From a bacterium (GTDB taxonomy: Bacteria > Bacteroidota > Ignavibacteria > SZUA-365): DNA of 64,000 bases. The stretch covers positions 1 to 64,000 of the forward strand of contig JAHLLD010000004.1 of assembly GCA_020444325.1 (NCBI GenBank), in the 5' to 3' direction. Both the position numbers and the translations under genes were made by a program. Positions within the stretch are counted from its first letter, which is position 1, and each line of letters begins with the position of its first letter. The notes under the pieces were generated by a model. It ran no database searches. It saw only the letters and a program-made list of their open reading frames with translations, and was not told the DNA's origin. Shown one piece after another: positions 1-64,000 of the stretch.

Positions 1-63
1 AATCTGCAATCTGCAATCTGCAATCTGCAATCTGCAATCTGCAATCTGCAATCTGTAATCTGT
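1..63. repeat. Heptanucleotide tandem repeat (AATCTGC)n
   Basis: Nine head-to-tail copies of a 7-base unit start at base 1; the first seven read AATCTGC and the last two AATCTGT. The array is cut by the left window edge, so its true copy number is unknown. It lies about 60 bases upstream of a small membrane-protein gene and has no coding sense that I can see. Confidence 0.95.
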
Positions 64-125
64 AATATTGCATCGCTCCGGCACGCACCCTATCTTACCC
101 GCTCATTTCACAAACGGGAACATGC

Positions 126-563
126 ATGAAATCTGTACTCCGGAATGCGTTCGCGGTGTTAGGGGGACTCATCATCGGCAGCGTGGTCAATATGGGATTG
201 ATCATGGTGAGCGGGAATGTGATTCCTCCGCCTGAAGGCGTGGATGTGGCAAGCATGGAAAGCCTCAAGGCGAACATGCACTTGTTCGAAGTGCAGCATT
301 TTATTTTCCCGTTTCTTGCTCATGCGCTCGGTTCGCTGGTTGGTGCCATATTCGCCGGAATGCTCGCCACTACCAGGAAAATGATCTTTGCCGTGGCTAT
401 CAGCATGTTCTTCATGATCGGAGGCATCATGAACGTGTTCATCCTGCCATCGCCGACATGGTTTATCGTGGTGGATCTCGTCCTGGCCTATATTCCCATG
501 GGACTCCTGGGTGGGGCTATTGCAGCCTCCCGCGGAAAGGCACGGCCGCAGGTGCAGGCGTAA
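126..563 (+). CDS. Small four-helix membrane protein of unknown function
   Basis: A 145-residue, strongly hydrophobic protein with about four membrane segments (roughly residues 5-28, 60-80, 85-107 and 112-134) and a short basic, alanine-rich tail. An acidic-to-neutral loop with a Pro-Pro-Pro-Glu motif follows the first helix. I do not recognise a catalytic motif; similar small integral membrane proteins are widespread in Bacteroidota and carry no assigned role. The start at 126 is the second of two nearby ATGs; the one at 122 is in another frame. It stands alone in front of the tRNA-Cys gene. Real gene likely, function unknown. Confidence 0.75.
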   Translation: MKSVLRNAFAVLGGLIIGSVVNMGLIMVSGNVIPPPEGVDVASMESLKANMHLFEVQHFIFPFLAHALGSLVGAIFAGMLATTRKMIFAVAISMFFMIGGIMNVFILPSPTWFIVVDLVLAYIPMGLLGGAIAASRGKARPQVQA

Positions 564-598
564 ATGCATCGATAGAGTACTAGGTATCCCGGTTTCCA

Positions 599-627
599 TT
601 GCATTTTCGCGACGATCATACTATCTT
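599..627 (+). promoter_or_regulatory. Predicted promoter of tRNA-Cys
   Basis: A -35-like TTGCAT (599-604), a 17-base spacer and a -10-like TATCTT (622-627) end 12 bases before the tRNA 5' end, the right distance for transcription starting at or just before the tRNA. Confidence 0.6.
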
Positions 628-639
628 TACAATTCCCAG

Positions 640-712
640 GGCGACGTACCCAAGTGGCTAAGGGGACGCTCTGCAAAAGCGTTATGCATCGGTTCGAATC
701 CGATCGTCGCCT
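640..712 (+). tRNA. tRNA-Cys (anticodon GCA)
   Basis: The cloverleaf can be folded by eye: acceptor GGCGACG pairs with CGTCGCC, the anticodon stem ACGCT/AGCGT encloses the loop CTGCAAA with anticodon GCA, and the T arm ATCGG-TTCGAAT-CCGAT is perfect. The discriminator is T, as expected for tRNA-Cys. CCA is not encoded. An intrinsic terminator follows at once, so this is a single-gene transcript. Confidence 0.97.
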
Positions 713-713
713 C

Positions 714-747
714 AAGACCGGACAGTTTCTGTCCGGTCTTTTTTTTT
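714..747 (+). terminator. Intrinsic terminator after tRNA-Cys
   Basis: A perfect 12-bp hairpin (arms 714-725 and 729-740) with a TTT loop is followed by an uninterrupted T tract to 747. It directly abuts the tRNA. Confidence 0.95.
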
Positions 748-766
748 CGGGGTTGGAAAGAAAGAC

Positions 767-796
767 TTGACTTTTACAAAATCTCTATGTTATTTA
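767..796 (+). promoter_or_regulatory. Predicted promoter upstream of the 840 gene
   Basis: TTGACT (767-772), 17-18 bases, then TTATTTA (790-796). The predicted start is near 803, giving a leader of about 37 bases before the ATG at 840. Confidence 0.5.
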
Positions 797-839
797 ATGT
801 GTCGTTATACCGTACAACATTACTTCGTAGTCTTCAGAA

Positions 840-1451
840 ATGGCCATGCCATTCACGCACCATACCGTGGCGCGATCGACTGTCGAGTTACAGCCAGCAG
901 CAGGTCAGCACCAGCACATCAGTGCTTCTTCCACATTCGTCGGGAATGGGGAGGACAAGCCCCGTATTTCCCTGTGCACGGGTTGCTATGAGGGACGCGG
1001 TGATCACACGCTGTATCTGCCCCGCCGGAAGGCGCGACGCTGCGAAGCATGTGCGGATGAACATCCAAATGACACCTGTTTCCTTGCGAAATGCGTTTTC
1101 TGCGGCGAAGACGCCATCGTAGCTCGCCGCGAAGGGAAGTCCATGTGGTACGCCTGTGAGAAGCACGAGTTTTTCACCTTCCAGGCTGATAAATGGAAGC
1201 CCCTGCCTCTGAACAGGGAAGAAAAGCGCACCATTCGTCGGCAGCGCATCATGCGGCGGATGTCCCATCTGCGCCGTGGTGCGATCACCCTTTCCGCCGT
1301 TTCCCTTCTGTATTTCTTCCTCCTCCGCACACCTCTGCGTGAACACTACGATTTCGATCTCATCGATTACGCCTCCACCCTCTGGAGTGGCGTTTCCGGA
1401 CTGTTCGACAGCTTCGTGCAGCTCGGAACCACCATCGCCCAGAGCCTCTGA
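840..1451 (+). CDS. Cys-rich (zinc-ribbon-like) protein with a C-terminal membrane helix
   Basis: A 203-residue protein with no signal peptide. Between about residues 46 and 110 it carries paired cysteines (CxxC, CxxC, CxxC and CEKH), the pattern of a treble-clef or zinc-ribbon metal site. A basic stretch (about 120-145) precedes one hydrophobic helix (about 148-165), and a short amphipathic tail follows. The topology suggests a cytoplasmic metal-binding head anchored in the inner membrane. No family is recognised. The start is uncertain: there is no clear ribosome-binding site before 840, and the first 40 residues look poorly conserved in style. Confidence 0.65.
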   Translation: MAMPFTHHTVARSTVELQPAAGQHQHISASSTFVGNGEDKPRISLCTGCYEGRGDHTLYLPRRKARRCEACADEHPNDTCFLAKCVFCGEDAIVARREGKSMWYACEKHEFFTFQADKWKPLPLNREEKRTIRRQRIMRRMSHLRRGAITLSAVSLLYFFLLRTPLREHYDFDLIDYASTLWSGVSGLFDSFVQLGTTIAQSL

Positions 1452-1554
1452 TTCTCACCACACATTTTTTCAAATTTGTCATCCCCCTTGCGGGATTGCT
1501 TATTCAAATGCAGCGTACTGTCGAACCATGCACAATGGCTAACCCATTTCCGTC

Positions 1555-1591
1555 TTGACATTGCAGATAGTGGTACCGTATATTGGTACCA
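1555..1591 (+). promoter_or_regulatory. hicAB promoter with overlapping operator
   Basis: TTGACA (1555-1560) and TATATT (1579-1584) are 18 bases apart. A perfect inverted repeat with 7-bp arms TGGTACC (1571-1577) and GGTACCA (1585-1591) encloses the -10 box, so a repressor bound there would block RNA polymerase. HicB antitoxins are known to autorepress from such sites; that this is the HicB operator is inference from position. Confidence 0.75.
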
Positions 1592-1616
1592 TAGCACGGG
1601 TTGGATTTGATACGGC

Positions 1617-1898
1617 ATGAACAATAGACTGCGCACAACGCTTGCGGCCATCTTTGATGAACCAACAAGAAGCGATATTTCATGGAGGAGAATTGAAGCT
1701 CTTATCCACGCTCTCGGCGGTGCAGTTTCCGATGGCCACGGTTCAAGGCGTCGTTTTCATCTTAATGGGAGAGTCGCAACGTTTCACAGACCACACCCGG
1801 GAGATGATACACGTAAAGCGACAGTTGAGGGTATCCGTCGTTTTTTAAGGAACGCAGGAGCGGTTCCTGATCAGGAAATAAATGGTGGGAGCCAGTAG
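1617..1898 (+). CDS. hicA: HicA-family toxin (predicted mRNA interferase)
   Basis: A 93-residue protein of the HicA double-stranded-RNA-binding-like fold. It has the family core GG (x6) GSRRRF, followed by FHRPHPG and a C-terminal KATVEGIRRFL helix. Classical E. coli HicA carries a histidine shortly after the GS; here that region reads GSRRR, as in a large HicA subgroup with GSRxxF. The preserved HRPHP may supply the functional histidines; that is inference. The gene is almost leaderless relative to its promoter and is followed after 53 bases by the cognate hicB. HicA toxins cleave mRNA and are neutralised by HicB. Confidence 0.88.
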   Translation: MNNRLRTTLAAIFDEPTRSDISWRRIEALIHALGGAVSDGHGSRRRFHLNGRVATFHRPHPGDDTRKATVEGIRRFLRNAGAVPDQEINGGSQ

Positions 1899-1951
1899 CG
1901 CTATGACTGAAGTACGTGAACGCATATTTGACGATCTAGCCGGATGAAATT

Positions 1952-2347
1952 ATGGAATACAAGGGCTATACCGCTGAAGTGGTCTATGATGAGGATGCCA
2001 GGGAATTCCACGGAAGTGTAAAAGGAATCCTGGACGTCGTTACATTTGTGGCGACAACTGCTGAAGAGTTGAGACAGGAATTCCACGATTCTGTTGATGA
2101 TTATCTGGATTATTGCGCTGAGCTCGGGCGTGAGCCAGACAAACCATTCTCTGGCAAATTCAATGTGAGACTGACGCAGGATCTTCATCGACGTGTTTTC
2201 ATTGCCGCTGAACGGCTTGGAATCAGCATTAACGCATTTGTAAACGCTGCGCTTGAAAAAGCGACAGAGAGCAGAGAAAACGAAGGTCTCACAATTGTTG
2301 CTTCACCAGGCAAGTCGTACAAGACACGACGAAAAAAGCAAGGTTGA
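1952..2347 (+). CDS. hicB: HicB-family antitoxin
   Basis: A 131-residue protein with the N-terminal HicB RNase-H-like fold (MEYKGYTAEVVYDEDAREFHG, then a segment with DDYLDYC) and a C-terminal ribbon-helix-helix-type DNA-binding stretch (about residues 70-110, with LTQDLHRRVFIAAERLG and INAFVNAAL). The order toxin-antitoxin and the tight pairing with hicA are standard for this family. The C-terminal domain is expected to bind the inverted repeat around the promoter at 1571-1591. The last 20 residues are basic and probably disordered. Confidence 0.9.
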   Translation: MEYKGYTAEVVYDEDAREFHGSVKGILDVVTFVATTAEELRQEFHDSVDDYLDYCAELGREPDKPFSGKFNVRLTQDLHRRVFIAAERLGISINAFVNAALEKATESRENEGLTIVASPGKSYKTRRKKQG

Positions 2348-2609
2348 AGCCGTAGGCAAGCGTCTGGATTGAGGTTCATCGTTGTCATTCACAAAGATCC
2401 TCCCCACTCTGTCGTCTTGTTTCCGAGCCCATCTCGCCCTAAATTTAAAAGATAGTTTTCTCCAGAAGCTTCTGACGCGCTGGAGCGGTCAAGAAGCCGG
2501 AATCTGCCACAGCATTGCTGAGTTGGTGTAGCAAATCCACCGCAGTGGTGTCCCTTTGTTTGAAATGCTTTTCTCGCTTTCAGCCTGAAAGCGGAGAATT
2601 GACCCCCTG

Positions 2610-2699
2610 GCCGGGGTGGCGGAATTGGTAGACGCGAAGGACTTAAAATCCTTTGGACCCGAAAGGTCCGTGCGGGTTCGACCCCCGCCCTCGGTACCA
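2610..2699 (+). tRNA. tRNA-Leu (anticodon TAA)
   Basis: A class II tRNA with a long variable arm (TGGACCCGAAAGGTCCG). The anticodon stem AAGGA/TCCTT holds the loop CTTAAAA, giving anticodon TAA; the T arm GCGGG-TTCGACC-CCCGC is perfect. The first acceptor pair is G-T. Unlike the tRNA-Cys, CCA is encoded (2697-2699). No terminator follows; the first gene of the polysaccharide operon starts 36 bases downstream. Confidence 0.96.
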
Positions 2700-2735
2700 G
2701 AATACACACAATCACATATCGGTCAACCAATATTC

Positions 2736-4358
2736 ATGACAGTACCGTTTATGCGCCGGATACGGACTTCCGTCGGCGCGTTCCTTTTGTTCGCGGCCAT
2801 GCTCTGCTGCGTTCCACAACTCCAGGCGCAGGACCTCGGGGTGGAACAACAGGATGAGAGCAGCAAAGCGGCCACGCCACCTGAACGGCAGTATATGCTT
2901 CCCGCGGTGGAAATCCCTGTCAGCGATACCGCCTACATCGTCGGACCGGGTGATGTGCTGAGCATCAATATTTTCGGGACGAAATACTACAATTTTTCTG
3001 TCCCCGTCAATAGTGATGGCACGGTGATTATCCCCAAGCTGGGCACGGTATTCGTGCGCCACAGCACACTGCGCAAGGTGAGAGACAAAATCCATGCATT
3101 GCTGCGTGCCGAGGTGCGCAAGGCTGATATTGTCATCAGTCTCTCTCGCGCACGGCAGGTGAAGGTCACCGTGGCCGGTGCAGTCCGGAAACCCGGTGTC
3201 GTCACGCTGCCCGCCACTGCACGCGTCTCCGAAGCACTGTCCCTCGCAGGCGGCGCGGTTGAGGACACCACGGCGATGCGCAATATCGTGGTGCAGCGAA
3301 TAGACGGACAAAAGGTGATGGCGGACCTGACACGCTACCTGCGTACCGGTGCGCTCGATGCCAATCCTTTCGTGAGCGGGGGCGATCGCATTTACTTCCC
3401 GGTGCGTGATCGCAACGTGAGGGTGTCCGGCGCCGTGGGGGCGCAGGGACAACTCGACTTCGTGCCCGGGGAACGTCTCTATGAGGCACTCGAAGTGTGT
3501 CAGGGACTCCGAGCTTCCGCCTTCCGTGACTCCGTTGTCATCCATCGCTTCCGGGCGGACAATCGCACGACCGACCCGATTTATCTCGATCTTCGGGGAT
3601 ACCCCGATGATCAGAGTGCGAATATTGAATTGCATCCGGGAGATCTGATCCTCGTGCGCCGGGTTCCGCAATATCAGCAGCACCGGCTGGTGCTCGTCAC
3701 CGGAGAGGTTCGCTATGAAGGCAGCTACAGTATCGAGCGCGGGAAAACCACGCTGCGCGATCTGATTGCGCGTGCGGGAGGATTCACCACGGAAGCGTCT
3801 CTTGAAGAAGCGGTGGTTATTCGAAAACCGCCGGAAAACGAGAAAGACCCGGAGTTTGAACGCCTGCAGAAAATCCCTGCAGCGGATTTGCGTGAAGACG
3901 AGTACGAGTATTTCAAAGCGCGTTCCCGGGAGAAAGTCGGAACCATGGTCGTGGATTTCAAACGCCTGTTCCTGCAGAACGATGCGTCACAGAATATCGT
4001 CATGCGGGAAGGCGATGTTGTGGAAATCCCGAAGCAGAAAAATTACATCCGTATCATCGGACGCGCTGACAACCCCGGTAATGTTATTTTCCGTCCCGGC
4101 TGGTCGTACATGCAGTACATCAATGCCGTGGGTGGTTTTGGCTGGCGGGCCGATGAAGGTGATGTGCGCGTGGTCAAGGCGCGCACCGGCGAGCTGGTCG
4201 ATGCCGATGATGAGGAAGATTACGCGCTCGAACCGGGCGACATCATCTGGGTCAAGGAGGTACCGGAAACAAGATTCTGGGAAACGGCTTTCGAAGCACT
4301 CGGCGTGATTTCCCAGATTGCCGGTATCTTGGGTATTATCATTGCTGTAAGCAGATAA
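2736..4358 (+). CDS. SLBB-domain polysaccharide export outer-membrane protein (Wza/GfcE type)
   Basis: About 540 residues. A signal peptide (hydrophobic core FLLFAAMLCC, cleavage after LQAQ) is followed by the poly-export domain (YIVGPGDVLSINIFG near residue 70) and several SLBB/soluble-ligand-binding repeats, each with the VxVxGxV(x)nPG and Lx(D/E)(L/A)IxxAGG pattern. A short hydrophobic helix ends the protein. The family forms the outer-membrane channel for capsule or exopolysaccharide. The reading frame extends back into the tRNA-Leu gene, so the start must be ATG 2736 or 2751; I chose 2736. It is the first gene of the polysaccharide operon, and the next gene begins 9 bases later. Confidence 0.93.
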   Translation: MTVPFMRRIRTSVGAFLLFAAMLCCVPQLQAQDLGVEQQDESSKAATPPERQYMLPAVEIPVSDTAYIVGPGDVLSINIFGTKYYNFSVPVNSDGTVIIPKLGTVFVRHSTLRKVRDKIHALLRAEVRKADIVISLSRARQVKVTVAGAVRKPGVVTLPATARVSEALSLAGGAVEDTTAMRNIVVQRIDGQKVMADLTRYLRTGALDANPFVSGGDRIYFPVRDRNVRVSGAVGAQGQLDFVPGERLYEALEVCQGLRASAFRDSVVIHRFRADNRTTDPIYLDLRGYPDDQSANIELHPGDLILVRRVPQYQQHRLVLVTGEVRYEGSYSIERGKTTLRDLIARAGGFTTEASLEEAVVIRKPPENEKDPEFERLQKIPAADLREDEYEYFKARSREKVGTMVVDFKRLFLQNDASQNIVMREGDVVEIPKQKNYIRIIGRADNPGNVIFRPGWSYMQYINAVGGFGWRADEGDVRVVKARTGELVDADDEEDYALEPGDIIWVKEVPETRFWETAFEALGVISQIAGILGIIIAVSR

Positions 4359-4367
4359 TGAGGACGC

Positions 4368-5591
4368 ATGGCAGAAACGCAGCAATCAGCTGAAACGCAG
4401 CAATCATTTGAAAGTAAGGACCTGGAAACCTGGCGCCTCCTCTTTCGTGAGGTCTGGCAACGGAAAAAACAGGTCGCGGGCATTGTCGGCGCAGTCACCA
4501 TCGTCATGCTGGTGTATGTGCTCATCATGCCGCAAACGTTCACCTCGACGGTTACCCTGCTTCCACCGCAGCAGGAAAAGAGCTCGCTCGGACTCGGTTC
4601 GCTCCTACAGGGAGCCAGCTCGCTTCCGATGCTGGACCTTGGATCCTCCCTCGGCTTCGGGGGACGTCCCTCCGACATCTTTGCCGAAATCCTGAAAAGC
4701 CAGTCCGTCGCTGAAAGTCTTATCGTGCAACACGATCTCGCGCCGTACTTTGGTGTCCCCTCAGATCTTTCATACCGTCATGCGGTAGAACCGTTGCGGG
4801 AGTCGACGGAAATCGAGGTCAACAAGAACGGAGTCATTCGCATTTCCGTCACGCTTGGGACGGGCTTCCTCGCCTCGGCCTCGGATATCGATTCCATCAA
4901 ATCCCTCACCGCCGATATCACCAACGATTATGTGTACTGGCTCGATCGCATCAATCAGGACAAGCAGACGTCGAGCGCACGCAGTTCCCGCATGTTCATC
5001 GAGGAAGAGCTTACGAATACGCAAGCGGAACTGGATTCCGCGTATGAGTCCCTCGTGCGTTTCCAGAAGGAAAACAAATCCGTCTATCTCGAAAAGCAGA
5101 TGGAAGCGGCACTGACCGGGGCCGCTCAGCTCCGAGAGCGGGTGAGCCGCGCACGCGGTGAACTTGCGCTGGCAAAAGAGGATTTCTCGGAAAACAGCAT
5201 GGTCATTTCCCAGTTGCGGGCGCAGCTCGATCAGCTGGAAAAAGAGTATGCAGCGCTGAGCACCGGCGATACGAACGAGGACAGTGAATTTCACGTGCCC
5301 TTCAGCCGCGTACCCGACGTCGCCAGGAAAATGGCGTACTATTTGCGCAAGGTGAAAACGCTCGAGCAGGTCATTCTGTATCTCAGTCAGCAGTATTACC
5401 AGGATCGTGTGCAGGAAGCACGCGATACGCCGACCGTGCAGGTACTCGACGCCGCTGTTCCCGCCATCCAGCGAACTTCGCCGCGCCGTGCGGTATGGAT
5501 GCTGATGACGGTCTTCTTCAGTTTCCTCATTGCGGTCCTCTCCGTGATGCTGCGCAGTGTCATGGCCGTGCGATCCTCACGCAAACACTGA
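4368..5591 (+). CDS. Wzz/GumC-like polysaccharide chain-length determinant
   Basis: A 407-residue inner-membrane protein with the co-polymerase layout: a membrane helix near residues 42-62 (IVGAVTIVMLVYVLIM), a periplasmic domain with a long coiled-coil region (about 200-310, rich in Glu/Gln/Arg), a proline-containing segment and a second membrane helix near 375-397. The C-terminal tyrosine-kinase domain of Wzc/BY-kinases is absent, and no separate kinase gene occurs in the operon. It would set polymer length together with the Wzy-like protein and contact the SLBB export protein from the gene immediately upstream. Confidence 0.9.
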   Translation: MAETQQSAETQQSFESKDLETWRLLFREVWQRKKQVAGIVGAVTIVMLVYVLIMPQTFTSTVTLLPPQQEKSSLGLGSLLQGASSLPMLDLGSSLGFGGRPSDIFAEILKSQSVAESLIVQHDLAPYFGVPSDLSYRHAVEPLRESTEIEVNKNGVIRISVTLGTGFLASASDIDSIKSLTADITNDYVYWLDRINQDKQTSSARSSRMFIEEELTNTQAELDSAYESLVRFQKENKSVYLEKQMEAALTGAAQLRERVSRARGELALAKEDFSENSMVISQLRAQLDQLEKEYAALSTGDTNEDSEFHVPFSRVPDVARKMAYYLRKVKTLEQVILYLSQQYYQDRVQEARDTPTVQVLDAAVPAIQRTSPRRAVWMLMTVFFSFLIAVLSVMLRSVMAVRSSRKH

Positions 5592-5604
5592 CCGCCGGGT
5601 GACC

Positions 5605-7050
5605 ATGAACGCACCCGTGCTGCAGCGTTTTTCCCTCAATTTCTGGACATTGACTGTGTCCAAGGTACTGTACCGCCTGGTCAGTATCGGCGTAACCATT
5701 TACCTCGCCCGCGAACTCGGTGCCGCCATCCTCGGCGGGTATACCGTAGTCATGGGCATTCTCACCCTGTATCTCGCCTTTGCCGATCTTGGCGTCACGA
5801 ATCTGGTGATCAAGGACGTCAGCCGGAATCGCACGCTGTCAGTGGATTATCTCGACAATTTCTTCGTGCTGCAGGCGATTGTTGGCGCGCTGCTGGTCGT
5901 GCTGATCATGCTTACCGGCTGGTTTTCGGGGTATGAGCAGCTCATCCTCGTCGCGCTGGCGATCGGCAGTGTGGGACCGTTTTTCAGCGGACTCTCGAAT
6001 GCCTACCAGGCACTGATGAATGCGCATGAACTCTTCTATCCTTTTGCCATGATCGAAGTCGCCTGCATGTTGATTTTTCTCGCGGGCAATGTCATCGTCG
6101 TGCTCACTGGCGGGGGATTGCTGGCGCTGGTTGTGGTCACCAGTGTGGTCTCGGTCGCAAAGTTTGTTCTCGGCGCGGCATGGGCGAAGCGTTTCGCCAT
6201 GCGTGTGCGCCTGCGTTTCAACTGGGACAGCATCAGGAAACTGCTCGTAGCCGGACTCCCGTTTCTTCTCATCAACGGCACGCATTTCGCCATTCAGCGC
6301 ATGGACGTTCTTTTCCTCTCCTGGACGGTCAGTGATGAACGCGTCGGGATGTACGGGTTGTCTTCCCGCCTGATTTTTGCCTCGCTGTTCCTGCTTGCTT
6401 CCGTCGGGGCGCTGCTGTACCCGGTGTTCAGCAGGCTGCTCGCCGAAAACGGTGCGCGCGCGCTCGCTCTGTATCGGCGTGGAACAGTGTATGTGTTTTT
6501 GCTCTCCGCGATCATGGCGCAGCTTTTTTTCACCCTCGCGCCCACGATCATTCATGTCCTCTATGGAGACGCCTTCGTGGAGACGGTTGGCATCCTCCAG
6601 CTGCTGGCGCTGTTTATTCCGCTGTTCGGAATCGGACTCCTCGCGAGCAATGTGCTCATGGTGAGCGGAGCAGTATGGCGCGCTGTCTGGGCAAGCATCG
6701 TCGCGCTCGCCATCGGTGCGGCTGTCTCGCTGCCTGCCATCGCAATGTGGGAAATCCGCGGCGCCGCGATTGCCGTACTGATCGCGGAAAGCATTGCCGC
6801 ACTGCTGTACATCGTTTTCACCCGTCAAAGTCTGCAGATGATGCTGCCGTTACGTCGACTGCTTACCGGTACACTCGCCGTGCTGCTTCCCCCGCTGTTG
6901 CTTTCGCTGGGCGGCAGGGGTGAAGGTCCCATCGCCGCTGCGGCATCCCTGCTTCTCGCTGTTCTCCTCCTCTTCCTCACGCGTACACTGACCATGCAGG
7001 ATGTGCGTGAACTCCGTGCCTTGCTGCTGAAAAGGGAGGTGCCTGCATGA
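5605..7050 (+). CDS. Wzx-type oligosaccharide flippase (MOP/MATE superfamily)
   Basis: About 481 residues and 12-14 membrane helices throughout. The N-terminus (ATIxLARELGAAxLGGYTVVMG-like pattern, then FADLGVTNLVIKDVSR) is the hallmark of polysaccharide transporters of the MOP exporter superfamily, which flip lipid-linked repeat units across the inner membrane. The frame opens upstream, but ATG 5605, 13 bases after the previous stop, gives the canonical N-terminus; a GTG lies at 5599. The stop overlaps the start of the next gene by 4 bases (ATGA), implying translational coupling. Confidence 0.93.
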   Translation: MNAPVLQRFSLNFWTLTVSKVLYRLVSIGVTIYLARELGAAILGGYTVVMGILTLYLAFADLGVTNLVIKDVSRNRTLSVDYLDNFFVLQAIVGALLVVLIMLTGWFSGYEQLILVALAIGSVGPFFSGLSNAYQALMNAHELFYPFAMIEVACMLIFLAGNVIVVLTGGGLLALVVVTSVVSVAKFVLGAAWAKRFAMRVRLRFNWDSIRKLLVAGLPFLLINGTHFAIQRMDVLFLSWTVSDERVGMYGLSSRLIFASLFLLASVGALLYPVFSRLLAENGARALALYRRGTVYVFLLSAIMAQLFFTLAPTIIHVLYGDAFVETVGILQLLALFIPLFGIGLLASNVLMVSGAVWRAVWASIVALAIGAAVSLPAIAMWEIRGAAIAVLIAESIAALLYIVFTRQSLQMMLPLRRLLTGTLAVLLPPLLLSLGGRGEGPIAAAASLLLAVLLLFLTRTLTMQDVRELRALLLKREVPA

Positions 7051-8606
7051 AATATGCAGAAACTGCATATTTCTCCCTGCGCGAGCTGCTGCAGCGTCCC
7101 CTGGTGTGGTCCGGTGTCGTTGCGTTGTTCACCATTGTCTTCCTTGTGATGACAGGGGAAAAGATGGTGGAATCACCCGTATACGCCGTGAGCCTCGCAG
7201 TGATGTTCGGGGCCATCGTTCTCATGCTCATCGACTTCCGGTTGACGCTCTTCCTGTTCATCGCCTTCCTGTTTGCCTATGAGGAATTCAACCTGAGCAG
7301 CGAACAGGGCTTCGTCAACGAAAGCATTGCAAACACCGTGCTTGCCGTCAAGGTGTTCGGTTTCGCGCTGATGGACGTTTTGAGTATTGTGCTGCTGTTA
7401 CCTGTATTGGTGCGGGAGTGGCGTTATGCTCTGGAACATGGCCACGTGCGGTGGTTCCGTGCCGACCTTTTTCTGCTGCCTCTGCTTGCAGTCTGGATTT
7501 ACGGCATGATACCCGGCATCGTACACATGCGTTCGCTGTCGGACTACACGTGGGACCTTCGTATGCTCGCGCATGTTCTCGTGTTCTATTTCATTTTCTC
7601 GCGCGCGCTCTCCACACGCCGTGATTACGTAACGGCACTGCTGATCGGTGCCGCGGTGTTCACCGCAAAGCATGGAATGTTTTTCTACCGCTATCTCACG
7701 GGCGGAGGACTGCAGACGGGCGTCTACAATCGCGTCCTGCTCGGCAGTGACTTGCCCCTGACCGCACTTGCGGTGACGCTCACGATTGCGTCTCTGCTGA
7801 TTTTCCGCAGGGAGCTGCAGAGCGCAGCGCATAAATACCTGCATGGATTGCTCCTGTTGCTCGGCGTGTATTTCGTGGTCATGCTGATTGCGGGACTCGG
7901 AAAACTCACCTACCTGCAGGCGCTGTATTCGCTGCTGCTCATCGCGGTGCTGCACCGGAAGGATATTCGTCCACGTACCGTACTCGCGGTCATCGGACTC
8001 AGCGCGGGCGCGGCACTGCTCGTGTTTTTCACTGTGCTTTCGGCTGACAGCCGTGATGCCGTGCTCTATGCCTTGACCAGTGCATTCAACTGGTGGGACG
8101 CACTGAAACTTTATGGCGATCTCTCGTTTGGAACGCGTCTGCTGGAAATCATCAATGTCTGGGATCAGCTGACCCGCGAGGGAGCGCTGCTCCTCGGGCA
8201 GGGCTGGGGCGCGGCATGGCATGAAGTTGCCGCGCGCATGCCCTTCGACGGAGGCGCTTTCGCCGTGGAGGAACAGCACAGCGGCGTACACGTGCAGACG
8301 CATATCGATGCGATCACTTTTCTTCTCAAGGTCGGGATTATCGGCACACTGGCGATTTACGCCTCCATGCTGCGCTTCGCGCTCGAGGGGATACGGATGT
8401 ACAGAGTCGAATCCCGTCCCTGGCATCGCTGGACGCTCATAGCCCTCGTGCTCATGATCATCATCTTTGTGCCGAACTATCTGTACTTTATTCGACTCAA
8501 GTATTTGCTCGGTTTCGCATTTGCCGGCATCACCGTATTCATGACAACGCATGACACAGCCCAGGACCACCATACCGGTCTCGCTCATCCTGACCACGAA
8601 GAATGA
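7047..8606 (+). CDS. O-antigen polymerase/ligase-like membrane protein (Wzy candidate)
   Basis: A 519-residue multispanning protein with about 12 helices and one large extracytoplasmic loop (about residues 340-410) containing the GxGWGAAWHE...EEQHSGVHVQTHIDAITFLLKVGIIG region. This layout (a long periplasmic loop with His and Arg, then a glycine-rich helix) is typical of the Wzy/WaaL family. Its position after a flippase gene supports a polymerase role; ligase is the alternative. The first codons contain a 19-bp palindrome (7052-7070) described separately. The start overlaps the flippase stop by 4 bases; its 3' end overlaps the next gene by 56 bases. Confidence 0.82.
   Translation: MKYAETAYFSLRELLQRPLVWSGVVALFTIVFLVMTGEKMVESPVYAVSLAVMFGAIVLMLIDFRLTLFLFIAFLFAYEEFNLSSEQGFVNESIANTVLAVKVFGFALMDVLSIVLLLPVLVREWRYALEHGHVRWFRADLFLLPLLAVWIYGMIPGIVHMRSLSDYTWDLRMLAHVLVFYFIFSRALSTRRDYVTALLIGAAVFTAKHGMFFYRYLTGGGLQTGVYNRVLLGSDLPLTALAVTLTIASLLIFRRELQSAAHKYLHGLLLLLGVYFVVMLIAGLGKLTYLQALYSLLLIAVLHRKDIRPRTVLAVIGLSAGAALLVFFTVLSADSRDAVLYALTSAFNWWDALKLYGDLSFGTRLLEIINVWDQLTREGALLLGQGWGAAWHEVAARMPFDGGAFAVEEQHSGVHVQTHIDAITFLLKVGIIGTLAIYASMLRFALEGIRMYRVESRPWHRWTLIALVLMIIIFVPNYLYFIRLKYLLGFAFAGITVFMTTHDTAQDHHTGLAHPDHEE
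7052..7070. repeat. Palindrome ATATGCAG-AAA-CTGCATAT
   Basis: An 8-bp-arm inverted repeat with a 3-base centre, lying over codons 2-8 of the wzy-like gene. The same 6+3+6 core occurs at 20409-20423, 20442-20456 and, with ATT in the centre, at 51775-51789. Confidence 0.85.
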
Positions 8607-9507
8607 GGCGGAGCATATTCCGCTCTTCTTTCGCGGCGTACGTTCCGCTACGGTGCTGCCTGCGGAAATTGTCATCTGTGATGGTGGGTCAAGCGATGAT
8701 ACCGTGGAGGTGATCCGTCGCGAACAGAACGATCTTCCTGTGACGGTGATCGTCGAGAACGGGGCGAATATCGCAAGAGGACGCAATTGCGCCATCGCGG
8801 CAGCGCAGCACGATATCCTTGCCATTACCGATGCGGGTTGCATCATCGATGAGCACTGGCTCGAACGCATCACGGAAGATCTCCTTGCTGACGAGGCGGT
8901 GCACGCGGTCGGAGGGGGATATGAACTTATCGGTGATACCTTCGTGCAGCGCTGTACAGCCGCTGCGTCCATTCCCTTGTCTCTTGTCGACAAAGAAAGC
9001 TTTCTGCCGTCCTCTCGCAGTTTTGCGGCGCGGCGTCAGGCCATCCTCGATGCAGGGGGATACCCGGAGGAGCTGACATTCGCCGGCGAAGACACGGCGC
9101 TGGTATTGCGGATGAAAGCATTGGGGCAGCGCTTCCTCACCCGCTGGGACGCCATGGTGCAATGGTACACACGTCCGACCTTTCGGGGCTTCCTCCGCCA
9201 GCACAGGCTGTACGGGCTCGGTGATGGCGAGGCCGGCTCACATCAACAGCGGTACATCCGAAGCACTCTCAAGTGGATACTCTTGCTGGCGATCACCATC
9301 TCCGGCGTGTTCTTCCCACCATTGCTTGTCCTGGTCCCTCTTCTGCTCTTCCTGTATTTTCTGTATCTCACCCCGAAGTACGAATGGGGGAAACGTCCGA
9401 TATTCCATGCTTTCGGGGGCTTCCTGTTCGTGGCACTCAAAGAGTGGAGCATGCTGACCGGGTATGTGCAGGCGAAGCTGAGGGGAAGAAAGGGAGGCGC
9501 AGCATGA
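8551..9507 (+). CDS. Family 2 glycosyltransferase with membrane-anchoring C-terminus
   Basis: A 318-residue GT-A enzyme. It shows the nucleotide-binding start VSLILTTKNEAEHIPLF, an acidic ICDGGSSDDT loop, the DxD-like AITDAGC metal site and the FAGEDTALVLRMKALG acceptor region, followed by two or three C-terminal membrane helices (about 235-300). It is predicted to add a sugar to the lipid-linked repeat unit at the cytoplasmic face. The start is nested 56 bases inside the end of the wzy-like gene; ATG 8551 is the only start that keeps the conserved N-terminus. Its stop overlaps the next start (ATGA). Confidence 0.9.
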   Translation: MTQPRTTIPVSLILTTKNEAEHIPLFFRGVRSATVLPAEIVICDGGSSDDTVEVIRREQNDLPVTVIVENGANIARGRNCAIAAAQHDILAITDAGCIIDEHWLERITEDLLADEAVHAVGGGYELIGDTFVQRCTAAASIPLSLVDKESFLPSSRSFAARRQAILDAGGYPEELTFAGEDTALVLRMKALGQRFLTRWDAMVQWYTRPTFRGFLRQHRLYGLGDGEAGSHQQRYIRSTLKWILLLAITISGVFFPPLLVLVPLLLFLYFLYLTPKYEWGKRPIFHAFGGFLFVALKEWSMLTGYVQAKLRGRKGGAA

Positions 9508-10667
9508 GCACGCGTATCGTGCATATCGTCTTCAACCAGATTCGCAAGCTACCCCCGCTGATGGCTGAGCTCCAGGCGCTCACCAGTGCGTTTGATACCG
9601 TGGTGATCGCTCCTTCCTACGATCAGGAACCGGCCTTCCTTGAGCGCGTCCTGCCGCAGGTGCGCATCGAGTATGTGCATCTCGTCAGCCGTGAGAGATC
9701 TTCCGCACAGACACCGCTGCTGAAGCTCTGGCGTTTCGCGGAATTCACCTGGCGCTGCATGCGTGAGCTTCGCACCGAACGCCCCTCGATCATTGTGGGA
9801 CATGATATGCCGGGTATGCTCCCGTTGCTGCCGTGGCTGCTGCGGGGACGCGTTCCGGTGCTGTACAATGCGCATGAACTGTGGTCGGAAGCCGCGGAAG
9901 ATAATGCGCCCTTGCGCGGACTCTGGCGCAGACTCGAGCGTGTGGTCTGCAAACGCGCGGCACACGTCATCGTTCCTGAACCCCATCGGGCGAACATCGT
10001 GCTGAAGGAGTATGGTGCACGGCATGCCCCCATCGTGGTACGCAACATTCCACCCACGCCGCCTCCGTATCAGCAGTCCGATCTGCTGCGTGAGCGCTTT
10101 ACGCTTCCACGGGATGCCGTGATCATGCTTTACCAGGGACTGTTCGCACCCACGCGCTGCCTGCTCCCATTGCTGGAATCGATGACGCATTTGCCGCCGC
10201 ATTTCCACCTCGTACTTGCCGGAGAAGGGGATGCCGCTTACAGCGCAGAGATCGATGCGCGGGCTGCGGAGCTGTCCGGCCGTGTGCATCGTCTGCCGTG
10301 GACCCCACCGGACGATTTGCGCGCGATTACCGCAAGTGCGAATCTCGGCATCCTGCTGTACAGCAGGGAAGGACGCAACAACATTTACGCGGCGCCCAAC
10401 AAGCTGTATGAGTATCTGTTCGCCGGACTCCCGATTGTCAGCTCGGCATTTCCCGGATTGCAGGCGGTGATCGAAGGTAACGAGTATGGTGCCTGCGCCG
10501 AACCAGATGATCCTGAGGCGATCGCTGGGGCTATTCAGTCCGCAGTAAATATCCCCTCAGGAAAGCTCCTTGCGGCAAGGGCGCGCGCACAGTTCAGGTG
10601 GGAAGATGAAGTGCTGCAGCTGCGGCTGCTCTACCAGGAAACAGTGAGGAAGCACCATGCGCGCTGA
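9504..10667 (+). CDS. GT4-type glycosyltransferase (GT-B fold)
   Basis: About 387 residues. The N-terminal Rossmann half contains VGHDMPGMLPLLP and LYNAHELWSEAAEDN; the C-terminal half has LYQGLF, the GEGD loop and the donor-binding signature AAPNKLYEYLFAGLPIVSS with its conserved Lys and Glu. The enzyme is cytoplasmic, probably peripheral to the membrane, and retains the anomeric configuration if it follows the family. The frame is open upstream, but ATG 9504, overlapping the previous stop, gives the family N-terminus. It overlaps the next gene by 11 bases. Confidence 0.9.
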   Translation: MSTRIVHIVFNQIRKLPPLMAELQALTSAFDTVVIAPSYDQEPAFLERVLPQVRIEYVHLVSRERSSAQTPLLKLWRFAEFTWRCMRELRTERPSIIVGHDMPGMLPLLPWLLRGRVPVLYNAHELWSEAAEDNAPLRGLWRRLERVVCKRAAHVIVPEPHRANIVLKEYGARHAPIVVRNIPPTPPPYQQSDLLRERFTLPRDAVIMLYQGLFAPTRCLLPLLESMTHLPPHFHLVLAGEGDAAYSAEIDARAAELSGRVHRLPWTPPDDLRAITASANLGILLYSREGRNNIYAAPNKLYEYLFAGLPIVSSAFPGLQAVIEGNEYGACAEPDDPEAIAGAIQSAVNIPSGKLLAARARAQFRWEDEVLQLRLLYQETVRKHHAR

Positions 10668-11823
10668 TGCCATCGTCTGTTTCGCAGGGAATGACTGGTG
10701 GGCGCATAATCCCATGACGGAAAAACAATGGATGCGCGTGCTTGCTGCTGATGGATATACCGTGCTTTTCGTTAATTCCATCGGAATAGGACTCCCGGGA
10801 AAGGACTCTCCGCGTATCGCGTCACGCCTCTGGCGCAAACTGAAAAGCCTGGCCCGCTGGCTGCGGAAAGACGATGGCGTGTGGGTACTCACGCCGTTTC
10901 TGATTCCGCTCTGGTCCATCCCGGCCATTCGGCGCTTCAACCTTTTGCTTATCACACTGCAAGTACGCTTTGCGATGAAGCGCGCGGGAATGACGCGGGC
11001 GGTGTTCTGGGCGGGACTCCCCACGGCGGCATTACTCGTTGACCGCATTCCGCATGCATCCTGCGTGTACTACGTGCAGGACAATTACACGGCGTATTAC
11101 GACGCCATGAATTTTACCCGTGTGGCCGAGGATCACCGCAGCCTGCTCGAGCGTGCCGATGTGGTGATCTGTGCTTCGATCGGTCTCGCGGAGCGTGAGT
11201 CCGCCACCGCATCGCGTGTCGAATACATTCCGCACGGCGTGCACCCGGTATTCCTGGAAGCGGACATTGCAGCGAGGCCTCCGATACCCGAGGAATTGCG
11301 CGCGCTGCCACGACCCATCATCGGCTACTGGGGGTCACTGGAAGCGCTGCAGGACACCGAGCGCACCGCCCAGCTCGCGCGTATGCACCCGGGGTGGTCC
11401 TTCGTCTTTATCGGCCGGGTGATGATGGACAACAGTGCGCTCGCCGCATTACCAAACGTGCATTTTCTCGGCTATCTTCCGATAGAAGACATCCCGCGCT
11501 ACGGGATGCATTTTGATATTGGCTATCTGAGTTTCGTGCAGAGTGAATGGATCACATACAGCTGTCCGATAAAATTCCGGGAGTATCTCGCGCTCGGACT
11601 GCCCGTCGTGTCTCCGCCCATCATCGAGGTGGAGCGTGCCTTCCCTTCGGAAGGCTGCATCGCGCGGAGCACTGAGGAATTCTCCATCTGCATGGAGAAC
11701 GCTTTTCGTGGCGACAGCGATGATCGCCGGGCACAGCGCAGAGCGTTGGTGCAGGAGTATTCCTGGGAGGCTTCCGCACGCAACGTTGCGACGGTACTCG
11801 CATCGCTGGAGGGAAGTGACTGA
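10657..11823 (+). CDS. Glycosyltransferase, TuaH/GumK-like GT-B
   Basis: A 388-residue protein that opens VCFAGNDWWAHNPMTEKQWM, a pattern seen in TuaH-like transferases of teichuronic-acid and exopolysaccharide clusters. The middle carries YYVQDNYTAYYDA and a RADVVICAS helix; the C-terminal half has IGYWGSLE, FIGRV and CPIKFREYLALGLPVVSPP, the donor nucleotide-sugar site. It probably adds one sugar of the repeat unit; the specificity cannot be read. It ends TGATG, sharing one base with the start of the asparagine synthetase gene. Confidence 0.87.
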   Translation: MRADAIVCFAGNDWWAHNPMTEKQWMRVLAADGYTVLFVNSIGIGLPGKDSPRIASRLWRKLKSLARWLRKDDGVWVLTPFLIPLWSIPAIRRFNLLLITLQVRFAMKRAGMTRAVFWAGLPTAALLVDRIPHASCVYYVQDNYTAYYDAMNFTRVAEDHRSLLERADVVICASIGLAERESATASRVEYIPHGVHPVFLEADIAARPPIPEELRALPRPIIGYWGSLEALQDTERTAQLARMHPGWSFVFIGRVMMDNSALAALPNVHFLGYLPIEDIPRYGMHFDIGYLSFVQSEWITYSCPIKFREYLALGLPVVSPPIIEVERAFPSEGCIARSTEEFSICMENAFRGDSDDRRAQRRALVQEYSWEASARNVATVLASLEGSD

Positions 11824-13787
11824 TGTGCGGCATCACCGGAATTATCGGCGCGCATGAACCCGACCGGCTTCGGCTGATGACGCAGATGCTCGTGCATCGC
11901 GGTCCCGACGACGGCGCGGTGTGGACCATGGAAGGGGCAGGACTCGGACACCGGCGCCTGAGCATTCTCGATCTTTCCGAAGCGGGGCGTCAGCCCATGC
12001 AGACAGAAGATGGCCGCTACGTCCTCGTCTTCAACGGGGAAATTTTCAACTACACGGAACTGCGTGATCAGCTGAAAGGAAAGGGATATACCTTCCGCTC
12101 ACGCTCTGATACAGAAGTGCTGCTGCAGGCCTGTGTCACCTGGGGTGATGAGGTGGTGGATCATCTCGTCGGACAGTTCGCCTTCGCGTTCTGGGATGCC
12201 CGGGAGCGCAGGCTGCTGCTGGCAAGGGATCACCTGGGTGTGAAGCCCCTGTATTATGCGCTTGCGGATGGTGCACTGTATTTCGCATCCGAAGCCAAGT
12301 CCATCGCGGCTGTTCTGGCGGATACGCGCGCGCTGCGTGAAGACCTGCTGCAGCAGTACCTCGCGTTCCTCTGGGTGCCCGGTGAAGACACCATGTTTCG
12401 CGGCATACGCAAGCTGCTGCCCGGAAGCATCGCCGTTTTCAAGGACGGTGCGATGCAGACACACCGGTACTGGGATGTCACGGAAAAATGGCAATCTGCG
12501 GGTCCCGCACGTCCAGTACCCGAAGAAAGGGACGAAGAATTTCGCATGCTGCTGCGTCGCTCCGTGCACTCACAGCTCATGAGCGATGTGCCTGTCGGAC
12601 TCCTGCTCAGCGGAGGAATTGACTCGACCATTCTTCTCGAGGAAATCGCTTCGGTGCGTGAAAATCCGAAAGCGTTCACCGCGCATTACTCCGACGCCAG
12701 CCGGGGACGCGATGTGTTCGAAGACGATCTCCCTTACGCCCGTCTGGCCGCTGACGCCTACGATACGGAGCTGGAAGAAGCGGAGCTGGAAAGCGATGCG
12801 CCCAAACTTCTGCCCGATGCGGTCTGGCACTGTGACGAACCGCTGGCCGATCCCACGATCGTCACCAATCTCGCACTCTCTCGCCGTGCCCGACAGAAGC
12901 TCACGGTGCTGCTCACCGGTATGGGCGCCGATGAAATACTCGCGGGATATCCGCGCTACGCCGCAGTGCTGTTCGGAGAGCGGCTTCGCGGTGTGCCATC
13001 ATTTCTCGTCTCGGCCGGTACGACCATGCTGCGCGCACTTGTCCATGCGGGACTGCTGCCCATCGAGAAGGGACGGCGTCCACTGTACCTGATGTCCCAT
13101 CTCTCACGTCCTTTCGTGCAGCGCTTCATCGGGTATTCCTCATACAATTCCGTGCGTGATCTCCGTGCGCTGTTTGATGGCGCTGCGAGGGAGCTTGTGA
13201 ATGAAAAAGAGTTGTACGCGTTTCATGACGGACTCTTTGCGCGAAGCGAAACACTGACCCCGCTTTCGCGCATGCTGGCGGCGGACCTGAGTACATTCCT
13301 GCCGTATCTGAACCTGGAGAACATGGACAAGACCAGCATGGCGGCTTCGGTGGAGATGCGTGTGCCGTTTCTCGATCATCGCCTGGTGGAATACAGCATG
13401 GCGCTGCCGGATGAAGACAAACTGCGCGACAACAGTCAGCGCAAGGTCCTGCTGCGCCGCGCATGGGAGCATCGCATCCCCGATCGTATCCTGCGTCGGC
13501 CGAAGACCGGATACAGCCCCCCGGTCCGTGGCTGGATGCGTGACAACCTGCGCGAATTCACGGAAGACCATGTGCGCAGCTCCGCGTCCACGCGGGGCTT
13601 GTTCGACGCCCGGCGCATCGATCGTCTGCTTGCGGAAAACGCCGCCGGGAAGGAAGATCACAGCCTGCGCCTCTGGCAGCTGCTCGTCTTCGAACTCTGG
13701 ATGCGTGCATTTGTCGATGGGCCGCTTCCAGCACCCGCCCTTGATCCGGCGGATCTGCCCGACCTTGGTCCGGGAGGCGAAGGATGA
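11823..13787 (+). CDS. asnB: Asparagine synthetase (glutamine-hydrolysing), AsnB family
   Basis: A 654-residue enzyme with an N-terminal class II glutaminase domain (catalytic Cys2 of MCGITGIIG; then HRGPDDG, FNGEIFNY and SDTEV) and a C-terminal synthetase domain with the ATP PP-loop LLLSGGIDS and LTGMGADEILAGYPRY. It would transfer ammonia from glutamine to a carboxylate with ATP. AsnB paralogues are common in exopolysaccharide and exosortase-linked clusters, where they may amidate a uronic acid; that role here is inference. The start overlaps the previous stop by one base and the stop overlaps the next start by four. Confidence 0.94.
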   Translation: MCGITGIIGAHEPDRLRLMTQMLVHRGPDDGAVWTMEGAGLGHRRLSILDLSEAGRQPMQTEDGRYVLVFNGEIFNYTELRDQLKGKGYTFRSRSDTEVLLQACVTWGDEVVDHLVGQFAFAFWDARERRLLLARDHLGVKPLYYALADGALYFASEAKSIAAVLADTRALREDLLQQYLAFLWVPGEDTMFRGIRKLLPGSIAVFKDGAMQTHRYWDVTEKWQSAGPARPVPEERDEEFRMLLRRSVHSQLMSDVPVGLLLSGGIDSTILLEEIASVRENPKAFTAHYSDASRGRDVFEDDLPYARLAADAYDTELEEAELESDAPKLLPDAVWHCDEPLADPTIVTNLALSRRARQKLTVLLTGMGADEILAGYPRYAAVLFGERLRGVPSFLVSAGTTMLRALVHAGLLPIEKGRRPLYLMSHLSRPFVQRFIGYSSYNSVRDLRALFDGAARELVNEKELYAFHDGLFARSETLTPLSRMLAADLSTFLPYLNLENMDKTSMAASVEMRVPFLDHRLVEYSMALPDEDKLRDNSQRKVLLRRAWEHRIPDRILRRPKTGYSPPVRGWMRDNLREFTEDHVRSSASTRGLFDARRIDRLLAENAAGKEDHSLRLWQLLVFELWMRAFVDGPLPAPALDPADLPDLGPGGEG

Positions 13788-15274
13788 AAAAGCGCAGCAC
13801 CATGAACACATGGCAGCGTGTGTTTACCGCATTGCTGCTCGGACTCGCACTTACGGGGACGGCGTTACAGCTGCATGTCGGACTCGCTGACAACGGTGAC
13901 TACACGCGGCTGATGCAGTGGTTCTCCACTGGTCCATCAGGTTTCGCGGAAAACTGGCCTCCAGCAGACACGCAGGAATACAACGACCGTTTTTACAACA
14001 ACGTCCCTGCTTTCTGGAAACTCGACTTTCCCTTCGCTTCACGCTGGGTGAGTTCGATCCTCCCGCTCTGGCTTGCAGGAATCCTGCTCAACGTGTTGCT
14101 GTTCTCTTCGCATACGCTGTACCTCCCCATACTCTCCATTATCCCCCGACTCCTCCTCCTGCTCTTCATCTGGCTGCTGCTGCGGCATTTTGCGCGGGAG
14201 GGGGGACGCAGCGCACCGCTGCTCTTTGTCGCTGTCGGACTCCCTCTTGTATTCCTGTCCTTCAATACAGAGTACGTCGCCTACTTCACGAGCTTTTACC
14301 AGGAGCCCGCCTCACTCACCGGGCTGCTGCTTATCATTCTCGCCATCGGGTATTACACCGGAAAGGATGATAGCCGCTGGCGTCCGTGGCTCTCAGCCGC
14401 CGCCGTATTTTTCATGACCACGGCCAAGCTGAGTAATATTCACTGGGCGCTCATCGCCATGCTCCTGCTCGTGCCGTGGAAGCTGCTGCGGCATCGCAGG
14501 AAACGGCTTCTCGTGTATGTGCTTCTCATCGGTATCCTCCCGGCCGGATTTTCCCTGCTGCAGGCATCGCTCTACGGCACCCGGAAGGTGAACGCATACC
14601 AGAGTATTTACTGCGGCGCAATGGTGTTCAGTACTCATCCAGCATCGCATCTCGAGCGCCTCGGCATGCCGGATGGTCTGAAATACATCGGACATCATGC
14701 GTATGGGCCCGAGGGTGAGGAAGCCATGCAGCGCTATCCGGATCGCATGACACATCGCGTTGTGGCCGATGTACTGCTGCATGAGCCTGTCATCGCCTGG
14801 CGCATGCTGGTGTTCGCCGCTGACAGCATGCAGCAGGCAGAACTCACGCATCTCTCGAAGCGCGTGCTCTACAATCAACCGGGCAGTTCGCGTCCCTGGC
14901 CGCAGTGGACACCAGCAACAGTCGCTGCCGACACGCCGCTCAACGCATGGACCCGGCTCAAGCGCAGCGCCTTCCCGCAGGGACAGTCACTCATCGCGGG
15001 CAGCATTCTGCTCCTGCTGCTTTTTCTTCGTGCGCTGCGTTCGAAGAACAGACTGCTCAGGCGTTTTGCCGCCGTGGGTGTGCTTCTCGCACTCGGATTG
15101 TTGTCGGACATGTGGATGCAGATTTTCGGGGATGGCCAGCGCGATCTGATCAAGCATCTGTACCTGGCGAATATCTGCTGGGATGGCATGGTGATCGCCG
15201 GTCTTGGTGCAATGGCATCGCTGCTCGCCGGAGGGAAAAAGAAAACGAATCACGGAACAAAAAAGCGCAGCTAA
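13784..15274 (+). CDS. Multispanning glycan-biosynthesis membrane protein (possibly WsfD-like)
   Basis: A 496-residue protein with about 10-11 membrane helices. After the first helix it has LADNGDYTRLMQW, an acidic first loop of the kind found in GT-C-fold lipid-linked sugar transferases, and FNTEYVAYFTSFYQEPASL between later helices; both are reminiscent of the hexose transferase WsfD from S-layer glycan clusters. GT-C identity is inference from topology. The start could also be ATG 13802. The gene closes the block of overlapping reading frames; 30 bases separate it from the lyase. Confidence 0.7.
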   Translation: MKKRSTMNTWQRVFTALLLGLALTGTALQLHVGLADNGDYTRLMQWFSTGPSGFAENWPPADTQEYNDRFYNNVPAFWKLDFPFASRWVSSILPLWLAGILLNVLLFSSHTLYLPILSIIPRLLLLLFIWLLLRHFAREGGRSAPLLFVAVGLPLVFLSFNTEYVAYFTSFYQEPASLTGLLLIILAIGYYTGKDDSRWRPWLSAAAVFFMTTAKLSNIHWALIAMLLLVPWKLLRHRRKRLLVYVLLIGILPAGFSLLQASLYGTRKVNAYQSIYCGAMVFSTHPASHLERLGMPDGLKYIGHHAYGPEGEEAMQRYPDRMTHRVVADVLLHEPVIAWRMLVFAADSMQQAELTHLSKRVLYNQPGSSRPWPQWTPATVAADTPLNAWTRLKRSAFPQGQSLIAGSILLLLLFLRALRSKNRLLRRFAAVGVLLALGLLSDMWMQIFGDGQRDLIKHLYLANICWDGMVIAGLGAMASLLAGGKKKTNHGTKKRS

Positions 15275-15304
15275 GCGCCGCGCACACAACCGCACAGGAG
15301 CGAC

Positions 15305-17143
15305 ATGGCAGGAAAGGCAAGCGTCATATTCTGGTCTCTGTACTACCTCAAGCCGTCGATGATTTACTGGCGCGTACACCGCACCGTGAAAGGCGCTGCC
15401 ATTGGCATGATCGAAAAAACGGGTTTCAGCCGTGTGTTCTTCGCGCGACCCGTTCCCGATCCCGGCGTGACCCCGGTGCCCGCGCTTTCGTCCCGCTATC
15501 ACTGCGAAGATATCGACCTGGCCGCCGGACGCCTGCAGTTCCTCAACGATGTGCTCGAACTTCCGGATTCACCGTCGGCAAGAACGGACGCTGTCGCGAA
15601 CAAACCGCTGCTCTGGCAGTTTCACTTCGGGTATCACGATTATCTGCTTGCAATGCTCGCGGCACAACCGACTCCCGCCCTCGCGCGGGATATCCTGACC
15701 TTTCTCGAACGCTGGGAGGAAACCTGGCCGCTGCACGCGGTGGGAGCTCGCACGAGCGCCTGGCATCCGTACGTTCTTTCCATCCGTATTGAATCCTGGG
15801 TGCGTCTGTACACACTGCTCGAGGAGCAGGATGTGATGACAACCGATCACCGTCGCCTGCTGGCGCAGGGCATTGAACGCATGACACGCGTGCTGCTGCG
15901 CAATCTCGAGAAGGGCACGATGGCCAATCACCTGTTGCGCAATATCAAGGCGCTGGTGTTTGCAGGACTCTTCCTGGATTCTGCCACAGGAGCGCAGGCC
16001 CGTCGCGTAGGCACCGATCTGCTGGAACGGGAATTGCGGGAACAGGTACTCGACGACGGATGCCACTACGAACGCAGTCCGATGTACCATGTCTCGATGA
16101 CCAATGACGTGCTCGATATCGCCGAAGCCATTACACTTTCCGGCAGCACGGTCTCGGATGTCCTGGCACAGACAGCCGCATCGATGGTGGGCTTCCTCGA
16201 GCGCATGCGGCACCCGGATGGAGAGATCCCCTTCTTCAACGACGCGACCCGCAGCTTCTTCCTTCATACCGACGAGGTGCTCGAGCGCGGGAAATCACTA
16301 TGCCGGGAGATGGAATGGGATATTCCTGGAGAGGCGGACCCGGCCGCCGGCAAGCCTGCGCGTGTTTCCGGATTGCTTACTGCCGAGACTGAACGGAGCT
16401 GGCTGGTCTTTGACGCCGGGAATGTGGGACCGGATTATCAGCCTGGACACACGCATTGCGACACGCTGAGCTTCGAATGGTCGCTTGATGGCAGACGCTT
16501 CGTGACGGATACCGGCGTGTATCATTACCGCGAATCGCAGGAACGTACGTATGCACGTTCCACAGCCGCACACAACACCGTGGAAATCGACGGGGAAGAG
16601 CAGTCCGAGGTTTGGAAGAGTTTTCGCGTGGGACGTCGGGCGCATATCCGGCATCTGTCGCGTGAGCAGCGGGACGGTGTCACCATCCTGCGCGGCACGC
16701 ATGATGGATACGCAAGACTGGGAAGAGGGATGCTGCATGAACGTGCCGTGGTTATAGCGGGCGATGCCTGGGTTACGGTGGTGGACTGGCTGCATGGATC
16801 GCAGCGTCACCAGTATCGGAGCTTCCTGCATTTTCATCCGGATGTAGAGTTACAGCCTGCGACGGGACGCGTGGACATCAAACATGCTGATCGCAGCATT
16901 GTGTTCCTCAGCGCGGGACCGGAATCACTCGTCACCAGGAATACCGAGTTCTATCCTGCCTTTGGTGAAAAAGTGCAGCGCAGCAGTATTGTGCTGCAGA
17001 ACCATGCATTGTTTCCTCATACGACAGCGTATGTGTTTCTGTTTGAAGGCGCCAACAGTCCTGTCTCCATCAACGAAGGCGATGGAAGTGTGAGTCTTCG
17101 TCTTCCCGACGGAAACAACATGCGACTGGCATCGAAGTATTGA
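15305..17143 (+). CDS. Heparinase II/III-family (alginate-lyase-like) protein
   Basis: A 612-residue protein with an N-terminal alpha/alpha-toroid region (about 90-350, with the repeated helix motifs HPYVLSIRIESWVRL, NHLLRNIKALVFAGLF and GCHYERSPMYHV) and a C-terminal beta-sandwich holding HTHCDTLSFEWSLDG, DTGVYHY and RSTAAHNTVEIDG, the conserved heparinase II/III signature with likely catalytic His and Tyr. No signal peptide is obvious. Members of this family sit in many exopolysaccharide clusters and cleave or edit uronate-containing polymer by beta-elimination. This points to a uronic-acid-containing product. Confidence 0.9.
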   Translation: MAGKASVIFWSLYYLKPSMIYWRVHRTVKGAAIGMIEKTGFSRVFFARPVPDPGVTPVPALSSRYHCEDIDLAAGRLQFLNDVLELPDSPSARTDAVANKPLLWQFHFGYHDYLLAMLAAQPTPALARDILTFLERWEETWPLHAVGARTSAWHPYVLSIRIESWVRLYTLLEEQDVMTTDHRRLLAQGIERMTRVLLRNLEKGTMANHLLRNIKALVFAGLFLDSATGAQARRVGTDLLERELREQVLDDGCHYERSPMYHVSMTNDVLDIAEAITLSGSTVSDVLAQTAASMVGFLERMRHPDGEIPFFNDATRSFFLHTDEVLERGKSLCREMEWDIPGEADPAAGKPARVSGLLTAETERSWLVFDAGNVGPDYQPGHTHCDTLSFEWSLDGRRFVTDTGVYHYRESQERTYARSTAAHNTVEIDGEEQSEVWKSFRVGRRAHIRHLSREQRDGVTILRGTHDGYARLGRGMLHERAVVIAGDAWVTVVDWLHGSQRHQYRSFLHFHPDVELQPATGRVDIKHADRSIVFLSAGPESLVTRNTEFYPAFGEKVQRSSIVLQNHALFPHTTAYVFLFEGANSPVSINEGDGSVSLRLPDGNNMRLASKY

Positions 17144-17167
17144 TCGCTGCGATTGGAAAGGAAGCAT

Positions 17168-17533
17168 ATGAAGCACACTCCCATCAATCTCCACGAAAAG
17201 CTTACCGCGGTTACAGAGCAGTGGTCGCCACGCGTCGTAGCGGAGCTCAACGATTACCAGGTGAAGCTTGCAAAACTGGAAGGGGAGTTCGTCTGGCATT
17301 GTCATGAGGATACGGATGAACTGTTTTATGTGCTGGAGGGAGAGCTGGAAATTCGCATGCGCGATGGGAGCGTGAAACTTGGGGAAGGGGAAATCTACGT
17401 GGTGCCGAAGGGAGTGGAACACTGTCCGGTCGCCATGCAGGAGTGCGCTGTGCTGCTGATAGAACCGCGTGGTGTGCGCAATACCGGGGATGCAGGGGGC
17501 GCGCTGACAGCCGAAAATGATATCTGGGTTTAG
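17168..17533 (+). CDS. Cupin-domain protein
   Basis: A 121-residue single-domain cupin. Motif 1 is GEFVWHCHEDTDELFYVLEGELEIRM (metal ligands His, His, Glu) and motif 2 is VPKGVEHCPVA (fourth ligand His). Small cupins of this kind act as sugar isomerases/epimerases or as metal-dependent binding proteins; nothing here decides. The start at ATG 17168 is preceded by GGAAAGGAAG at a good distance. It is the last gene of the polysaccharide operon, 24 bases after the lyase, which suggests a role in modifying sugar precursors or lyase products. Confidence 0.9.
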   Translation: MKHTPINLHEKLTAVTEQWSPRVVAELNDYQVKLAKLEGEFVWHCHEDTDELFYVLEGELEIRMRDGSVKLGEGEIYVVPKGVEHCPVAMQECAVLLIEPRGVRNTGDAGGALTAENDIWV

Positions 17534-17545
17534 TCATTAATAAAG

Positions 17546-17573
17546 CAGCAGTCCCGCGGGCGCGGGACTGCTG
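17546..17573. terminator. Bidirectional terminator hairpin
   Basis: A perfect 13-bp GC-rich inverted repeat (arms 17546-17558 and 17561-17573) lies between the converging cupin gene and the minus-strand gene at 17597. Read on the minus strand it is followed by CTTTATTAA, so it may serve the minus-strand operon better than the plus-strand one. Confidence 0.75.
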
Positions 17574-17596
17574 TTATCCACGATGTAGTCGCTCCG

Positions 17597-18460
17597 TCAT
17601 GAGTGGAGAAGTATGAGCTCCCTGCTCCCGCTTGCGGAATGGAGCTGGAGGAAGTAAAGCCCCGGTTCCAGACGAGAGGTGGCTATAGGAAGAACATGGT
17701 GCCCGGCGTTCATGACCTGGTAGTCGAGCAACGTGGCGAGGAGAGTTCCGTAGCGGTCGTGAAGGGTGACCTTCACTTCAGAGGGTTGGTTGAGTCCGAA
17801 CGAGACCGTGCCATAGGTCTGAAACGGCGCGGAAGATTCTGTCCACAGTGAAAAACTCTGCGGCACCGCATCGGGTGTCACGCTGATCACCGGGGAGACG
17901 ATGGCGCTTCCGTCCTCGCGCAGTTGCCGAAGCCGATAGTACGCGACGCCATCATCACGGATGTTGTCAAGAAATGTGTATGTGCGATCGGCTGTCTGCG
18001 CTGAGCGCATGTAACCGACGGATTTCCAGTGGCGGTCGATCTGTGAGCGGCGTTCGATGGCGAATGCCTTCGTGCCTCTGTCGCTGACGCTTTCCCAGCG
18101 CAGCTGTATCACTTCACCTATGCGCGCGCCGGCGAACATGTGCAGGTCTGCAGGTGCAGGCTGTTCGGCTTCCTGCGTTTCACTTGCAGCTTCAAGCAGT
18201 GGCTGTGCGACAGGTGTGAACGCGATGGTGGCGTTCGTTGTGAGAGTGGAAGCAGCCGCGTGAGATCGCGTTGCCGTGTTGCTGAATCGCGCCTTGTCTG
18301 CATCGTCGCCTGTATGGGAACTGCGGTGGAACGGGAGTCCGGTCGTCAGCACGCCGGCAATGCTCGCGGTCGAGAACATTCCGCCATTGGCATACTGCTG
18401 CGCGGAGGCGCTGAGTGTTAGCAGAAGCGACACGATGATGATATGCTGAATGCTACGCAT
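17597..18460 (-). CDS. Secreted protein with T9SS-type C-terminal sorting domain
   Basis: A 287-residue protein. It has a signal peptide (IIIVSLLLTLSASAQQ), a low-complexity Ala/Thr/Glu segment, a fibronectin-III-like module (about 105-190: GEVIQLRWESVSDRG, FAIERR, YTFLDN, AYYRLRQL) and a terminal sorting domain (about 210-287: VKVTLHDRYGTLLATLL and LEPGLYFLQLHS). T9SS carries such proteins across the outer membrane. The FN3 and tail resemble those of the next protein upstream. AGGAGG precedes the ATG. It lies 19 bases after the stop of the protease gene at 18480-20129, so the two are co-transcribed. Confidence 0.85.
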   Translation of the reverse strand: MRSIQHIIIVSLLLTLSASAQQYANGGMFSTASIAGVLTTGLPFHRSSHTGDDADKARFSNTATRSHAAASTLTTNATIAFTPVAQPLLEAASETQEAEQPAPADLHMFAGARIGEVIQLRWESVSDRGTKAFAIERRSQIDRHWKSVGYMRSAQTADRTYTFLDNIRDDGVAYYRLRQLREDGSAIVSPVISVTPDAVPQSFSLWTESSAPFQTYGTVSFGLNQPSEVKVTLHDRYGTLLATLLDYQVMNAGHHVLPIATSRLEPGLYFLQLHSASGSRELILLHS

Positions 18461-18479
18461 GATGCTATCCTCCTTTCAC

Positions 18480-20129
18480 TCAGCGGATGACAATCATACG
18501 TTCGCGCACGACTGTCGACACGCTGCGGAATTCCAGGAAGTAGGAACCCGGCGTTACGGAGGAAAGTGTCAGTGGCACCACATGCGATCCATTGTAGAGG
18601 GACAGGTGCTGCGAGTACTGCGGCAGCAGTCGTCCGCTTGCATCGTAAACATGCAGGTCGCCATCCATCGGTTCGGTGGTGCTGAGTCTGACCGTCGTCA
18701 CCGCATCGCTGCGCACGGGATTGGGATATATCTGCATTTCCGGTGCTGCGGGCAGGGGCTCGATCTCGAGTATGGATGAGTAGTTCTCCGTACCATCACG
18801 ATCGATCTGCAGCAGGCGGTAAAAGAGTTTCTCTCCACTGAAACGCGATCCGATTCCGGCATCGACGAAGCTGTAATTGAGGGGTACGTTGCTGGTGCCG
18901 CCACCCGGAATCTCAGTGATATCGTTCCAGCTGTCCTGATCCGTTGAGCGCTGCACGCGGAAGGCATGGTTCTGCAGTTCCGTTTCCGTGCGCCATTTGA
19001 GATGCACGTCCTCATGGACCATGGCGCCGGAGAAATAGGTGAGTTCGACAGGGAGGGGACCAGTTGAGCCATCATCTATATCGACATTAAAGCGTGAGAG
19101 GATTACGTCGATGGGCGTAACCACGGTGTAGTTGCCAGTCATGGCAAATACGAGTCCAATCGGGTTGGCGCCAGAAGTATTAGTCACGACCAGGGAACCG
19201 GAATCCCCACCTGCTGTAAAGACGGCTTTTTTTCGTGGTGGCTCTACAAGTATTTGATTTACGAAACGGGTTGCTCCTGCAGGGTATGCAATAATTACGG
19301 TCGTATTGATAGCAATCACATTTCCGTCAGTGAGTCCAGTTGCTTTCCCGTACTTCTGCACCGATTGATTGAGAAATGCGGTCGAGGTTGTTGACGAAGG
19401 TATGCCATACCCATCCTGCGGGGTAAAATTCGCGACCATACTTGCACTGGTCTGAACCAGGGCAGCATCCATAGTATTGTTGGCAGTCATACTAAACGCG
19501 AGCGGTTCGAAATCCGCCAAGCGTCCGATAGTATCTGCCATAATGATTTGACAGCTGACATCGCTACGCCCAGGCTGCATTATCAGATTACCATTGCTCG
19601 CAGCATTATACCGCGCAAATACATGATTGCATGATAGGATATATGTGTTGGTTCCATCTGTCACTCGCGCCCCAATGGTACCTGCACCACAATCAAAGTA
19701 ATTACCGGATGAAACGCCGATAGGGACAGGTCGTGTATACCGTGTCGTTGTGGATGACGTCGAGGTGCCAGCGATTGGCTTCGATGGACCCGCTACGCGT
19801 TCGACAACAGGGATTCCTTCAATCTGTTCTGGGAGAATTTCAGGACCAAGTTCTCGTTCAGTCAGCAGAACGAGTGCGATTTCACCCGATTCCGTTGTAC
19901 CGATACCAATCCCGAAAACGCCTTCTATGCCGAGAAATTCCTCAGTATAGTAATCCTGGACCTCCATGACATGCTGGACGATACGGTTCTCAACAGAGAG
20001 TACCATTCCATCATCATCACTATCCTGGCCCAGGGCCTGTCCGTGCAATGCCACGAGCGTCAGTACCATTCCTGCAAGCAGGACGGTCAGACGTCTGGCA
20101 TACGCAGCAAGTCGGTTTGACTGTTTCAT
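18480..20129 (-). CDS. Chymotrypsin-fold serine protease with T9SS sorting domain
   Basis: About 549 residues. A signal peptide (to about residue 34) precedes a domain with the triad of a trypsin-like enzyme: His169 in SCNHVFAR, Asp221 in MDAALVQ and Ser310 in GGDSGSLV. The N-terminal part (FGIGIG ... IEGIPV) matches the style of NAL1-like/S1-type bacterial proteases, not classic secreted trypsins. An FN3-like segment and a sorting domain (YPNPVRSDAV ... GSYFLEFRS) complete it. The frame extends upstream, but ATG 20129 has GGAGGAAGT in front and starts the signal peptide. It is first in a two-gene operon with 17597-18460. Confidence 0.87.
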   Translation of the reverse strand: MKQSNRLAAYARRLTVLLAGMVLTLVALHGQALGQDSDDDGMVLSVENRIVQHVMEVQDYYTEEFLGIEGVFGIGIGTTESGEIALVLLTERELGPEILPEQIEGIPVVERVAGPSKPIAGTSTSSTTTRYTRPVPIGVSSGNYFDCGAGTIGARVTDGTNTYILSCNHVFARYNAASNGNLIMQPGRSDVSCQIIMADTIGRLADFEPLAFSMTANNTMDAALVQTSASMVANFTPQDGYGIPSSTTSTAFLNQSVQKYGKATGLTDGNVIAINTTVIIAYPAGATRFVNQILVEPPRKKAVFTAGGDSGSLVVTNTSGANPIGLVFAMTGNYTVVTPIDVILSRFNVDIDDGSTGPLPVELTYFSGAMVHEDVHLKWRTETELQNHAFRVQRSTDQDSWNDITEIPGGGTSNVPLNYSFVDAGIGSRFSGEKLFYRLLQIDRDGTENYSSILEIEPLPAAPEMQIYPNPVRSDAVTTVRLSTTEPMDGDLHVYDASGRLLPQYSQHLSLYNGSHVVPLTLSSVTPGSYFLEFRSVSTVVRERMIVIR

Positions 20130-20349
20130 ACTTCCTCCAGTATTTGAATGGTTGCGATTCGACAGCCACGTCGAACGAGAGCTCTTTCGAAACTCTGCCA
20201 TCCAATCTAGGAGGGGGACCTTTCAGCGGTCTGAATCTCCCATTAAAGACCCATTACAGTTGTCTTACGACTTGTTAAGGTTCATCTGACTCCATATAGA
20301 GGAGGTCACTTCTATATAGTAGGGAATGATTTCCTGCCTTGAAGCGAGA

Positions 20350-20404
20350 CGGCCTTTTCCTTGAATTCTCAGTGCGTCAGACCGAATATTCAAGGAAAAG
20401 GCCG
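20350..20404. repeat. Long perfect inverted repeat (17-bp arms)
   Basis: Arms CGGCCTTTTCCTTGAAT (20350-20366) and its exact complement (20388-20404) enclose 21 bases. It could be a terminator for the minus-strand gene at 20522-22135, since reading leftward the A/T-rich centre of the stem follows a GC start, but there is no T tract. It could equally be the end structure of a small palindromic element. Confidence 0.85.
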
Positions 20405-20407
20405 AAT

Positions 20408-20457
20408 TATGCAGTTTCTGCATATCAAATCAGTGGAATTTATGCAGTTTCTGCATA
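20408..20457. repeat. Two copies of palindrome TATGCAG-TTT-CTGCATA
   Basis: Two identical 17-base palindromes lie at 20408-20424 and 20441-20457, centres 33 bases apart (about three helical turns). The same core recurs at 7054-7068 and, with one centre change, at 51775-51789. Confidence 0.9.
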
Positions 20458-20521
20458 ATTCCAGGTAGTTTCAGGAGCTAGCCGGAGATTGACCGCAACA
20501 GCGGCTCACTTCGTCAACAGC

Positions 20522-22135
20522 TTAGCGCAATAGTGTCATCCGACGTGTACTCTGCTGATCATTCCAGGACAGCCTGTAGAGATAGATTCCGGAGGGCAAT
20601 CCCGCTGCATTGAATTGCACCCGATGACTACCGGCCGCTCGATACCCGTCCACAAGTCGACGCACTTCCTTGCCAAGAAGATCTGTCACAACCAGCTGTA
20701 CCTGTCCGCTTCCCGGAATGCTGTACGTAATTTCCGTGGAAGGATTGAACGGGTTCGGGTAGTTCTGTGCGAGGGTGAAGCCCTGTCCGTCAAGCACGGG
20801 GGCGGTACTTACGCCGGGATCTTTCTTCAAAATCAGAAGGAAGCCAGGTCTGCTTGCCGCATCCATGTTCGGGGGAGAAGAGCGTGTCAGGTACACACCA
20901 TCAGTGGCCTCAACCCGCCAGATGACGTCTTGCTCTTGTGTGAAGGGATCTCCCGAGATTACGTCAATGAGTCCGGCCAGAAGACGGTGTCTGCATGTAA
21001 AACAGGTATCACGACCTTCATGATTCGCGTCGAACACCTGCGCACGGGCCAGGGTCACTGCATCGACAAAGGAAATTTTGTATCTGACGGAATCGGAGAA
21101 TGTCATGGGATTGAAGCGGGAAACCTGAATGTCGGTATAGGGATCTTGCGGATTGGCTTTCTCCCAGGTAAACACCTCCAAATCATCCGTACTCCACACT
21201 TTGAGCACCGTCGAATCAGGCGGTGTGAGCAGGGTAAAAGGGTTGGGAGGATGATCGATTATCTCGTAGGGTGGTGTCCGTCCGGAAATGGAAGGGTGGC
21301 TGACGGAGTGCACGAGTATCCATTGCAATTCGTCCCCGCGCGATTCGAGGCGGGATATCCTCGAGCAGACGAAATAGTTGGTCAGACCGGTGATATAAAT
21401 CGTGCCGGAGAACGGGTCCGCAAGTCCCTGGCAACCACCGAATTCCGCCGGAAAACGAGCAGAGAACTGCACTTCAAAGGTGGTGTCTTTGATGAAATTC
21501 ATGAAGCGATCCCGCGGGACGACGATGAATTCGTACAGACGCAGCAGGAAAACACTGTCCGATCCCTGTATATTCGTCGTCAGGTCAACCAGGAAATTCT
21601 CCAGCGGTCCCCTGGTGAACTCCAGGTCAGGGGAATCCTGTGAGAGATTGCTCCATCGAGGCGCGATGGAAAGAACGACCTCCTGACCCTCAGTTGCGTC
21701 CGTCTGCGTGAATGTGAGCGAAGCTTCACCGTTCTGGAAGAGGGATTTACCGACAGTGTAATGCAGGCGGGGTCCCTGCGATGTATGGGTAAGGGAGTCC
21801 CACACCAGCGGCGTCCCGTTGACAGTCGCCTCCAGCCAGGTGTATGCCTCGGAATCTCCGTTCCAGGACCTCGTGCTGCTGTCGACTTCCGCCATCGAGC
21901 CGTCGACAAGGAGTTCGACATCGTGGCCGGTCTGATCCCAGTCCGCGATGATATCACCATTGTCATCCCTTGCCCGCAGCGTGAAGTTCAGTATCGTCCC
22001 GACCTCCACGGTGTACGATGCCGACGTGTCATATTCAAGCGCCACACCTGCGCCAAGCTGCGCAGCATGTTGCGCGAGCATCCCTGCTGGAAGCAGGAGA
22101 AATAAAAGCGCAGATATCGTGAAATATCGTGTCAT
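20522..22135 (-). CDS. Secreted protein with YPNPFNPST T9SS sorting domain
   Basis: About 537 residues. A signal peptide (TISALLFLLLPAGMLAQ) starts at ATG 22135, which is preceded by GGTGGAGGTACCC; the longer frame has no such site. The body is beta-rich, with no catalytic motif I recognise. It includes repeated extracellular-domain-like stretches and a CxxC pair (CFTCRHRL). The C-terminus has QNYPNPFNPSTEITYSIPGSG, LLGKEVRRLVDG and PSGIYLYRL, a textbook sorting domain for T9SS in this lineage. Likely surface exposed, function unknown. Confidence 0.85.
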   Translation of the reverse strand: MTRYFTISALLFLLLPAGMLAQHAAQLGAGVALEYDTSASYTVEVGTILNFTLRARDDNGDIIADWDQTGHDVELLVDGSMAEVDSSTRSWNGDSEAYTWLEATVNGTPLVWDSLTHTSQGPRLHYTVGKSLFQNGEASLTFTQTDATEGQEVVLSIAPRWSNLSQDSPDLEFTRGPLENFLVDLTTNIQGSDSVFLLRLYEFIVVPRDRFMNFIKDTTFEVQFSARFPAEFGGCQGLADPFSGTIYITGLTNYFVCSRISRLESRGDELQWILVHSVSHPSISGRTPPYEIIDHPPNPFTLLTPPDSTVLKVWSTDDLEVFTWEKANPQDPYTDIQVSRFNPMTFSDSVRYKISFVDAVTLARAQVFDANHEGRDTCFTCRHRLLAGLIDVISGDPFTQEQDVIWRVEATDGVYLTRSSPPNMDAASRPGFLLILKKDPGVSTAPVLDGQGFTLAQNYPNPFNPSTEITYSIPGSGQVQLVVTDLLGKEVRRLVDGYRAAGSHRVQFNAAGLPSGIYLYRLSWNDQQSTRRMTLLR

Positions 22136-22295
22136 GGGTACCTCCACCCGGTTTGTGAAAACAGTAGAAGATATAATCGTCAAAAATCCTGCAAACCGCA
22201 ATCCCTGGAACAACAACCGGTCGGTATATATGCACCCTGGAGTTGCACACAGTTGGCACCAGTGTTATTGTAGGGGGGAAGTCCGTTCCGAGAGC

Positions 22296-23249
22296 ATGAT
22301 GAATTTTATCTACAAACCTTCGATGCTCAGATTTTTAGACACCGCAGCCATTCGTCTTCCGAGCAGGTATTGCCGTCATCTGTTCGTGGCTCTTCTGCTG
22401 AGCTGCCTGTTCGCGTCCACCATGTTCGCGCAGGATACCACATCCGGGGTGAAGGATTCAACATCGAGCGGGACGAAACTGACAGTTGTCACACATGATG
22501 GCGAGACACTGCAGGGTGTCTTCCATCACTGGAGTGCGGATTCACTGTTCCTGATTTCGGAAGAGGGCAGGATGACAGGGATACCGCGGAGGGATCTCGA
22601 AAATGTGAGCGAATCCGCAATGCTGGGAGGCGAGTACGGAGAAGGAGTGGAGGTGGATTCCACCACTGCGGCTTTCCGCGAGCGTCCCGCCTCGGGGATA
22701 CTGCTCGTGCCCACCGCCTGGCAGAAGCCTTCCGGACATCCATTGCTCGCACTCTACGAGCTATACTTCATTTCCGGTTCCGTCAGCTTCGATGACCTCA
22801 TCACGCTGTCGGCAAATGTAACGGTTCCCGGACTTACAGACAGGGGAGAAGGACTCCTCGGTTTCGGAATGAAAATCAGTCCGATCGTCCGCGAGAGCTT
22901 CGCCCTCGCTGCGGGATTGTATGCGGTACGGGGTTATGATGATTACGAGGGAGTGACAGCATACTACGTCTGCATGTCTTTCTTCATTGATAAGGCCAGT
23001 TGTACCATCGGACTCGCCAGTGCGACCGCGCAGGAGAAGTACGAAGAATGGCACGCTCTGCCTTTCCTCGGAGTGGACCTCCCGGTTTCTTCCGACGCCC
23101 ATTTCCTGTTCGAAGCTTCGGCATTCGAGGCGGGCGCTGGAGTGCGGATTCAAAGCGGCCGAGCGGTGTTCGAGCTGGGAGGCATATACATTTATGACGA
23201 TGCAGACTTTTCAGTGCTCCCGTGGCTGGGGATAGGATTTCTTCTCTAA
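22296..23249 (+). CDS. Predicted envelope protein with small N-terminal beta module
   Basis: About 317 residues; start at 22296 or 22299 (adjacent ATGs). A signal-peptide-like helix (LFVALLLSCLFASTMFAQ) is followed by a module of the pattern (L/V)xxxDGExLxGxxxxxxxDSLxLxxxxGxxxxIPRRDLENV. The rest is beta-rich and ends in hydrophobic F/L, as outer-membrane barrels do. Two other genes here share the N-terminal module (30059-31228 and 42702-43532). Divergent from the sorted protein at 20522-22135. No catalytic motif. Confidence 0.75.
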   Translation: MMNFIYKPSMLRFLDTAAIRLPSRYCRHLFVALLLSCLFASTMFAQDTTSGVKDSTSSGTKLTVVTHDGETLQGVFHHWSADSLFLISEEGRMTGIPRRDLENVSESAMLGGEYGEGVEVDSTTAAFRERPASGILLVPTAWQKPSGHPLLALYELYFISGSVSFDDLITLSANVTVPGLTDRGEGLLGFGMKISPIVRESFALAAGLYAVRGYDDYEGVTAYYVCMSFFIDKASCTIGLASATAQEKYEEWHALPFLGVDLPVSSDAHFLFEASAFEAGAGVRIQSGRAVFELGGIYIYDDADFSVLPWLGIGFLL

Positions 23250-23464
23250 GTAGTCCGCACTGTGCGGTTCGAGGATTGCTTTTCAAATATTCCAGGCGTA
23301 GCCTTCACCCAAAGCTTGAACTTATGCTGCCGGTTGGAATTTTTACAGGGAGAAACGGGTTCAAATAGGAGTCCCATTGTCCAGGATATCCAGCGAAGTC
23401 ATGCAGATGGTCGCATGCAGTGGACGCAGCTGTTGTTGTGTTGGGATGTCGGAAAGGTTGTATG

Positions 23465-24367
23465 ATGGACAGAAAATCCTTCCTCAAGGCGCTTGCCCTG
23501 GCACCCGTTACTTTTGCCGGATTACGTATGAATACTCTTGCCCAGTTCTCCGACCTTCAATCTGCCGGCGACGGAAGCGGCTCCGCTCAGCGAATGCCGG
23601 TGCTCTTCCTCGGGCATGGGAGTCCGATGAACGCCATCGAAGAAAACAGCTTCGTGCAGGGATTTCGCAATGCCGCGAAAGCCCTCCCGCATCCAACCGC
23701 CATTCTCTGCATCTCGGCGCACTGGGAGACGCAAGGGACACACATCACGGCGATGCCGCAGCCACGTACGATTCACGATTTCGGCGGCTTCCCGAAGGAA
23801 CTGTATGAGGTGCAGTACCCGGCGCCCGGCGATCCTGCGCTCGCGCGGGAAACAGGGAAGGTCGTCAAGAAAGCGAGTATTGGAATGGATGAGTCGTGGG
23901 GACTCGATCACGGCGCATGGTCCGTCATCAAGCACATGTATCCGCAGGCGGATGTCCCGGTGCTGCAGCTCAGTCTCGATGTCACGAAGCCACCGCAGTA
24001 TCATTTCGAACTGGCCCGGGAACTGGATTTCCTGCGCAGCCGCGGTGTTCTCATCGTAGGCAGTGGAAATATCGTGCACAATCTCCGCCGCGTTGCCTGG
24101 GAGCATCTCGATAAGAAAGAGTATGCATTCGACTGGTCCATCGAAGCGAATGAAAGCATGAAGCTGCACATCCTGAGTGGCAACCCCGAAGCGCTCATCG
24201 ACTTCCGCTCCCAGGGAAGTGCCTACGACCTCGCCATACCCACCGCAGAGCATTTCCTGCCTCTGCTGTACGTTCTCGCTCTCAGAGGCAAGAGCGAGGA
24301 AGTGACGCTTTTCAACGATCACATCGTGGGCGGTTCCATTTCCATGACCTCACTGCGACTGGGATAG
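23465..24367 (+). CDS. DODA-type extradiol dioxygenase (YgiD/LigB family)
   Basis: About 300 residues. An N-terminal hydrophobic segment with a Lys but no twin arginine (FLKALALAPVTFAGL) may be a signal or anchor. The enzyme core has LFLGHGSPMNAI, ISAHWET, HDFGGFP, DHGAWSVIKHMYP and VGSGNIVHNL, the metal-binding and catalytic histidines of the zinc/iron 4,5-DOPA extradiol dioxygenase family. E. coli YgiD is close in length. Members open catechol-type rings; the substrate here is unknown. Start ATG 23465 follows GGAAAGG; an ATG also lies at 23462. Confidence 0.92.
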   Translation: MDRKSFLKALALAPVTFAGLRMNTLAQFSDLQSAGDGSGSAQRMPVLFLGHGSPMNAIEENSFVQGFRNAAKALPHPTAILCISAHWETQGTHITAMPQPRTIHDFGGFPKELYEVQYPAPGDPALARETGKVVKKASIGMDESWGLDHGAWSVIKHMYPQADVPVLQLSLDVTKPPQYHFELARELDFLRSRGVLIVGSGNIVHNLRRVAWEHLDKKEYAFDWSIEANESMKLHILSGNPEALIDFRSQGSAYDLAIPTAEHFLPLLYVLALRGKSEEVTLFNDHIVGGSISMTSLRLG

Positions 24368-24375
24368 TGCACGGT

Positions 24376-24399
24376 GACGAGTGACTGTTGTCATTCGTC
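24376..24399 (+). terminator. Hairpin terminator after the dioxygenase gene
   Basis: Arms GACGAGTGAC (24376-24385) and GTCATTCGTC (24390-24399) pair 9 of 10 with a TGTT loop, reinforced by outer GCACGG/CTGTGC. No strong T tract follows, so efficiency is uncertain. Confidence 0.55.
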
Positions 24400-24433
24400 C
24401 TGTGCGCGGCAACATGCCGGTAGCCGCGCAGCC

Positions 24434-24462
24434 TTGACATCTGCCTGGTGCTTTCATAGATT
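24434..24462 (+). promoter_or_regulatory. Predicted promoter of the cyclopropane synthase gene
   Basis: TTGACA (24434-24439), a 17-base spacer and TAGATT (24457-24462). It is the best -35/-10 pair in this gap and lies about 82 bases before the GTG start. Confidence 0.65.
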
Positions 24463-24543
24463 CTGGAGTTAGCAATCCAGTACTGATGTTTGCGAGACTC
24501 CGGCAGCAATGCTGTCTGCTGCGACCTCGCACAGGAGGTGAAC

Positions 24544-25659
24544 GTGCAAACTGCCGCGGATATCGTGCGAGATCTTCTTGCGCACGCGGATATCACACTG
24601 AACGGTGAACGGCCGTGGGATATGGTCGTGCACAATGAGCAGCTCTATGACCGACTCCTTCGCGACCGGGCGCTGGCGATGGGGGAGGCGTACATGGACG
24701 GGTGGTGGGACAGCGAGGACCTGGGAGAAACGATCCGTCGCATCCTCTCATCCAACCTCGAACATGCCATTTCGATTCGGACACTGATCCTTCCTGCGCT
24801 GAAGGCTCGTTTCACAAATCGTCAGAGCCGATCACGCGCGGCGAAGGATGTCTCCTCGCATTATGATCGTGGAAATGCGTTGTTCACTGCAATGCTCGAC
24901 AGGCGCATGACATATTCCTGCGCGTATTGGGGTGAACATGAATCGCTCGACGCAGCTCAGGAAGCGAAGTTGGATCTGGTATGCAGGAAAATTGGATTAC
25001 AGGAAGGGGATCGGGTACTGGACATTGGCTGCGGTTGGGGGAGCTTCATGAAATTTGCGGCCGAACGTTATGGCGCTCAGGCGGTTGGTGTGACCCTGTC
25101 GAAGGAGCAGGTGTCCCTGGGGAAAGAACTCTGTACGGGATGGCCCGTGGAATTCAGGCTGCAGGATTACCGCGAGCTGGATGAGAAATTTGATCACATC
25201 GTCTCCATCGGCATGGTCGAGCATGTCGGCGCTGCCAACTTTGAGAGTTTCATGCGCGTCGCGGAACGTTGTCTGAAGGATAATGGACTCTTTCTTCTGC
25301 ATACGATCGGGACACGATCCGGTCGTGTGGACCCTGACTCATGGTCCGACCGCTACATCTTTCCGGGCAGCCATCTTCCGACTGCCGGTGAACTCGTCAC
25401 CGCGGCAGGAGAGCGTTTCATCGTCGAGGACTGGCACAATTTCGGTGTCGACTACGCGCGTACTCTCGACGCCTGGTTCGATAATTTCTCCGCACACTGG
25501 AAAGGGGAATTGGACGCGATATACGACGAACGTTTCTATCGCATGTGGACCTATTTCCTCAAGAGCAGTGCCGCTTCCTTCCGTGCACGCAGAAACCATG
25601 TGTGGCAAATCGTATTCTCAAAGCGCGGGGTTGACGGTGGTTACACCGCGGTGCGCTGA
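24544..25659 (+). CDS. cfa: Cyclopropane-fatty-acyl-phospholipid synthase
   Basis: About 371 residues. The N-terminal lipid-binding helices (MGEAYMDGWWDSEDL) precede the SAM-dependent methyltransferase core with DVSSHYDRGNALF, MTYSCAYWG, VLDIGCGWGSF (SAM site) and the catalytic-region motifs SIGMVEHVG and DWHNFGVDYARTLDAW. The enzyme transfers a methylene from SAM to a cis double bond of membrane phospholipids. An AGGAGGTGA at 24532-24540 fixes the start at GTG 24544 and not the upstream in-frame ATG at 24490. It has its own promoter and is a single-gene unit. Confidence 0.95.
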   Translation: MQTAADIVRDLLAHADITLNGERPWDMVVHNEQLYDRLLRDRALAMGEAYMDGWWDSEDLGETIRRILSSNLEHAISIRTLILPALKARFTNRQSRSRAAKDVSSHYDRGNALFTAMLDRRMTYSCAYWGEHESLDAAQEAKLDLVCRKIGLQEGDRVLDIGCGWGSFMKFAAERYGAQAVGVTLSKEQVSLGKELCTGWPVEFRLQDYRELDEKFDHIVSIGMVEHVGAANFESFMRVAERCLKDNGLFLLHTIGTRSGRVDPDSWSDRYIFPGSHLPTAGELVTAAGERFIVEDWHNFGVDYARTLDAWFDNFSAHWKGELDAIYDERFYRMWTYFLKSSAASFRARRNHVWQIVFSKRGVDGGYTAVR

Positions 25660-25757
25660 TCTGAGAACAGTGAAGGAATCTGTATTGACCTTACCGAATC
25701 AACAGTAATGATCGGGGTACACGAAGATCAGGGCGATACCGCTGCGTAAATTAATAA

Positions 25758-25785
25758 TGCACCTGCGTGTCTCCACACAGGTGCA
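25758..25785. terminator. Bidirectional terminator-like hairpin
   Basis: TGCACCT (25758-25764) pairs with AGGTGCA (25779-25785), with an inner GTGT/ACAC stem. It lies between the converging cfa gene and the minus-strand gene at 25832; T-rich sequence follows on the plus strand (ATTGTTGTCTT). Confidence 0.6.
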
Positions 25786-25831
25786 CTATTGTTGTCTTGA
25801 TGTTCACGCCGGATACGTTCGGAGCATGCTC

Positions 25832-27757
25832 CTACTTGATCAGCATCATGCTTCTGGAAACGGATTCGTTACCAACTGTCAGGCGGTACATATACATTCC
25901 GCCGGCAAGCTGCGAAGCATCGAAATCGATCTTATGATTGCCGGAACTCTGCAGCCCATCAACCAGAGTTGCCACCTGCTGACCGACCGCATTATATACG
26001 CGCAGCATCACATATCCAGGACTTGCGATGTTGTAGGAGATCACGGTGGAGGGATTGAAGGGATTGGGATAGTTCTGGGCGAGATCCAGGCTTCGGACAA
26101 CTGCGCCGTTGCGTGCGGAATTCTTCGGCGTACCGTAGGCCACAACTGCGGAATAGACGCTCGGGTATCCAAACGCGCTTCCATCACCCCAGCATGCGAG
26201 TGTGCGATTGGCGCTGCTGGCAATGCCGATGTAGTCACCAAAATTCGGGGTCATATTTGCGACGGTGTTTGTCCAGTCTGTGGAGGATGAGGTTACCAGC
26301 ATGGGAGTAGAGAACGTGACTCCACCATCCTCGGAACCGGCATAATACACGTCCACGATTCCAGCACCGTCATTGTCGTACCACACCATATCCACGGTTC
26401 CATCCGGCTGTACATCAACAGCAGGCCAGAACTGTGCATGCGTCCCGCCTGCAACCAGGGTGCCTGCACTCCATGTCGCACCGCCGTCGCTCGACCAGCT
26501 GAGGTAGACATCGGTATCCCCGTTCCCGAATCCACCGGTGACGGACTGCGGACCGCCATTGGCAATTCGGCTGTCCTGGTACGCGACGTAGATGCGTCCC
26601 TGGAACGGATCGTCGTCGCCTGTCGCAATTGCCATGCGCGGGAAGTCATTCGTATTCGAGCGATTGTAGCCGGTCGGGGGGAAAAATGCACCGGAGGATA
26701 TATCCGACACCGTAGTCCGCGGTGAAAAGCTTGCGCCACCGTCCGTCGATTTCGCGAAGACGATCTGCGGTGCATCGGGCGTACCCGCTAGAGGATAGAA
26801 CCAGCCGCGTTCCCATGCGACACAGATATCGCCATTCGGCGCGATAGCAACAGCAGATCCCTGATTTACGACACCGGTGTTCGCGGTTACCGCTTCATCA
26901 GCCTGGACAATTGCGTGCGTCGCGAAGCTACCTGCCCTGTCGGAGGATGTATAAACTTCAATCTGTCCAAATCCCCACTGCGGAAGTCCGAAGATTTCGA
27001 TAAAGTTTGTGACAGAAACCGCGACCATGTCTTTTGTGCCACCGTTTTTCCCGGCTGTGATTGCTTCCTTGTCGTATGTGTCAGCACCATTGGCCTTTGT
27101 CGGTGGAATCAGTACGGAATTGTTGAAAGAGAAATTCTTCCCTTTGAAGCTGCCACGATGGATAAGCAATCCTGTTTGCCCATACGCCGAATTGTCGACG
27201 AGAGGAACGCTCATGTTGGAGTAGTAATAGGTTTTCATTCCAGGGCCACCAGTGGTGAACCAGGGATCCCCACGTGTAATCCAGGTCGCTCCGTTCTGCA
27301 TATGCGGCGTCGGGGTGCCGCCATCGGTCCACGACTGTCCTCCGTCACCCGACCAGGCATACCCGCTGAGTCCGGGTACACTCGGTGCGGCACATGGTGC
27401 GTTCCAGGGAGGTCCACAGAATCCCTCTGCATCGTTCCATCCTGCAACGAGAAATGTTCCCGATGGATCAGACGCGATAATTGTTTCACTGCGTCCGAGA
27501 CGGCCGTTTGGAATCGGCAGCTGGGGAGCATTTACAAGGGTGTTGACGCCGACGTTGCGGCCAATCTTTCCGAAAGACGACCCGGCTGCGGGATCAATAA
27601 CCCCGCCATTCGGCGTGTATTTGATCCCGACCATTTTGTTCAGCTGCACGTCCGTTGCCGCACCGGCGTCCTGCGCATGCACGGAAAATGACGTCACCAA
27701 CATCAGAAGAGCAAACAACGCCACTGATCTGCACAAAGTATATATTGTATTACGCAT
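25832..27757 (-). CDS. Secreted sialidase-like beta-propeller with T9SS sorting domain
   Basis: About 641 residues. A signal peptide (SVALFALLMLVTSFSVHAQ) starts at ATG 27757, preceded by GAGGAGAT. The body has four Asp-box/BNR motifs (SGDGGQSW, STDGGASF, SSDGGATW, SEDGGVTF) and propeller blades. The sialidase catalytic arginine triad and Tyr/Glu pair cannot be assigned, so true sialidase activity is doubtful. The end QNYPNPFNPSTVISYNI ... GGMYMYRLTVG is a sorting domain. It is probably an adhesin or glycan-binding surface protein. Confidence 0.87.
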   Translation of the reverse strand: MRNTIYTLCRSVALFALLMLVTSFSVHAQDAGAATDVQLNKMVGIKYTPNGGVIDPAAGSSFGKIGRNVGVNTLVNAPQLPIPNGRLGRSETIIASDPSGTFLVAGWNDAEGFCGPPWNAPCAAPSVPGLSGYAWSGDGGQSWTDGGTPTPHMQNGATWITRGDPWFTTGGPGMKTYYYSNMSVPLVDNSAYGQTGLLIHRGSFKGKNFSFNNSVLIPPTKANGADTYDKEAITAGKNGGTKDMVAVSVTNFIEIFGLPQWGFGQIEVYTSSDRAGSFATHAIVQADEAVTANTGVVNQGSAVAIAPNGDICVAWERGWFYPLAGTPDAPQIVFAKSTDGGASFSPRTTVSDISSGAFFPPTGYNRSNTNDFPRMAIATGDDDPFQGRIYVAYQDSRIANGGPQSVTGGFGNGDTDVYLSWSSDGGATWSAGTLVAGGTHAQFWPAVDVQPDGTVDMVWYDNDGAGIVDVYYAGSEDGGVTFSTPMLVTSSSTDWTNTVANMTPNFGDYIGIASSANRTLACWGDGSAFGYPSVYSAVVAYGTPKNSARNGAVVRSLDLAQNYPNPFNPSTVISYNIASPGYVMLRVYNAVGQQVATLVDGLQSSGNHKIDFDASQLAGGMYMYRLTVGNESVSRSMMLIK

Positions 27758-27925
27758 AAAGATCTCCTCTACTGGCACACGACAGGCACGCGCCATCCTT
27801 CAGAAGGATACGGTGTTTCCGCCCACGTTCAGGGTTGGTGTTGATCATGTATATCGTGTGATGGACGGCGAAGTATACAAAAGAGATCCATGATATCCAA
27901 ATTAATTATCATTGCCATGCCAACG

Positions 27926-27954
27926 TTGACTTTCCACGCACGAAACTATATTAT
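27926..27954 (+). promoter_or_regulatory. Predicted promoter of the 27990 gene
   Basis: TTGACT (27926-27931), 17 bases, TATTAT (27949-27954). It ends 35 bases before the ATG. Confidence 0.7.
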
Positions 27955-27989
27955 CTGACAGATCACCAAAACAGCAAGGAGGGGTACTG

Positions 27990-28181
27990 ATGACCGATAT
28001 CGGGTACAGGCTTGCAAGCTGGATGCACAAACACATGACCAATGTGCTTGTCGTCGCATCATACGCGGCATTGTTTATTCTGCTCGTCGTTGCCATCGGA
28101 TTCTGGCTGCAGCCGGATAAGGAAGATGTGAAACGGGAAGTGCAGGTCACACAGGATGATGCACCGATTCAGCGCAGGTAG
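27990..28181 (+). CDS. Small single-helix membrane protein
   Basis: A 63-residue protein: an amphipathic N-terminus, one membrane helix (about residues 19-39, VLVVASYAALFILLVVAIGFWL) and a charged tail (DKEDVKREVQV). It is preceded by AAGGAGGGG at ideal spacing and by a good promoter, which makes it credible despite its size. No family is recognised. Confidence 0.75.
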   Translation: MTDIGYRLASWMHKHMTNVLVVASYAALFILLVVAIGFWLQPDKEDVKREVQVTQDDAPIQRR

Positions 28182-28371
28182 GTGGTGAAGCGAAAGGGAA
28201 GTCTTACCATGTGATCGGATACGCAAGGGAGATTGCAAAGCCACCGTAGGATTGCGGTCCGAGTTCTTTTTTAAGACACGCAATCCATGCACCTGCGACT
28301 GAATCTGGAAATGTTCAGGGTATTACATATATTGGGAGCTGGAATTCCATTTACGATGAAGGACGCTCACG

Positions 28372-29199
28372 ATGCTCGATGTTGGCAGCCCGCTTTACAA
28401 ACCTGGATTCCCACGTTCGAACCGCTATGATGAATCATGGATGATGGATAATCATATGGGACCGAATCCCGTATGGCTTATGGAATGGCTTGCCGATGGC
28501 ATGGAGTTGCGTGAGGGGATGCGCGTGCTGGACCTTGGATGTGGAAAGGCGGCGAGCAGCATTTTTCTCACAAAGGAATATGGTGTGCAGGTGTGGGCGG
28601 GAGATCTGTGGATCGGACCGGATCACAACTGGCGTCGCGCGAAAGAGGCGGGTGTGGAGTCGCAGGTGTTCCCCCAGCGTATGGAAGCGCATGCGCTGCC
28701 CTTTGCGCAGGGCTTCTTCGATGCCATCGTGTCAGTCGATGCGTATCAGTACTTCGGAACGGATGAGATGTATCTCGGCTACCTCTCAAGGTTTCTTCGT
28801 CCCGCGGGACAGCTGGGTATCGTCGCCGTCGGACTCGCGCGTGAAATCGAGACTGTGCCGCCTGCTCTGATCGAACCACAGTCCAATGGAAAAGTGTTCT
28901 GGGAAGATTCCTGCTGGTGTTTCAAGCCGCCGGCGTTCTGGGAGCGGAGCTGGGGCCGCAGCGACAAGGTGCGCAACCTGCGCGTCGATATGCTGGAGGA
29001 TGGCTGGCGGCACTGGCGCGATTTCGAGCGGGCACTCGAAACCGTCGGGAAAACCATTTTCCCTTCCGACGCCGAAGCCATCGATCGTGACGCAGGCGAA
29101 ACGCTTGCGTTCGTTCGCATGCTCGCAGAGCGTACGGATGTCGAAGCCATAAACTACTACGACCCCACTCTCGGCGCTCTGGTCGGCGTGGATACCTGA
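28372..29199 (+). CDS. SAM-dependent class I methyltransferase
   Basis: A 275-residue protein. The Rossmann SAM site reads VLDLGCGKAASSIFLTKEYGVQVWAGDLWIG (motif I with an acidic end to strand 2). Motif post-I/II lies at FFDAIVSVDAYQYFG, and a C-terminal half is rich in Trp and Arg. It resembles small-molecule or UbiE-type methyltransferases; the substrate cannot be read. The start at ATG 28372 has GAAGGACG at a fair distance. It stands alone between a small membrane protein and a terminator. Confidence 0.88.
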   Translation: MLDVGSPLYKPGFPRSNRYDESWMMDNHMGPNPVWLMEWLADGMELREGMRVLDLGCGKAASSIFLTKEYGVQVWAGDLWIGPDHNWRRAKEAGVESQVFPQRMEAHALPFAQGFFDAIVSVDAYQYFGTDEMYLGYLSRFLRPAGQLGIVAVGLAREIETVPPALIEPQSNGKVFWEDSCWCFKPPAFWERSWGRSDKVRNLRVDMLEDGWRHWRDFERALETVGKTIFPSDAEAIDRDAGETLAFVRMLAERTDVEAINYYDPTLGALVGVDT

Positions 29200-29222
29200 T
29201 CAAACACCGCCTCTTTCATATT

Positions 29223-29252
29223 GCGCGCACTGACTACGAGTACAGTGCGTGC
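29223..29252 (+). terminator. Hairpin terminator after the methyltransferase
   Basis: Arms 29223-29232 and 29243-29252 pair 9 of 10 and are followed by TATTCTTATATCTCTTT. Confidence 0.6.
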
Positions 29253-29429
29253 TATTCTTATATCTCTTTCCGTGCGGGAAGGACACATTTTCCTGGGTAC
29301 TACCGCCTGTGAAAAATGGGTAGTATTGCCTATTGATTATCACACCATGTTGTCCGATAGTTATAGTGTCAACACTCCGCTCAACTCTTCCGCCCTTCGC
29401 ATCCCCGCATAAATGCAGGAGAGGCAATT

Positions 29430-30041
29430 ATGTTCTGGCGACCGCATTCTCTTTCCATTGTGGTATTGATGATTCTCACGCTGTGCAGCTGCAGTACAGG
29501 ACCGAAGTGGAATCCTGATCATGCTCATATGCTTGCACATATCTACGGATTGTCAAATCCGCTTCGGGATGTGCAGGAACTGCAGCAGTACGTTTTTCAA
29601 TACCAGATTGAATTGCGTCGTGATGGCGGCGTTGTCCAGTGCGCGCGCGAACTCGGGGAGCAATTGGTGAAAAGGGGAGTGGAGTCGTTCCATAAAGATG
29701 ATTATGACCGTGCCTACAAACAGGCAATCGCCCTGGGCGGAAGCATGGAACAGGTTCATAATGTTGCAGGCAGTATTCATGAAGGAGATGTAGACCTGCT
29801 GCTTCTTGGCAAGGAACTCATCTGGCTTGCCGATGTATTACCTCACGCGGCAATGGGGAACTGGGAGCCCTATGCCAACACGGGAACGGTCGCACGGCAG
29901 CAGGTCAGGCATGTCCTTCCATACATGAATGTGCTCAAAACCGATGCCGGCATGCAGAGTATTGTGAAGAATGCCAGGATTCAATTCAGTCCACTCGCCG
30001 AAGAGCAGATTATACTGCTTGCCAGTATTATTGATAATTGA
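29430..30041 (+). CDS. Predicted lipoprotein of unknown function
   Basis: A 203-residue protein. The start has AGGAGAGG upstream. A short hydrophobic signal ends in a lipobox-like LCSC near residue 20. The mature part is alpha-helical (many Leu/Glu/Gln) with no membrane helix and no motif I recognise. It converges with the interrupted gene at 30059-31228. Confidence 0.75.
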   Translation: MFWRPHSLSIVVLMILTLCSCSTGPKWNPDHAHMLAHIYGLSNPLRDVQELQQYVFQYQIELRRDGGVVQCARELGEQLVKRGVESFHKDDYDRAYKQAIALGGSMEQVHNVAGSIHEGDVDLLLLGKELIWLADVLPHAAMGNWEPYANTGTVARQQVRHVLPYMNVLKTDAGMQSIVKNARIQFSPLAEEQIILLASIIDN

Positions 30042-30058
30042 GGAGTGAACATCCTCGT

Positions 30059-31228
30059 TTAGAACTGAAACAATATCATCGCATGCGCGAGCCCTTCACC
30101 ATAACGTTCGGCTCTGAGGCGTAACGCCCAGCGGGGATGGAAATTCCAGTCGACACCGCCATTGAATCCCAGGTATGCCTCCGAGTCCCCGTAAGTCGGG
30201 AATTCGAGATAGAGCGGTACTGCAAAGTTGAATGTGAGGGTAGGACCAAATGCGAATTCCACGCCATTCCGGATAATGATAAATGAACCGTAGTCTTCAA
30301 TGTATTGTGCATGAATGTCGTGGTAATATCCCAGGGGAATATGCCAGCCGTAGTATGTCAAATCATCGCCGATGTAATAGTCGAAACGGTGCTGCAGCGT
30401 TGCGATCGTGCCACTGGCAGAAGAAGTGTCACGTCCCGAGGGATATACCGGATCCATCTAGCCGGCGCCTGCAGTTTCACGTATTCGGATGCGATCAGAC
30501 AGATAAAACTCTGCCCGTCCCGCAATGATATTGCTCCTGTTGGGTGTGGGATAATAACCATGATAAGCATATGATTCCGTAATGAATCCACCACCGACGG
30601 AAAGATCCGGTGCAATGAGATGTGAGTAGAAGATTTGCTCTGTCTTTCGACGGAAGCGGTATGTAGGGAAGAACGTGTTCATCGACGAGATGAGCAGGGA
30701 ACTCGTTGGAATGACGACCCTTGAAGTTGGCAGCAGATGCTCTTTGTCCCACAAACGCGGGATCGTAGTGTACATGTATTCCAATTCAATATGATCAAGG
30801 GTTCTCGCATGCCCTGTGCGGGACTCGAATACTGTGGAGACTCCTAAACGATCCTCTCCCATGCTCAAACCAAGCAGAAGGCTATGCTTGAATTCATAGG
30901 CGGGAATGCGCCCGGCCTGAACACTGTCCTGTACAGGTTCGGGACTGGGAGGAGGAATCACCTCATCTGTCCCTTCCAGAAACGTGATATCGGATCGCCG
31001 TAGCTCAGCATCCCGCATCTGTCCGTTGCCGGCATCCAGTCGTAGCGTTACGCTACTGTCGGTTGTCGCGACGATCCATCCCTCCAACGTCCCACCGCGC
31101 TGCAGCTCCACTTCGACCTGTGCGCAGACGGGTGTGCGAAGGAGGAGGAGTAACAGGAAAAGAATAGATCCCTGCAGCATGGCTAAGGAAACAGATGTGC
31201 GGTGCGCGTACAGACGTGCATACCCCAT
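30059..31228 (-). pseudogene. Outer-membrane-like protein gene split by an in-frame TAG
   Basis: Two stretches in the same frame, 30458-31228 and 30059-30457, are separated only by a TAG codon at 30458-30460; an ATG follows at once. Together they give about 389 residues: a signal peptide, the (E/V)xxLxxGGTLEGxIVxxxDSSVTLRL module near residue 40, then alternating beta strands ending in F-Q-F, typical of an outer-membrane barrel. The barrel continues smoothly across the stop, so the second half is unlikely to be a separate gene. It is a nonsense mutation, a sequencing error or read-through. Paralogues of the N-terminal module are at 22296 and 42702. Confidence 0.75.
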
Positions 31229-31279
31229 GGTGTATTACCCTCAATTGGGTGGTGCCAGGATTAAGGAGCCATCGTCCGC

Positions 31280-32803
31280 TTATTTCACCTTCGAACAGAG
31301 AATATCTGCGGAATCGCCGACGCCATACTGTTTGGCCTTGCCGTATCCGCGTCCGTTGTAGTCCTGTTTGTAGGAAACCTCAAACATGCGGCAGGTCCCA
31401 TCCGCTTTCTTGAACACCGTCGTGGTGTTGATCGTACGCGATACGATCGCTCCGGTGACCGGGTGATGCTGGATGGTCCAGTCCCGGTCTGTGATGATAA
31501 CCTTGAGTGGCGTTTCCTTCCACGCACCCAGTGATGCCATCATCTCTTTTTCCAGGGACGCGTTGCGCATCGCAGGAGATGGGAGGCTGACACCGGAGAG
31601 CTTCTTTTCTCCGAGCTGCCGATGCACCTCGGCAATACGGTCCAGTCCTTTCGAACAGTCGAGCTTGAACGATCCTTCTGCGATCGTCTTCCCGTAATCA
31701 TCCAGCGTCCGAATGGTAATGGTATGACGTCGCGGAGATATGTTTTTCAGTTTTTCCGTGAAAAGCAGGGCTCCACGTGTAGTTGACTGGGCTGGGTCCG
31801 GAACGACCTCGGATTTCAGGGTAGAGGCCTCACGTGCCGCGCCGTCGAGTTTGAAATTGTAGCGCACCATTTCGTTTCCATCGACGAGCATCGCAGTATA
31901 AGCGACATTCGAGTTGTTCGTCACTTCATTGTAGATCCCTTTGAAGTACATCATACCATAGATATTATCACCGGCTGCGAAATTGTCCTTCATTGCCGAA
32001 ACGCTTTCTGCGCCGGGCGTAATGGGGGAGGAGGAAAAGACAATTTCCCCGGCATGCTGCCTGTGGAATTCCCCGGTATACACCGCGGAGGCCAGGGAAG
32101 CGCCCATGCTCTCGGCAGCCACTTTCGCATCATCACGGAGTTGCTGGATGTTGACATCATCAGGTGTGACCAGCAGTACAGCCTCTGCAGTGAGCAGTGC
32201 AGCTTCTGCTGCCTCCAGGGCCGCGCCTGCCCGCGAACTCCCTTTCGCCTTCTCAGCGTATGCCAGCTCAATGGCCGCGTTAATCTCTTTTGTGATGTCG
32301 CCTTTAACCAGTCCGTCGAAATGCGGAGGGAAACGTGTCATGATGTCGTCGTACTTGTGTGACTGCGACTCCCGCATTGCTGGTTTCATCTCCATGGCAC
32401 GCTCGACCGTCTTCCGGGCGTTCGGATAATCCGCTTCCTTGCACTTGTCGTAGAAATTCTGTGCTTCCTTCTTGTTGCTGAGCATACCGCTGTAAAAGCT
32501 GTTGATGCTGAGAAGCTCGCGCACCTTCCAGTACACGTCGTCGAGCATCTTTTCTGCTTCCGCTTCCGATTCACTATCGTCGTTTATGCCCATCTGCTGT
32601 TTTGCCTCGGGGGAAGGTTCCCGTGTCTGCTGCTCTTTCTCCTCGTCGTCGGAGTCCTTTATAATTTTGTCCAGCGTTTTCTCCGCGCTTTTCTTGACCT
32701 TTCCGAGGTCGAATTGTGCCAGGGAGTGGGTGGGGATGACAATCGATATGAGAACAAGTGCGGAAAGAGCATACAGGAATCCTGACAGCAGGGAACGTGG
32801 CAT
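31280..32803 (-). CDS. Large secreted or periplasmic protein of unknown function
   Basis: About 507 residues. ATG 32803 has CCGGAGGAATAACC upstream and opens a signal peptide (LYALSALVLISIVIPTHSLAQ); the longer frame lacks this. A charged, coiled-coil-prone N-terminal region (about 25-80, Lys/Asp/Glu) leads into an alpha-helical, Ala-rich middle (about 150-210) and a beta-rich C-terminal half with two cysteines. There is no T9SS tail. No family is recognised. Confidence 0.78.
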   Translation of the reverse strand: MPRSLLSGFLYALSALVLISIVIPTHSLAQFDLGKVKKSAEKTLDKIIKDSDDEEKEQQTREPSPEAKQQMGINDDSESEAEAEKMLDDVYWKVRELLSINSFYSGMLSNKKEAQNFYDKCKEADYPNARKTVERAMEMKPAMRESQSHKYDDIMTRFPPHFDGLVKGDITKEINAAIELAYAEKAKGSSRAGAALEAAEAALLTAEAVLLVTPDDVNIQQLRDDAKVAAESMGASLASAVYTGEFHRQHAGEIVFSSSPITPGAESVSAMKDNFAAGDNIYGMMYFKGIYNEVTNNSNVAYTAMLVDGNEMVRYNFKLDGAAREASTLKSEVVPDPAQSTTRGALLFTEKLKNISPRRHTITIRTLDDYGKTIAEGSFKLDCSKGLDRIAEVHRQLGEKKLSGVSLPSPAMRNASLEKEMMASLGAWKETPLKVIITDRDWTIQHHPVTGAIVSRTINTTTVFKKADGTCRMFEVSYKQDYNGRGYGKAKQYGVGDSADILCSKVK

Positions 32804-32967
32804 GGTTATTCCTCCGGAATAATGCGTGTAACGATGGGTGCTGCGGAACATCGGCAGACGGGTATTGCCCCGGAAAAGGCGGGACCGCGATGGTCAAACG
32901 GGGAAGAGTTAATCGTATTTAAGGTATTTCTCTCGTAAAATCAAGTACTTGGGGCGCATACTATCTG

Positions 32968-33510
32968 TCACGGCTCATACCCGCTGCTGAGACAGGATAT
33001 GTCTGCGGTATCGATGGTGATGACGCTATCGGCGGTCAGCACGACAGCCATGAGCGCGCCGTCTCTGTATTTGAGTTCCCACATGTCCCCATCCGCGTGC
33101 AGTGAGCTTCCATCACGCAGTGTTACCCTGATGGGCCAATCAATCCTGATGAAGCGGATGTCGTTGTACCTGATCGCGTGGTAGGTAAGCGCATAACCCA
33201 CGGAGCCGTGCAGATATCGTATGCCCTTCACATCCGCGATCGAAGAATAGTCTGCATTGAATGTCAATTCCGTGGAGTCCGTTCCGACGGTGACATCAAA
33301 CGGCAGCAGTCCGGTACGTCCCTGGCAGAACCTGTCAAATGCCGCACTCAGCTCTCTCTGTCTTTCATCGTATTGTCGCTTCACGGAGTGAATGCTGTCG
33401 ACGAGCTCAACGACATCCATCATGCATGCTGATGTGCTCAGACAGCAAAGAACGCAGATCGCTATGAGAAACCTTGAGAGCATGCTGTAAAATGGCAGCC
33501 TTCGATCCAT
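32968..33510 (-). CDS. Predicted small lipoprotein
   Basis: A 180-residue protein with a hydrophobic signal (FLIAICVLCCLSTSAC) whose last Cys may be lipidated. A Glu/Arg-rich helix (HSVKRQYDERQRELSAAF) precedes a beta-rich domain (about 70-165). The start may instead be ATG 33483; neither has a strong ribosome-binding site. Divergent from the lipoprotein gene at 33702. Function unknown. Confidence 0.68.
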   Translation of the reverse strand: MDRRLPFYSMLSRFLIAICVLCCLSTSACMMDVVELVDSIHSVKRQYDERQRELSAAFDRFCQGRTGLLPFDVTVGTDSTELTFNADYSSIADVKGIRYLHGSVGYALTYHAIRYNDIRFIRIDWPIRVTLRDGSSLHADGDMWELKYRDGALMAVVLTADSVITIDTADISCLSSGYEP

Positions 33511-33701
33511 TCGTTGTCACGAGGTTGTAAAAATGTCTGCATCGGGAAGTGCACGTGTACATTGACTCTGCGTAATGGCATTAATCATGATAAAGCCATA
33601 CTTTGTTCTTATTCATGAGCTATCTTCAGGGGCCCGATCCGGCAGGAATGGAATTCCATACCAATCAATACATTTCAGAAACACCTTTGTGGAGGAGAGC
33701 A

Positions 33702-34166
33702 GTGAAACGAATTTCTATTCTTACAGTACTGTCGGCGATAATGGGGCTCGTGCTAATTAGCAGCGGCTGTGCCTCGCTTGACGACGTCATGCGTGCGAAG
33801 GCTGATGGGAGTGAAGGCACGACTGCAACGTATCCCGTTACAGAAGATCAGGCATGGGAGATAGCGAAAACCGTTTTCCGCTGGGAAGGTGCCGATGCCG
33901 TCGAGGAACACCGCGAAGACGGATTCATGCTGACGAGCAGTGGTATGACACTGTTCACATCGGGAACAGTCATGGGCGCGTGGCTTGAGCCTGCAGGTGA
34001 CCAGAAAACGACGGTAACCGTCATCACGAAACGGAGGATCGCTACGAACTTTGTCACAACGCTTACAGAATCCACCTTTCATAAACGGTTCGCCCAGGCT
34101 GTGAGGATTATTGAAAGTGGACAAAAGTTGCCCCTTATCGCTCCGGAATGGCAGGATGGGATGTAA
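33702..34166 (+). CDS. Predicted lipoprotein (GTG start)
   Basis: About 154 residues. The sequence GGAGGAGAGCA directly before GTG 33702 decides the start, although the frame is open upstream. A signal with lipobox ISSGC is followed by an alpha/beta domain with EDQAWEIAKTVFRWEGAD, then alternating strands (TTVTVITKRRIATN) and a helix (FHKRFAQAVRIIESG). The style matches small periplasmic lipoproteins of Bacteroidota. No function is recognised. Confidence 0.78.
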   Translation: MKRISILTVLSAIMGLVLISSGCASLDDVMRAKADGSEGTTATYPVTEDQAWEIAKTVFRWEGADAVEEHREDGFMLTSSGMTLFTSGTVMGAWLEPAGDQKTTVTVITKRRIATNFVTTLTESTFHKRFAQAVRIIESGQKLPLIAPEWQDGM

Positions 34167-34196
34167 GATTCTAACCTATGTTGCAATCAGTGATAC

Positions 34197-34466
34197 ATGT
34201 TTGCGCGCATATTTGAGCAGGAATCGAGGAAAATCGTCTGCTCAATTACCCGTCTGCCGAGAAAATCCGAAGTGGAATACAGAGAAGCATTCGACATACT
34301 GTTCAGCCTGTTTGGTGTGCTTGTGGCAGCCATCGTCCTTTTGATATCGAAGCCCGGAAGCTACGGCGAAAGGTGGCCGAAACTGACCAGGGTGGTGTGC
34401 TGGGTGCTTATCGTCGTGCTGACGCCATTTCTCATATACAACATTGTGCTTTCGTTTATCGGATAG
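34197..34466 (+). CDS. Small two-helix membrane protein
   Basis: An 89-residue protein with two membrane helices (about residues 33-52 and 64-86) and a basic N-terminus. It sits 30 bases after the lipoprotein gene and its stop abuts the next start, suggesting a three- or four-gene unit (33702-35599). No ribosome-binding site is striking, so confidence is moderate. Confidence 0.6.
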   Translation: MFARIFEQESRKIVCSITRLPRKSEVEYREAFDILFSLFGVLVAAIVLLISKPGSYGERWPKLTRVVCWVLIVVLTPFLIYNIVLSFIG

Positions 34467-35096
34467 ATGGGGTTCGTAGGTATGAATACAATTTCCATCC
34501 GGATTTCCGCAATTGTCATGACTATTGCGTTTACCGTCTGCACAGGCACTGAAGGGATTCATGCGCAGACGCATCCCGAGGACACGCAATTGTTCTTCAA
34601 TGTCTCGGGCCGTTATGGGACTCTTGACCGGGATTTCAACAATATTGGACCGGGTATCAGGACAGTCTCAAGCGGTACATCCTGGGATGTCATGCTGTCG
34701 TTCAATCCCACATGGTGGCTCGGAGAGCGCACTGCTGTTGAGCTGGAGCTGGGGTATTGGGCATCATCCATCAAAACCGAGACCGATGGAGTGGAACAGT
34801 CTATTTCCAATGAGGCCGGTTTTATTATGCCGCATTTCCTGCTCTCACTGGGCAGTGTCGATTCACTGCTGGTCCCTTATGTAAAGGCGGGTGTTGGACT
34901 GCTCAGTATCGAGGAGGAAGACGTTCCTCTCGGTTTCAGTGCCGGGATCGGTACACTCATTCTATCCGGCTCCCCACTGATCATGAAGATAGAGCTGAGC
35001 TATAAACTCAAATCAGCGAATTCAGGCAGCCACGTTGTTACCGAGACGCAGTGGCAGGGACTATTCGTCACTGCGGGTGTGGGAATAGAAATTTAA
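34467..35096 (+). CDS. Predicted outer-membrane beta-barrel protein
   Basis: A 209-residue protein. The true start may be ATG 34482, which opens the signal peptide (ISIRISAIVMTIAFTVCTGTEGIHAQ). The mature part has alternating hydrophobic strands with aromatic girdles (LFFNVSGRYG, ELELGYWASS, VPYVKAGVGLL, MKIELSYKL) and ends GLFVTAGVGIEI, the pattern of an 8-stranded OmpX/OmpW-size barrel. A terminal I replaces the usual F. Function unknown. Confidence 0.78.
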   Translation: MGFVGMNTISIRISAIVMTIAFTVCTGTEGIHAQTHPEDTQLFFNVSGRYGTLDRDFNNIGPGIRTVSSGTSWDVMLSFNPTWWLGERTAVELELGYWASSIKTETDGVEQSISNEAGFIMPHFLLSLGSVDSLLVPYVKAGVGLLSIEEEDVPLGFSAGIGTLILSGSPLIMKIELSYKLKSANSGSHVVTETQWQGLFVTAGVGIEI

Positions 35097-35140
35097 TTGT
35101 CGTAGTAAGCAATCGTTTTCATGATCGTATGGAGGAGCGG

Positions 35141-35599
35141 ATGTTCAGGTACAGTGCAATCATCATTGTCGCTTTTTTTACCACGCTGACTGTCGCAAGC
35201 GCACAGAGCAAACTGCCGAACGTGAGTATCAAGTGTAATGGCTCGGCCGTTGTTGTGCATAATCATTCCGACTACCCTGTGCCGCTTGGGAACATGAGTC
35301 TCATGTGGAAGGGACGTACGGAGGCCTGGTGGAAGTATGATCCCGAGACAAAGATAATTCTGAAGGCGGGGGAATCACGAGGTATCCGGTACGACGAGAT
35401 CGTCAAGAATTACGATCCGGAAGCGGACGATGGGTATCCCTACCAGATAACGATTGCGGTTTCGACGGAGGACAAAAAGCCGGCATTGCTTCAGTTCGGC
35501 CGGGACGAGGATGGCCTGTACACCATGGATGAGAATCTGAGCATGGTCATTACTCCTGAGGAACTGCAGCGTCGTGCAGCGGAGCGCGAGAGCGAATAG
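35141..35599 (+). CDS. Secreted small beta-rich protein
   Basis: About 152 residues. GGAGGAGCGG sits directly before ATG 35141, which opens a signal peptide (AIIIVAFFTTLTVASAQ). The mature part is beta-rich with CNGSAVVVHNHSDYPVPL and a charged C-terminal helix (EELQRRAAERESE). The protein at 45034-45492 has the same size and layout (a Cys-Asx-Gly turn followed by an Asn-rich strand), so the two may be distant paralogues. Confidence 0.75.
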   Translation: MFRYSAIIIVAFFTTLTVASAQSKLPNVSIKCNGSAVVVHNHSDYPVPLGNMSLMWKGRTEAWWKYDPETKIILKAGESRGIRYDEIVKNYDPEADDGYPYQITIAVSTEDKKPALLQFGRDEDGLYTMDENLSMVITPEELQRRAAERESE

Positions 35600-35647
35600 G
35601 TCGTCGTGATTTTCCCCGGTGTGGGATGCGGACGGATCGATCTACGG

Positions 35648-37072
35648 TTACTGCACGACTATCCCGTGTGATTTGATCTGGCCGGACTGCAAAACACTTA
35701 CCTGGTAATACCCCGGACGCAGTGCGGGCAGCGTGAGTTGTATCCGCTGGCGCTGCCCGCGAAACTCAAGCTGTCGCTGCAGCACGGTTTGTCCCAGCAG
35801 GTTGCGCAGCAGGATGGTACCTGTGCCGGAAGCGGGATTCTTCAGATCAAGGGAGAGCTGTCGTGTTCCGTTGGGGAGAGGATTCGGAAAGAGATCAAAA
35901 TCCACGGCCGAGCTGACGGCGTGAGAGGGAGTCTGAATGCCTGTAACCCAGTGGGGATTGTGGAGAAAGGGATCACCGAGCAATGTACTGCGCGTGCTGA
36001 GGGGAGGAATGGAGTCTCCGGGTCCGCCACCGCGCCGGAGCTTGACCTCGAGCAGCGCGAGTCCGTAACACGCATCTTTGTTTTCTTCCATGTAGCTGCG
36101 CGCTTCCATCCCGATGTTGAAGAGCGCCATGCCGAATGCGAGTCCCGACGACACGATTGCTCCCACGGCTCCTCCATCCTTCACGCGCAGCATGTTTTCG
36201 GGAACGGACTGCGCGCTGTCGAGATCGAAGCGCTGACTGCAGGCAACGGTGTAGAGGAAGAAGGGTTGCGTGCCAAGCTCCAACGTCGGGATATCCGTGG
36301 CATCGACGAGATGCAAGGCGGACCAGTGGTCCGGCGCCCCGTGTCCCGCATACAGCAGTGTGCCGATACCATGGGAGATATGATGCGCGAGCGAGTCGAT
36401 AATGGTTTCCGCATTCTCTGTGTTGGCCGCCAGTGCGACAGAACGATCGCGATCGGGATCGAAGGAGTTTTGCCAGGTATGCACCATCGACAGGAAAGGA
36501 TCCCCCTCTTCGTAGTCCGCAAGTCCGAGCTGATCGAGCGAGCCCTGGCCCGGGGACAGCTTCTCGTAGGCAATGGTCTTCGCGACCATCGTCCGCACCT
36601 CCTCGATGGAAGCCGCGGGAAGCCGTCCTACGGCCAGCTCAGGGAGGGCGTCATCATCGTACAGATCGTCCGCCAGCATGTCATCAATCGCCACGGTATC
36701 CGTGAACAGCGTGCTGTGCGCCGGATGCGGCGGGAGCATGTATGTCGGTACCCACTCAACATCGCCGACGAGCAGCAATGCCACCGGCGCGGGCGGCGTC
36801 CATGAATGCATGGCATACGTGGTGAACTCCCGTATCGAAGTCAGCGTATCCGCCGCGGGAAACGCCTGGAGGATAGCTCCGATCGTGGCCACCTCGTACC
36901 TGATTCCCTGCGTGCCGCGATACTCCACGAGTGGCGCGACGTCCTGCGCGAACGCATCGGGTACAATAAGAATGCCATCGGCTGAAATGGAGGGATCGCG
37001 CAATCCGGTCTGCGCACTGGCTGCGCCCAAACTGGCGCAAAGCAGGAGGGAAACAACAATGATTCTGATCAT
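35648..37072 (-). CDS. Gingipain-family (C25) cysteine peptidase with T9SS sorting domain
   Basis: About 474 residues. A signal peptide (IRIIVVSLLLCASLGAASA) is followed by a caspase-like C25 domain: LLLVGDVEWVPTYMLPP, ALPELAVGRLPA, catalytic His244 in YAGHGAPDHW and catalytic Cys278 in YTVACSQ. The His-Cys spacing of 34 is close to the 33 of RgpB gingipain. There is no long propeptide: the mature domain starts almost at the signal peptide. The C-terminal 85 residues (FPNPLPNGTRQLS ... GYYQVSVLQSG) are a sorting domain. Expected on the cell surface; specificity not assignable. Start at 37072 or 37105. Confidence 0.9.
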   Translation of the reverse strand: MIRIIVVSLLLCASLGAASAQTGLRDPSISADGILIVPDAFAQDVAPLVEYRGTQGIRYEVATIGAILQAFPAADTLTSIREFTTYAMHSWTPPAPVALLLVGDVEWVPTYMLPPHPAHSTLFTDTVAIDDMLADDLYDDDALPELAVGRLPAASIEEVRTMVAKTIAYEKLSPGQGSLDQLGLADYEEGDPFLSMVHTWQNSFDPDRDRSVALAANTENAETIIDSLAHHISHGIGTLLYAGHGAPDHWSALHLVDATDIPTLELGTQPFFLYTVACSQRFDLDSAQSVPENMLRVKDGGAVGAIVSSGLAFGMALFNIGMEARSYMEENKDACYGLALLEVKLRRGGGPGDSIPPLSTRSTLLGDPFLHNPHWVTGIQTPSHAVSSAVDFDLFPNPLPNGTRQLSLDLKNPASGTGTILLRNLLGQTVLQRQLEFRGQRQRIQLTLPALRPGYYQVSVLQSGQIKSHGIVVQ

Positions 37073-37155
37073 ACGACCTGCAGGAATGATGAATATACCC
37101 GGCATACAGTATGACCTGAGCCTAAGAAAAACAATTCCAAAGCAGGCCCATCATT

Positions 37156-38829
37156 CTATTTCATCAGCATCATTTTTCTTGCCGTGTGCGTATCGTCCGC
37201 AGTCAGCCTGTGGAAGTAGACACCTGACGGCAATCCCCCGGCATTGAACTGCAGGGAATGTGATCCCGGGGTCAGGACTTTGCCATCGAGCAGGCGACGG
37301 ACTTCCCTGCCATACAGGTCAGTAACCACGAGCGTGACACGCCGTGACGTGGGCAGGGTAAACTCAATCGTCGTTGATGGATTGAAGGGGTTGGGATAAT
37401 TCTGCTGAAGCGCGATGCTCCGGGGCAGGGAAGTGATATCCTGACTGGAGAGGGAAAGGTCTTGCACGCGGTAGATTCCGCTGCGATACGAATCGACCTC
37501 CTGCTCAGTCCTGTGTGCGACCCAGAGCACGTCGTCAGCGTCGAGCGTCCAATCCCCAAGCGCTCCCCAGAACTCCGCGGGTGAGAACAGCAGCCGCATG
37601 TGCGTTGCACTTGCCGTTGCGTTCGGAATGATGAGCAGGGAGTCACTTCCCACGGGATGCGCGATGTACTTGATGTTGCCATCGCCTCCCTTATACGCTT
37701 TCCATTCCATGTAACCGGCAGTACCGGCTATGCTGCGAATGGTATCGAATATCCTCCCGTCATTCATTGGCGACCATGTGATGTCCTCTCCCGCTACCTG
37801 TCTCCAGAGAAGGACCATGCGTCCCTCAGCATCGGTGAGCAGATATCTGCGACGTTCTTCATTCCCTGCTGCCGTTGTATTGCTGCGTCGGACCTCGCCG
37901 TTGGCGGAGCAGGAGTACACGGTGATGGAGTCGAGCCGGTCGAACAATACGACGACCCTGTTATCCGTTGTCGGCTGCACGACAAGTTCCGGAGAAAGAT
38001 CCAGGTGGAAAGGGTATTCGAAGTAGATACCACGTTCGAGAACGGCATCTCCACCACCGGGCGTGGTGATTGCCGCGAGGCGCAGACCGACACTGTCCAT
38101 CGCGTGCGCATGGCCCGCCGTTCTGTAGAGGACCATCACCGTACCGTCAGTGCGCTGAACGAGGCGGGGGTTATACCCTGGTCCGAGAGTGAAAGATTGC
38201 AGGAAGGAGGAATTCTCTGAGAACCGCGCCACGCGGATTTCCGCTTCATAATAACGGTGCGGTATTTCAGCTGGATCCAGTACCGTGATCGCCTCCCACA
38301 CCAGCCAGAATCCACCACTCTTCAGCTGAAGGACATCAGGATGTCGTGCGTCCTGAAATTCTCTTATCGTTTCGAGTACATCGTTCCATGTATGCTGCAG
38401 CGCCATATTCCCAATGCCGTAACCCGAATGGACGCTCGCTCCGCCGATCTCCCATGGCAGCGTCGCCAGGAGTATGTCCCGATCAAAGGAGCCTCCGATG
38501 CCAAAATCAAACCCACCCTTTGCAAAGTAATTCATGCCGGATTCGAGGGGACCGATGGAATGCAGGGTGTGCGACTGCAGCGTTCCTGCGCCGTCGATCA
38601 GATGCGCATTGAGATCCTTGAACTCATATTTGACGTCAAACATGGGAGGCGGCGCTCGGTGGATGCTGTCCGTCCCGGTAATGCACACCATGCCGCCCGG
38701 CAGTGCGTGCAGTGACATGGCACTGAGCCGGTTGCCGGAGTATCGCTCCGGCAACCACCAGTGATCTACCGTCTGTGCACAGACGTCGAAAGTCGAAATA
38801 AATATCAGGGAAAGGATCAGGACTCTCAT
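37156..38829 (-). CDS. Secreted beta-propeller-like protein with T9SS sorting domain
   Basis: A 557-residue protein. A signal peptide (VLILSLIFISTFDVCAQ) is followed by a beta-rich body with repeated Trp/Tyr-containing strands (LWRQVAGEDITWSP, GDWTLDADDVLWVAH), suggesting a propeller without Asp boxes. The end has QNYPNPFNPSTTIEFTLPTS, LYGREVRRLLDG and PSGVYFHRL. It lies 83 bases upstream of the C25 peptidase gene on the same strand, so the two may be co-expressed. Confidence 0.83.
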   Translation of the reverse strand: MRVLILSLIFISTFDVCAQTVDHWWLPERYSGNRLSAMSLHALPGGMVCITGTDSIHRAPPPMFDVKYEFKDLNAHLIDGAGTLQSHTLHSIGPLESGMNYFAKGGFDFGIGGSFDRDILLATLPWEIGGASVHSGYGIGNMALQHTWNDVLETIREFQDARHPDVLQLKSGGFWLVWEAITVLDPAEIPHRYYEAEIRVARFSENSSFLQSFTLGPGYNPRLVQRTDGTVMVLYRTAGHAHAMDSVGLRLAAITTPGGGDAVLERGIYFEYPFHLDLSPELVVQPTTDNRVVVLFDRLDSITVYSCSANGEVRRSNTTAAGNEERRRYLLTDAEGRMVLLWRQVAGEDITWSPMNDGRIFDTIRSIAGTAGYMEWKAYKGGDGNIKYIAHPVGSDSLLIIPNATASATHMRLLFSPAEFWGALGDWTLDADDVLWVAHRTEQEVDSYRSGIYRVQDLSLSSQDITSLPRSIALQQNYPNPFNPSTTIEFTLPTSRRVTLVVTDLYGREVRRLLDGKVLTPGSHSLQFNAGGLPSGVYFHRLTADDTHTARKMMLMK

Positions 38830-38923
38830 GGCGTCCCCCCGGACAGTGCGGATGAAGCAGTGGTGTACGCATCCATAATACCCGAATGGGGGGAGAGTGT
38901 CAAGATGAGGCTACGCTGCTAAC

Positions 38924-40243
38924 TTAACGCTTCACCATGATCGGCTGCACGGACTGTTCACCGCCATCTGTCGTCACGGCGAGAAGATAGAGTCCGTTGC
39001 TCAGATCACCGATATCGATCTGCTCCTGCCAGGTGCCTTCTCCCCGCTGATCGGTGACGGACATCTCACGCACACGTTCGCCTTTGACGTCATACATGGA
39101 CACGGCCACGCGCCGCGGTTCGGGCAGCGTAAATTCCACGGTAGCCTTTGCCTGCGTGATGGGATTCGGGTAGATGTTCGCGGCGAGAGAGCGAGGAGCT
39201 GTCACACCGTTCTCGGTGTTCTCCTCGAGCTGTCGCTGTTGTTCTTCGACTGCACGTTGGACGCGGTGGGGAAGCTTCTCGATGAATCCGGGGTCAGGTT
39301 TGAACCAGTAGATGTAGTAATAATCACCGGATTCCGTAGCGACGGCGGGGTTCTCTGTGGGCACCTTGATGGGGATGAGCGTTCTCATGAAGCTGGCTTT
39401 TGCACCGTGGATATTCTGCTCGGCGGCACCTGAAGCACTGCTGGTCGTCGAATATGTACGTCCACGCGAATTGGTCACTAATACAGGGGCATACAGATCT
39501 TTCTTTTTTTCCTGCTTCTCTTCATCGGCATCCTTTCGATCAAAGGACAACGTGTAGCTGACCACACCGTTAGACTTCTCCTCCATCTCCGTACTCATCC
39601 CGTCATAGAATTCTTCGAGCACGCCACCATCTTCGGTCAGTGTGATTCCGATGTTCTGAAGCTCGGCCGGATCGAGTTCGTATATCGAATACCCCTGTAT
39701 GCGAAGCTTCGTCCACTTTGCATACAGATCATTTCTGAGCTTTCTTCGGGCTTTGTTTTCGGGTGAGTTCGGATGCTCCGCCTTCCGCCTCTCCAAAGCG
39801 CGCTTCATTGCTAGCGACATTTCATCAGTAGTGCGCTGCATATCCGGGGACATCCCGGTCGAGTTACTGGAGGTATCCTTTTTCGTTTTTAAGGAGTCGT
39901 CGTCCGTCACACTGGAAGTTGACGTATGCTGCTCCGGGGCCTGCTGCAGCTGCGCTGCCGGTGCGTCCGGGTTGTTCTGAGACTGAGTGGATTCCTGTGT
40001 GAGTTGATTTGTGTTTTCTACCTGTGCGGTGTTGAGATTGAAAATGATCAGTAATGCTGCGACTAAAACCATAACTCCTCCGACTACAATAATTGAGCGA
40101 TGAGCGATTGGCATCCGTTTTCTGCGATACGGATGAGCCGTGGAAAGGAGATAGTCCTGAACAGTCGATGTCGACATGCGGGGCTCCGTGTTGCGGGCTT
40201 CCTCCAGCATGGAGTCAAGAGTTCTGTGTTTCGACGTACTCAT
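38924..40243 (-). CDS. Membrane-anchored anti-sigma-like protein ending in a T9SS sorting domain
   Basis: A 439-residue protein whose start overlaps the stop of the ECF sigma gene (ATGA), the classic position of an anti-sigma factor. It has a cytoplasmic N-terminus of about 48 residues, one membrane helix (about 49-69, SIIVVGGVMVLVAALLIIF) and a long extracytoplasmic part with a Gln/Thr/Ser-rich linker, a charged helix and a beta domain. The last 80 residues (NIYPNPITQAKATVEFTLPEP, YDVKGERVREM, LSNGLYLLAVTTDGG) are a T9SS-type sorting domain. There is no cleavable signal peptide and no zinc-binding HxxxCxxC motif. The anti-sigma role is inference from position and topology. Confidence 0.82.
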   Translation of the reverse strand: MSTSKHRTLDSMLEEARNTEPRMSTSTVQDYLLSTAHPYRRKRMPIAHRSIIVVGGVMVLVAALLIIFNLNTAQVENTNQLTQESTQSQNNPDAPAAQLQQAPEQHTSTSSVTDDDSLKTKKDTSSNSTGMSPDMQRTTDEMSLAMKRALERRKAEHPNSPENKARRKLRNDLYAKWTKLRIQGYSIYELDPAELQNIGITLTEDGGVLEEFYDGMSTEMEEKSNGVVSYTLSFDRKDADEEKQEKKKDLYAPVLVTNSRGRTYSTTSSASGAAEQNIHGAKASFMRTLIPIKVPTENPAVATESGDYYYIYWFKPDPGFIEKLPHRVQRAVEEQQRQLEENTENGVTAPRSLAANIYPNPITQAKATVEFTLPEPRRVAVSMYDVKGERVREMSVTDQRGEGTWQEQIDIGDLSNGLYLLAVTTDGGEQSVQPIMVKR

Positions 40244-40827
40244 TGTTCGACCTCGATTCTTTCCTTTGCCGGCTGCGCATTTCCGGTCTGGCTGGAATCC
40301 TCGTGTTCAGGTACTCCGAGGAGCAGCGCGAGCTGCTTCCTGGCGCGGACGAGACGGGATTTGACACCGGACATTGATCCACCTTGCATTGTGCGAATCT
40401 CCTTGAGACTGAGTCCCGACAATTCATAGAGCACAAGCGTTTCACGCAGTTTTGGCGGCAACTTTGCAATGGCAGCATACAGCGCTTCCATGTCCGCCGA
40501 GAGTTCGATCGACTCGGCCGTCTCAAACCGGAGTTCTTCATGCTTTCTCTCGAAAGGCAGATGCAGTGTTCTGCGCTTTGCCATGAGCCAGTGCAGCCGT
40601 TTCGCAATCGTAATCAGATAGAAGCGGAAGGACGATTGGTCGCGAACAGTGTCGAATGCCTGGTAGGCACGCAAAAGTGTTTCGCCAATCAGATCGCCTG
40701 CATCGTCCTGATCGCGTGTCATGCCGCGGACATAGCGCTCAAAGGCCGGATAGTGCTCATCCAGCAGCGAGAGAAATGCGCTCTGCCTTGCTGCGTCTTC
40801 CTGTGACGGCGGTGCGGTCGAATTCAT
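40240..40827 (-). CDS. ECF-type RNA polymerase sigma factor
   Basis: A 195-residue sigma70-family protein with region 2 (YPAFERYVRGMTRDQDDAGDLIGETLLRAYQAFD, DNA melting and -10 recognition) and region 4 (LPPKLRETLVLYELSGLSLKEIRTMQGGSMSGVKSRLVRARKQL, helix-turn-helix for -35). Regions 1 and 3 are absent, as in ECF sigmas. It is translationally coupled to the membrane protein at 38924, probably its regulator. An 18-residue Pro/Glu/Lys-rich tail follows region 4. Confidence 0.93.
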   Translation of the reverse strand: MNSTAPPSQEDAARQSAFLSLLDEHYPAFERYVRGMTRDQDDAGDLIGETLLRAYQAFDTVRDQSSFRFYLITIAKRLHWLMAKRRTLHLPFERKHEELRFETAESIELSADMEALYAAIAKLPPKLRETLVLYELSGLSLKEIRTMQGGSMSGVKSRLVRARKQLALLLGVPEHEDSSQTGNAQPAKERIEVEQ

Positions 40828-41027
40828 CCGGTTCTGCGTGGTCCCCCAGCTGGGTGATTAAGGTGGATCCGGTATCCCGTCTCCATGTAGTAGAGGGAGA
40901 AACAGGAAAAAAGTCGCATGCAAGGTACAGATAATGTGAACAAGCGGCCCGGAGGGGGCCGCCTGCGCAGGTGACGACGGATACAGATGCATGCGAGGGA
41001 GGGGGAAATAACAACGAGGAATGAACA

Positions 41028-41714
41028 TCAACTCTGGGGAAGCGGTGTTGGGGATTTCACATCTGCGGCAGATTTCCTTTTCGCGAACACACCGACAAGG
41101 ATCAGTGTAGCGACGATCTGAAGGAAGATCGCGGCGGTAATGATCAATGGGTGCTCGGCCAGGAGCGTCTCGGGTCCGGCTATGGCGGCAGTGAAGAAGG
41201 AGAGGTTCATCACGTTGAAAAGTACGATGACGGCCAGAAGGGAACGGCTGCCTCTGTACACCCACCAGCACCAGATGCCATAGGCGGTTTCAACGACAAA
41301 GCCCAGGAGCGGCAGACTGTACACACCGAGTCCCAGCTTGACGGAACCGGCGATCGGAAGTACGGCGATATCAGCGGTGTGTGTCAGCAGATCGAGAACG
41401 ATGTGGGAGAGGATTCCGATTCCAACCGCGAGAGCGAGAGCGGACTGCTTCAGTCCATACCGCAGGACAGCCGCGGCCGCAGCTGCGATGACCACGGTCA
41501 TCACGATCGAGTGCGAGTACGGCATGTGCACGAGGTGAATGTTGGCGACGGAATGCACCGCGGCATCGGTGATTGTTCGCTCTATCCCCAGGAAATTCAG
41601 CGCAACCCAGAGCAGTTCGATAAGCTGCACGGATATGAGCAGCCATATCATGGACACTCCCGGGAATTTCTTCTTCAATACCAACGCGGTCGCTGCATGA
41701 TTTATGGCAAACAT
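41028..41714 (-). CDS. YdjM/DUF457-like membrane-bound predicted metal-dependent hydrolase
   Basis: A 228-residue protein with six or seven membrane helices and histidine motifs at membrane edges: NHAATALVL at the N-terminus, MPYSHSIVM, and GILSHIVLDLLTH. This is the pattern of the inner-membrane YdjM/YfhO-like metal-dependent hydrolase family, whose reaction is not established. Gene order puts it directly downstream of the TetR gene on the same strand, with a candidate operator between (41738-41765). Confidence 0.78.
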   Translation of the reverse strand: MFAINHAATALVLKKKFPGVSMIWLLISVQLIELLWVALNFLGIERTITDAAVHSVANIHLVHMPYSHSIVMTVVIAAAAAAVLRYGLKQSALALAVGIGILSHIVLDLLTHTADIAVLPIAGSVKLGLGVYSLPLLGFVVETAYGIWCWWVYRGSRSLLAVIVLFNVMNLSFFTAAIAGPETLLAEHPLIITAAIFLQIVATLILVGVFAKRKSAADVKSPTPLPQS

Positions 41715-41737
41715 GATGTCTCCTTTTTCTATATGAA

Positions 41738-41765
41738 GAGTACTATATCAGTATTATCAGTACTC
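41738..41765. promoter_or_regulatory. Candidate TetR operator, copy 1
   Basis: Inverted repeat GAGTACT (41738-41744) - 14 bases - AGTACTC (41759-41765), just upstream of the membrane hydrolase gene. A second copy with the same 14-base spacing lies before the tetR gene. Confidence 0.65.
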
Positions 41766-41781
41766 GTGTAATCAAAAAATT

Positions 41782-42387
41782 TTACGCCGAATTCAGCGAT
41801 GTTTTCGAGCGCCCGGTCAGAGCCCCTTCAAGGAAGAGGGTGGTAAGTCCGGCATAAGCGTCGATATTACTGAGAGGGGAAGCGGACAGCGCCTCCGGCT
41901 GCACGGCAAGTTCGGTGAGTTTTGTATACACGAGCAAGATGAAGTCCAGTTCCATATCACTGCGGATAATTCCTTCGTCGATGCCGTCCCGGAACAACCG
42001 GCCGTAGAGATTATCGAGGCGATCCTGCCGCATGGACTGATACACATCCCAGAGCTCGGGGGTGTGCATGCGAAGATCCGTTAGAAACTCCTCGCTGACT
42101 TTTGTCAGGATGCTCCCGGTGAACCGTGTCACCGCGGTGAGTTTTTCCTGGAAGTTCCTCGTTCCATCAGTGACAATAGCCTCAAGCGTCTCGTTGATCT
42201 CCCGATTGATCTCCTCGAGCACCGCCTGAACCAGGTCTTCCTTGGAGGGAAAGTACTTGTATATGGTGCTTTTGCTCGTTCGTACCTCGGCAACGAGGCT
42301 ATCCATCGAGACCCTGTAAAACCCATGCCTGAAGAAGCGCTGAGAAGCTGCGGCAAGAATGCGATTTCTGGTGTGATCGGAAGACAT
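41782..42387 (-). CDS. TetR/AcrR-family transcriptional regulator
   Basis: A 201-residue protein. The N-terminal helix-turn-helix (RILAAASQRFFRHGFYRVSMDSLVAEVRTSKSTIYKYFPSKEDLV) is a standard TetR DNA-binding domain; the helical C-terminus (about 55-195) would bind a ligand and dimerise. It likely represses itself and the downstream membrane protein gene through the GAGTACT inverted repeats at 42399-42425 and 41738-41765. The ligand is unknown. Confidence 0.93.
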   Translation of the reverse strand: MSSDHTRNRILAAASQRFFRHGFYRVSMDSLVAEVRTSKSTIYKYFPSKEDLVQAVLEEINREINETLEAIVTDGTRNFQEKLTAVTRFTGSILTKVSEEFLTDLRMHTPELWDVYQSMRQDRLDNLYGRLFRDGIDEGIIRSDMELDFILLVYTKLTELAVQPEALSASPLSNIDAYAGLTTLFLEGALTGRSKTSLNSA

Positions 42388-42398
42388 TGTGAGACTAT

Positions 42399-42425
42399 GA
42401 GTACTGTTATGGTCTGTTTAGTACC
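42399..42425. promoter_or_regulatory. Candidate TetR operator, copy 2
   Basis: GAGTACT (42399-42405) - 14 bases - AGTACC (42420-42425), 12 bases upstream of the tetR start codon. Same half-sites and spacing as the copy at 41738-41765. Confidence 0.65.
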
Positions 42426-42497
42426 AATATAAGATGTGCGAAACGCGAAGTCAAGCCTCCAGCGTGCAGATTCTCCCTGAGAAGGACGTAAAGCTCA

Positions 42498-42580
42498 ATT
42501 TTAACATGTGTTAAAATTTACGGACGGGATTTTAGCATGCATTAAAATCTCATGACGGTAATTTTAACATATGTTAAAAT
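42498..42580. promoter_or_regulatory. Array of three phased 20-bp palindromes
   Basis: ATTTTAACATGTGTTAAAAT (42498-42517), ATTTTAGCATGCATTAAAAT (42529-42548) and ATTTTAACATATGTTAAAAT (42561-42580). Starts are 31 and 32 bases apart, close to three turns of B-DNA, so the sites face the same side. They lie between tetR (minus) and the 42702 gene (plus). The binding protein is not identifiable; the motif differs from the TetR operator next door. A 9-bp inverted repeat AAAATGGGT/ACCCATTTT (42576-42610) overlaps the third site. Confidence 0.85.
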
Positions 42581-42701
42581 GGGTGTCACTTTGCTCACAG
42601 GACCCATTTTGGCTGTTTTCGGCAGGAAAATCATGACAAACCTATGACAACCCCGATGTTCGGATTTCGTATTCTCATTCAGGACAACAACGGAGGCGTT
42701 T

Positions 42702-43532
42702 TTGAAACATCACACTCCATTTCTGCTCATTGTATTGGTCTGCTTCTGTAGTCCCCTGCGAGCGCAGCAGCCGGTGGAAGTGAAACTGCGTTCTGGTGAG
42801 GCGATTGAGGGACTCCTTTCGCGCGTGGACGAAGACAGTCTCCAGATAATGAGAGAGATGGAAATTGATTTCCCGATCACGCATGAAACGGAGGTGCCAT
42901 TCTGCTATCCCGTCGGGGATATCATGTACGTGGACATGTTGTCCGGCACAACACCGCTGACGACGATTGCGCAGGGCTTGGGACAAACCGTTCTCGGAAG
43001 TGCGGCGATGGCGTTTCTACTCATGGAAGCGATCGGAAAGGAGGAGGATGAGTCGTGGCCATCAGATCTCCAGATCGCTGCCGGAGGCGTTGCTGTTGTC
43101 GTGGGCATTGTCGGCGGACTCATCATGACCGCTACCGCTGTAGAGATCAACCCCCTCGCCAGGTACTGGATGGATGTGCCCGAGCATCGCGAGTCGTTGA
43201 AAATCATGGCAAGTACCGCGGAGGGCGTGCTGCCTCATCGTCTGCACGACACGCCGACTATCATCGAGCGCGCGGAAATCACATGCGACTACATGACGCT
43301 CCACCTTACCGACGGAAGGGACATCAGAGCGTATCTCTACGATTTCGACCTGAGAGGGATATTCATCATCACGAACGATTCCGGCTATCGCGATGCTCAT
43401 GAGGGACGCAGAATCGGACTCGTCGCCTGGCGCGCGATATCCTCCATCTCATCCTCTCATGACGACTGGCTCTGGCAGCGAAAAGCGGATGACGTCTCCC
43501 TGCTTCGCGAGTGGACGTTTGTGAGGAAATGA
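42702..43532 (+). CDS. Secreted/envelope protein with small N-terminal beta module (TTG start)
   Basis: A 276-residue protein starting at TTG 42702 behind CGGAGGCG. It has a signal peptide (PFLLIVLVCFCSPLRAQ), the PVEVKLRSGEAIEGLLSRVDEDSLQIM module shared with 22296 and 30059, a membrane pair or hydrophobic hairpin (about 85-135, with a Gly/Val-rich helix VAVVVGIVGGLIMTATAV) and a beta-rich C-terminus. Function unknown. It is the plus-strand gene downstream of the palindrome array and probably heads an operon with 43561. Confidence 0.72.
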   Translation: MKHHTPFLLIVLVCFCSPLRAQQPVEVKLRSGEAIEGLLSRVDEDSLQIMREMEIDFPITHETEVPFCYPVGDIMYVDMLSGTTPLTTIAQGLGQTVLGSAAMAFLLMEAIGKEEDESWPSDLQIAAGGVAVVVGIVGGLIMTATAVEINPLARYWMDVPEHRESLKIMASTAEGVLPHRLHDTPTIIERAEITCDYMTLHLTDGRDIRAYLYDFDLRGIFIITNDSGYRDAHEGRRIGLVAWRAISSISSSHDDWLWQRKADDVSLLREWTFVRK

Positions 43533-43560
43533 GGATATCCTTTATCGATAGGAGGTTCCC

Positions 43561-43863
43561 ATGAAAAGGTATGCCGCCTTGAGCTTGACCGCAATGACGA
43601 TCATTCTGCTTTCATCCTGCGCCAATCTATGGATATCCGCGGACGCTCCCGATCCCTGTGCTGCCGCTGCAAAAGCGAGCTCACATCAGAGCGCAGCCAG
43701 CAAACCCGGGGACTTGCCATCACCGGAATACTACAACCTTGAAGCCTGGTGTGAGAACTACAGGGAATACCAACGGCTACGTCTTACGCACTCTGCGTTC
43801 AAAGCGGATTCCATGATGACCGCAAAGCATGGGGAGAGTTATCTTGGTCCCTGGACTCCCTGA
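43561..43863 (+). CDS. Small predicted lipoprotein
   Basis: A 100-residue protein with ATAGGAGGTTCCC before the ATG, a short signal and lipobox LLSSC (Cys20). Three further cysteines follow (DPCAAAAK, EAWCEN). It lies 28 bases after the previous gene and probably shares its transcript. No function is recognised. Confidence 0.8.
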   Translation: MKRYAALSLTAMTIILLSSCANLWISADAPDPCAAAAKASSHQSAASKPGDLPSPEYYNLEAWCENYREYQRLRLTHSAFKADSMMTAKHGESYLGPWTP

Positions 43864-43869
43864 CTGCGT

Positions 43870-44352
43870 TCAGTTGAGAGGGGATTTCATAAATGAGATG
43901 ATGGCTGCCACAACGAAAATACCTATCACGATCCCAACGACAGTAAGCAATCCAACAGCTACGCCAACGGGATGTGCAGGATTCGATACGGTGCGATGAA
44001 TGTTGGCTACCTGCGCATAAGGAATCGCCAGAGTATCGCCGGTTCCGAAAGAAGCGGCTGCCGTGCGAAGCTGCAGCGTGGCAGCGAGTTCCAGCTTGAA
44101 TCCTGCCGCCTTCGCGCGCTCCGTACTCACACGCACGCGTTCGCCATCTTGATCCACGCGCATGACCTGGCAGTACAGAGTGTCCCCCTGCGCAGCGAGT
44201 TTCTGGTAGAGGTTACCCTCAATGATATAGTGATAACTTTCCTCGAAATCGTCTTCGTCAGGGGGATGAAGGATGCTTTTCGTTGGCGAGCACGCGGCCA
44301 TCAGGCTGATGACCAGCAACGCTGAGATGAAACGAACACCGGGGATATTCAT
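43870..44352 (-). CDS. Predicted lipoprotein with C-terminal membrane helix
   Basis: A 160-residue protein: signal peptide with possible lipobox MAAC, a beta-rich domain ending in GDTLAIPYAQVANIHRT (similar to the IPxxDI end of the beta module seen in neighbouring genes), then a hydrophobic helix (VGVAVGLLTVVGIVIGIFVVAAIISF). Converges with the 43561 gene. Function unknown. Confidence 0.75.
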   Translation of the reverse strand: MNIPGVRFISALLVISLMAACSPTKSILHPPDEDDFEESYHYIIEGNLYQKLAAQGDTLYCQVMRVDQDGERVRVSTERAKAAGFKLELAATLQLRTAAASFGTGDTLAIPYAQVANIHRTVSNPAHPVGVAVGLLTVVGIVIGIFVVAAIISFMKSPLN

Positions 44353-44489
44353 GGTTCAACCCGCTTGAAATGAATTGGGATGCTGAGTGCATGGTAGTCC
44401 CTTCCGCGCTATCCGTTGTCATGAGGATGTCATTTCACAGTCCGATTGACAATTCCGGCACGATTGCGTATTGTAAGCGCATGGAGGAA

Positions 44490-44579
44490 ATGCTCAGAAT
44501 CCGAGGCATATGGGTTGTAATAGGGATGGTTATGCTGCTCTCAGCGGCATGTGATGATCGCAACATCAGTATGGGGTAA
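44490..44579 (+). CDS. Tiny predicted lipoprotein (29 residues)
   Basis: ATG 44490 follows GGAGGAA closely (ATG 44481 is an alternative). The peptide is a signal sequence with lipobox LLSAAC followed by only nine residues (DDRNISMG end). The stop is two bases before the next TTG start, so it may be a small lipoprotein or a leader that couples translation to the PASTA gene. Credible but weak. Confidence 0.45.
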   Translation: MLRIRGIWVVIGMVMLLSAACDDRNISMG

Positions 44580-44581
44580 CA

Positions 44582-44929
44582 TTGAAAACGGTTCTACGGA
44601 AAACACTCTTGGGTCTCGTGGGCGCAGTTGTGATTGTGCTTGCCTCGAGCACCTACTGGCTCACTGCACAAAAGGCAGCACAGGTGGCAATGCCGGATAT
44701 TCAGCGCATGCAGGTTCTCGAGGCGCTGGATGTTCTTGAATCCCGTGGATTTGAGAACATCACGATAAAAGGGCAGGACACCCAGGATCCGGATGAGGTC
44801 GGGGTCGTACTTGAGCAGATCCCCGCTCCGCGCCAGGAGGTCTCGACAACAGCGGAGATCTCAATCATTACGGGCGATCCAGTTATTACCGAAGGCGCGA
44901 CCACATGCTCACGGCGGCGCAAAGAGTAG
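44582..44929 (+). CDS. Membrane-anchored single-PASTA-domain protein (TTG start)
   Basis: A 115-residue protein. A signal anchor (TLLGLVGAVVIVLASSTYWLTA) is followed by one PASTA domain (about 36-99: MPDIQRMQVLEALDVLESRGF ... GVVLEQIPAPRQEVSTTAEISIITGD), the beta-lactam/peptidoglycan-binding module of penicillin-binding proteins and Ser/Thr kinases. Here it stands alone. It would sit in the periplasm and might sense or bind peptidoglycan fragments. Start TTG 44582 is supported by frame and by the signal; no kinase or PBP gene is near. Confidence 0.78.
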   Translation: MKTVLRKTLLGLVGAVVIVLASSTYWLTAQKAAQVAMPDIQRMQVLEALDVLESRGFENITIKGQDTQDPDEVGVVLEQIPAPRQEVSTTAEISIITGDPVITEGATTCSRRRKE

Positions 44930-45033
44930 CATCCCTTGAGATCAGGAATGATCTCCTTCTCATCATTTTCCGGTGTCGACGTTTAACGCAGACACGATGT
45001 TTATTTCCGAGTGATTCACACAGGAGAAATCCC

Positions 45034-45492
45034 ATGGCAAAAGGATTGAGATTCATTGGATTAGTGTACGCCTTGCTGCTGCTGGCAACGAGCGCTTATG
45101 CCCAAGAGCAATTGCATCCACTGGAGTTTTCCTGCGATGGAGTAACGATGGACATCGGGAATCCGACGGATGCGCCCATTACGATCCGCGGGATGTGGCT
45201 TTTCGGCGAGACGACAGAATACCGGAGGTCCAATCTCGACCTGCGAATCACTATCGAGCCAAAAACCATCAAGACCGTCACGCTCAAAGATCTGGGACTG
45301 GCCAGAAAACAATGGGGAGCAGCCAGCCGACCGGTCAAGGTCGCCTTTCACGCCCGATGCGCGTCCGATGAATACATGATCTCCTACTACGAACTGAACG
45401 ATGAGGGGCACTACAGGCTGAATTCAGAGTCAAGTGAAATGCTTACAGGATACATGAAACAGGTCCCAGGTTGGAGTCAGATCTGGAAGTGA
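45034..45492 (+). CDS. Secreted small beta-rich protein
   Basis: About 152 residues, start ATG 45034 behind CAGGAGAAATCC. A signal peptide (IGLVYALLLLATSAYAQ) is followed by a beta-rich domain with FSCDGVTMDIGNPTDAPITI and a second Cys about 80 residues later (possible disulfide). Similar in size and layout to 35141-35599. Function unknown. Confidence 0.77.
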   Translation: MAKGLRFIGLVYALLLLATSAYAQEQLHPLEFSCDGVTMDIGNPTDAPITIRGMWLFGETTEYRRSNLDLRITIEPKTIKTVTLKDLGLARKQWGAASRPVKVAFHARCASDEYMISYYELNDEGHYRLNSESSEMLTGYMKQVPGWSQIWK

Positions 45493-45571
45493 TGGTGAGA
45501 AACTGTTTGGGGCGTGATCAAGGAAAGGGAGTTGAAAATTCTAACCCTTTGTGATTCCCAGGGGTAGATTA

Positions 45572-45814
45572 TCAGAGGATCGAGAGAATCAATACGAGTA
45601 TGACGAGCAGCCAAAAGCCAAGGCCAGCCCACATCGCCGGTTTTCTCCAGTTTGATCCTTGCTCCACCGATCCGTAGTCTCCACCAAGCCATTCCGGCCT
45701 CAAGCGACCAAATGAAAACGCGAACAACACGACGTCTCCGGTGAGAAGTAGCAAGATCTCGAAGACCAGGTAGAGCACTATTTTCAAAATGATTTCGAGA
45801 ATGTGTGCGAACAT
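45572..45814 (-). CDS. Small two-helix membrane protein
   Basis: About 80 residues; ATG 45814 follows GAGGATTGCC. Helix 1 (about 3-30, ILEIILKIVLYLVFEILLLL) and helix 2 (about 60-80, FWLLVILVLILSIL) flank a soluble loop with GGDYGSVEQGSNWRKPAMW. No family is recognised. Confidence 0.7.
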   Translation of the reverse strand: MFAHILEIILKIVLYLVFEILLLLTGDVVLFAFSFGRLRPEWLGGDYGSVEQGSNWRKPAMWAGLGFWLLVILVLILSIL

Positions 45815-45968
45815 GGCAATCCTCAATGGACAAGTAAACATTCTCCCATGGATTCCTTGTCATGATTTTAAACGGCCGATCTCCCTGTGGAAAAGTACGG
45901 GGACTATTCACAGTACCATGTTCTGGAAGATCTAGTTTGGAAAGGAATTTCAGCGCCAAAGGCATTTC

Positions 45969-46289
45969 TCAGCCGCCCACGAACAACATTCCAAATCCAA
46001 ACATGACGACCGTTGTAACGACGGCGAGGATTGCATTGACCAGAATCAGTTTGCCGATGCTCGGATCAGAATGCGGCGTGTCCATTGTGTAGAGCAGCAT
46101 GAATTGCATGCTGGTGATGAAAAGGTACCCGTATCCAAATGACTCCGGTGGCTCGAATATGCGCATGAGCGTGAGGAGCGTGACGCCCGTTACCACCAGC
46201 ACGGTCATCACTACGGCAAGCCTCTTTCCGGTTCGAATAAGGTTGTTCGTGAATGCCGGTTCTTGCATCGAAGGATCAGTCGTCCCCAT
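45969..46289 (-). CDS. Small three-helix membrane protein
   Basis: About 106 residues; GAGGAGGAACCC before ATG 46289 decides the start over the upstream ATG 46325. Three membrane helices (about 25-45, 52-70 and 84-104) and a Pro/Ser N-terminus. No family is recognised. Confidence 0.72.
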   Translation of the reverse strand: MGTTDPSMQEPAFTNNLIRTGKRLAVVMTVLVVTGVTLLTLMRIFEPPESFGYGYLFITSMQFMLLYTMDTPHSDPSIGKLILVNAILAVVTTVVMFGFGMLFVGG

Positions 46290-46660
46290 CGTGGGTTCCT
46301 CCTCGTTTTCATTGCCTTGTCCCATGCTGAAAATACGACGCGGACCAACTTGCTACAAAAGGTCTGCGACAATATTACGCCTTCAGAAGACCGCAAAATA
46401 GCTGCATTGTCCCCCTCACCAATCCACACTATATTGAACCCTGCTGAACTGCTGTAAGTGTATCGAAATTGCTTGCTCGCACGTTTTCCAGGCCGCGCTC
46501 CGGCGCTCGGAAACTCTCGACTACGGTGAGATTACGGTGATAGCGTGCAGGTGCCGCTGCAACACATAGCCAATAAACGACCTACATTGATCTGCCCCCA
46601 AAAAACCGGTCCAGCAAAAATGTTAGTCTTTGAGTACATTTCACTGGAAAGGAGGCTGCA

Positions 46661-46957
46661 ATGGCCAAGAAGAAACACACACCGGAACAGATCATACAGA
46701 AGCTGCGTGAGGTCGAAGTGCTCGTTGCCGAGGGCGCAACGATTTCAGATGCAGTACGCCATATAGGGGTGACGGAGCAGACGTATTATCGATGGAGGAA
46801 CGAGTACGGGGGCATGCGCACGGACCAGGCGAAGCGGCTCAAGGAGCTCGAGAAGGAGAATGCTCGCCTCAAACAGATGATGGCCGAGAAAGATCTCGAC
46901 ATTCATATTCTGAAGGAGGCAATAGCGTTTGAATCAAAAAAGTCCTCAGCCCGGTGA
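46661..46957 (+). CDS. IS3-family transposase OrfA
   Basis: A 98-residue DNA-binding subunit: helix-turn-helix (TPEQIIQKLREVEVLVAEGATISDAVRHIGVTEQTYYRWRNEY) and a leucine-zipper coiled coil (KRLKELEKENARLKQMMAEKDLD). It ends just after an A-AAA-AAG slippery site (46936-46942), where a -1 shift would fuse it to OrfB. AAGGAGG precedes the ATG. Confidence 0.93.
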   Translation: MAKKKHTPEQIIQKLREVEVLVAEGATISDAVRHIGVTEQTYYRWRNEYGGMRTDQAKRLKELEKENARLKQMMAEKDLDIHILKEAIAFESKKSSAR

Positions 46958-47841
46958 AGCGGAGGCGTCTGGTCACCCATATCCGCGAGACCTGCGCTGT
47001 TTCCGAACGCCGGGCGTGTACGACATTGAACATTCATCGTAGCACCTATCGGTATAAATCCCACCGCAAGCCGGATGAGTCGGCGTTGCGCTTGGCCATC
47101 ATCGGTCTGGCCCGGAAGTATGCATCGTATGGCTATCGGATGATAGCCGCGATGCTTCGTGAGCTGGGGTGGCACGTAAACCACAAGCGCGTTGAGCGGA
47201 TCTGGCGTGAGGAAGGTCTGAAAGTGCCTCAAAAACAGCGAAAACGTCGTCATCTCTGGCTGAATGATGGCTCCTGTGTACGGTTGCGTGCCGCGCATCG
47301 CAACCATGTGTGGAGTTACGATTTCGTTTTGGATCGCACCATGGACGGGCGGACATTCCGGATGCTGACAGTAATCGATGAATACACACGAGAATGTTTG
47401 GCGATCAAGGTGGAGCGAAAACTGAGGTGGGAAGATGTCGTCGAATGCTTGATGGATTTGTTTCAACGGAATGGCCTTCCCCGTCACATCCGCAGCGACA
47501 ATGGATCGGAGTTTACAACCGACAATGTCACGGGATGGCTGAAAAGTCTCGAAGTACAACCGATGTTTATTGAGCCAGGCAGCCCCTGGGAGAATGGGTA
47601 CAATGAGTCCTTCAACGGAACGCTTCGCAGAGAGTTGCTTGAGCGTGAAATATTCGATACGTTGACTGAGGCAAGAATCCTGATTGAACGCTGGAGGCGA
47701 GAGTACAATACCATGCGTCCACACAGTAGCTTGGGATATCGTCCACCTGCGCCGGAGGCGATCATTCCATTTGAAGATTTGTTGGGGAAAAACGTGCTGG
47801 AACAGCCGTTGTCGAGGGTGGATAATTGTCAACTAAACTAA
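46954..47841 (+). CDS. IS3-family transposase OrfB (DDE integrase)
   Basis: A 295-residue catalytic part with the three acidic residues of the rve/DDE domain: WSYDFVLDRT, IRSDNGSEFT and PWENGYNESFNGTLRRELL. The N-terminus has the usual HTH_21 segment (HRSTYRYKSHRKPD ... YGYRMIAAMLRELG). It can start at GTG 46954, overlapping the orfA stop, but is more likely made as an OrfAB fusion by -1 frameshifting. All motifs are intact, so the element may be active. Confidence 0.95.
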   Translation: MKRRRLVTHIRETCAVSERRACTTLNIHRSTYRYKSHRKPDESALRLAIIGLARKYASYGYRMIAAMLRELGWHVNHKRVERIWREEGLKVPQKQRKRRHLWLNDGSCVRLRAAHRNHVWSYDFVLDRTMDGRTFRMLTVIDEYTRECLAIKVERKLRWEDVVECLMDLFQRNGLPRHIRSDNGSEFTTDNVTGWLKSLEVQPMFIEPGSPWENGYNESFNGTLRRELLEREIFDTLTEARILIERWRREYNTMRPHSSLGYRPPAPEAIIPFEDLLGKNVLEQPLSRVDNCQLN

Positions 47842-47875
47842 CATACGACCCGGACCTAAGAATGGGGGTTGAGCA

Positions 47876-48127
47876 CAAGGAGGGTGAGAAAATGAGCTTT
47901 CTGCCGAGCACGACGAGCAATTGCTTTGCTCATATCATGGGTGGAGAGTAATGGTCAATCTTGTCTGCATCGGGGTGTTTACTAACTTGATGAATGCCTT
48001 TGGGGCGGTAGAATACAGATGCCAAGGGCCTTTTACGCCGCTCATAAGCTTTCAACAAAATGTTTAAAGAAATTATTTGAATACACTACATACAAATTGG
48101 TGAACCCAAGCTAAACCAGAGTATTTA
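47876..48127. other. AT-rich spacer between IS and FG-GAP gene
   Basis: About 250 bases with a good ribosome-binding site (AAGGAGGGTG) followed by only a 19-codon frame (47892-47951), perhaps the beginning of a gene cut by the IS event. Nothing else is recognised; base composition turns AT-rich here. Confidence 0.5.
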
Positions 48128-49906
48128 ATGAAGTATAGGATTCACTTATATCGAATGTTCAAGATTATAAAGCTAAGTACGACAAAGCCTCAGCAGGTGT
48201 CTCAATGTCCTTCTGCGAGAATACTATACGTCTTAGTAGTGTGTGTGTTCTTGTTGTGCTTTTGTTGCCAGCTTGACGCACAGGTCAGAGTTCACTCAAA
48301 TGGCAAGGCGATTTCCAAGGCGCTTATAGGTGAGATCGTCAAGCTTGGAAGAATCCATCCTACCAAGCATATCGCAGTTGGGTGGTTGGTCGAGGAACTC
48401 GGGGATTTAAACCAGGACGGATATGATGACTATGCCGTTTCGTCGTACCTCGACACAACATGGATTTACTATGGAGGCGATCCCATTCCGACGGAGTCCG
48501 AGCAGTACGTACTGGGCGGAGGGAATGCAATAGAAGCTGCAGATGTGAATGGTGATGGGGCAATTGATATTATAACAGCCAGTAATGGACGTTCGAGGGA
48601 GGATCCAGATTTATTTCCTGGCAGGAGAGGCAATATCCGCGTATTTCTGAATACCGGAGTATATCCGTTCTATTCTACGGTGCCAGATCAAGAGATAAAG
48701 GGTGATAGTGCATCGGGAATGCAAATGTTTGGCTGGGCGGAATCTGCTCCAATCTACGAAGGGGTTAAGGCGGTTGATGCAGATGGAGATGGAAAAACGG
48801 ATCTGCTTTTTGTAATGTACGACGTGGATTCAACAAGTGTTCGCTTTGGGTTGCTCATGGGAGGTTACCCATTCTCTGGACGGCCCGATACGTACCTGCA
48901 CTATCCCAGAAGGGATTATGTCGATCGCTCAGTCGATTCGAGACAATTTCTTGTTGGTGATCTCAATGGTGATGGAATGACGGATATGGTTGTAAATCAT
49001 GTCTGGAAACCAAGTGCCACGGGAACTGCAATAACTGGTTGGGAGATCTTTCTTGGTAACAGTAACGGACAGTTCCTGAGCCCTGACTACGTCATGGGGT
49101 TGGATGGAAGATGGACGATGAATGACTTTACACCCGTCATCAGGGATCTGAATAACGATGGTTACGACGACATAGTAGATGGGATTGAAAGTGTTGCATA
49201 CGAGCAACCAAAGGTGTGGTATGGGAGTGATGTTATAGATGACATCACTCCAGTGGATTCCCTTGAGATGCCGGATCGTGATATTCTCGAAAATCTCAGA
49301 GCAGCTTCTGCAGTAGGTGATATGAACGGCGATGGCACGGATGATCTCATAGTCGGATGGATACCCAAGTATGCCCGGAATGGAACAGCATTCCATTTTT
49401 ATCCCAGTAGATCAGATCATCTACATCTGCTCCCATACGGAACGTTTGGTATAGACCAGACAGTTGTCCCCGTCAGTGCAGCGTGGACGTTCCCTGTGGG
49501 GGACGTAAATGGCGACGGCTACGAAGATATTGCGGTGTTGGGGAGATCAACGTGGACGGAGTACCCAGGTCAGGACAACGGTTTCGTACTTTATGGCGGG
49601 ACGGCACATTTGGTAAATGTCAAGACAACAGTGGATATCCCCAATCAATATCACATCAGTGTGTATCCAAATCCCTCGTCAAGTAGATTTGGCGAGCTCA
49701 GCGTCAAGATTGAATCATCAGGAACGACCGATGGAGAGATACTAATCTACGATATGACTGGCCGGGAGTACTATAGTAATATTGTGGTCCTTCATGAAGG
49801 AAGCCAAACAGTTTGTATTAGTGATAGGGTTCTTCCTGTTGGAGTGTATTTGATTGTTCTGACTACGAAGCAAGGGGATATATCCACTACTTTTATACAG
49901 ATGTAG
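48128..49906 (+). CDS. FG-GAP/integrin-alpha-like surface protein with T9SS sorting domain
   Basis: A 592-residue protein. A signal segment (ILYVLVVCVFLLCFCCQLDAQ) is followed by seven FG-GAP/calcium-loop repeats (DLNQDGYDDYAV, DVNGDGAIDIIT, DADGDGKTDLLF, DLNGDGMTDMVV, DLNNDGYDDIVD, DMNGDGTDDLIV, DVNGDGYEDIAV) forming a beta-propeller, then a sorting domain (VYPNPSSSRFGEL ... LPVGVYLIVL). It is AT-richer than the main chromosome genes. A homologue with the same architecture is at 60093-61814. Likely a calcium-dependent adhesin; the start is uncertain. Confidence 0.87.
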   Translation: MKYRIHLYRMFKIIKLSTTKPQQVSQCPSARILYVLVVCVFLLCFCCQLDAQVRVHSNGKAISKALIGEIVKLGRIHPTKHIAVGWLVEELGDLNQDGYDDYAVSSYLDTTWIYYGGDPIPTESEQYVLGGGNAIEAADVNGDGAIDIITASNGRSREDPDLFPGRRGNIRVFLNTGVYPFYSTVPDQEIKGDSASGMQMFGWAESAPIYEGVKAVDADGDGKTDLLFVMYDVDSTSVRFGLLMGGYPFSGRPDTYLHYPRRDYVDRSVDSRQFLVGDLNGDGMTDMVVNHVWKPSATGTAITGWEIFLGNSNGQFLSPDYVMGLDGRWTMNDFTPVIRDLNNDGYDDIVDGIESVAYEQPKVWYGSDVIDDITPVDSLEMPDRDILENLRAASAVGDMNGDGTDDLIVGWIPKYARNGTAFHFYPSRSDHLHLLPYGTFGIDQTVVPVSAAWTFPVGDVNGDGYEDIAVLGRSTWTEYPGQDNGFVLYGGTAHLVNVKTTVDIPNQYHISVYPNPSSSRFGELSVKIESSGTTDGEILIYDMTGREYYSNIVVLHEGSQTVCISDRVLPVGVYLIVLTTKQGDISTTFIQM

Positions 49907-49982
49907 CAATGGTCAAAAATATTGGTAATACGTACTCAAAACGGACCTGAGAAATGCTTAGATTCGAGAAATCATGCATTGA

Positions 49983-50549
49983 TCTTGTCCATACTGTGGG
50001 CATCATTGGGCGTGGAAGCTCAGTGATAAACGGTACCGTTGCCGCTACTGTCGGAGCAGCTACACGTGGTGCACTGTCTGGCAGAGCTTTCGCATCAAGG
50101 AGTCTGCGAAGCGTAAGCTGCTTGAGTATTTCGTGCTCGGTGTCCCTGCCTACCGTCTTCGCTTTCGTGCTCCAGCCTCCGTTCGTACCGTCGAACGATT
50201 CTATCGCGCAATCAGAAAGACGCTTTGGATCCACCAGCATGTCGACAGCGAGCCGCTCAATGGATCGATTGAGTGCGATGAGACCTGTTTTGGCGGGTAT
50301 CGGCCAGGGAAACAAGGCTGGGGAGCTGCCGGGAAGATCATCGTCTTCGGGTTGCTCAAGCGAAACGGAACCGTGCGTGCCTTCCCGATCCCTGCACGCG
50401 ACAAAGAAAATGTGCTGGACCTGCTCAGCGAGAACACGAGTCTAGGAAGTCTGTACTTCACTGATGAATGGCGAGTCTATGCTTCTTTGTCTGTACGTGG
50501 AGAACATGTTGTCGTTCGAAAAGAACGTGGGAAACCCACACATTCTTAA
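49983..50549 (+). pseudogene. IS1595-family (ISXO2-like) transposase relic
   Basis: An open stretch of about 188 codons with no valid start: a TGA stands at 49980-49982, right before a zinc ribbon (CPYCGHHWAW ... CRYCRSSYTW) and the ISXO2-type catalytic domain (IECDETCFGGYRPGKQGW, then YFTDEWRVYASL). The N-terminal start and the C-terminal third, including the last catalytic region, are missing; the frame ends at GKPTHS exactly where a secreted-protein gene begins in another frame. Dead element. No inverted repeats found. Confidence 0.85.
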
Positions 50550-51244
50550 TCCTTTCAGGCGTTTGCTATTCACAGCCAATCGTCTGTAAGATAGTTCCAC
50601 ACAAAAACGCGTATGGCCAGTATGAGACGCCATATTTTGATGTATTTGTAGAAAATACTACTAATGATACAGTATGTGTCCAAGGTCTCACGTATGACTA
50701 TTGCGCTTCGCCTATGGCATTGTCTGTCGATGGAAAAGAAATGCTGTATGATGGACCATCATGCACTGTGCTTAGCGGCGTATACGTGCGGCCAAGATCA
50801 AAATTATGCTATAGGATGGCGGTCACGCACAGGAGCTGGTCAATTGAAAAATTGTATAAAGCGCCTGAAGGTCAGTACGTATATCATTATAATTGTAATA
50901 TTGTTCTGGTTAAGAACCGTCGCCCGACAAGAGCGCCTGTATCGAGACTGGACGGAGAAGTCAAGTACATTGTTAGGAGTAGAGACAGTGATGCAGCCAT
51001 AGCTGAAGAGTTTACTTCATGGATACGAAGTCAGGGTAAGATACCGCCTACAACAAATATATATGAAATGATCCTTGGTATGATAGAAAATAATGGAGTC
51101 CGAGCTATAGATAGAGTGCTTCATCACGTACTATTGGTGTCTAATTCTTATAAAGACGAGTACGCAAAGAGAGTCTGGAGGTGTTTAGACGATGATATAA
51201 AAGAGAGTGTATCGTCAATAGAAAATAGATGTCTAGAAAAGTGA
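50546..51244 (+). pseudogene. Secreted-protein gene lacking its 5' end
   Basis: A frame of about 232 codons starting inside what looks like a signal peptide (LILSGVCYSQPIVCKI). The upstream part of the same frame (50468-50545) overlaps transposase sequence and is not its natural start. The protein is beta-rich with several cysteines (VCVQGLTYDYC, GPSCTVLSG, LCYRM, HYNCNIVL) and a helical C-terminus; no family is recognised. AT-rich codon use. The join with the IS1595 relic shows the gene lost its start and promoter. Confidence 0.75.
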
Positions 51245-51296
51245 AAGATGATATAAGATTCCTGTTAGATGTAGATGATACGTATATAGATTGGAC

Positions 51297-51323
51297 TGTA
51301 TGACGTCAGAACCTCTTGGACAG
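51297..51323 (+). mobile_element. Solitary left end of the 53933-type IS
   Basis: TGTATGACGTCAGAACCTC and the following TTGGACAG match the left inverted repeat of the IS3-family element at 53933 (TGTATGATGTCAGAACCTCA...TGGACAG). Nothing of the element follows. Confidence 0.75.
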
Positions 51324-51346
51324 TAAAATATGGTAGACGATAGTGT

Positions 51347-51592
51347 CTACCCCTCGTTGTATAAAATGCTAGGCATTCGCTGTACTTTCCTTGTCGTAAT
51401 ACCTTCGTCCGTCAAGCTAGCTTTCCATGCATCTATCCGAGCCTTTGTCGCTTTGTCCTTCACGTATTGCTCTGCAAGTATGTCTATTTCTTCACTGCTC
51501 GGTTGCTGTCCAGGCCAAATGTGACAGAACAAGTAATTGTAGCAAAGCGGCTTCGCTGCGTTTATTGCAGCGGCTAATGGTGTCATGCTCAT
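51347..51592 (-). CDS. Possible small protein of unknown function
   Basis: An 81-residue frame with plausible composition: a hydrophobic N-terminal stretch (AAAINAAKPLCYNYLFCHIW) and a charged helix (SSEEIDILAEQYVKDKATKARIDAWKASL). A weak GAGG lies upstream. It is bracketed by two IS ends and may be a gene remnant. No family is recognised. Confidence 0.35.
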   Translation of the reverse strand: MSMTPLAAAINAAKPLCYNYLFCHIWPGQQPSSEEIDILAEQYVKDKATKARIDAWKASLTDEGITTRKVQRMPSILYNEG

Positions 51593-51656
51593 GTATAGAG
51601 CCTCATGGTTGTAAATAAAATGATTGCGGCTATTGTATATAACCTCAGCATCTTAT

Positions 51657-51735
51657 TGTATGATGTCAGAACCTCATGGACAGATTTGGGGTAGATTCCG
51701 TAGCATCAGACAGCGAAAGAAGGTTCCTATGAGCC
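51657..51735 (+). mobile_element. Solitary left end of the 53933-type IS, with leader
   Basis: Bases 51657-51735 match the first about 80 bases of the IS3-family element at 53933, including TGTATGATGTCAGAACCTC, the GATTTGGGGTAGATTC block and a diverged ribosome-binding site and ATG; a 15-base internal block is absent. The orfA sequence does not continue. Confidence 0.8.
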
Positions 51736-52219
51736 ACCTGGACCGCCTCGAACGCAGTTCCCGGCGTGTCCTTTATGCAGATTCTGCATGATGACGGTAT
51801 CGAGGTGGGGAAGGTGCTCATCAGGTAGGCTGGACCAGGTCTGCCAAACGCTGTCAGAGCAGAAATTTCCTTGCATGCTGTCCAAAATGCCGAGAAGTTG
51901 AAAGGCATCCAGCCCCTTGAACACTTCGACACGCAACGGATGGAGACTTCGCTGAGACTTGCCGCTTCTACCTGAAGCACAAACGCATTCTGCCTCGCAA
52001 ATGGCGGAAGAACGCAGCAATCTGTCAGAAATGGAGGTATCTGCAGGAGCTGTAAGCCTTGACCTTCTCCCTCGAATTCACCATTATGAGTCCGAAAAGG
52101 TTCTTGTTGCATCCCGATTCGAGTTGTGGATTCACGAGAGTACGAAAACTAGTAATGGGGCTTGGGCCTGAATGTGGGGCGAGACCGCTCTTCAGAAATA
52201 AGGTTCAGCAGGAGTGGCA

Positions 52220-53281
52220 ATGAAAAATCTGAAAATTCTGTCTCTACTTCTCTTCGTGGTGCTTCTCGGCAACACCTGCACCGATTCCACCACCGAACCG
52301 CCTCCGGCAAAAGTTGAAGGCCCATCTTCGCAGGACTGGACCTGGGAACACACGATCATCGATCCCGAAAACACAAAAGGCCATCTATGGGACGTGTGCT
52401 ACATCAACGACACCTGCGTGTGGGCGGTGGGCTGGATACAGCACAAAGGAGAGAACTACAACGCCTGCCGGTGGAATGGGAAAGAGTGGAAGCTGGAGAA
52501 GGTATGGGAAGAGCCTATGGGCTCAGCAACGGAACCGAGCGTGCACGAAATACATACTCTCTTTGGGACTTCACCAGATAATATCTGGTTTCTGCAGGGC
52601 ACCGTGTTCATTCACTGGGATGGACGTGAATATGAAACAGATTCACGACTGCTCACTGCGCTGAGAGATGTCGGTGGAATGCGTACGTGCTGGGGTACCG
52701 GTCCCAGAAACATCTACGCAGCTGGGATGAAAGGCCAGATGATTCACTACAACGGGAATTACTGGAATTTGTTGGAGAGTGACATCGACCAGGATATCAC
52801 GGCAATGCACGGAAACGGCGATACGGTGCTCGTGGCGGCGACGGGACCCGGTGATGCTGGTCCAACCGCATTTTACACGGTCGTCGGAGAAAAGGTCGCG
52901 TTCTTCTCGCAGGACAGCCTGCCCCACGGCGTGCAGGCCCTCTGGTTCAGCCATCTGGATGACATTTACACGGATGGACCGCATGCATTCCATTTCGATG
53001 GGAAGAATTGGCAGAAGACGATGGATTGGGAACTAGAGCATAAAAGCGGATACGGAAGAGACATGGCCGCTAACAACAGATGGGATATACTGGTTGTCGG
53101 GGCTGTCTCAACAATACTGCACTACAATCAGGAAGAGTGGAAATCATTCCAAAATCTGCCAGGTCTTGAAAGCGCCTATTTCTACGGCTGCGCAATACAC
53201 GGGGACGAAGCATGGGTTGTAGGAGTACTCACGGAAGGTACGGAAGTGGTTATTGTCAAAGGTACGCGATCGGCAAAATAG
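52220..53281 (+). CDS. Lipoprotein with beta-propeller-like body
   Basis: About 353 residues; CAGGAG six bases before ATG 52220 decides the start. The signal ends near GNTCTDS (possible lipidated Cys). The body has regularly spaced W/G-rich blades (VCYINDTCVWAVGW, LFGTSPDNIWFLQ, CWGTGPRNIYAAG, LDDIYTDGPHAFHFDGKNW, CAIHGDEAWVVG), typical of propellers that monitor or bind glycans. There is no T9SS tail, so it is probably anchored by lipid. GC-rich compared with the genes on either side. Function unknown. Confidence 0.83.
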   Translation: MKNLKILSLLLFVVLLGNTCTDSTTEPPPAKVEGPSSQDWTWEHTIIDPENTKGHLWDVCYINDTCVWAVGWIQHKGENYNACRWNGKEWKLEKVWEEPMGSATEPSVHEIHTLFGTSPDNIWFLQGTVFIHWDGREYETDSRLLTALRDVGGMRTCWGTGPRNIYAAGMKGQMIHYNGNYWNLLESDIDQDITAMHGNGDTVLVAATGPGDAGPTAFYTVVGEKVAFFSQDSLPHGVQALWFSHLDDIYTDGPHAFHFDGKNWQKTMDWELEHKSGYGRDMAANNRWDILVVGAVSTILHYNQEEWKSFQNLPGLESAYFYGCAIHGDEAWVVGVLTEGTEVVIVKGTRSAK

Positions 53282-53365
53282 GAAGCATATAGAAACTCTG
53301 ATTTCCGGGCCCGGGGACTGGGGATAGTTCATTTATCCCAAACAACCTGTTTACAGGAGGTTTCA

Positions 53366-53770
53366 ATGAAGCGACTGATTATCGCGGTCGTTGCGGGACT
53401 GCTATGCCTGATCCCCGTGACAACGCTGGCGCAGCAACTTACCTTCATCCAGGGCTCGAATTACACGCGTTCGATCCGTGGCAAGGATGTTTCCGGTTGG
53501 CCCCCGTCGTGGAATCCCATCACCGATCCGAGTCCGCAGGGCGACGGATCCTATCTCGTCGGTGACTGGGAGTCTGGAAACGACAAGTATATCGACGTGA
53601 TGGCAATGCAATGGGATTTTCCTCTTTCACTCAGTCAGGGAGCGTTCGTTGACAGCGTTCGGTTAACGCTGCTGTACGGCACCTCACAGAGCCTGAAACT
53701 GTCGGTCACGTTTTTCCACGCGGACTACGAAATCTGGCAGCACGACCGTGATGACCTACAAAGACAGTAA
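53366..53770 (+). pseudogene. 3'-truncated secreted-protein gene
   Basis: CAGGAGG precedes ATG 53366; a signal peptide (LIIAVVAGLLCLIPVTTLAQQ) and a beta-rich segment (IDVMAMQWDF, VDSVRLTLLYG, LSVTFFHADYEIW) follow. Around 53745 the sense changes: the frame ends within 25 bases while another frame takes up an unrelated MORN-type protein. The normal protein must be much longer. Probably a deletion join. Confidence 0.7.
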
Positions 53771-53932
53771 GCCGGTGCTGCGTGAAGCGTTTTATGTCAC
53801 CGGAGAACTGCAGATGTCGGCGGAGTATGACCCGCAATCCGGTTTGCAGTATGGAACGGAAAAGTGGTTCTACCGCTCCGGGCAACTGGAGGAGAGTACC
53901 GATTTCGTGTATGGACATGCACATGGATGGAG
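53746..53932 (+). pseudogene. Fragment of a MORN-repeat (YwqK-like) protein
   Basis: About 60 codons with the repeat pattern YKDSKPVLREAFYVTGELQMS, LQYGTEKWFYRSGQLEEST and HAHGWS, as in MORN/YwqK-family proteins (E-x-Y-Y-x-x-G-x-L). It has no start of its own and stops exactly at the left end of the IS at 53933. The neighbouring 5' fragment at 53366 is a different gene. Confidence 0.72.
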
Positions 53933-54018
53933 TGTATGATGTCAGAACCTCATGGACAGATTTGGGGTAGATTCTAAGGTGGTATTTCCGTAGAATCAGA
54001 TAACGACAGGAGGTACCT

Positions 54019-54384
54019 ATGAGTGACTCAACAGACCCGAACTCAGTCGCACGAGAGATCAAACGCAGGACCCGCCGGAAATTCAGCTCGGAGGAGAAAA
54101 TCCGGATCGTACTCGAGGGATTGAAGGGAGAATACAGCATCGCCGAGATCTGTCGGCGCGAAAATATCCATCAGAATCTATACTACAAGTGGAGCAAGGA
54201 CTTCCTCGAAGCCGGGAAGAAACGTCTTGCTGGTGACACGATGCGTGAGGCGAACACGAGCGAAGTCCAGGAACTGAAAAAGGAAAACGAACACCTCAAG
54301 CAGGCCGTGGCCGATGTGTTCCTGAAGAACCGGTTGCTGAAAAAAAGCTTGAATGGTATGGGAATCGATACGGACGGGCTATGA
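54019..54384 (+). CDS. IS3-family transposase OrfA
   Basis: A 121-residue protein: basic N-terminus, helix-turn-helix (KFSSEEKIRIVLEGLKGEYSIAEICRRENIHQNLYYKWSKDF) and a coiled coil (SEVQELKKENEHLKQAV). A run of seven A (54340-54346) near the 3' end could allow -1 slippage; the -1 frame (KLEWYGNRYGRAMRYS) runs open into orfB. CAGGAGGTACCT precedes the ATG. Confidence 0.93.
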   Translation: MSDSTDPNSVAREIKRRTRRKFSSEEKIRIVLEGLKGEYSIAEICRRENIHQNLYYKWSKDFLEAGKKRLAGDTMREANTSEVQELKKENEHLKQAVADVFLKNRLLKKSLNGMGIDTDGL

Positions 54385-55418
54385 GATACTCTGCCGCGGA
54401 AAAGATGGAACTGATCCGCATCGTGGAAGGCTCGGATCGATCGGTCAAGGAGACACTCGACACGCTGCAGGTTCCGCGATCGAGCTTTTATACCTGGTAT
54501 CGGTCGTACCGTGAAGGAGGGTTTGACGGACTCCTGCAGCGCAAGCCGCTTCCAGGCAGGATTTGGAATCGCATCCCGGAAGATGTGCGAAGCCACGTAC
54601 TCGATGTTGCCTTGGAGAAGCCCGAAACCTCACCACGTGAGCTTGCCTGGTATATCACCGATACCGAAGGCTACTTTATCTCGGAATCCAGCGTGTATCG
54701 CATACTTTCGGCTGCGGACCTGATCACCAGTCCGGCATATACCGTGATCGCGGCAGCGGACCGGTTCAAGAACCCAACGCGTGCAGTCCACGAGCTCTGG
54801 CAGACGGACTTCACCTACTTCCGCATCGTCGGCTGGGGCTGGTACTATCTCTCGACGATCATGGACGATTACTCACGGTACATCATCGCCTGGAAGCTCT
54901 GCAAGACAATGACCGCTACCGATGTACAGGATACGCTGGATCTGGCCCTTGAACGGAGCGGTCGTGAGCGAGCCCGTGTTCTGCACCGTCCTCGCCTGCT
55001 CTCGGACAATGGACCGTGCTACCTCTCGAAAGAACTGAAGACGTACCTCGAAGAGCATGAGATGGTCCATACACGAGGAAAACCGTATCATCCGACAACG
55101 CAGGGCAAGATCGAGCGCTACCACCGAACGATGAAGAATCTGATAAAGCTCGATCATTACTACTACCCGGAAGAACTCGAGCGTGCCCTCGCGAGCTTCG
55201 TTGATTGGTACAACAACGAGCGGTACCATGAATCGCTGCAGAACCTGAAACCGGTGGATGTGTACGAAGGAAGGATGAGGGAAATACTGACGGAGAGAGA
55301 GCGGATAAAGCGAAGGACACTACGACAGAGAAAACAGTTCAATCTGCGTGGGAAGGCCCCACAGCAACGTTTAAAACTACACCTTAGCAATCATCCCAAT
55401 GTGTCCAAGAAGATCTGA
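54381..55418 (+). CDS. IS3-family transposase OrfB (DDE integrase)
   Basis: A 345-residue protein with an N-terminal helix-turn-helix (SVKETLDTLQVPRSSFYTWYRSY) and DDE catalytic residues in WQTDFTYFRI, LLSDNGPCYLS and TTQGKIERYHRTMKN. The C-terminus is basic (RRTLRQRKQFN). It can start at ATG 54381, overlapping the orfA stop (ATGA), or be made as a fusion by -1 slippage. Intact, possibly active. Confidence 0.95.
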   Translation: MRYSAAEKMELIRIVEGSDRSVKETLDTLQVPRSSFYTWYRSYREGGFDGLLQRKPLPGRIWNRIPEDVRSHVLDVALEKPETSPRELAWYITDTEGYFISESSVYRILSAADLITSPAYTVIAAADRFKNPTRAVHELWQTDFTYFRIVGWGWYYLSTIMDDYSRYIIAWKLCKTMTATDVQDTLDLALERSGRERARVLHRPRLLSDNGPCYLSKELKTYLEEHEMVHTRGKPYHPTTQGKIERYHRTMKNLIKLDHYYYPEELERALASFVDWYNNERYHESLQNLKPVDVYEGRMREILTERERIKRRTLRQRKQFNLRGKAPQQRLKLHLSNHPNVSKKI

Positions 55419-55427
55419 AGACATACA

Positions 55428-56463
55428 GTACTCTCCCTCTTTCAATCGCTTCCACTTCAATCCGCATAATCCACATGAGATATTCGGTGGATATTATTAT
55501 GGGCTGTGGCGTGTAACAGATAGCACGATCATCAAAACGACCACTCATAGCAATGGTAACGATCATATTATTACGCCCAGAGAGCCAAATGGGGCTCCGA
55601 GTGTGAGGTATCAGTACAGAGATGTGGCTTTTCATCCATATGTTGATGGCATATACTATCTCTGTTCAAACGAATACACTAAGTTTGGAACCAGGATAGA
55701 ATCTATTTGGAAAACAGAAGACTTTGGGCAAACATGGAGAATACTGTATGATAGACGAGATTCGTACTTTCATCGAATTGTCGTCAATCCAGAGAAACCA
55801 AACATCATTCTAGTCGCAACAAATGAAGGTATATTAAGAACTACAGATGGGGGACAAGAATGGAATTTTGTTGATAACAGTGTATTTAAGGCTTTGTCAT
55901 TCACTGATATATTGGTCGATCCATTAGAACCGCAAACTTATTACTGTTCATCAAAGTCCATGTCGGGACCGAACGCACATAAAAAAAACGGGGAACGGGC
56001 GGGTGGCGTGTATAAATCTACTGATTATGGTTCGACCTGGGTCGGTATGAAGACTGATGGAATGCACAGCGTATCCGTAAACTATCTGTATTACCATGAG
56101 AATCCTCGTCGTCTCTATGCCGGTACAAGTGCAGGTCTTTATGAGTACTTACTGGGCAAGCCGTCAGGCACCGATGGTGATAATAAGGTACACACACCTG
56201 CATCGCCTGAATGGACAGCGTCCCCAAACCCAGTGCGATCTGGCGAGAACATTGTTATTGAATTGTTTGGTGGTACCGCTGATGTTGCTATGTTAAAGTT
56301 ATATGACGCAACCGGAAAGTATATGAAGACCGTGTATGCTGGAGAGATCATGAACACCATGACGATATCGGATAATACGTCTAGCTATGCGCCTGGTGTT
56401 TATTTCTATCGTCTTACGAGCAAATGCTGTCATGAAATTAGAAAGATTGTTATTGTTGAATAG
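55428..56463 (+). pseudogene. 5'-truncated BNR-repeat surface protein with T9SS tail
   Basis: The frame runs in from the IS right end; the protein part starts at YSPSFNRFHFNPHNP, with no start codon or signal. It has sortilin/BNR-type Asp boxes (WKTEDFGQTW, RTTDGGQEW, KSTDYGSTW) and the sorting domain SPNPVRSGENIVIEL ... APGVYFYRLTS. The natural gene must have had several more blades at the 5' side, removed with the promoter when the IS arrived or recombined. AT-rich. Confidence 0.82.
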
Positions 56464-56477
56464 ACTTGGGAGCAGAG

Positions 56478-57818
56478 ATGAAAATAGAGGTAAATTGTGT
56501 CAGCCACCCTTTCGTTGCATTAGTATGCGTTCTGACGTTATCGTTGACTTGCACAGCACAGAATGAACAGGAATGGAGCCTGATTTATCCTGAACCTGGG
56601 GATGTGGTGCCGACGGGGCAGGACGAATTTAACGATGTCGAGTTCTTCGACGAGACGACGGGCCTGGTATGCACACATAGCGGCGTACTGAGAACGACCG
56701 ATGCGGGAGAAAATTGGAGCTACACAGAACTTGTAACAGACAAAATAGGCCCTCGTTATCTGAAGGCAATCGGCATCGTAGATGAAAATACTGCATACGT
56801 TGTGGGAGACGAAGGCAGGAAGTATGTCACAACCGATGCCGGTGTCTCCTGGGTCGAAAGAAGGGATGACACCTGCTATCATTATTTGTGTGCCTTCTTT
56901 CTCGATGAAAAGACGGGATGGCTCGCTGGCGATTCGAGTTGCTCGGGGTCGATTACGGAAGGGAAGGCATGCGTATGGTTCACATCTGATGGTGGAGCGT
57001 CATGGACGCTTCGTGGGACATTTGATGAAAAGGTGCCAATTACAGGATTTTACCACAGTATACTTAATATCAATTTTACCAATGACCGTATTGGGTACAT
57101 GACAGGTTCCTACGGTCTCGTCGCCTTCTCCGAGGATGGTGGTGCGAACTGGACTCAGATCAAACCTCAGATCGGAAGGCATTATTATGCTCTTGCTGTA
57201 CGCCGGGAAGGTCATCTATTTATCGGCTCCGATTTCAGCGAGTGTTACCAGACCACAAATGGCGGAACTGAGTGGATCGAACCATCGATGCCAAATGGTA
57301 CCAGTGTGTATTATGATATGCTGTTTACAGATGATACGAACGGTATCTGTGTTGGACGTGGTTCTGTCCCAGCTCTTAAGACCCAGGACAACGGACAAAA
57401 CTGGACATCCGATAGTATACCAGAATTCGAAGGCTGGCGTACCCTGAGATCTGTTTGCTATTCAGGTCAACACTATTACACAGTAAGCGAGGAAGGCCAG
57501 ATATACAGAAAGGAATATAGTTCGACATCTGAGGTCGCCCCAGTAAAGATGACAGATGAGTTACTTCTGGATGTGTACCCCAATGTGGTTTTGCAGGGAC
57601 AACAAGTACATGTTGACAAAAGACATGAGCACGCAGTAAATATAAGCATTCGAATGTATGATATACATGGTCGCCTAGCAGCTGAGTTGTCAAGAAATGA
57701 CTTTGATGTTGGAACAAGAAACAGTGTAATAGACACGGGAAATCTTAGCTGTGGAGTGTATTTTATCCGGGCCATCGCGATGAGTCGGATGAAGGTCTTC
57801 AAGATCGTGATTCAATGA
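56478..57818 (+). CDS. BNR/YCF48-like beta-propeller surface protein with T9SS tail
   Basis: About 446 residues; GGGAGCAGAG before ATG 56478 sets the start. A signal peptide (PFVALVCVLTLSLTCTAQ) is followed by blades with Asp-box-like repeats (LRTTDAGENW, VTTDAGVSW, FTSDGGASW, FSEDGGANW, QTTNGGTEW, KTQDNGQNW), the pattern of YCF48/HCF136-like propellers. A sorting domain (VYPNVVLQGQQVHVDK ... SCGVYFIRAI) ends it. It directly follows the truncated BNR gene and is distantly similar to it. Likely surface adhesin or binding protein. Confidence 0.86.
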   Translation: MKIEVNCVSHPFVALVCVLTLSLTCTAQNEQEWSLIYPEPGDVVPTGQDEFNDVEFFDETTGLVCTHSGVLRTTDAGENWSYTELVTDKIGPRYLKAIGIVDENTAYVVGDEGRKYVTTDAGVSWVERRDDTCYHYLCAFFLDEKTGWLAGDSSCSGSITEGKACVWFTSDGGASWTLRGTFDEKVPITGFYHSILNINFTNDRIGYMTGSYGLVAFSEDGGANWTQIKPQIGRHYYALAVRREGHLFIGSDFSECYQTTNGGTEWIEPSMPNGTSVYYDMLFTDDTNGICVGRGSVPALKTQDNGQNWTSDSIPEFEGWRTLRSVCYSGQHYYTVSEEGQIYRKEYSSTSEVAPVKMTDELLLDVYPNVVLQGQQVHVDKRHEHAVNISIRMYDIHGRLAAELSRNDFDVGTRNSVIDTGNLSCGVYFIRAIAMSRMKVFKIVIQ

Positions 57819-58185
57819 GTCTGTGCCTTGTGGTAAGAAAATGACAGGTGGATTGCGCCTTGTGTGACTTCCCTATAAATGTGCGGTGAAAACCGACAAG
57901 GTGCTTGTTGTGACCTCCTCCCTGCAAAGTTAGCCAGTGCATATGTGAGAACTATCAGCCTATTTCCCATGTCACGAAAGGGGAAAATACCTGGATGAGG
58001 ATGTCCAAATTCACCGAAGAGCAGATCGCGTTTGCCCTGCGCCAGGCAGTTAACGGCTTTCGTCTAGACTAGGTCTGTTGAAAACTGATGAGTTATGTGA
58101 ATCACGCCTATGTTGTTGGGATTGTCCTGTCTGCACTAATAGAGCTATATTCCATCTATCGCTCACAAAGCAGTGCACACTGGAT
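57819..58185. other. Spacer with an IS3 orfA stub
   Basis: About 370 bases between the propeller gene and the NYN gene. It contains a 24-codon stub of an IS3 orfA (58001-58072) and no other recognisable feature. Confidence 0.6.
58001..58072 (+). pseudogene. Stub of an IS3-family orfA
   Basis: The peptide MSKFTEEQIAFALRQAVNGF matches the invariant start of IS3/IS407-group OrfA proteins (SKFTEEQIAxALxQAExG); it ends at a TAG 23 codons in, with no helix-turn-helix. A third, different IS left this trace. Confidence 0.8.
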
Positions 58186-59154
58186 ATGCCCACACAACCT
58201 CCCAGCCCAGAAAAAGGCTACGCAGCCGTCTTCGTCGACTTCGAGAATGTTTTCTACTACCTGAAGTCGCAATACACGGACCTTCCTGATTTGACCGAGT
58301 ATACCCTGGAGCTCATTCGGAACCTCCGCGTATATCTGGAACAGGAGCTTGGATTAGCTCCGATTGTTCGGTACGCTTACGCAGACTTCGAGCGTTTGGC
58401 TGCTGCTCCACTTGGATCGCTTTACCTAATGGGCATCGAGATCAGGAACGTCATGGGAGTGCAGCATAAAAATGCAGCAGATATGCGCCTGTGCATCGAC
58501 GCCATGCAGATTCTGTACACAAGGCCTGACATTGAAGCGTTTGTCTTTGTCGCCGGTGATCGTGATTACATCCCAGTCATCCAGCACATCCAGACGCAGG
58601 CCAAAACCGTCAAAGCCGTCGCGTTCCGAGGGAACCTATCCGGTGATCTGCTGCAGAATATCGGTGACGACAACTTCGTTGACGCTACGAGCCTGTTCGA
58701 TGAAGAATCCCTGAAGCGGCTGGAAAAGGAGGCCGCATACGCCCGGTTGGCTGAGCAGCACCGTGAGCAAGCACGGAAGGAGGCACTGGAGGCGAAGAAG
58801 CCTGAGCCGCAGGCTGTACCCGAGCAGAATACCGAGCCTGTGAAGCCTCAGAAGGAGAGTGTAGGCTCAAGGTTCCGGAGTCCGGTGCCAGTGGTCACGG
58901 AGGACCAGAAGCGCTGTCTGGATCTGATGCTCACGGAATACGGCTCCCATCCGGAAATTTGGCTGAGTCCCTTTCTGCGGAAACTGACCGATGTTTTGCC
59001 TGCCTTGGCGGATTTCGAGAGAAAGAACATCCTGTACGATCTGGAGCAGTTCGGCGCGATCTGCGTGGAACAACGGAAGGGTGAGCCTTACGACTATAGG
59101 GTCATCCTGGTCAACTACAACCATCCGACTGTTCGGGAGTTGAATCCTGGGTGA
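58186..59154 (+). CDS. NYN-domain (PIN-like) predicted ribonuclease with C-terminal wing domain
   Basis: About 322 residues. The NYN/LabA domain (about 10-165) has the acidic residues of a PIN-like nuclease: VFVDFENVFYYL, KNAADMRLCIDAMQ and FVFVAGDRDYIPVI. A charged coiled-coil linker (about 165-235, Glu/Lys/Arg/Ala) leads to a C-terminal helical domain (about 240-315) that may be a winged-helix/LOTUS-type RNA-binding module. Such proteins cleave or bind RNA in other bacteria and sometimes sit in defence or mobile regions. Start ATG 58186 gives the conserved N-terminus; the open frame begins 108 bases earlier. Not truncated. Confidence 0.87.
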   Translation: MPTQPPSPEKGYAAVFVDFENVFYYLKSQYTDLPDLTEYTLELIRNLRVYLEQELGLAPIVRYAYADFERLAAAPLGSLYLMGIEIRNVMGVQHKNAADMRLCIDAMQILYTRPDIEAFVFVAGDRDYIPVIQHIQTQAKTVKAVAFRGNLSGDLLQNIGDDNFVDATSLFDEESLKRLEKEAAYARLAEQHREQARKEALEAKKPEPQAVPEQNTEPVKPQKESVGSRFRSPVPVVTEDQKRCLDLMLTEYGSHPEIWLSPFLRKLTDVLPALADFERKNILYDLEQFGAICVEQRKGEPYDYRVILVNYNHPTVRELNPG

Positions 59155-59198
59155 AGTTGATTATCCAAGTCTGAAACGCGCTTAACAGGGAGAATTCC

Positions 59199-59444
59199 GT
59201 GACAAAATCGATTGAACATGACATTTTCGACTTTGAAGCCATTCCAATGGGGCAGTCTCGACATATTGGCACAGATGAATACGGATTTTCCACGGCTTTA
59301 CGTGTTCCAGGAGGGTGGATTGTGCGCCTGCATGAGCTGAGAATGGAAGCCATGATGTCGAATGTGATCCAGGGCATTTTTGTGCGGGAGCCAGAAAAAC
59401 TGATTCTTGACTATGGTATCCTGAATGCGTATTATCACTTCTGA
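59199..59444 (+). CDS. Small hypothetical protein (GTG start)
   Basis: An 81-residue protein. AGGGAG stands before GTG 59199. The sequence has a TALRVPGGWIVRLHEL hairpin and an aromatic tail (LDYGILNAYYHF). It follows the NYN gene by 44 bases and may be co-transcribed with it. No family is recognised. Confidence 0.6.
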   Translation: MTKSIEHDIFDFEAIPMGQSRHIGTDEYGFSTALRVPGGWIVRLHELRMEAMMSNVIQGIFVREPEKLILDYGILNAYYHF

Positions 59445-59476
59445 GTCGATCTGTTTGATCTGAAATGAGTTGATCG

Positions 59477-59668
59477 ATGGGGGAACTTGTCCGACTCTGT
59501 CTGCTGTCCGCAATTCTGCTTGTGGGGGTCTCTGCATGTTCAGAGGATGCCGCTGTTGATCCGCAGCCGCCAATGCATTCCATTGACACGGCTGGTGCCG
59601 TGCATCTGGCACTGGGAACGCCAGTCGATACGGATGACTCCGATGATTACCTGATTGTCAGGCGTCAG
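59477..59668 (+). pseudogene. 3'-truncated lipoprotein gene
   Basis: The ATG opens a lipoprotein signal (LCLLSAILLVGVSAC, lipobox VSAC) and about 43 mature residues, then the frame enters the left end of the 248-bp IS derivative at 59669 and stops at 59711-59713. The real protein was longer. No family is recognisable from the remnant. Confidence 0.75.
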
Positions 59669-59916
59669 TGTATGACGTCAGAACCTCATGGACAGATTTG
59701 GGGTAGATTCTAAGGTGGTATTTCCGTAGAATCAGATAACGACAGGAGGTACCTATGAGTGACTCAACAGACCCGAACTCAGTCGCACGAGAGATCAAGC
59801 GAAGGACATTACGGCAGCGAAAACAGTTCAATCTGCGTTGAAAGGCCCCACAGCAACGTTCAAAACTACACCTTAGCAATCAACCCGATGTGTCCAAGAA
59901 GATCTGAAGATATACA
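59669..59916 (+). mobile_element. 248-bp internally deleted IS3 derivative (MITE-like)
   Basis: Left part (59669 to about 59800) is nearly identical to the left end, ribosome-binding site and first 15 codons of the IS at 53933; right part (about 59800-59916) matches its last about 115 bases. The internal about 1.25 kb is missing; the join falls where both sequences read AAGCGAAGGAC or close to it. Both inverted-repeat ends (TGTATGACGTCAG and TATACA) are kept, so it could in principle be mobilised in trans. It cuts off the lipoprotein gene at 59477. Confidence 0.9.
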
Positions 59917-59935
59917 CATCAGAGACCAAGCATAG

Positions 59936-60032
59936 GATATTACAGCAGACAAACAGAACGACTCGACTGCAACCATCAAAACGACACCAATGATATCAGT
60001 CCAATGTGTTAAAGACGATCTGACGATGTACA
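59936..60032 (+). mobile_element. Second, more diverged right end of the same IS type
   Basis: From GATATTACAGCAG to TGTACA this stretch aligns with the right end of the 53933-type IS (shared ATTACxGCAG, CAAAACxACACC, CCAATGTGTxxAAGAxGATCTGA) with many changes and a short gap. It follows the 248-bp element by 19 bases, giving two right ends in tandem. Confidence 0.7.
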
Positions 60033-60092
60033 GTGATTACAAAGTAATAATTATTCATAGGCAAATATTAGTCACAGATAACTGGTAATAAG

Positions 60093-61814
60093 ATGGGATA
60101 CGTTAAAAATTTCAAATTGACACACCAGAGTAAAACCATACTTGTCGCTTTCTGCTGGCTGTGGTCGCTCATTGTAATGCACACTGTTATCGGGCATGCA
60201 CAATCTGAGTCAAGGTGGCTTCCGAATCAGGAAACAACCGGAGATTGGGAGATACTCGAAATGCCGCCAGTAACACATTATGAGCATCCGGGATTCTCTC
60301 AGTGGTGTACGGCGCTCGGCGATATCAATAACGATGGTTATGATGACTTTGCCGTGGCCTCGTCTTACGATACTACGTTTATCTTTCTTGGAGGGGACAC
60401 CCTGAACCATGAGCCAGCCCTTTTCCTGCTTGGAGGTACGACGGGCATAGCTAGTGGTGATTTCAACGGCGATGGCAGGATGGATCTTGCAACGGCGATT
60501 GAATGGAGGAACCGGGATATGGATCCTGATGGACGGGGTGAAATCAGAATCTTCCTCCACCATGAGGAACCGCCACATCTTGGACCGCATGCAGATATGA
60601 TCCTCAGAGGGGATTCAGGGAGTTACTGGGGTGGTTTCACTTTTAATGATCTCAGGTGTGGTGTGCAAAGCCTCGATTTCAACGCCGATGGGTACGATGA
60701 CTTGCTCGTAATGAGATATTCTGGACAGGTTGCACCTATATACCTGCCTATTATCTTTCTTGGCGGAGAGGAAATGGATGCCAATCCAGATATCGAGGTG
60801 TGGCCGGTAGATCACGGTGGTACAGACATCTACACTTGGGATTTTATGTCCGGTGACCTTAACGGTGATGGATGCGATGATATTCTTCTATGCGGTAGTC
60901 TTTATAATTCACCAATAAGAGTTGACTATTGGGATCTGTTTCTGGGGAATAAGAATGGAACAAATCCATCACCCTATCGAACACTGAGATCGGATATTGG
61001 ATGGAGCCCACGGAACGTAGCTGGATCTGCTGTTTACGATGTGAATAACGATGGTATTGACGATATAATTGATGCCGGACAGCACAGGGAATATGGGGAT
61101 CCTTTGGTGTTTCTGGGAAGCCCATCACTCCCGGAGATTATTCAACCAAACGATTCGATTCAAAACCCATGGCCGGACCGCTATGGAATTGTTGGGGCGT
61201 GGAGTATTCATCCAGTAGGCGATATGAACGGGGACGGGACAAAAGATTTGCTGATAAGTTGGGCAACCTACCTCATTAACACAGGGAGTCTATACTACCT
61301 TTACCCGATGTATAAAAGTGGACTCTGGCGTGAACACAGTGGTCACATCGGGATGATTCCGGATGAAGATCATGTGAAAAATGGTGCTTACAACGTTGGC
61401 GATGTCAATGGGGACGGCTATGATGATTTTGCTGTCTCTGGAAGGGGAAAAGCAGAGCCTCCTGCAGTTGGATGGTGGTTGACTCGTCGGTTTATCATCT
61501 GTCTAGGGGCAAAAAAACTAAGCACAAATGTTGAAAGTCGATTATCAGCCAATCCTCCACCAGTAGCGGTCTTCCCAAACCCGGTCCCGAAAGGCACATC
61601 GCATCTGACTCTCACTATACCGATTCGATACAGCGGCTCGGTGCCCGTTCGGATAGTGAATATCTTGGGTAAGTTAGTAGCTTCTTATGAAATACAATAC
61701 AGAGAAACCGCATCAGAGTATACACTAGAGTTGCCGAAGGTTGAGGCAGGAGTATATGTATTAAAAATAGGAATAGGCGATGACGCAGCCTATTCCTTCA
61801 TAACCATTTTATAA
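60093..61814 (+). CDS. FG-GAP/integrin-alpha-like surface protein with T9SS sorting domain
   Basis: A 573-residue protein with a signal segment (TILVAFCWLWSLIVMHTVIGHAQ), seven FG-GAP calcium loops (DINNDGYDDFAV, DFNGDGRMDLAT, DFNADGYDDLLV, DLNGDGCDDILL, DVNNDGIDDIID, DMNGDGTKDLLI, DVNGDGYDDFAV) and a sorting domain (VFPNPVPKGTSHLTL ... VEAGVYVLKI). It is colinear with the protein at 48128-49906 over the whole length. Likely a calcium-stabilised surface adhesin. It is preceded by the tandem IS ends and followed after 16 bases by another secreted-protein gene. Confidence 0.88.
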   Translation: MGYVKNFKLTHQSKTILVAFCWLWSLIVMHTVIGHAQSESRWLPNQETTGDWEILEMPPVTHYEHPGFSQWCTALGDINNDGYDDFAVASSYDTTFIFLGGDTLNHEPALFLLGGTTGIASGDFNGDGRMDLATAIEWRNRDMDPDGRGEIRIFLHHEEPPHLGPHADMILRGDSGSYWGGFTFNDLRCGVQSLDFNADGYDDLLVMRYSGQVAPIYLPIIFLGGEEMDANPDIEVWPVDHGGTDIYTWDFMSGDLNGDGCDDILLCGSLYNSPIRVDYWDLFLGNKNGTNPSPYRTLRSDIGWSPRNVAGSAVYDVNNDGIDDIIDAGQHREYGDPLVFLGSPSLPEIIQPNDSIQNPWPDRYGIVGAWSIHPVGDMNGDGTKDLLISWATYLINTGSLYYLYPMYKSGLWREHSGHIGMIPDEDHVKNGAYNVGDVNGDGYDDFAVSGRGKAEPPAVGWWLTRRFIICLGAKKLSTNVESRLSANPPPVAVFPNPVPKGTSHLTLTIPIRYSGSVPVRIVNILGKLVASYEIQYRETASEYTLELPKVEAGVYVLKIGIGDDAAYSFITIL

Positions 61815-61830
61815 TGTATATGGTGGCTCA

Positions 61831-64000
61831 ATGAAACATGTAGTAGTACTAATGCTCACATTGTGTGTGACAGCACACGCTCAAGATCCAGACTTTTGGA
61901 TTGGGTCTTATGGACTGACACCGAGTTGGGATCCGACAATTAGGACAGCCCATGGTGTAAGAGGTATGTTGAATCCCTTGACGGCACCTCCAACCCCGGA
62001 TCCTTCCGCTGATCCGAGATCTAGTATGAACTGCCTATCAGATAGTATTATGTCACAGGCAAAATGGCTTGGGATGAATCTTGTCGGAGTAAGCATCAAA
62101 GGAGGTGACGCGCCCGAAGACCACGTAATACCAAGTGAGAATTATTGGAACAATAATGCGGTGGTAGAAGTTTGTGAAGCAGCGAATGCCAAAAATCTCC
62201 GAGTTCTAGTCCGTGATGGTGAGCTTAGTAGGAGATTTATGGGAGAGCGTATAATGATTAATCCAGAATCAGTTGTAGATTATGCATCTCATATCGGATC
62301 ACCGAGTTACTACATCGAAGAATTTGAAGATCATTTTATCAATGATGGACCATTTTCGAAATCACTCACTGATCCAAATAGTTCTGAAAACTGCATTCTG
62401 ATTAGTCAGACGTCTCAAACGGTTCATGGGATCTCGATTGATAGAATAAGAGAAATGTCAGCATACAGAGTTGGTGATGCGGATGTACCTAATCGAACAT
62501 CCGGTATGTATCAACTATCGTTAATAGTAAAATATGATGATAGCTTCGGAGCGCCGCTGCCGATGGACAATACTAACCCAATATTAAATATCAATATTCA
62601 ATATACAGATCCAAATACTGGGATCCAATTTTTAACTTATTCTCTGACAGGAAAACATTTCTTTCATGATACACCAAGTGGAAGGGAGCGACTTACTGGA
62701 GTACAAGAGATTGTTATTGGAGAAGTGGAATTGTTGCAGACAAACGGTAGACCAGGCGGTGAATTAATGTATGCCCAGTACGGAAACTCGCAAAGTCATT
62801 TATGGTGGAGCTGGACGGATGTTGAGTCGGTTCGAGGTACCACGCGACTTAGGGAACACAAGGGGGATCTCGAAAATGTTAGAGGCGAATTTGATATTAC
62901 AATAAACTACGGGACAGCCGATTCGCGTATCTATGTCGATGCCGTTTGTCTTACAAACCCTGCCACTTATGGACTATGGAATCCAGACAATCAATGGACT
63001 CTCCCGATACATAGTTCGCACAGATCTCAAGCTGAGGAGAGATTAGCATACTTATGTCAAAATAACGATCCCGTTCTTAAGGGATCGGGTGCGCTGCCAG
63101 GGCTTAGGTATGTTGTTGGTGAGGAGCAAGTTGCAAGTAATGGGACTTATTATACGACAATATTACTTTCGAAGCTAATTAAAACGCAAACAGGTGAACA
63201 GGTGGAGTTGTTTTCTACGTACGGATCAGAGACAATCACCACTACTACTCCACTATTAGCTACTGAGATGATTACAGGGCCATATAATTACCCAATATTG
63301 GCTGATCACCCCAGACCCACACTGCCTTCCGTTGCTGCTAATGATTATCTAACGCCTCTGTATGATTATGGAGATAGACCGGATGGATATTCCGGAATGT
63401 GGGAGTTGTTGTATGCAAATATGGTCGCTAGAATAGAATATGCATCCGAAACTCCTTGGGTCCCTTACATCCAAAACCATACAAATCTGCTGCATGACAA
63501 CATTCCAGATAATTGGTATGATGGTATTCCTAACAGAGAACCGTCTGCAGCAGAGCTGAGAATGCAATGTAATTTAGTGCTTGCTTTGGGAGCAGATGGT
63601 GTACTATTTTATGCATTCTCATCGGTCCCTTTCACATCGGTTGTGCCACCAACTCCACCTGCTACACCAACAGTGTCTGCGTCGGACCGCATGTTGCCTA
63701 ATCCCAGTGCTGGAGTGAATTGGGATGACCCATTAGATCTGAATAATGGTACCATGGGTTTTATCGGTAATGAAGGAAATGAAGATGCCAGAAGAATCCT
63801 TGATTGGAATGGTGAAAACAAGTGGGACTCAACTCAGGCATACATTGAGACATTTCTTAAGCCTATTGGCTCATTTATATCTCAACATCTGAATTGGAAA
63901 AACGGAATTCAATGGAACAGCCGTTGGAGGCAAGAAGCAGGAGCATCCGAATTGGTGTCTATGATTGTAAGTAGAAGACAGGATATTGCCAATAGTGTTG
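61831..64000 (+). CDS. Large secreted protein, partial (runs off the window)
   Basis: From ATG 61831 the frame stays open to the last base (about 723 codons, no stop). It starts with a signal peptide (VVVLMLTLCVTAHAQ). The mature part is beta-rich with DxDxxxN-like loops, a segment with GADGVLFYAFSS that recalls the end of a glycoside-hydrolase barrel strand, and many Asn/Tyr. The codon use (AGA, ATA, TTA, CTA) is very different from the polysaccharide operon, as in the FG-GAP gene 16 bases upstream. Family not assigned; the C-terminus, and any sorting domain, is outside the window. Confidence 0.85.
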   Translation, partial: MKHVVVLMLTLCVTAHAQDPDFWIGSYGLTPSWDPTIRTAHGVRGMLNPLTAPPTPDPSADPRSSMNCLSDSIMSQAKWLGMNLVGVSIKGGDAPEDHVIPSENYWNNNAVVEVCEAANAKNLRVLVRDGELSRRFMGERIMINPESVVDYASHIGSPSYYIEEFEDHFINDGPFSKSLTDPNSSENCILISQTSQTVHGISIDRIREMSAYRVGDADVPNRTSGMYQLSLIVKYDDSFGAPLPMDNTNPILNINIQYTDPNTGIQFLTYSLTGKHFFHDTPSGRERLTGVQEIVIGEVELLQTNGRPGGELMYAQYGNSQSHLWWSWTDVESVRGTTRLREHKGDLENVRGEFDITINYGTADSRIYVDAVCLTNPATYGLWNPDNQWTLPIHSSHRSQAEERLAYLCQNNDPVLKGSGALPGLRYVVGEEQVASNGTYYTTILLSKLIKTQTGEQVELFSTYGSETITTTTPLLATEMITGPYNYPILADHPRPTLPSVAANDYLTPLYDYGDRPDGYSGMWELLYANMVARIEYASETPWVPYIQNHTNLLHDNIPDNWYDGIPNREPSAAELRMQCNLVLALGADGVLFYAFSSVPFTSVVPPTPPATPTVSASDRMLPNPSAGVNWDDPLDLNNGTMGFIGNEGNEDARRILDWNGENKWDSTQAYIETFLKPIGSFISQHLNWKNGIQWNSRWRQEAGASELVSMIVSRRQDIANSV

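Follow-up and report, generated by a model that had tools for sequence, protein, structure and literature searches.

An ECF sigma factor paired with an inner-membrane protein that ends in a T9SS sorting domain: a candidate trans-envelope anti-sigma factor in Ignavibacteria

We analyzed a stretch of 64,000 nucleotides from an Ignavibacteria genome (assembly GCA_020444325.1, contig JAHLLD010000004.1), henceforth referred to as the window, with a focus on two overlapping genes. The coordinates of this pair, of its parts and of the two promoters described below all refer to the reverse strand. The first gene of the pair (40240-40827) encodes an ECF sigma factor of 195 aa with regions 2 and 4 (Pfam Sigma70_r2, 7e-12; Sigma70_r4_2, 1e-11); in NCBIfam the protein has general ECF matches only. 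In a profile search, it was the best ECF of its subfamily in its own genome (E = 1.7e-73). The second gene (38924-40243), in the anti-sigma position, encodes a 439-aa single-pass membrane protein with a T9SS C-terminal sorting domain (CTD) at its end, as judged from Pfam, TIGR04183, hydropathy and an AlphaFold model. This protein is henceforth referred to as the partner. The sigma stop codon and the partner start codon share an ATGA at 40240-40243, and both reading frames and their overlap are as the first-pass annotation had described them.

The partner starts with a cytoplasmic head (residues 1-45; 40109-40243) with modeled helices at residues 9-18 and 25-35. It is the presumed sigma-binding domain, based on the model and on homology to the heads of the barrel-ended partners described below. 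Residues 1-50 had no match to an anti-sigma family in Pfam, and the head carries its own conserved pattern, LDxxLxxARxxxP. A membrane helix follows (residues 46-72; 40028-40108; hydropathy peak at residues 50-68), with its positive side placed toward the cytoplasm by hydropathy, the AlphaFold model and the charge bias of the family; its cytoplasmic flank is strongly positive (PYRRKRMPIAHR). The S/T/Q-rich periplasmic tether (residues 73-132; 39848-40027) is predicted to be disordered (pLDDT <50 at residues 75-132) and is the least conserved region. It leads into periplasmic helices and an alpha/beta region (residues 133-353; 39185-39847), recognized from the model and from a family motif, L[IV]P[IV].V...W[YF].P..[EF]...LP.R, that precedes the tail; W313 and L190 are invariant in alignment A5. 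The protein ends in a T9SS type-A CTD (residues 354-439; 38927-39184; YPNP ... YDVKGERV ... NGLYLLAVTTDGGEQSVQPIMVKR), assigned from PF18962, TIGR04183 and the model.

The AlphaFold model of the partner, built with 16 sequences, has moderate confidence overall (mean pLDDT 68). It places helices at residues 133-179, alpha/beta structure up to about residue 345 and seven strands at residues 354-437 (pLDDT about 80-92); the published CTD fold likewise has seven strands (PMC11285876). A long periplasmic region had been claimed for this protein, and it is indeed present, but it is not one uniform stretch: it divides into the disordered tether (75-132), a helical segment and, up to about residue 345, a conserved alpha/beta segment. 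A fold search with the whole model against the PDB returned general Ig-like matches only. The sequence of the tail weakly matched a Por-secretion CTD chain (8glj_D, E = 0.11).

The usual view of T9SS sorting domains is that they mark proteins for export from the cell. The tail of the partner scores 45.3 bits for Por_Secre_tail (PF18962; residues 357-431, cut-off 27, E = 1.1e-11) and 36.3 bits for TIGR04183 (cut-off 23, E = 4e-9), which bears out the earlier claim of a complete sorting domain on an inner-membrane protein with one helix (residues 46-72). It ranks seventh among the 150 CTD matches scored in the whole genome and is thus not degenerate by profile score. The genome (4.6 Mb) has at least 150 T9SS CTD matches. 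Ordinary T9SS type-A cargo was considered as an identity for the partner because the profile scores exceed the cut-offs, and was rejected because the protein has a 45-residue charged head and not the anatomy of a signal peptide. The same layout recurs across the family. Among 102 CTD-type partners, the helix starts at median residue 53, the net charge is +2.8 before the helix and -0.5 after it, and the charge before the helix exceeds that after it in 91 proteins. Since a charged head of about 50 residues precedes the helix and the charge is positive-inside, both in the window and in the family, the partner fits an N-in single-pass anchor and not the cleavable signal peptide that the first-pass annotation had raised as a counter-case, a verdict based on anatomy (45-residue head, positive flank).

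When 100 related genomes were searched with the whole protein, full-length orthologues of the partner turned up in four genomes of the window's own family. Elsewhere in the class, wherever the contig extended far enough, the best matches were membrane proteins whose genes directly follow an ECF gene. We built a profile of the sigma subfamily from 19 sigma factors (alignment A1) and found the subfamily in 87 of the 294 genomes of the class at E ≤ 1e-30, and in about 54 of the 294, representing ten GTDB-like families, at E < 1e-40. Genomes carry up to six copies, as paralogous pairs, and the subfamily is missing from 7 of the 12 members of the window's own family. A scan of named genomes detected it in Ignavibacteria and Kapaibacterium MAGs and in some Bacteroidia, among them the isolate Agaribacillus aureus BMA12.

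After removing duplicates and requiring a complete partner, we obtained 151 non-redundant pairs, in which the order sigma then partner is kept. The partner ends in a CTD in 103 of these pairs and lacks one in 48; PF18962 was matched by 81 of the 85 CTD-tailed partners that were scanned singly. The window's own genome has 15 other ECF genes, none of them with a CTD partner, and the genes next beyond the pair carry a CTD in only 2 of 79 cases. The presence of a CTD tail in the anti-sigma position is therefore more than chance (Fisher tests with 104 CTD partners, including one weak case, L108: 1e-7 against the other ECF genes, 2e-25 against the next genes). The first-pass annotation had allowed for the case that homologues in most genomes lack the tail; most of these pairs keep it.

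The partners vary in architecture. Some are longer (775-1096 aa; L215:5603-7966, L245:3174-6461 and the relatives L040, L042 and L043), with a repeated module of stalk plus CTD and with one or two internal CTD-like domains besides the terminal copy. In family f24, the CTD-tailed partner L237:5500-7551 contains a TonB C-terminal domain in its periplasmic part (PF03544, 6e-16), and L136 and L140 are CTD-tailed partners like it; three of the scanned partners matched PF03544. The partners of L167 and L170 (genomes G089 and G083) have ends that resemble a decayed CTD (..MERFIYVVR) and no profile match, and SprA is still present in these genomes.

The CTD is the most conserved region of the partner. 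Across five orthologues, and outside the close pair G006/G009, it has 49-68% identity, compared with 12-50% for the other regions (tether, 12-35%), and 36 of its 93 alignment columns are invariant. In the closest pair, dN/dS is lowest in the CTD (0.076), intermediate in the membrane helix and two periplasmic regions (0.14-0.30), and higher in the tether (0.37) and the head (0.74). The sigma-linked CTDs also form a subfamily of their own. With class profiles trained without the tested family, 98% of them were assigned to the sigma-linked class, compared with 6% of other CTDs, and the CTD of the window was assigned to this class with 87 against 62 bits. The terminal CTD has 22-23 residues from its GxY to the end of the protein, the same as in cargo. 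A lysine close to the C terminus is nearly invariant in type-A CTDs (PMC10994853). In the sigma-linked tails, this position is basic in 94 of 101 cases, usually as arginine; the window tail has a proline there, and neither the lysine nor another basic residue is present in the tails of the window and of two relatives (G001 and G008). The first-pass annotation had offered as its alternative that the domain was captured and plays no sorting role. Random capture is disfavored because all five family-level orthologues and most of the distant relatives keep the tail, because the sigma-linked CTDs are a distinct subfamily, and because constraint is strongest in this domain. The tail would instead be an old working part of a signaling device.

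We then compared the CTD-tailed partners with those that lack a CTD. About 30 of the 48 have an aromatic, alternating C-terminus that resembles an outer-membrane barrel, and most of the barrel-ended partners match no named Pfam family. The barrel fold was modeled in one relative (L214), and the other barrel labels are provisional because they derive from the look of the C-terminal sequence. The L214 model contains a two-helix head, a membrane helix and a disordered tether, as in the window, followed by an eight-strand barrel (pLDDT about 85-96) that matches NspA, OmpA and Ail. The heads of the two kinds are homologous, with one comparison giving an hhalign probability of 97.9% (P = 4e-13). CTD-tailed and barrel-ended members are intermixed in the sigma tree: 15 changes are needed for the CTD, although the strongly supported branches force only two. 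Given this intermixing and the homology of the heads, CTD and barrel appear to replace each other on a shared head and sigma factor. Other partners differ again. Those of L259, L260 and L158 belong to the subfamily and have neither a CTD nor a barrel-like end, and the non-CTD partners include proteins with WD40-like propeller, TPR and transglycosylase (SLT) domains (Pfam).

The same arrangement is known from the Dma anti-sigma factors (Dma2/Das2), in which an anti-sigma domain, a membrane helix, a disordered tether and a C-terminal barrel are encoded beside an ECF21 sigma gene (PMC13088901). Elsewhere in the window's own genome, five other ECF genes (L262, L265, L268, L269 and L271, on contigs C2, C5, C8, C1 and C12) are followed by genes for membrane proteins with other heads, two of them weakly zf-HC2-like, and with C-termini that resemble outer-membrane barrels. 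Judged by their sequences, these are probably Dma-like anti-sigma factors of other sigma groups.

We examined the DNA around the pair for promoters. An ECF-type promoter, TGCGACTTTT-N13-CTCTACT (40889-40918), lies 62 bp upstream of the start of the sigma gene, and its spacing is fixed in five genomes. The form TGCRACTTTT-N13-CTCTAYT is kept upstream of the five orthologous sigma genes in DNA that is otherwise unalignable, and each of the five genomes has a single copy without mismatch, which in every case stands at the pair. Looser searches added shared matches inside hydrogenase genes (G006/G009) and two lone weak matches in G006, and related -35/-10 elements stand before many other members of the subfamily. 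Since the only strict copy stands before the sigma gene itself, the sigma factor would autoregulate its own operon. The strict promoter was found before no T9SS gene in the five genomes; looser or weaker targets are possible.

On the other side of the pair, a sigma-70-like promoter (TTGACA-17-TATTAT; 38875-38903) separates it from the next gene. It has 11 of 12 consensus bases, although the whole scan for such promoters finds no more than are found in shuffled sequences. This promoter, and the lack of conservation of the next genes beside the pair, suggest that the pair is a two-gene unit. The next gene (37156-38829) encodes a CTD cargo protein of 557 aa, and the one after it (35648-37105, reverse strand) a C25-family (gingipain/PorU-like) protease of 485 aa with a weak CTD. 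For the C25 protein, a search of eight genomes yielded a single homologue, whose alignment covers residues 30-410 and leaves out the CTD. Both genes were considered as members of the unit and rejected because they have their own sigma-70-like promoter and adjoin the pair in no relative.

PorV serves as a CTD-binding component within the SprA pore (PMC10994853). Of the 294 genomes of the class, 291 have SprA, the window's among them, and the translocon would therefore be the most natural binding partner for the tail. Given that the tail of its clade lacks the near-invariant lysine, docking of the window's tail to the translocon is putative. The first-pass annotation had looked to co-occurrence with T9SS genes. 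The pairs do co-occur with the system, as SprA is present in all 22 other genomes with the sigma subfamily that were tested, but this does not discriminate, since SprA is near-universal in the class. A comparison of its 291 genomes with the approximately 54 that have the subfamily indicates that T9SS usually runs without it. The pair is unlikely to be a master regulator of T9SS because most genomes with T9SS lack it. The earlier proposal that the sigma factor controls T9SS genes thus fares poorly: the strict promoter occurs once per genome, at the pair, and most T9SS-bearing genomes are without the subfamily.

The reading that we favor, with moderate confidence, is that the pair consists of an ECF sigma factor and a trans-envelope anti-sigma factor that works as Dma does, with the CTD as its outer-membrane-facing module. 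From the gene order, the overlap, the topology and the homology of the heads, we infer that the two-helix cytoplasmic head binds and inhibits the sigma factor. The partner would cross the inner membrane once and span the periplasm with its disordered tether and folded stalk, presenting a type-A CTD in place of the Dma barrel. As long as the CTD is engaged at the outer membrane, where PorV/SprA or a related component that binds CTDs is its most likely contact, the head would keep hold of the sigma factor; if engagement is lost or the envelope is damaged, the sigma factor would be freed and would raise transcription of the operon that encodes it, along with that of a small number of targets. Points against this reading are that the head has no Pfam anti-sigma domain, that the tails of the window, G001 and G008 lack the lysine, and that some relatives have multiple or internal CTD copies, which a pure sorting signal does not need. 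We hold more tentatively that this class of anti-sigma factors lodges its CTD in PorV/SprA while anchored in the inner membrane, so that a single polypeptide would report translocon occupancy or the state of the outer membrane, and a T9SS signal and a barrel would be interchangeable outer anchors.

The main rival takes the CTD-like domain to be, by now, a periplasmic Ig-like sensor or dimerization domain of a normal single-pass anti-sigma factor with no tie to T9SS. We consider this possible, though doubtful. The separation of sigma-linked from cargo CTDs agrees with it, as do the inner-membrane anchor, which bars ordinary release, and the absence of the partner from most T9SS genomes; the missing lysine in the window clade and the internal CTD copies of several relatives favor it somewhat. 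However, 103 of 151 pairs keep a CTD at the very end of the partner, with a cargo-like distance to the last residue, most members retain a basic residue at the lysine position, and the module that replaces the CTD is a barrel, likewise an outer-membrane module.

A second rival, which follows the first-pass annotation, is a sensor of T9SS load: free translocons would hold the tail, and blocked ones would release the sigma factor to switch on porU, porV, sprA and other genes. CTDs are what the translocon naturally binds, and in Porphyromonas the ECF factor SigP does control T9SS genes (PMC7712824). Nevertheless, we judge this reading unlikely, given a strict promoter with one copy per genome, at the pair, in five of five genomes, a sigma subfamily that most T9SS-bearing genomes of the class lack, as do 7 of 12 members of the window's own family, and up to six paralogous pairs per genome, which speak for several signals. 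That the partner is ordinary T9SS cargo with a mispredicted start or an uncleaved leader, beside the sigma gene by chance, is very improbable, even in a genome with at least 150 CTD genes and with CTD cargo as the next two genes, in view of the ATGA overlap, the heads of about 50 residues that are conserved ahead of the helix in 102 proteins, the positive-inside charge, the sharing of the head with barrel-ended partners, and a linkage of 103 of 151 against a local background of about 3%.

If our reading of the pairs is right, then in about ten families of the class, as well as in some Bacteroidia, T9SS CTDs would be fixed parts of inner-membrane signaling proteins, and a second kind of outer module would be added to the recently described trans-envelope anti-sigma factors. 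The apparent exchange of CTD and barrel on the same head offers a direct route to how such factors sense the outer membrane. Should the tail bind the translocon, this would be, to our knowledge, the first one-protein link from T9SS state to transcription. Our searches of the open-licence literature turned up no anti-sigma factor that carries a T9SS CTD.

We compared the pair with known systems. The first-pass annotation had drawn an analogy to PorA and the PorXY-SigP circuit of Porphyromonas gingivalis, in which a CTD protein likewise influences an ECF sigma factor (PMC7712824). The analogy is loose: PorA is a surface protein that acts upstream of the sensor kinase PorY, by a two-component route, and it is described neither as an anti-sigma factor nor as the product of a gene paired with a sigma gene (PMC7712824). 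A PorA-like identity was rejected because PorA is a surface protein and works through PorY. PorU and PorZ, with their uncleaved CTDs, resemble the partner in that the CTD is kept and used by a protein working at the outer membrane; unlike the partner, they are secreted themselves and involve no sigma factor (PMC11285876). In the Phocaeicola vulgatus pair M0N98_03761/03760, the barrel-ended protein is part of an envelope stress response with a small regulon, in which the sigma gene is up 33-fold (PMC9308784). This pair and the B. fragilis pair cited in the same study have the trans-envelope anti-sigma layout in common with the pair of the window, but they are barrel-ended and without a CTD. The partner is most like Dma of Bacteroides, which is also found in Bacteroidota and is also a sigma-adjacent protein with an N-terminal anti-sigma head, one inner-membrane helix, a disordered tether and a distal outer-membrane module. 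It differs in that its distal module is a T9SS CTD, a seven-strand sandwich and not a beta-barrel, and in that a folded stalk precedes it; with no barrel in the partner, Dma in the strict sense is ruled out. The Dma family is nevertheless a closer precedent than PorA, and we rate the sigma-linked CTD partner as a variant of the trans-envelope anti-sigma factor with a new outer module.
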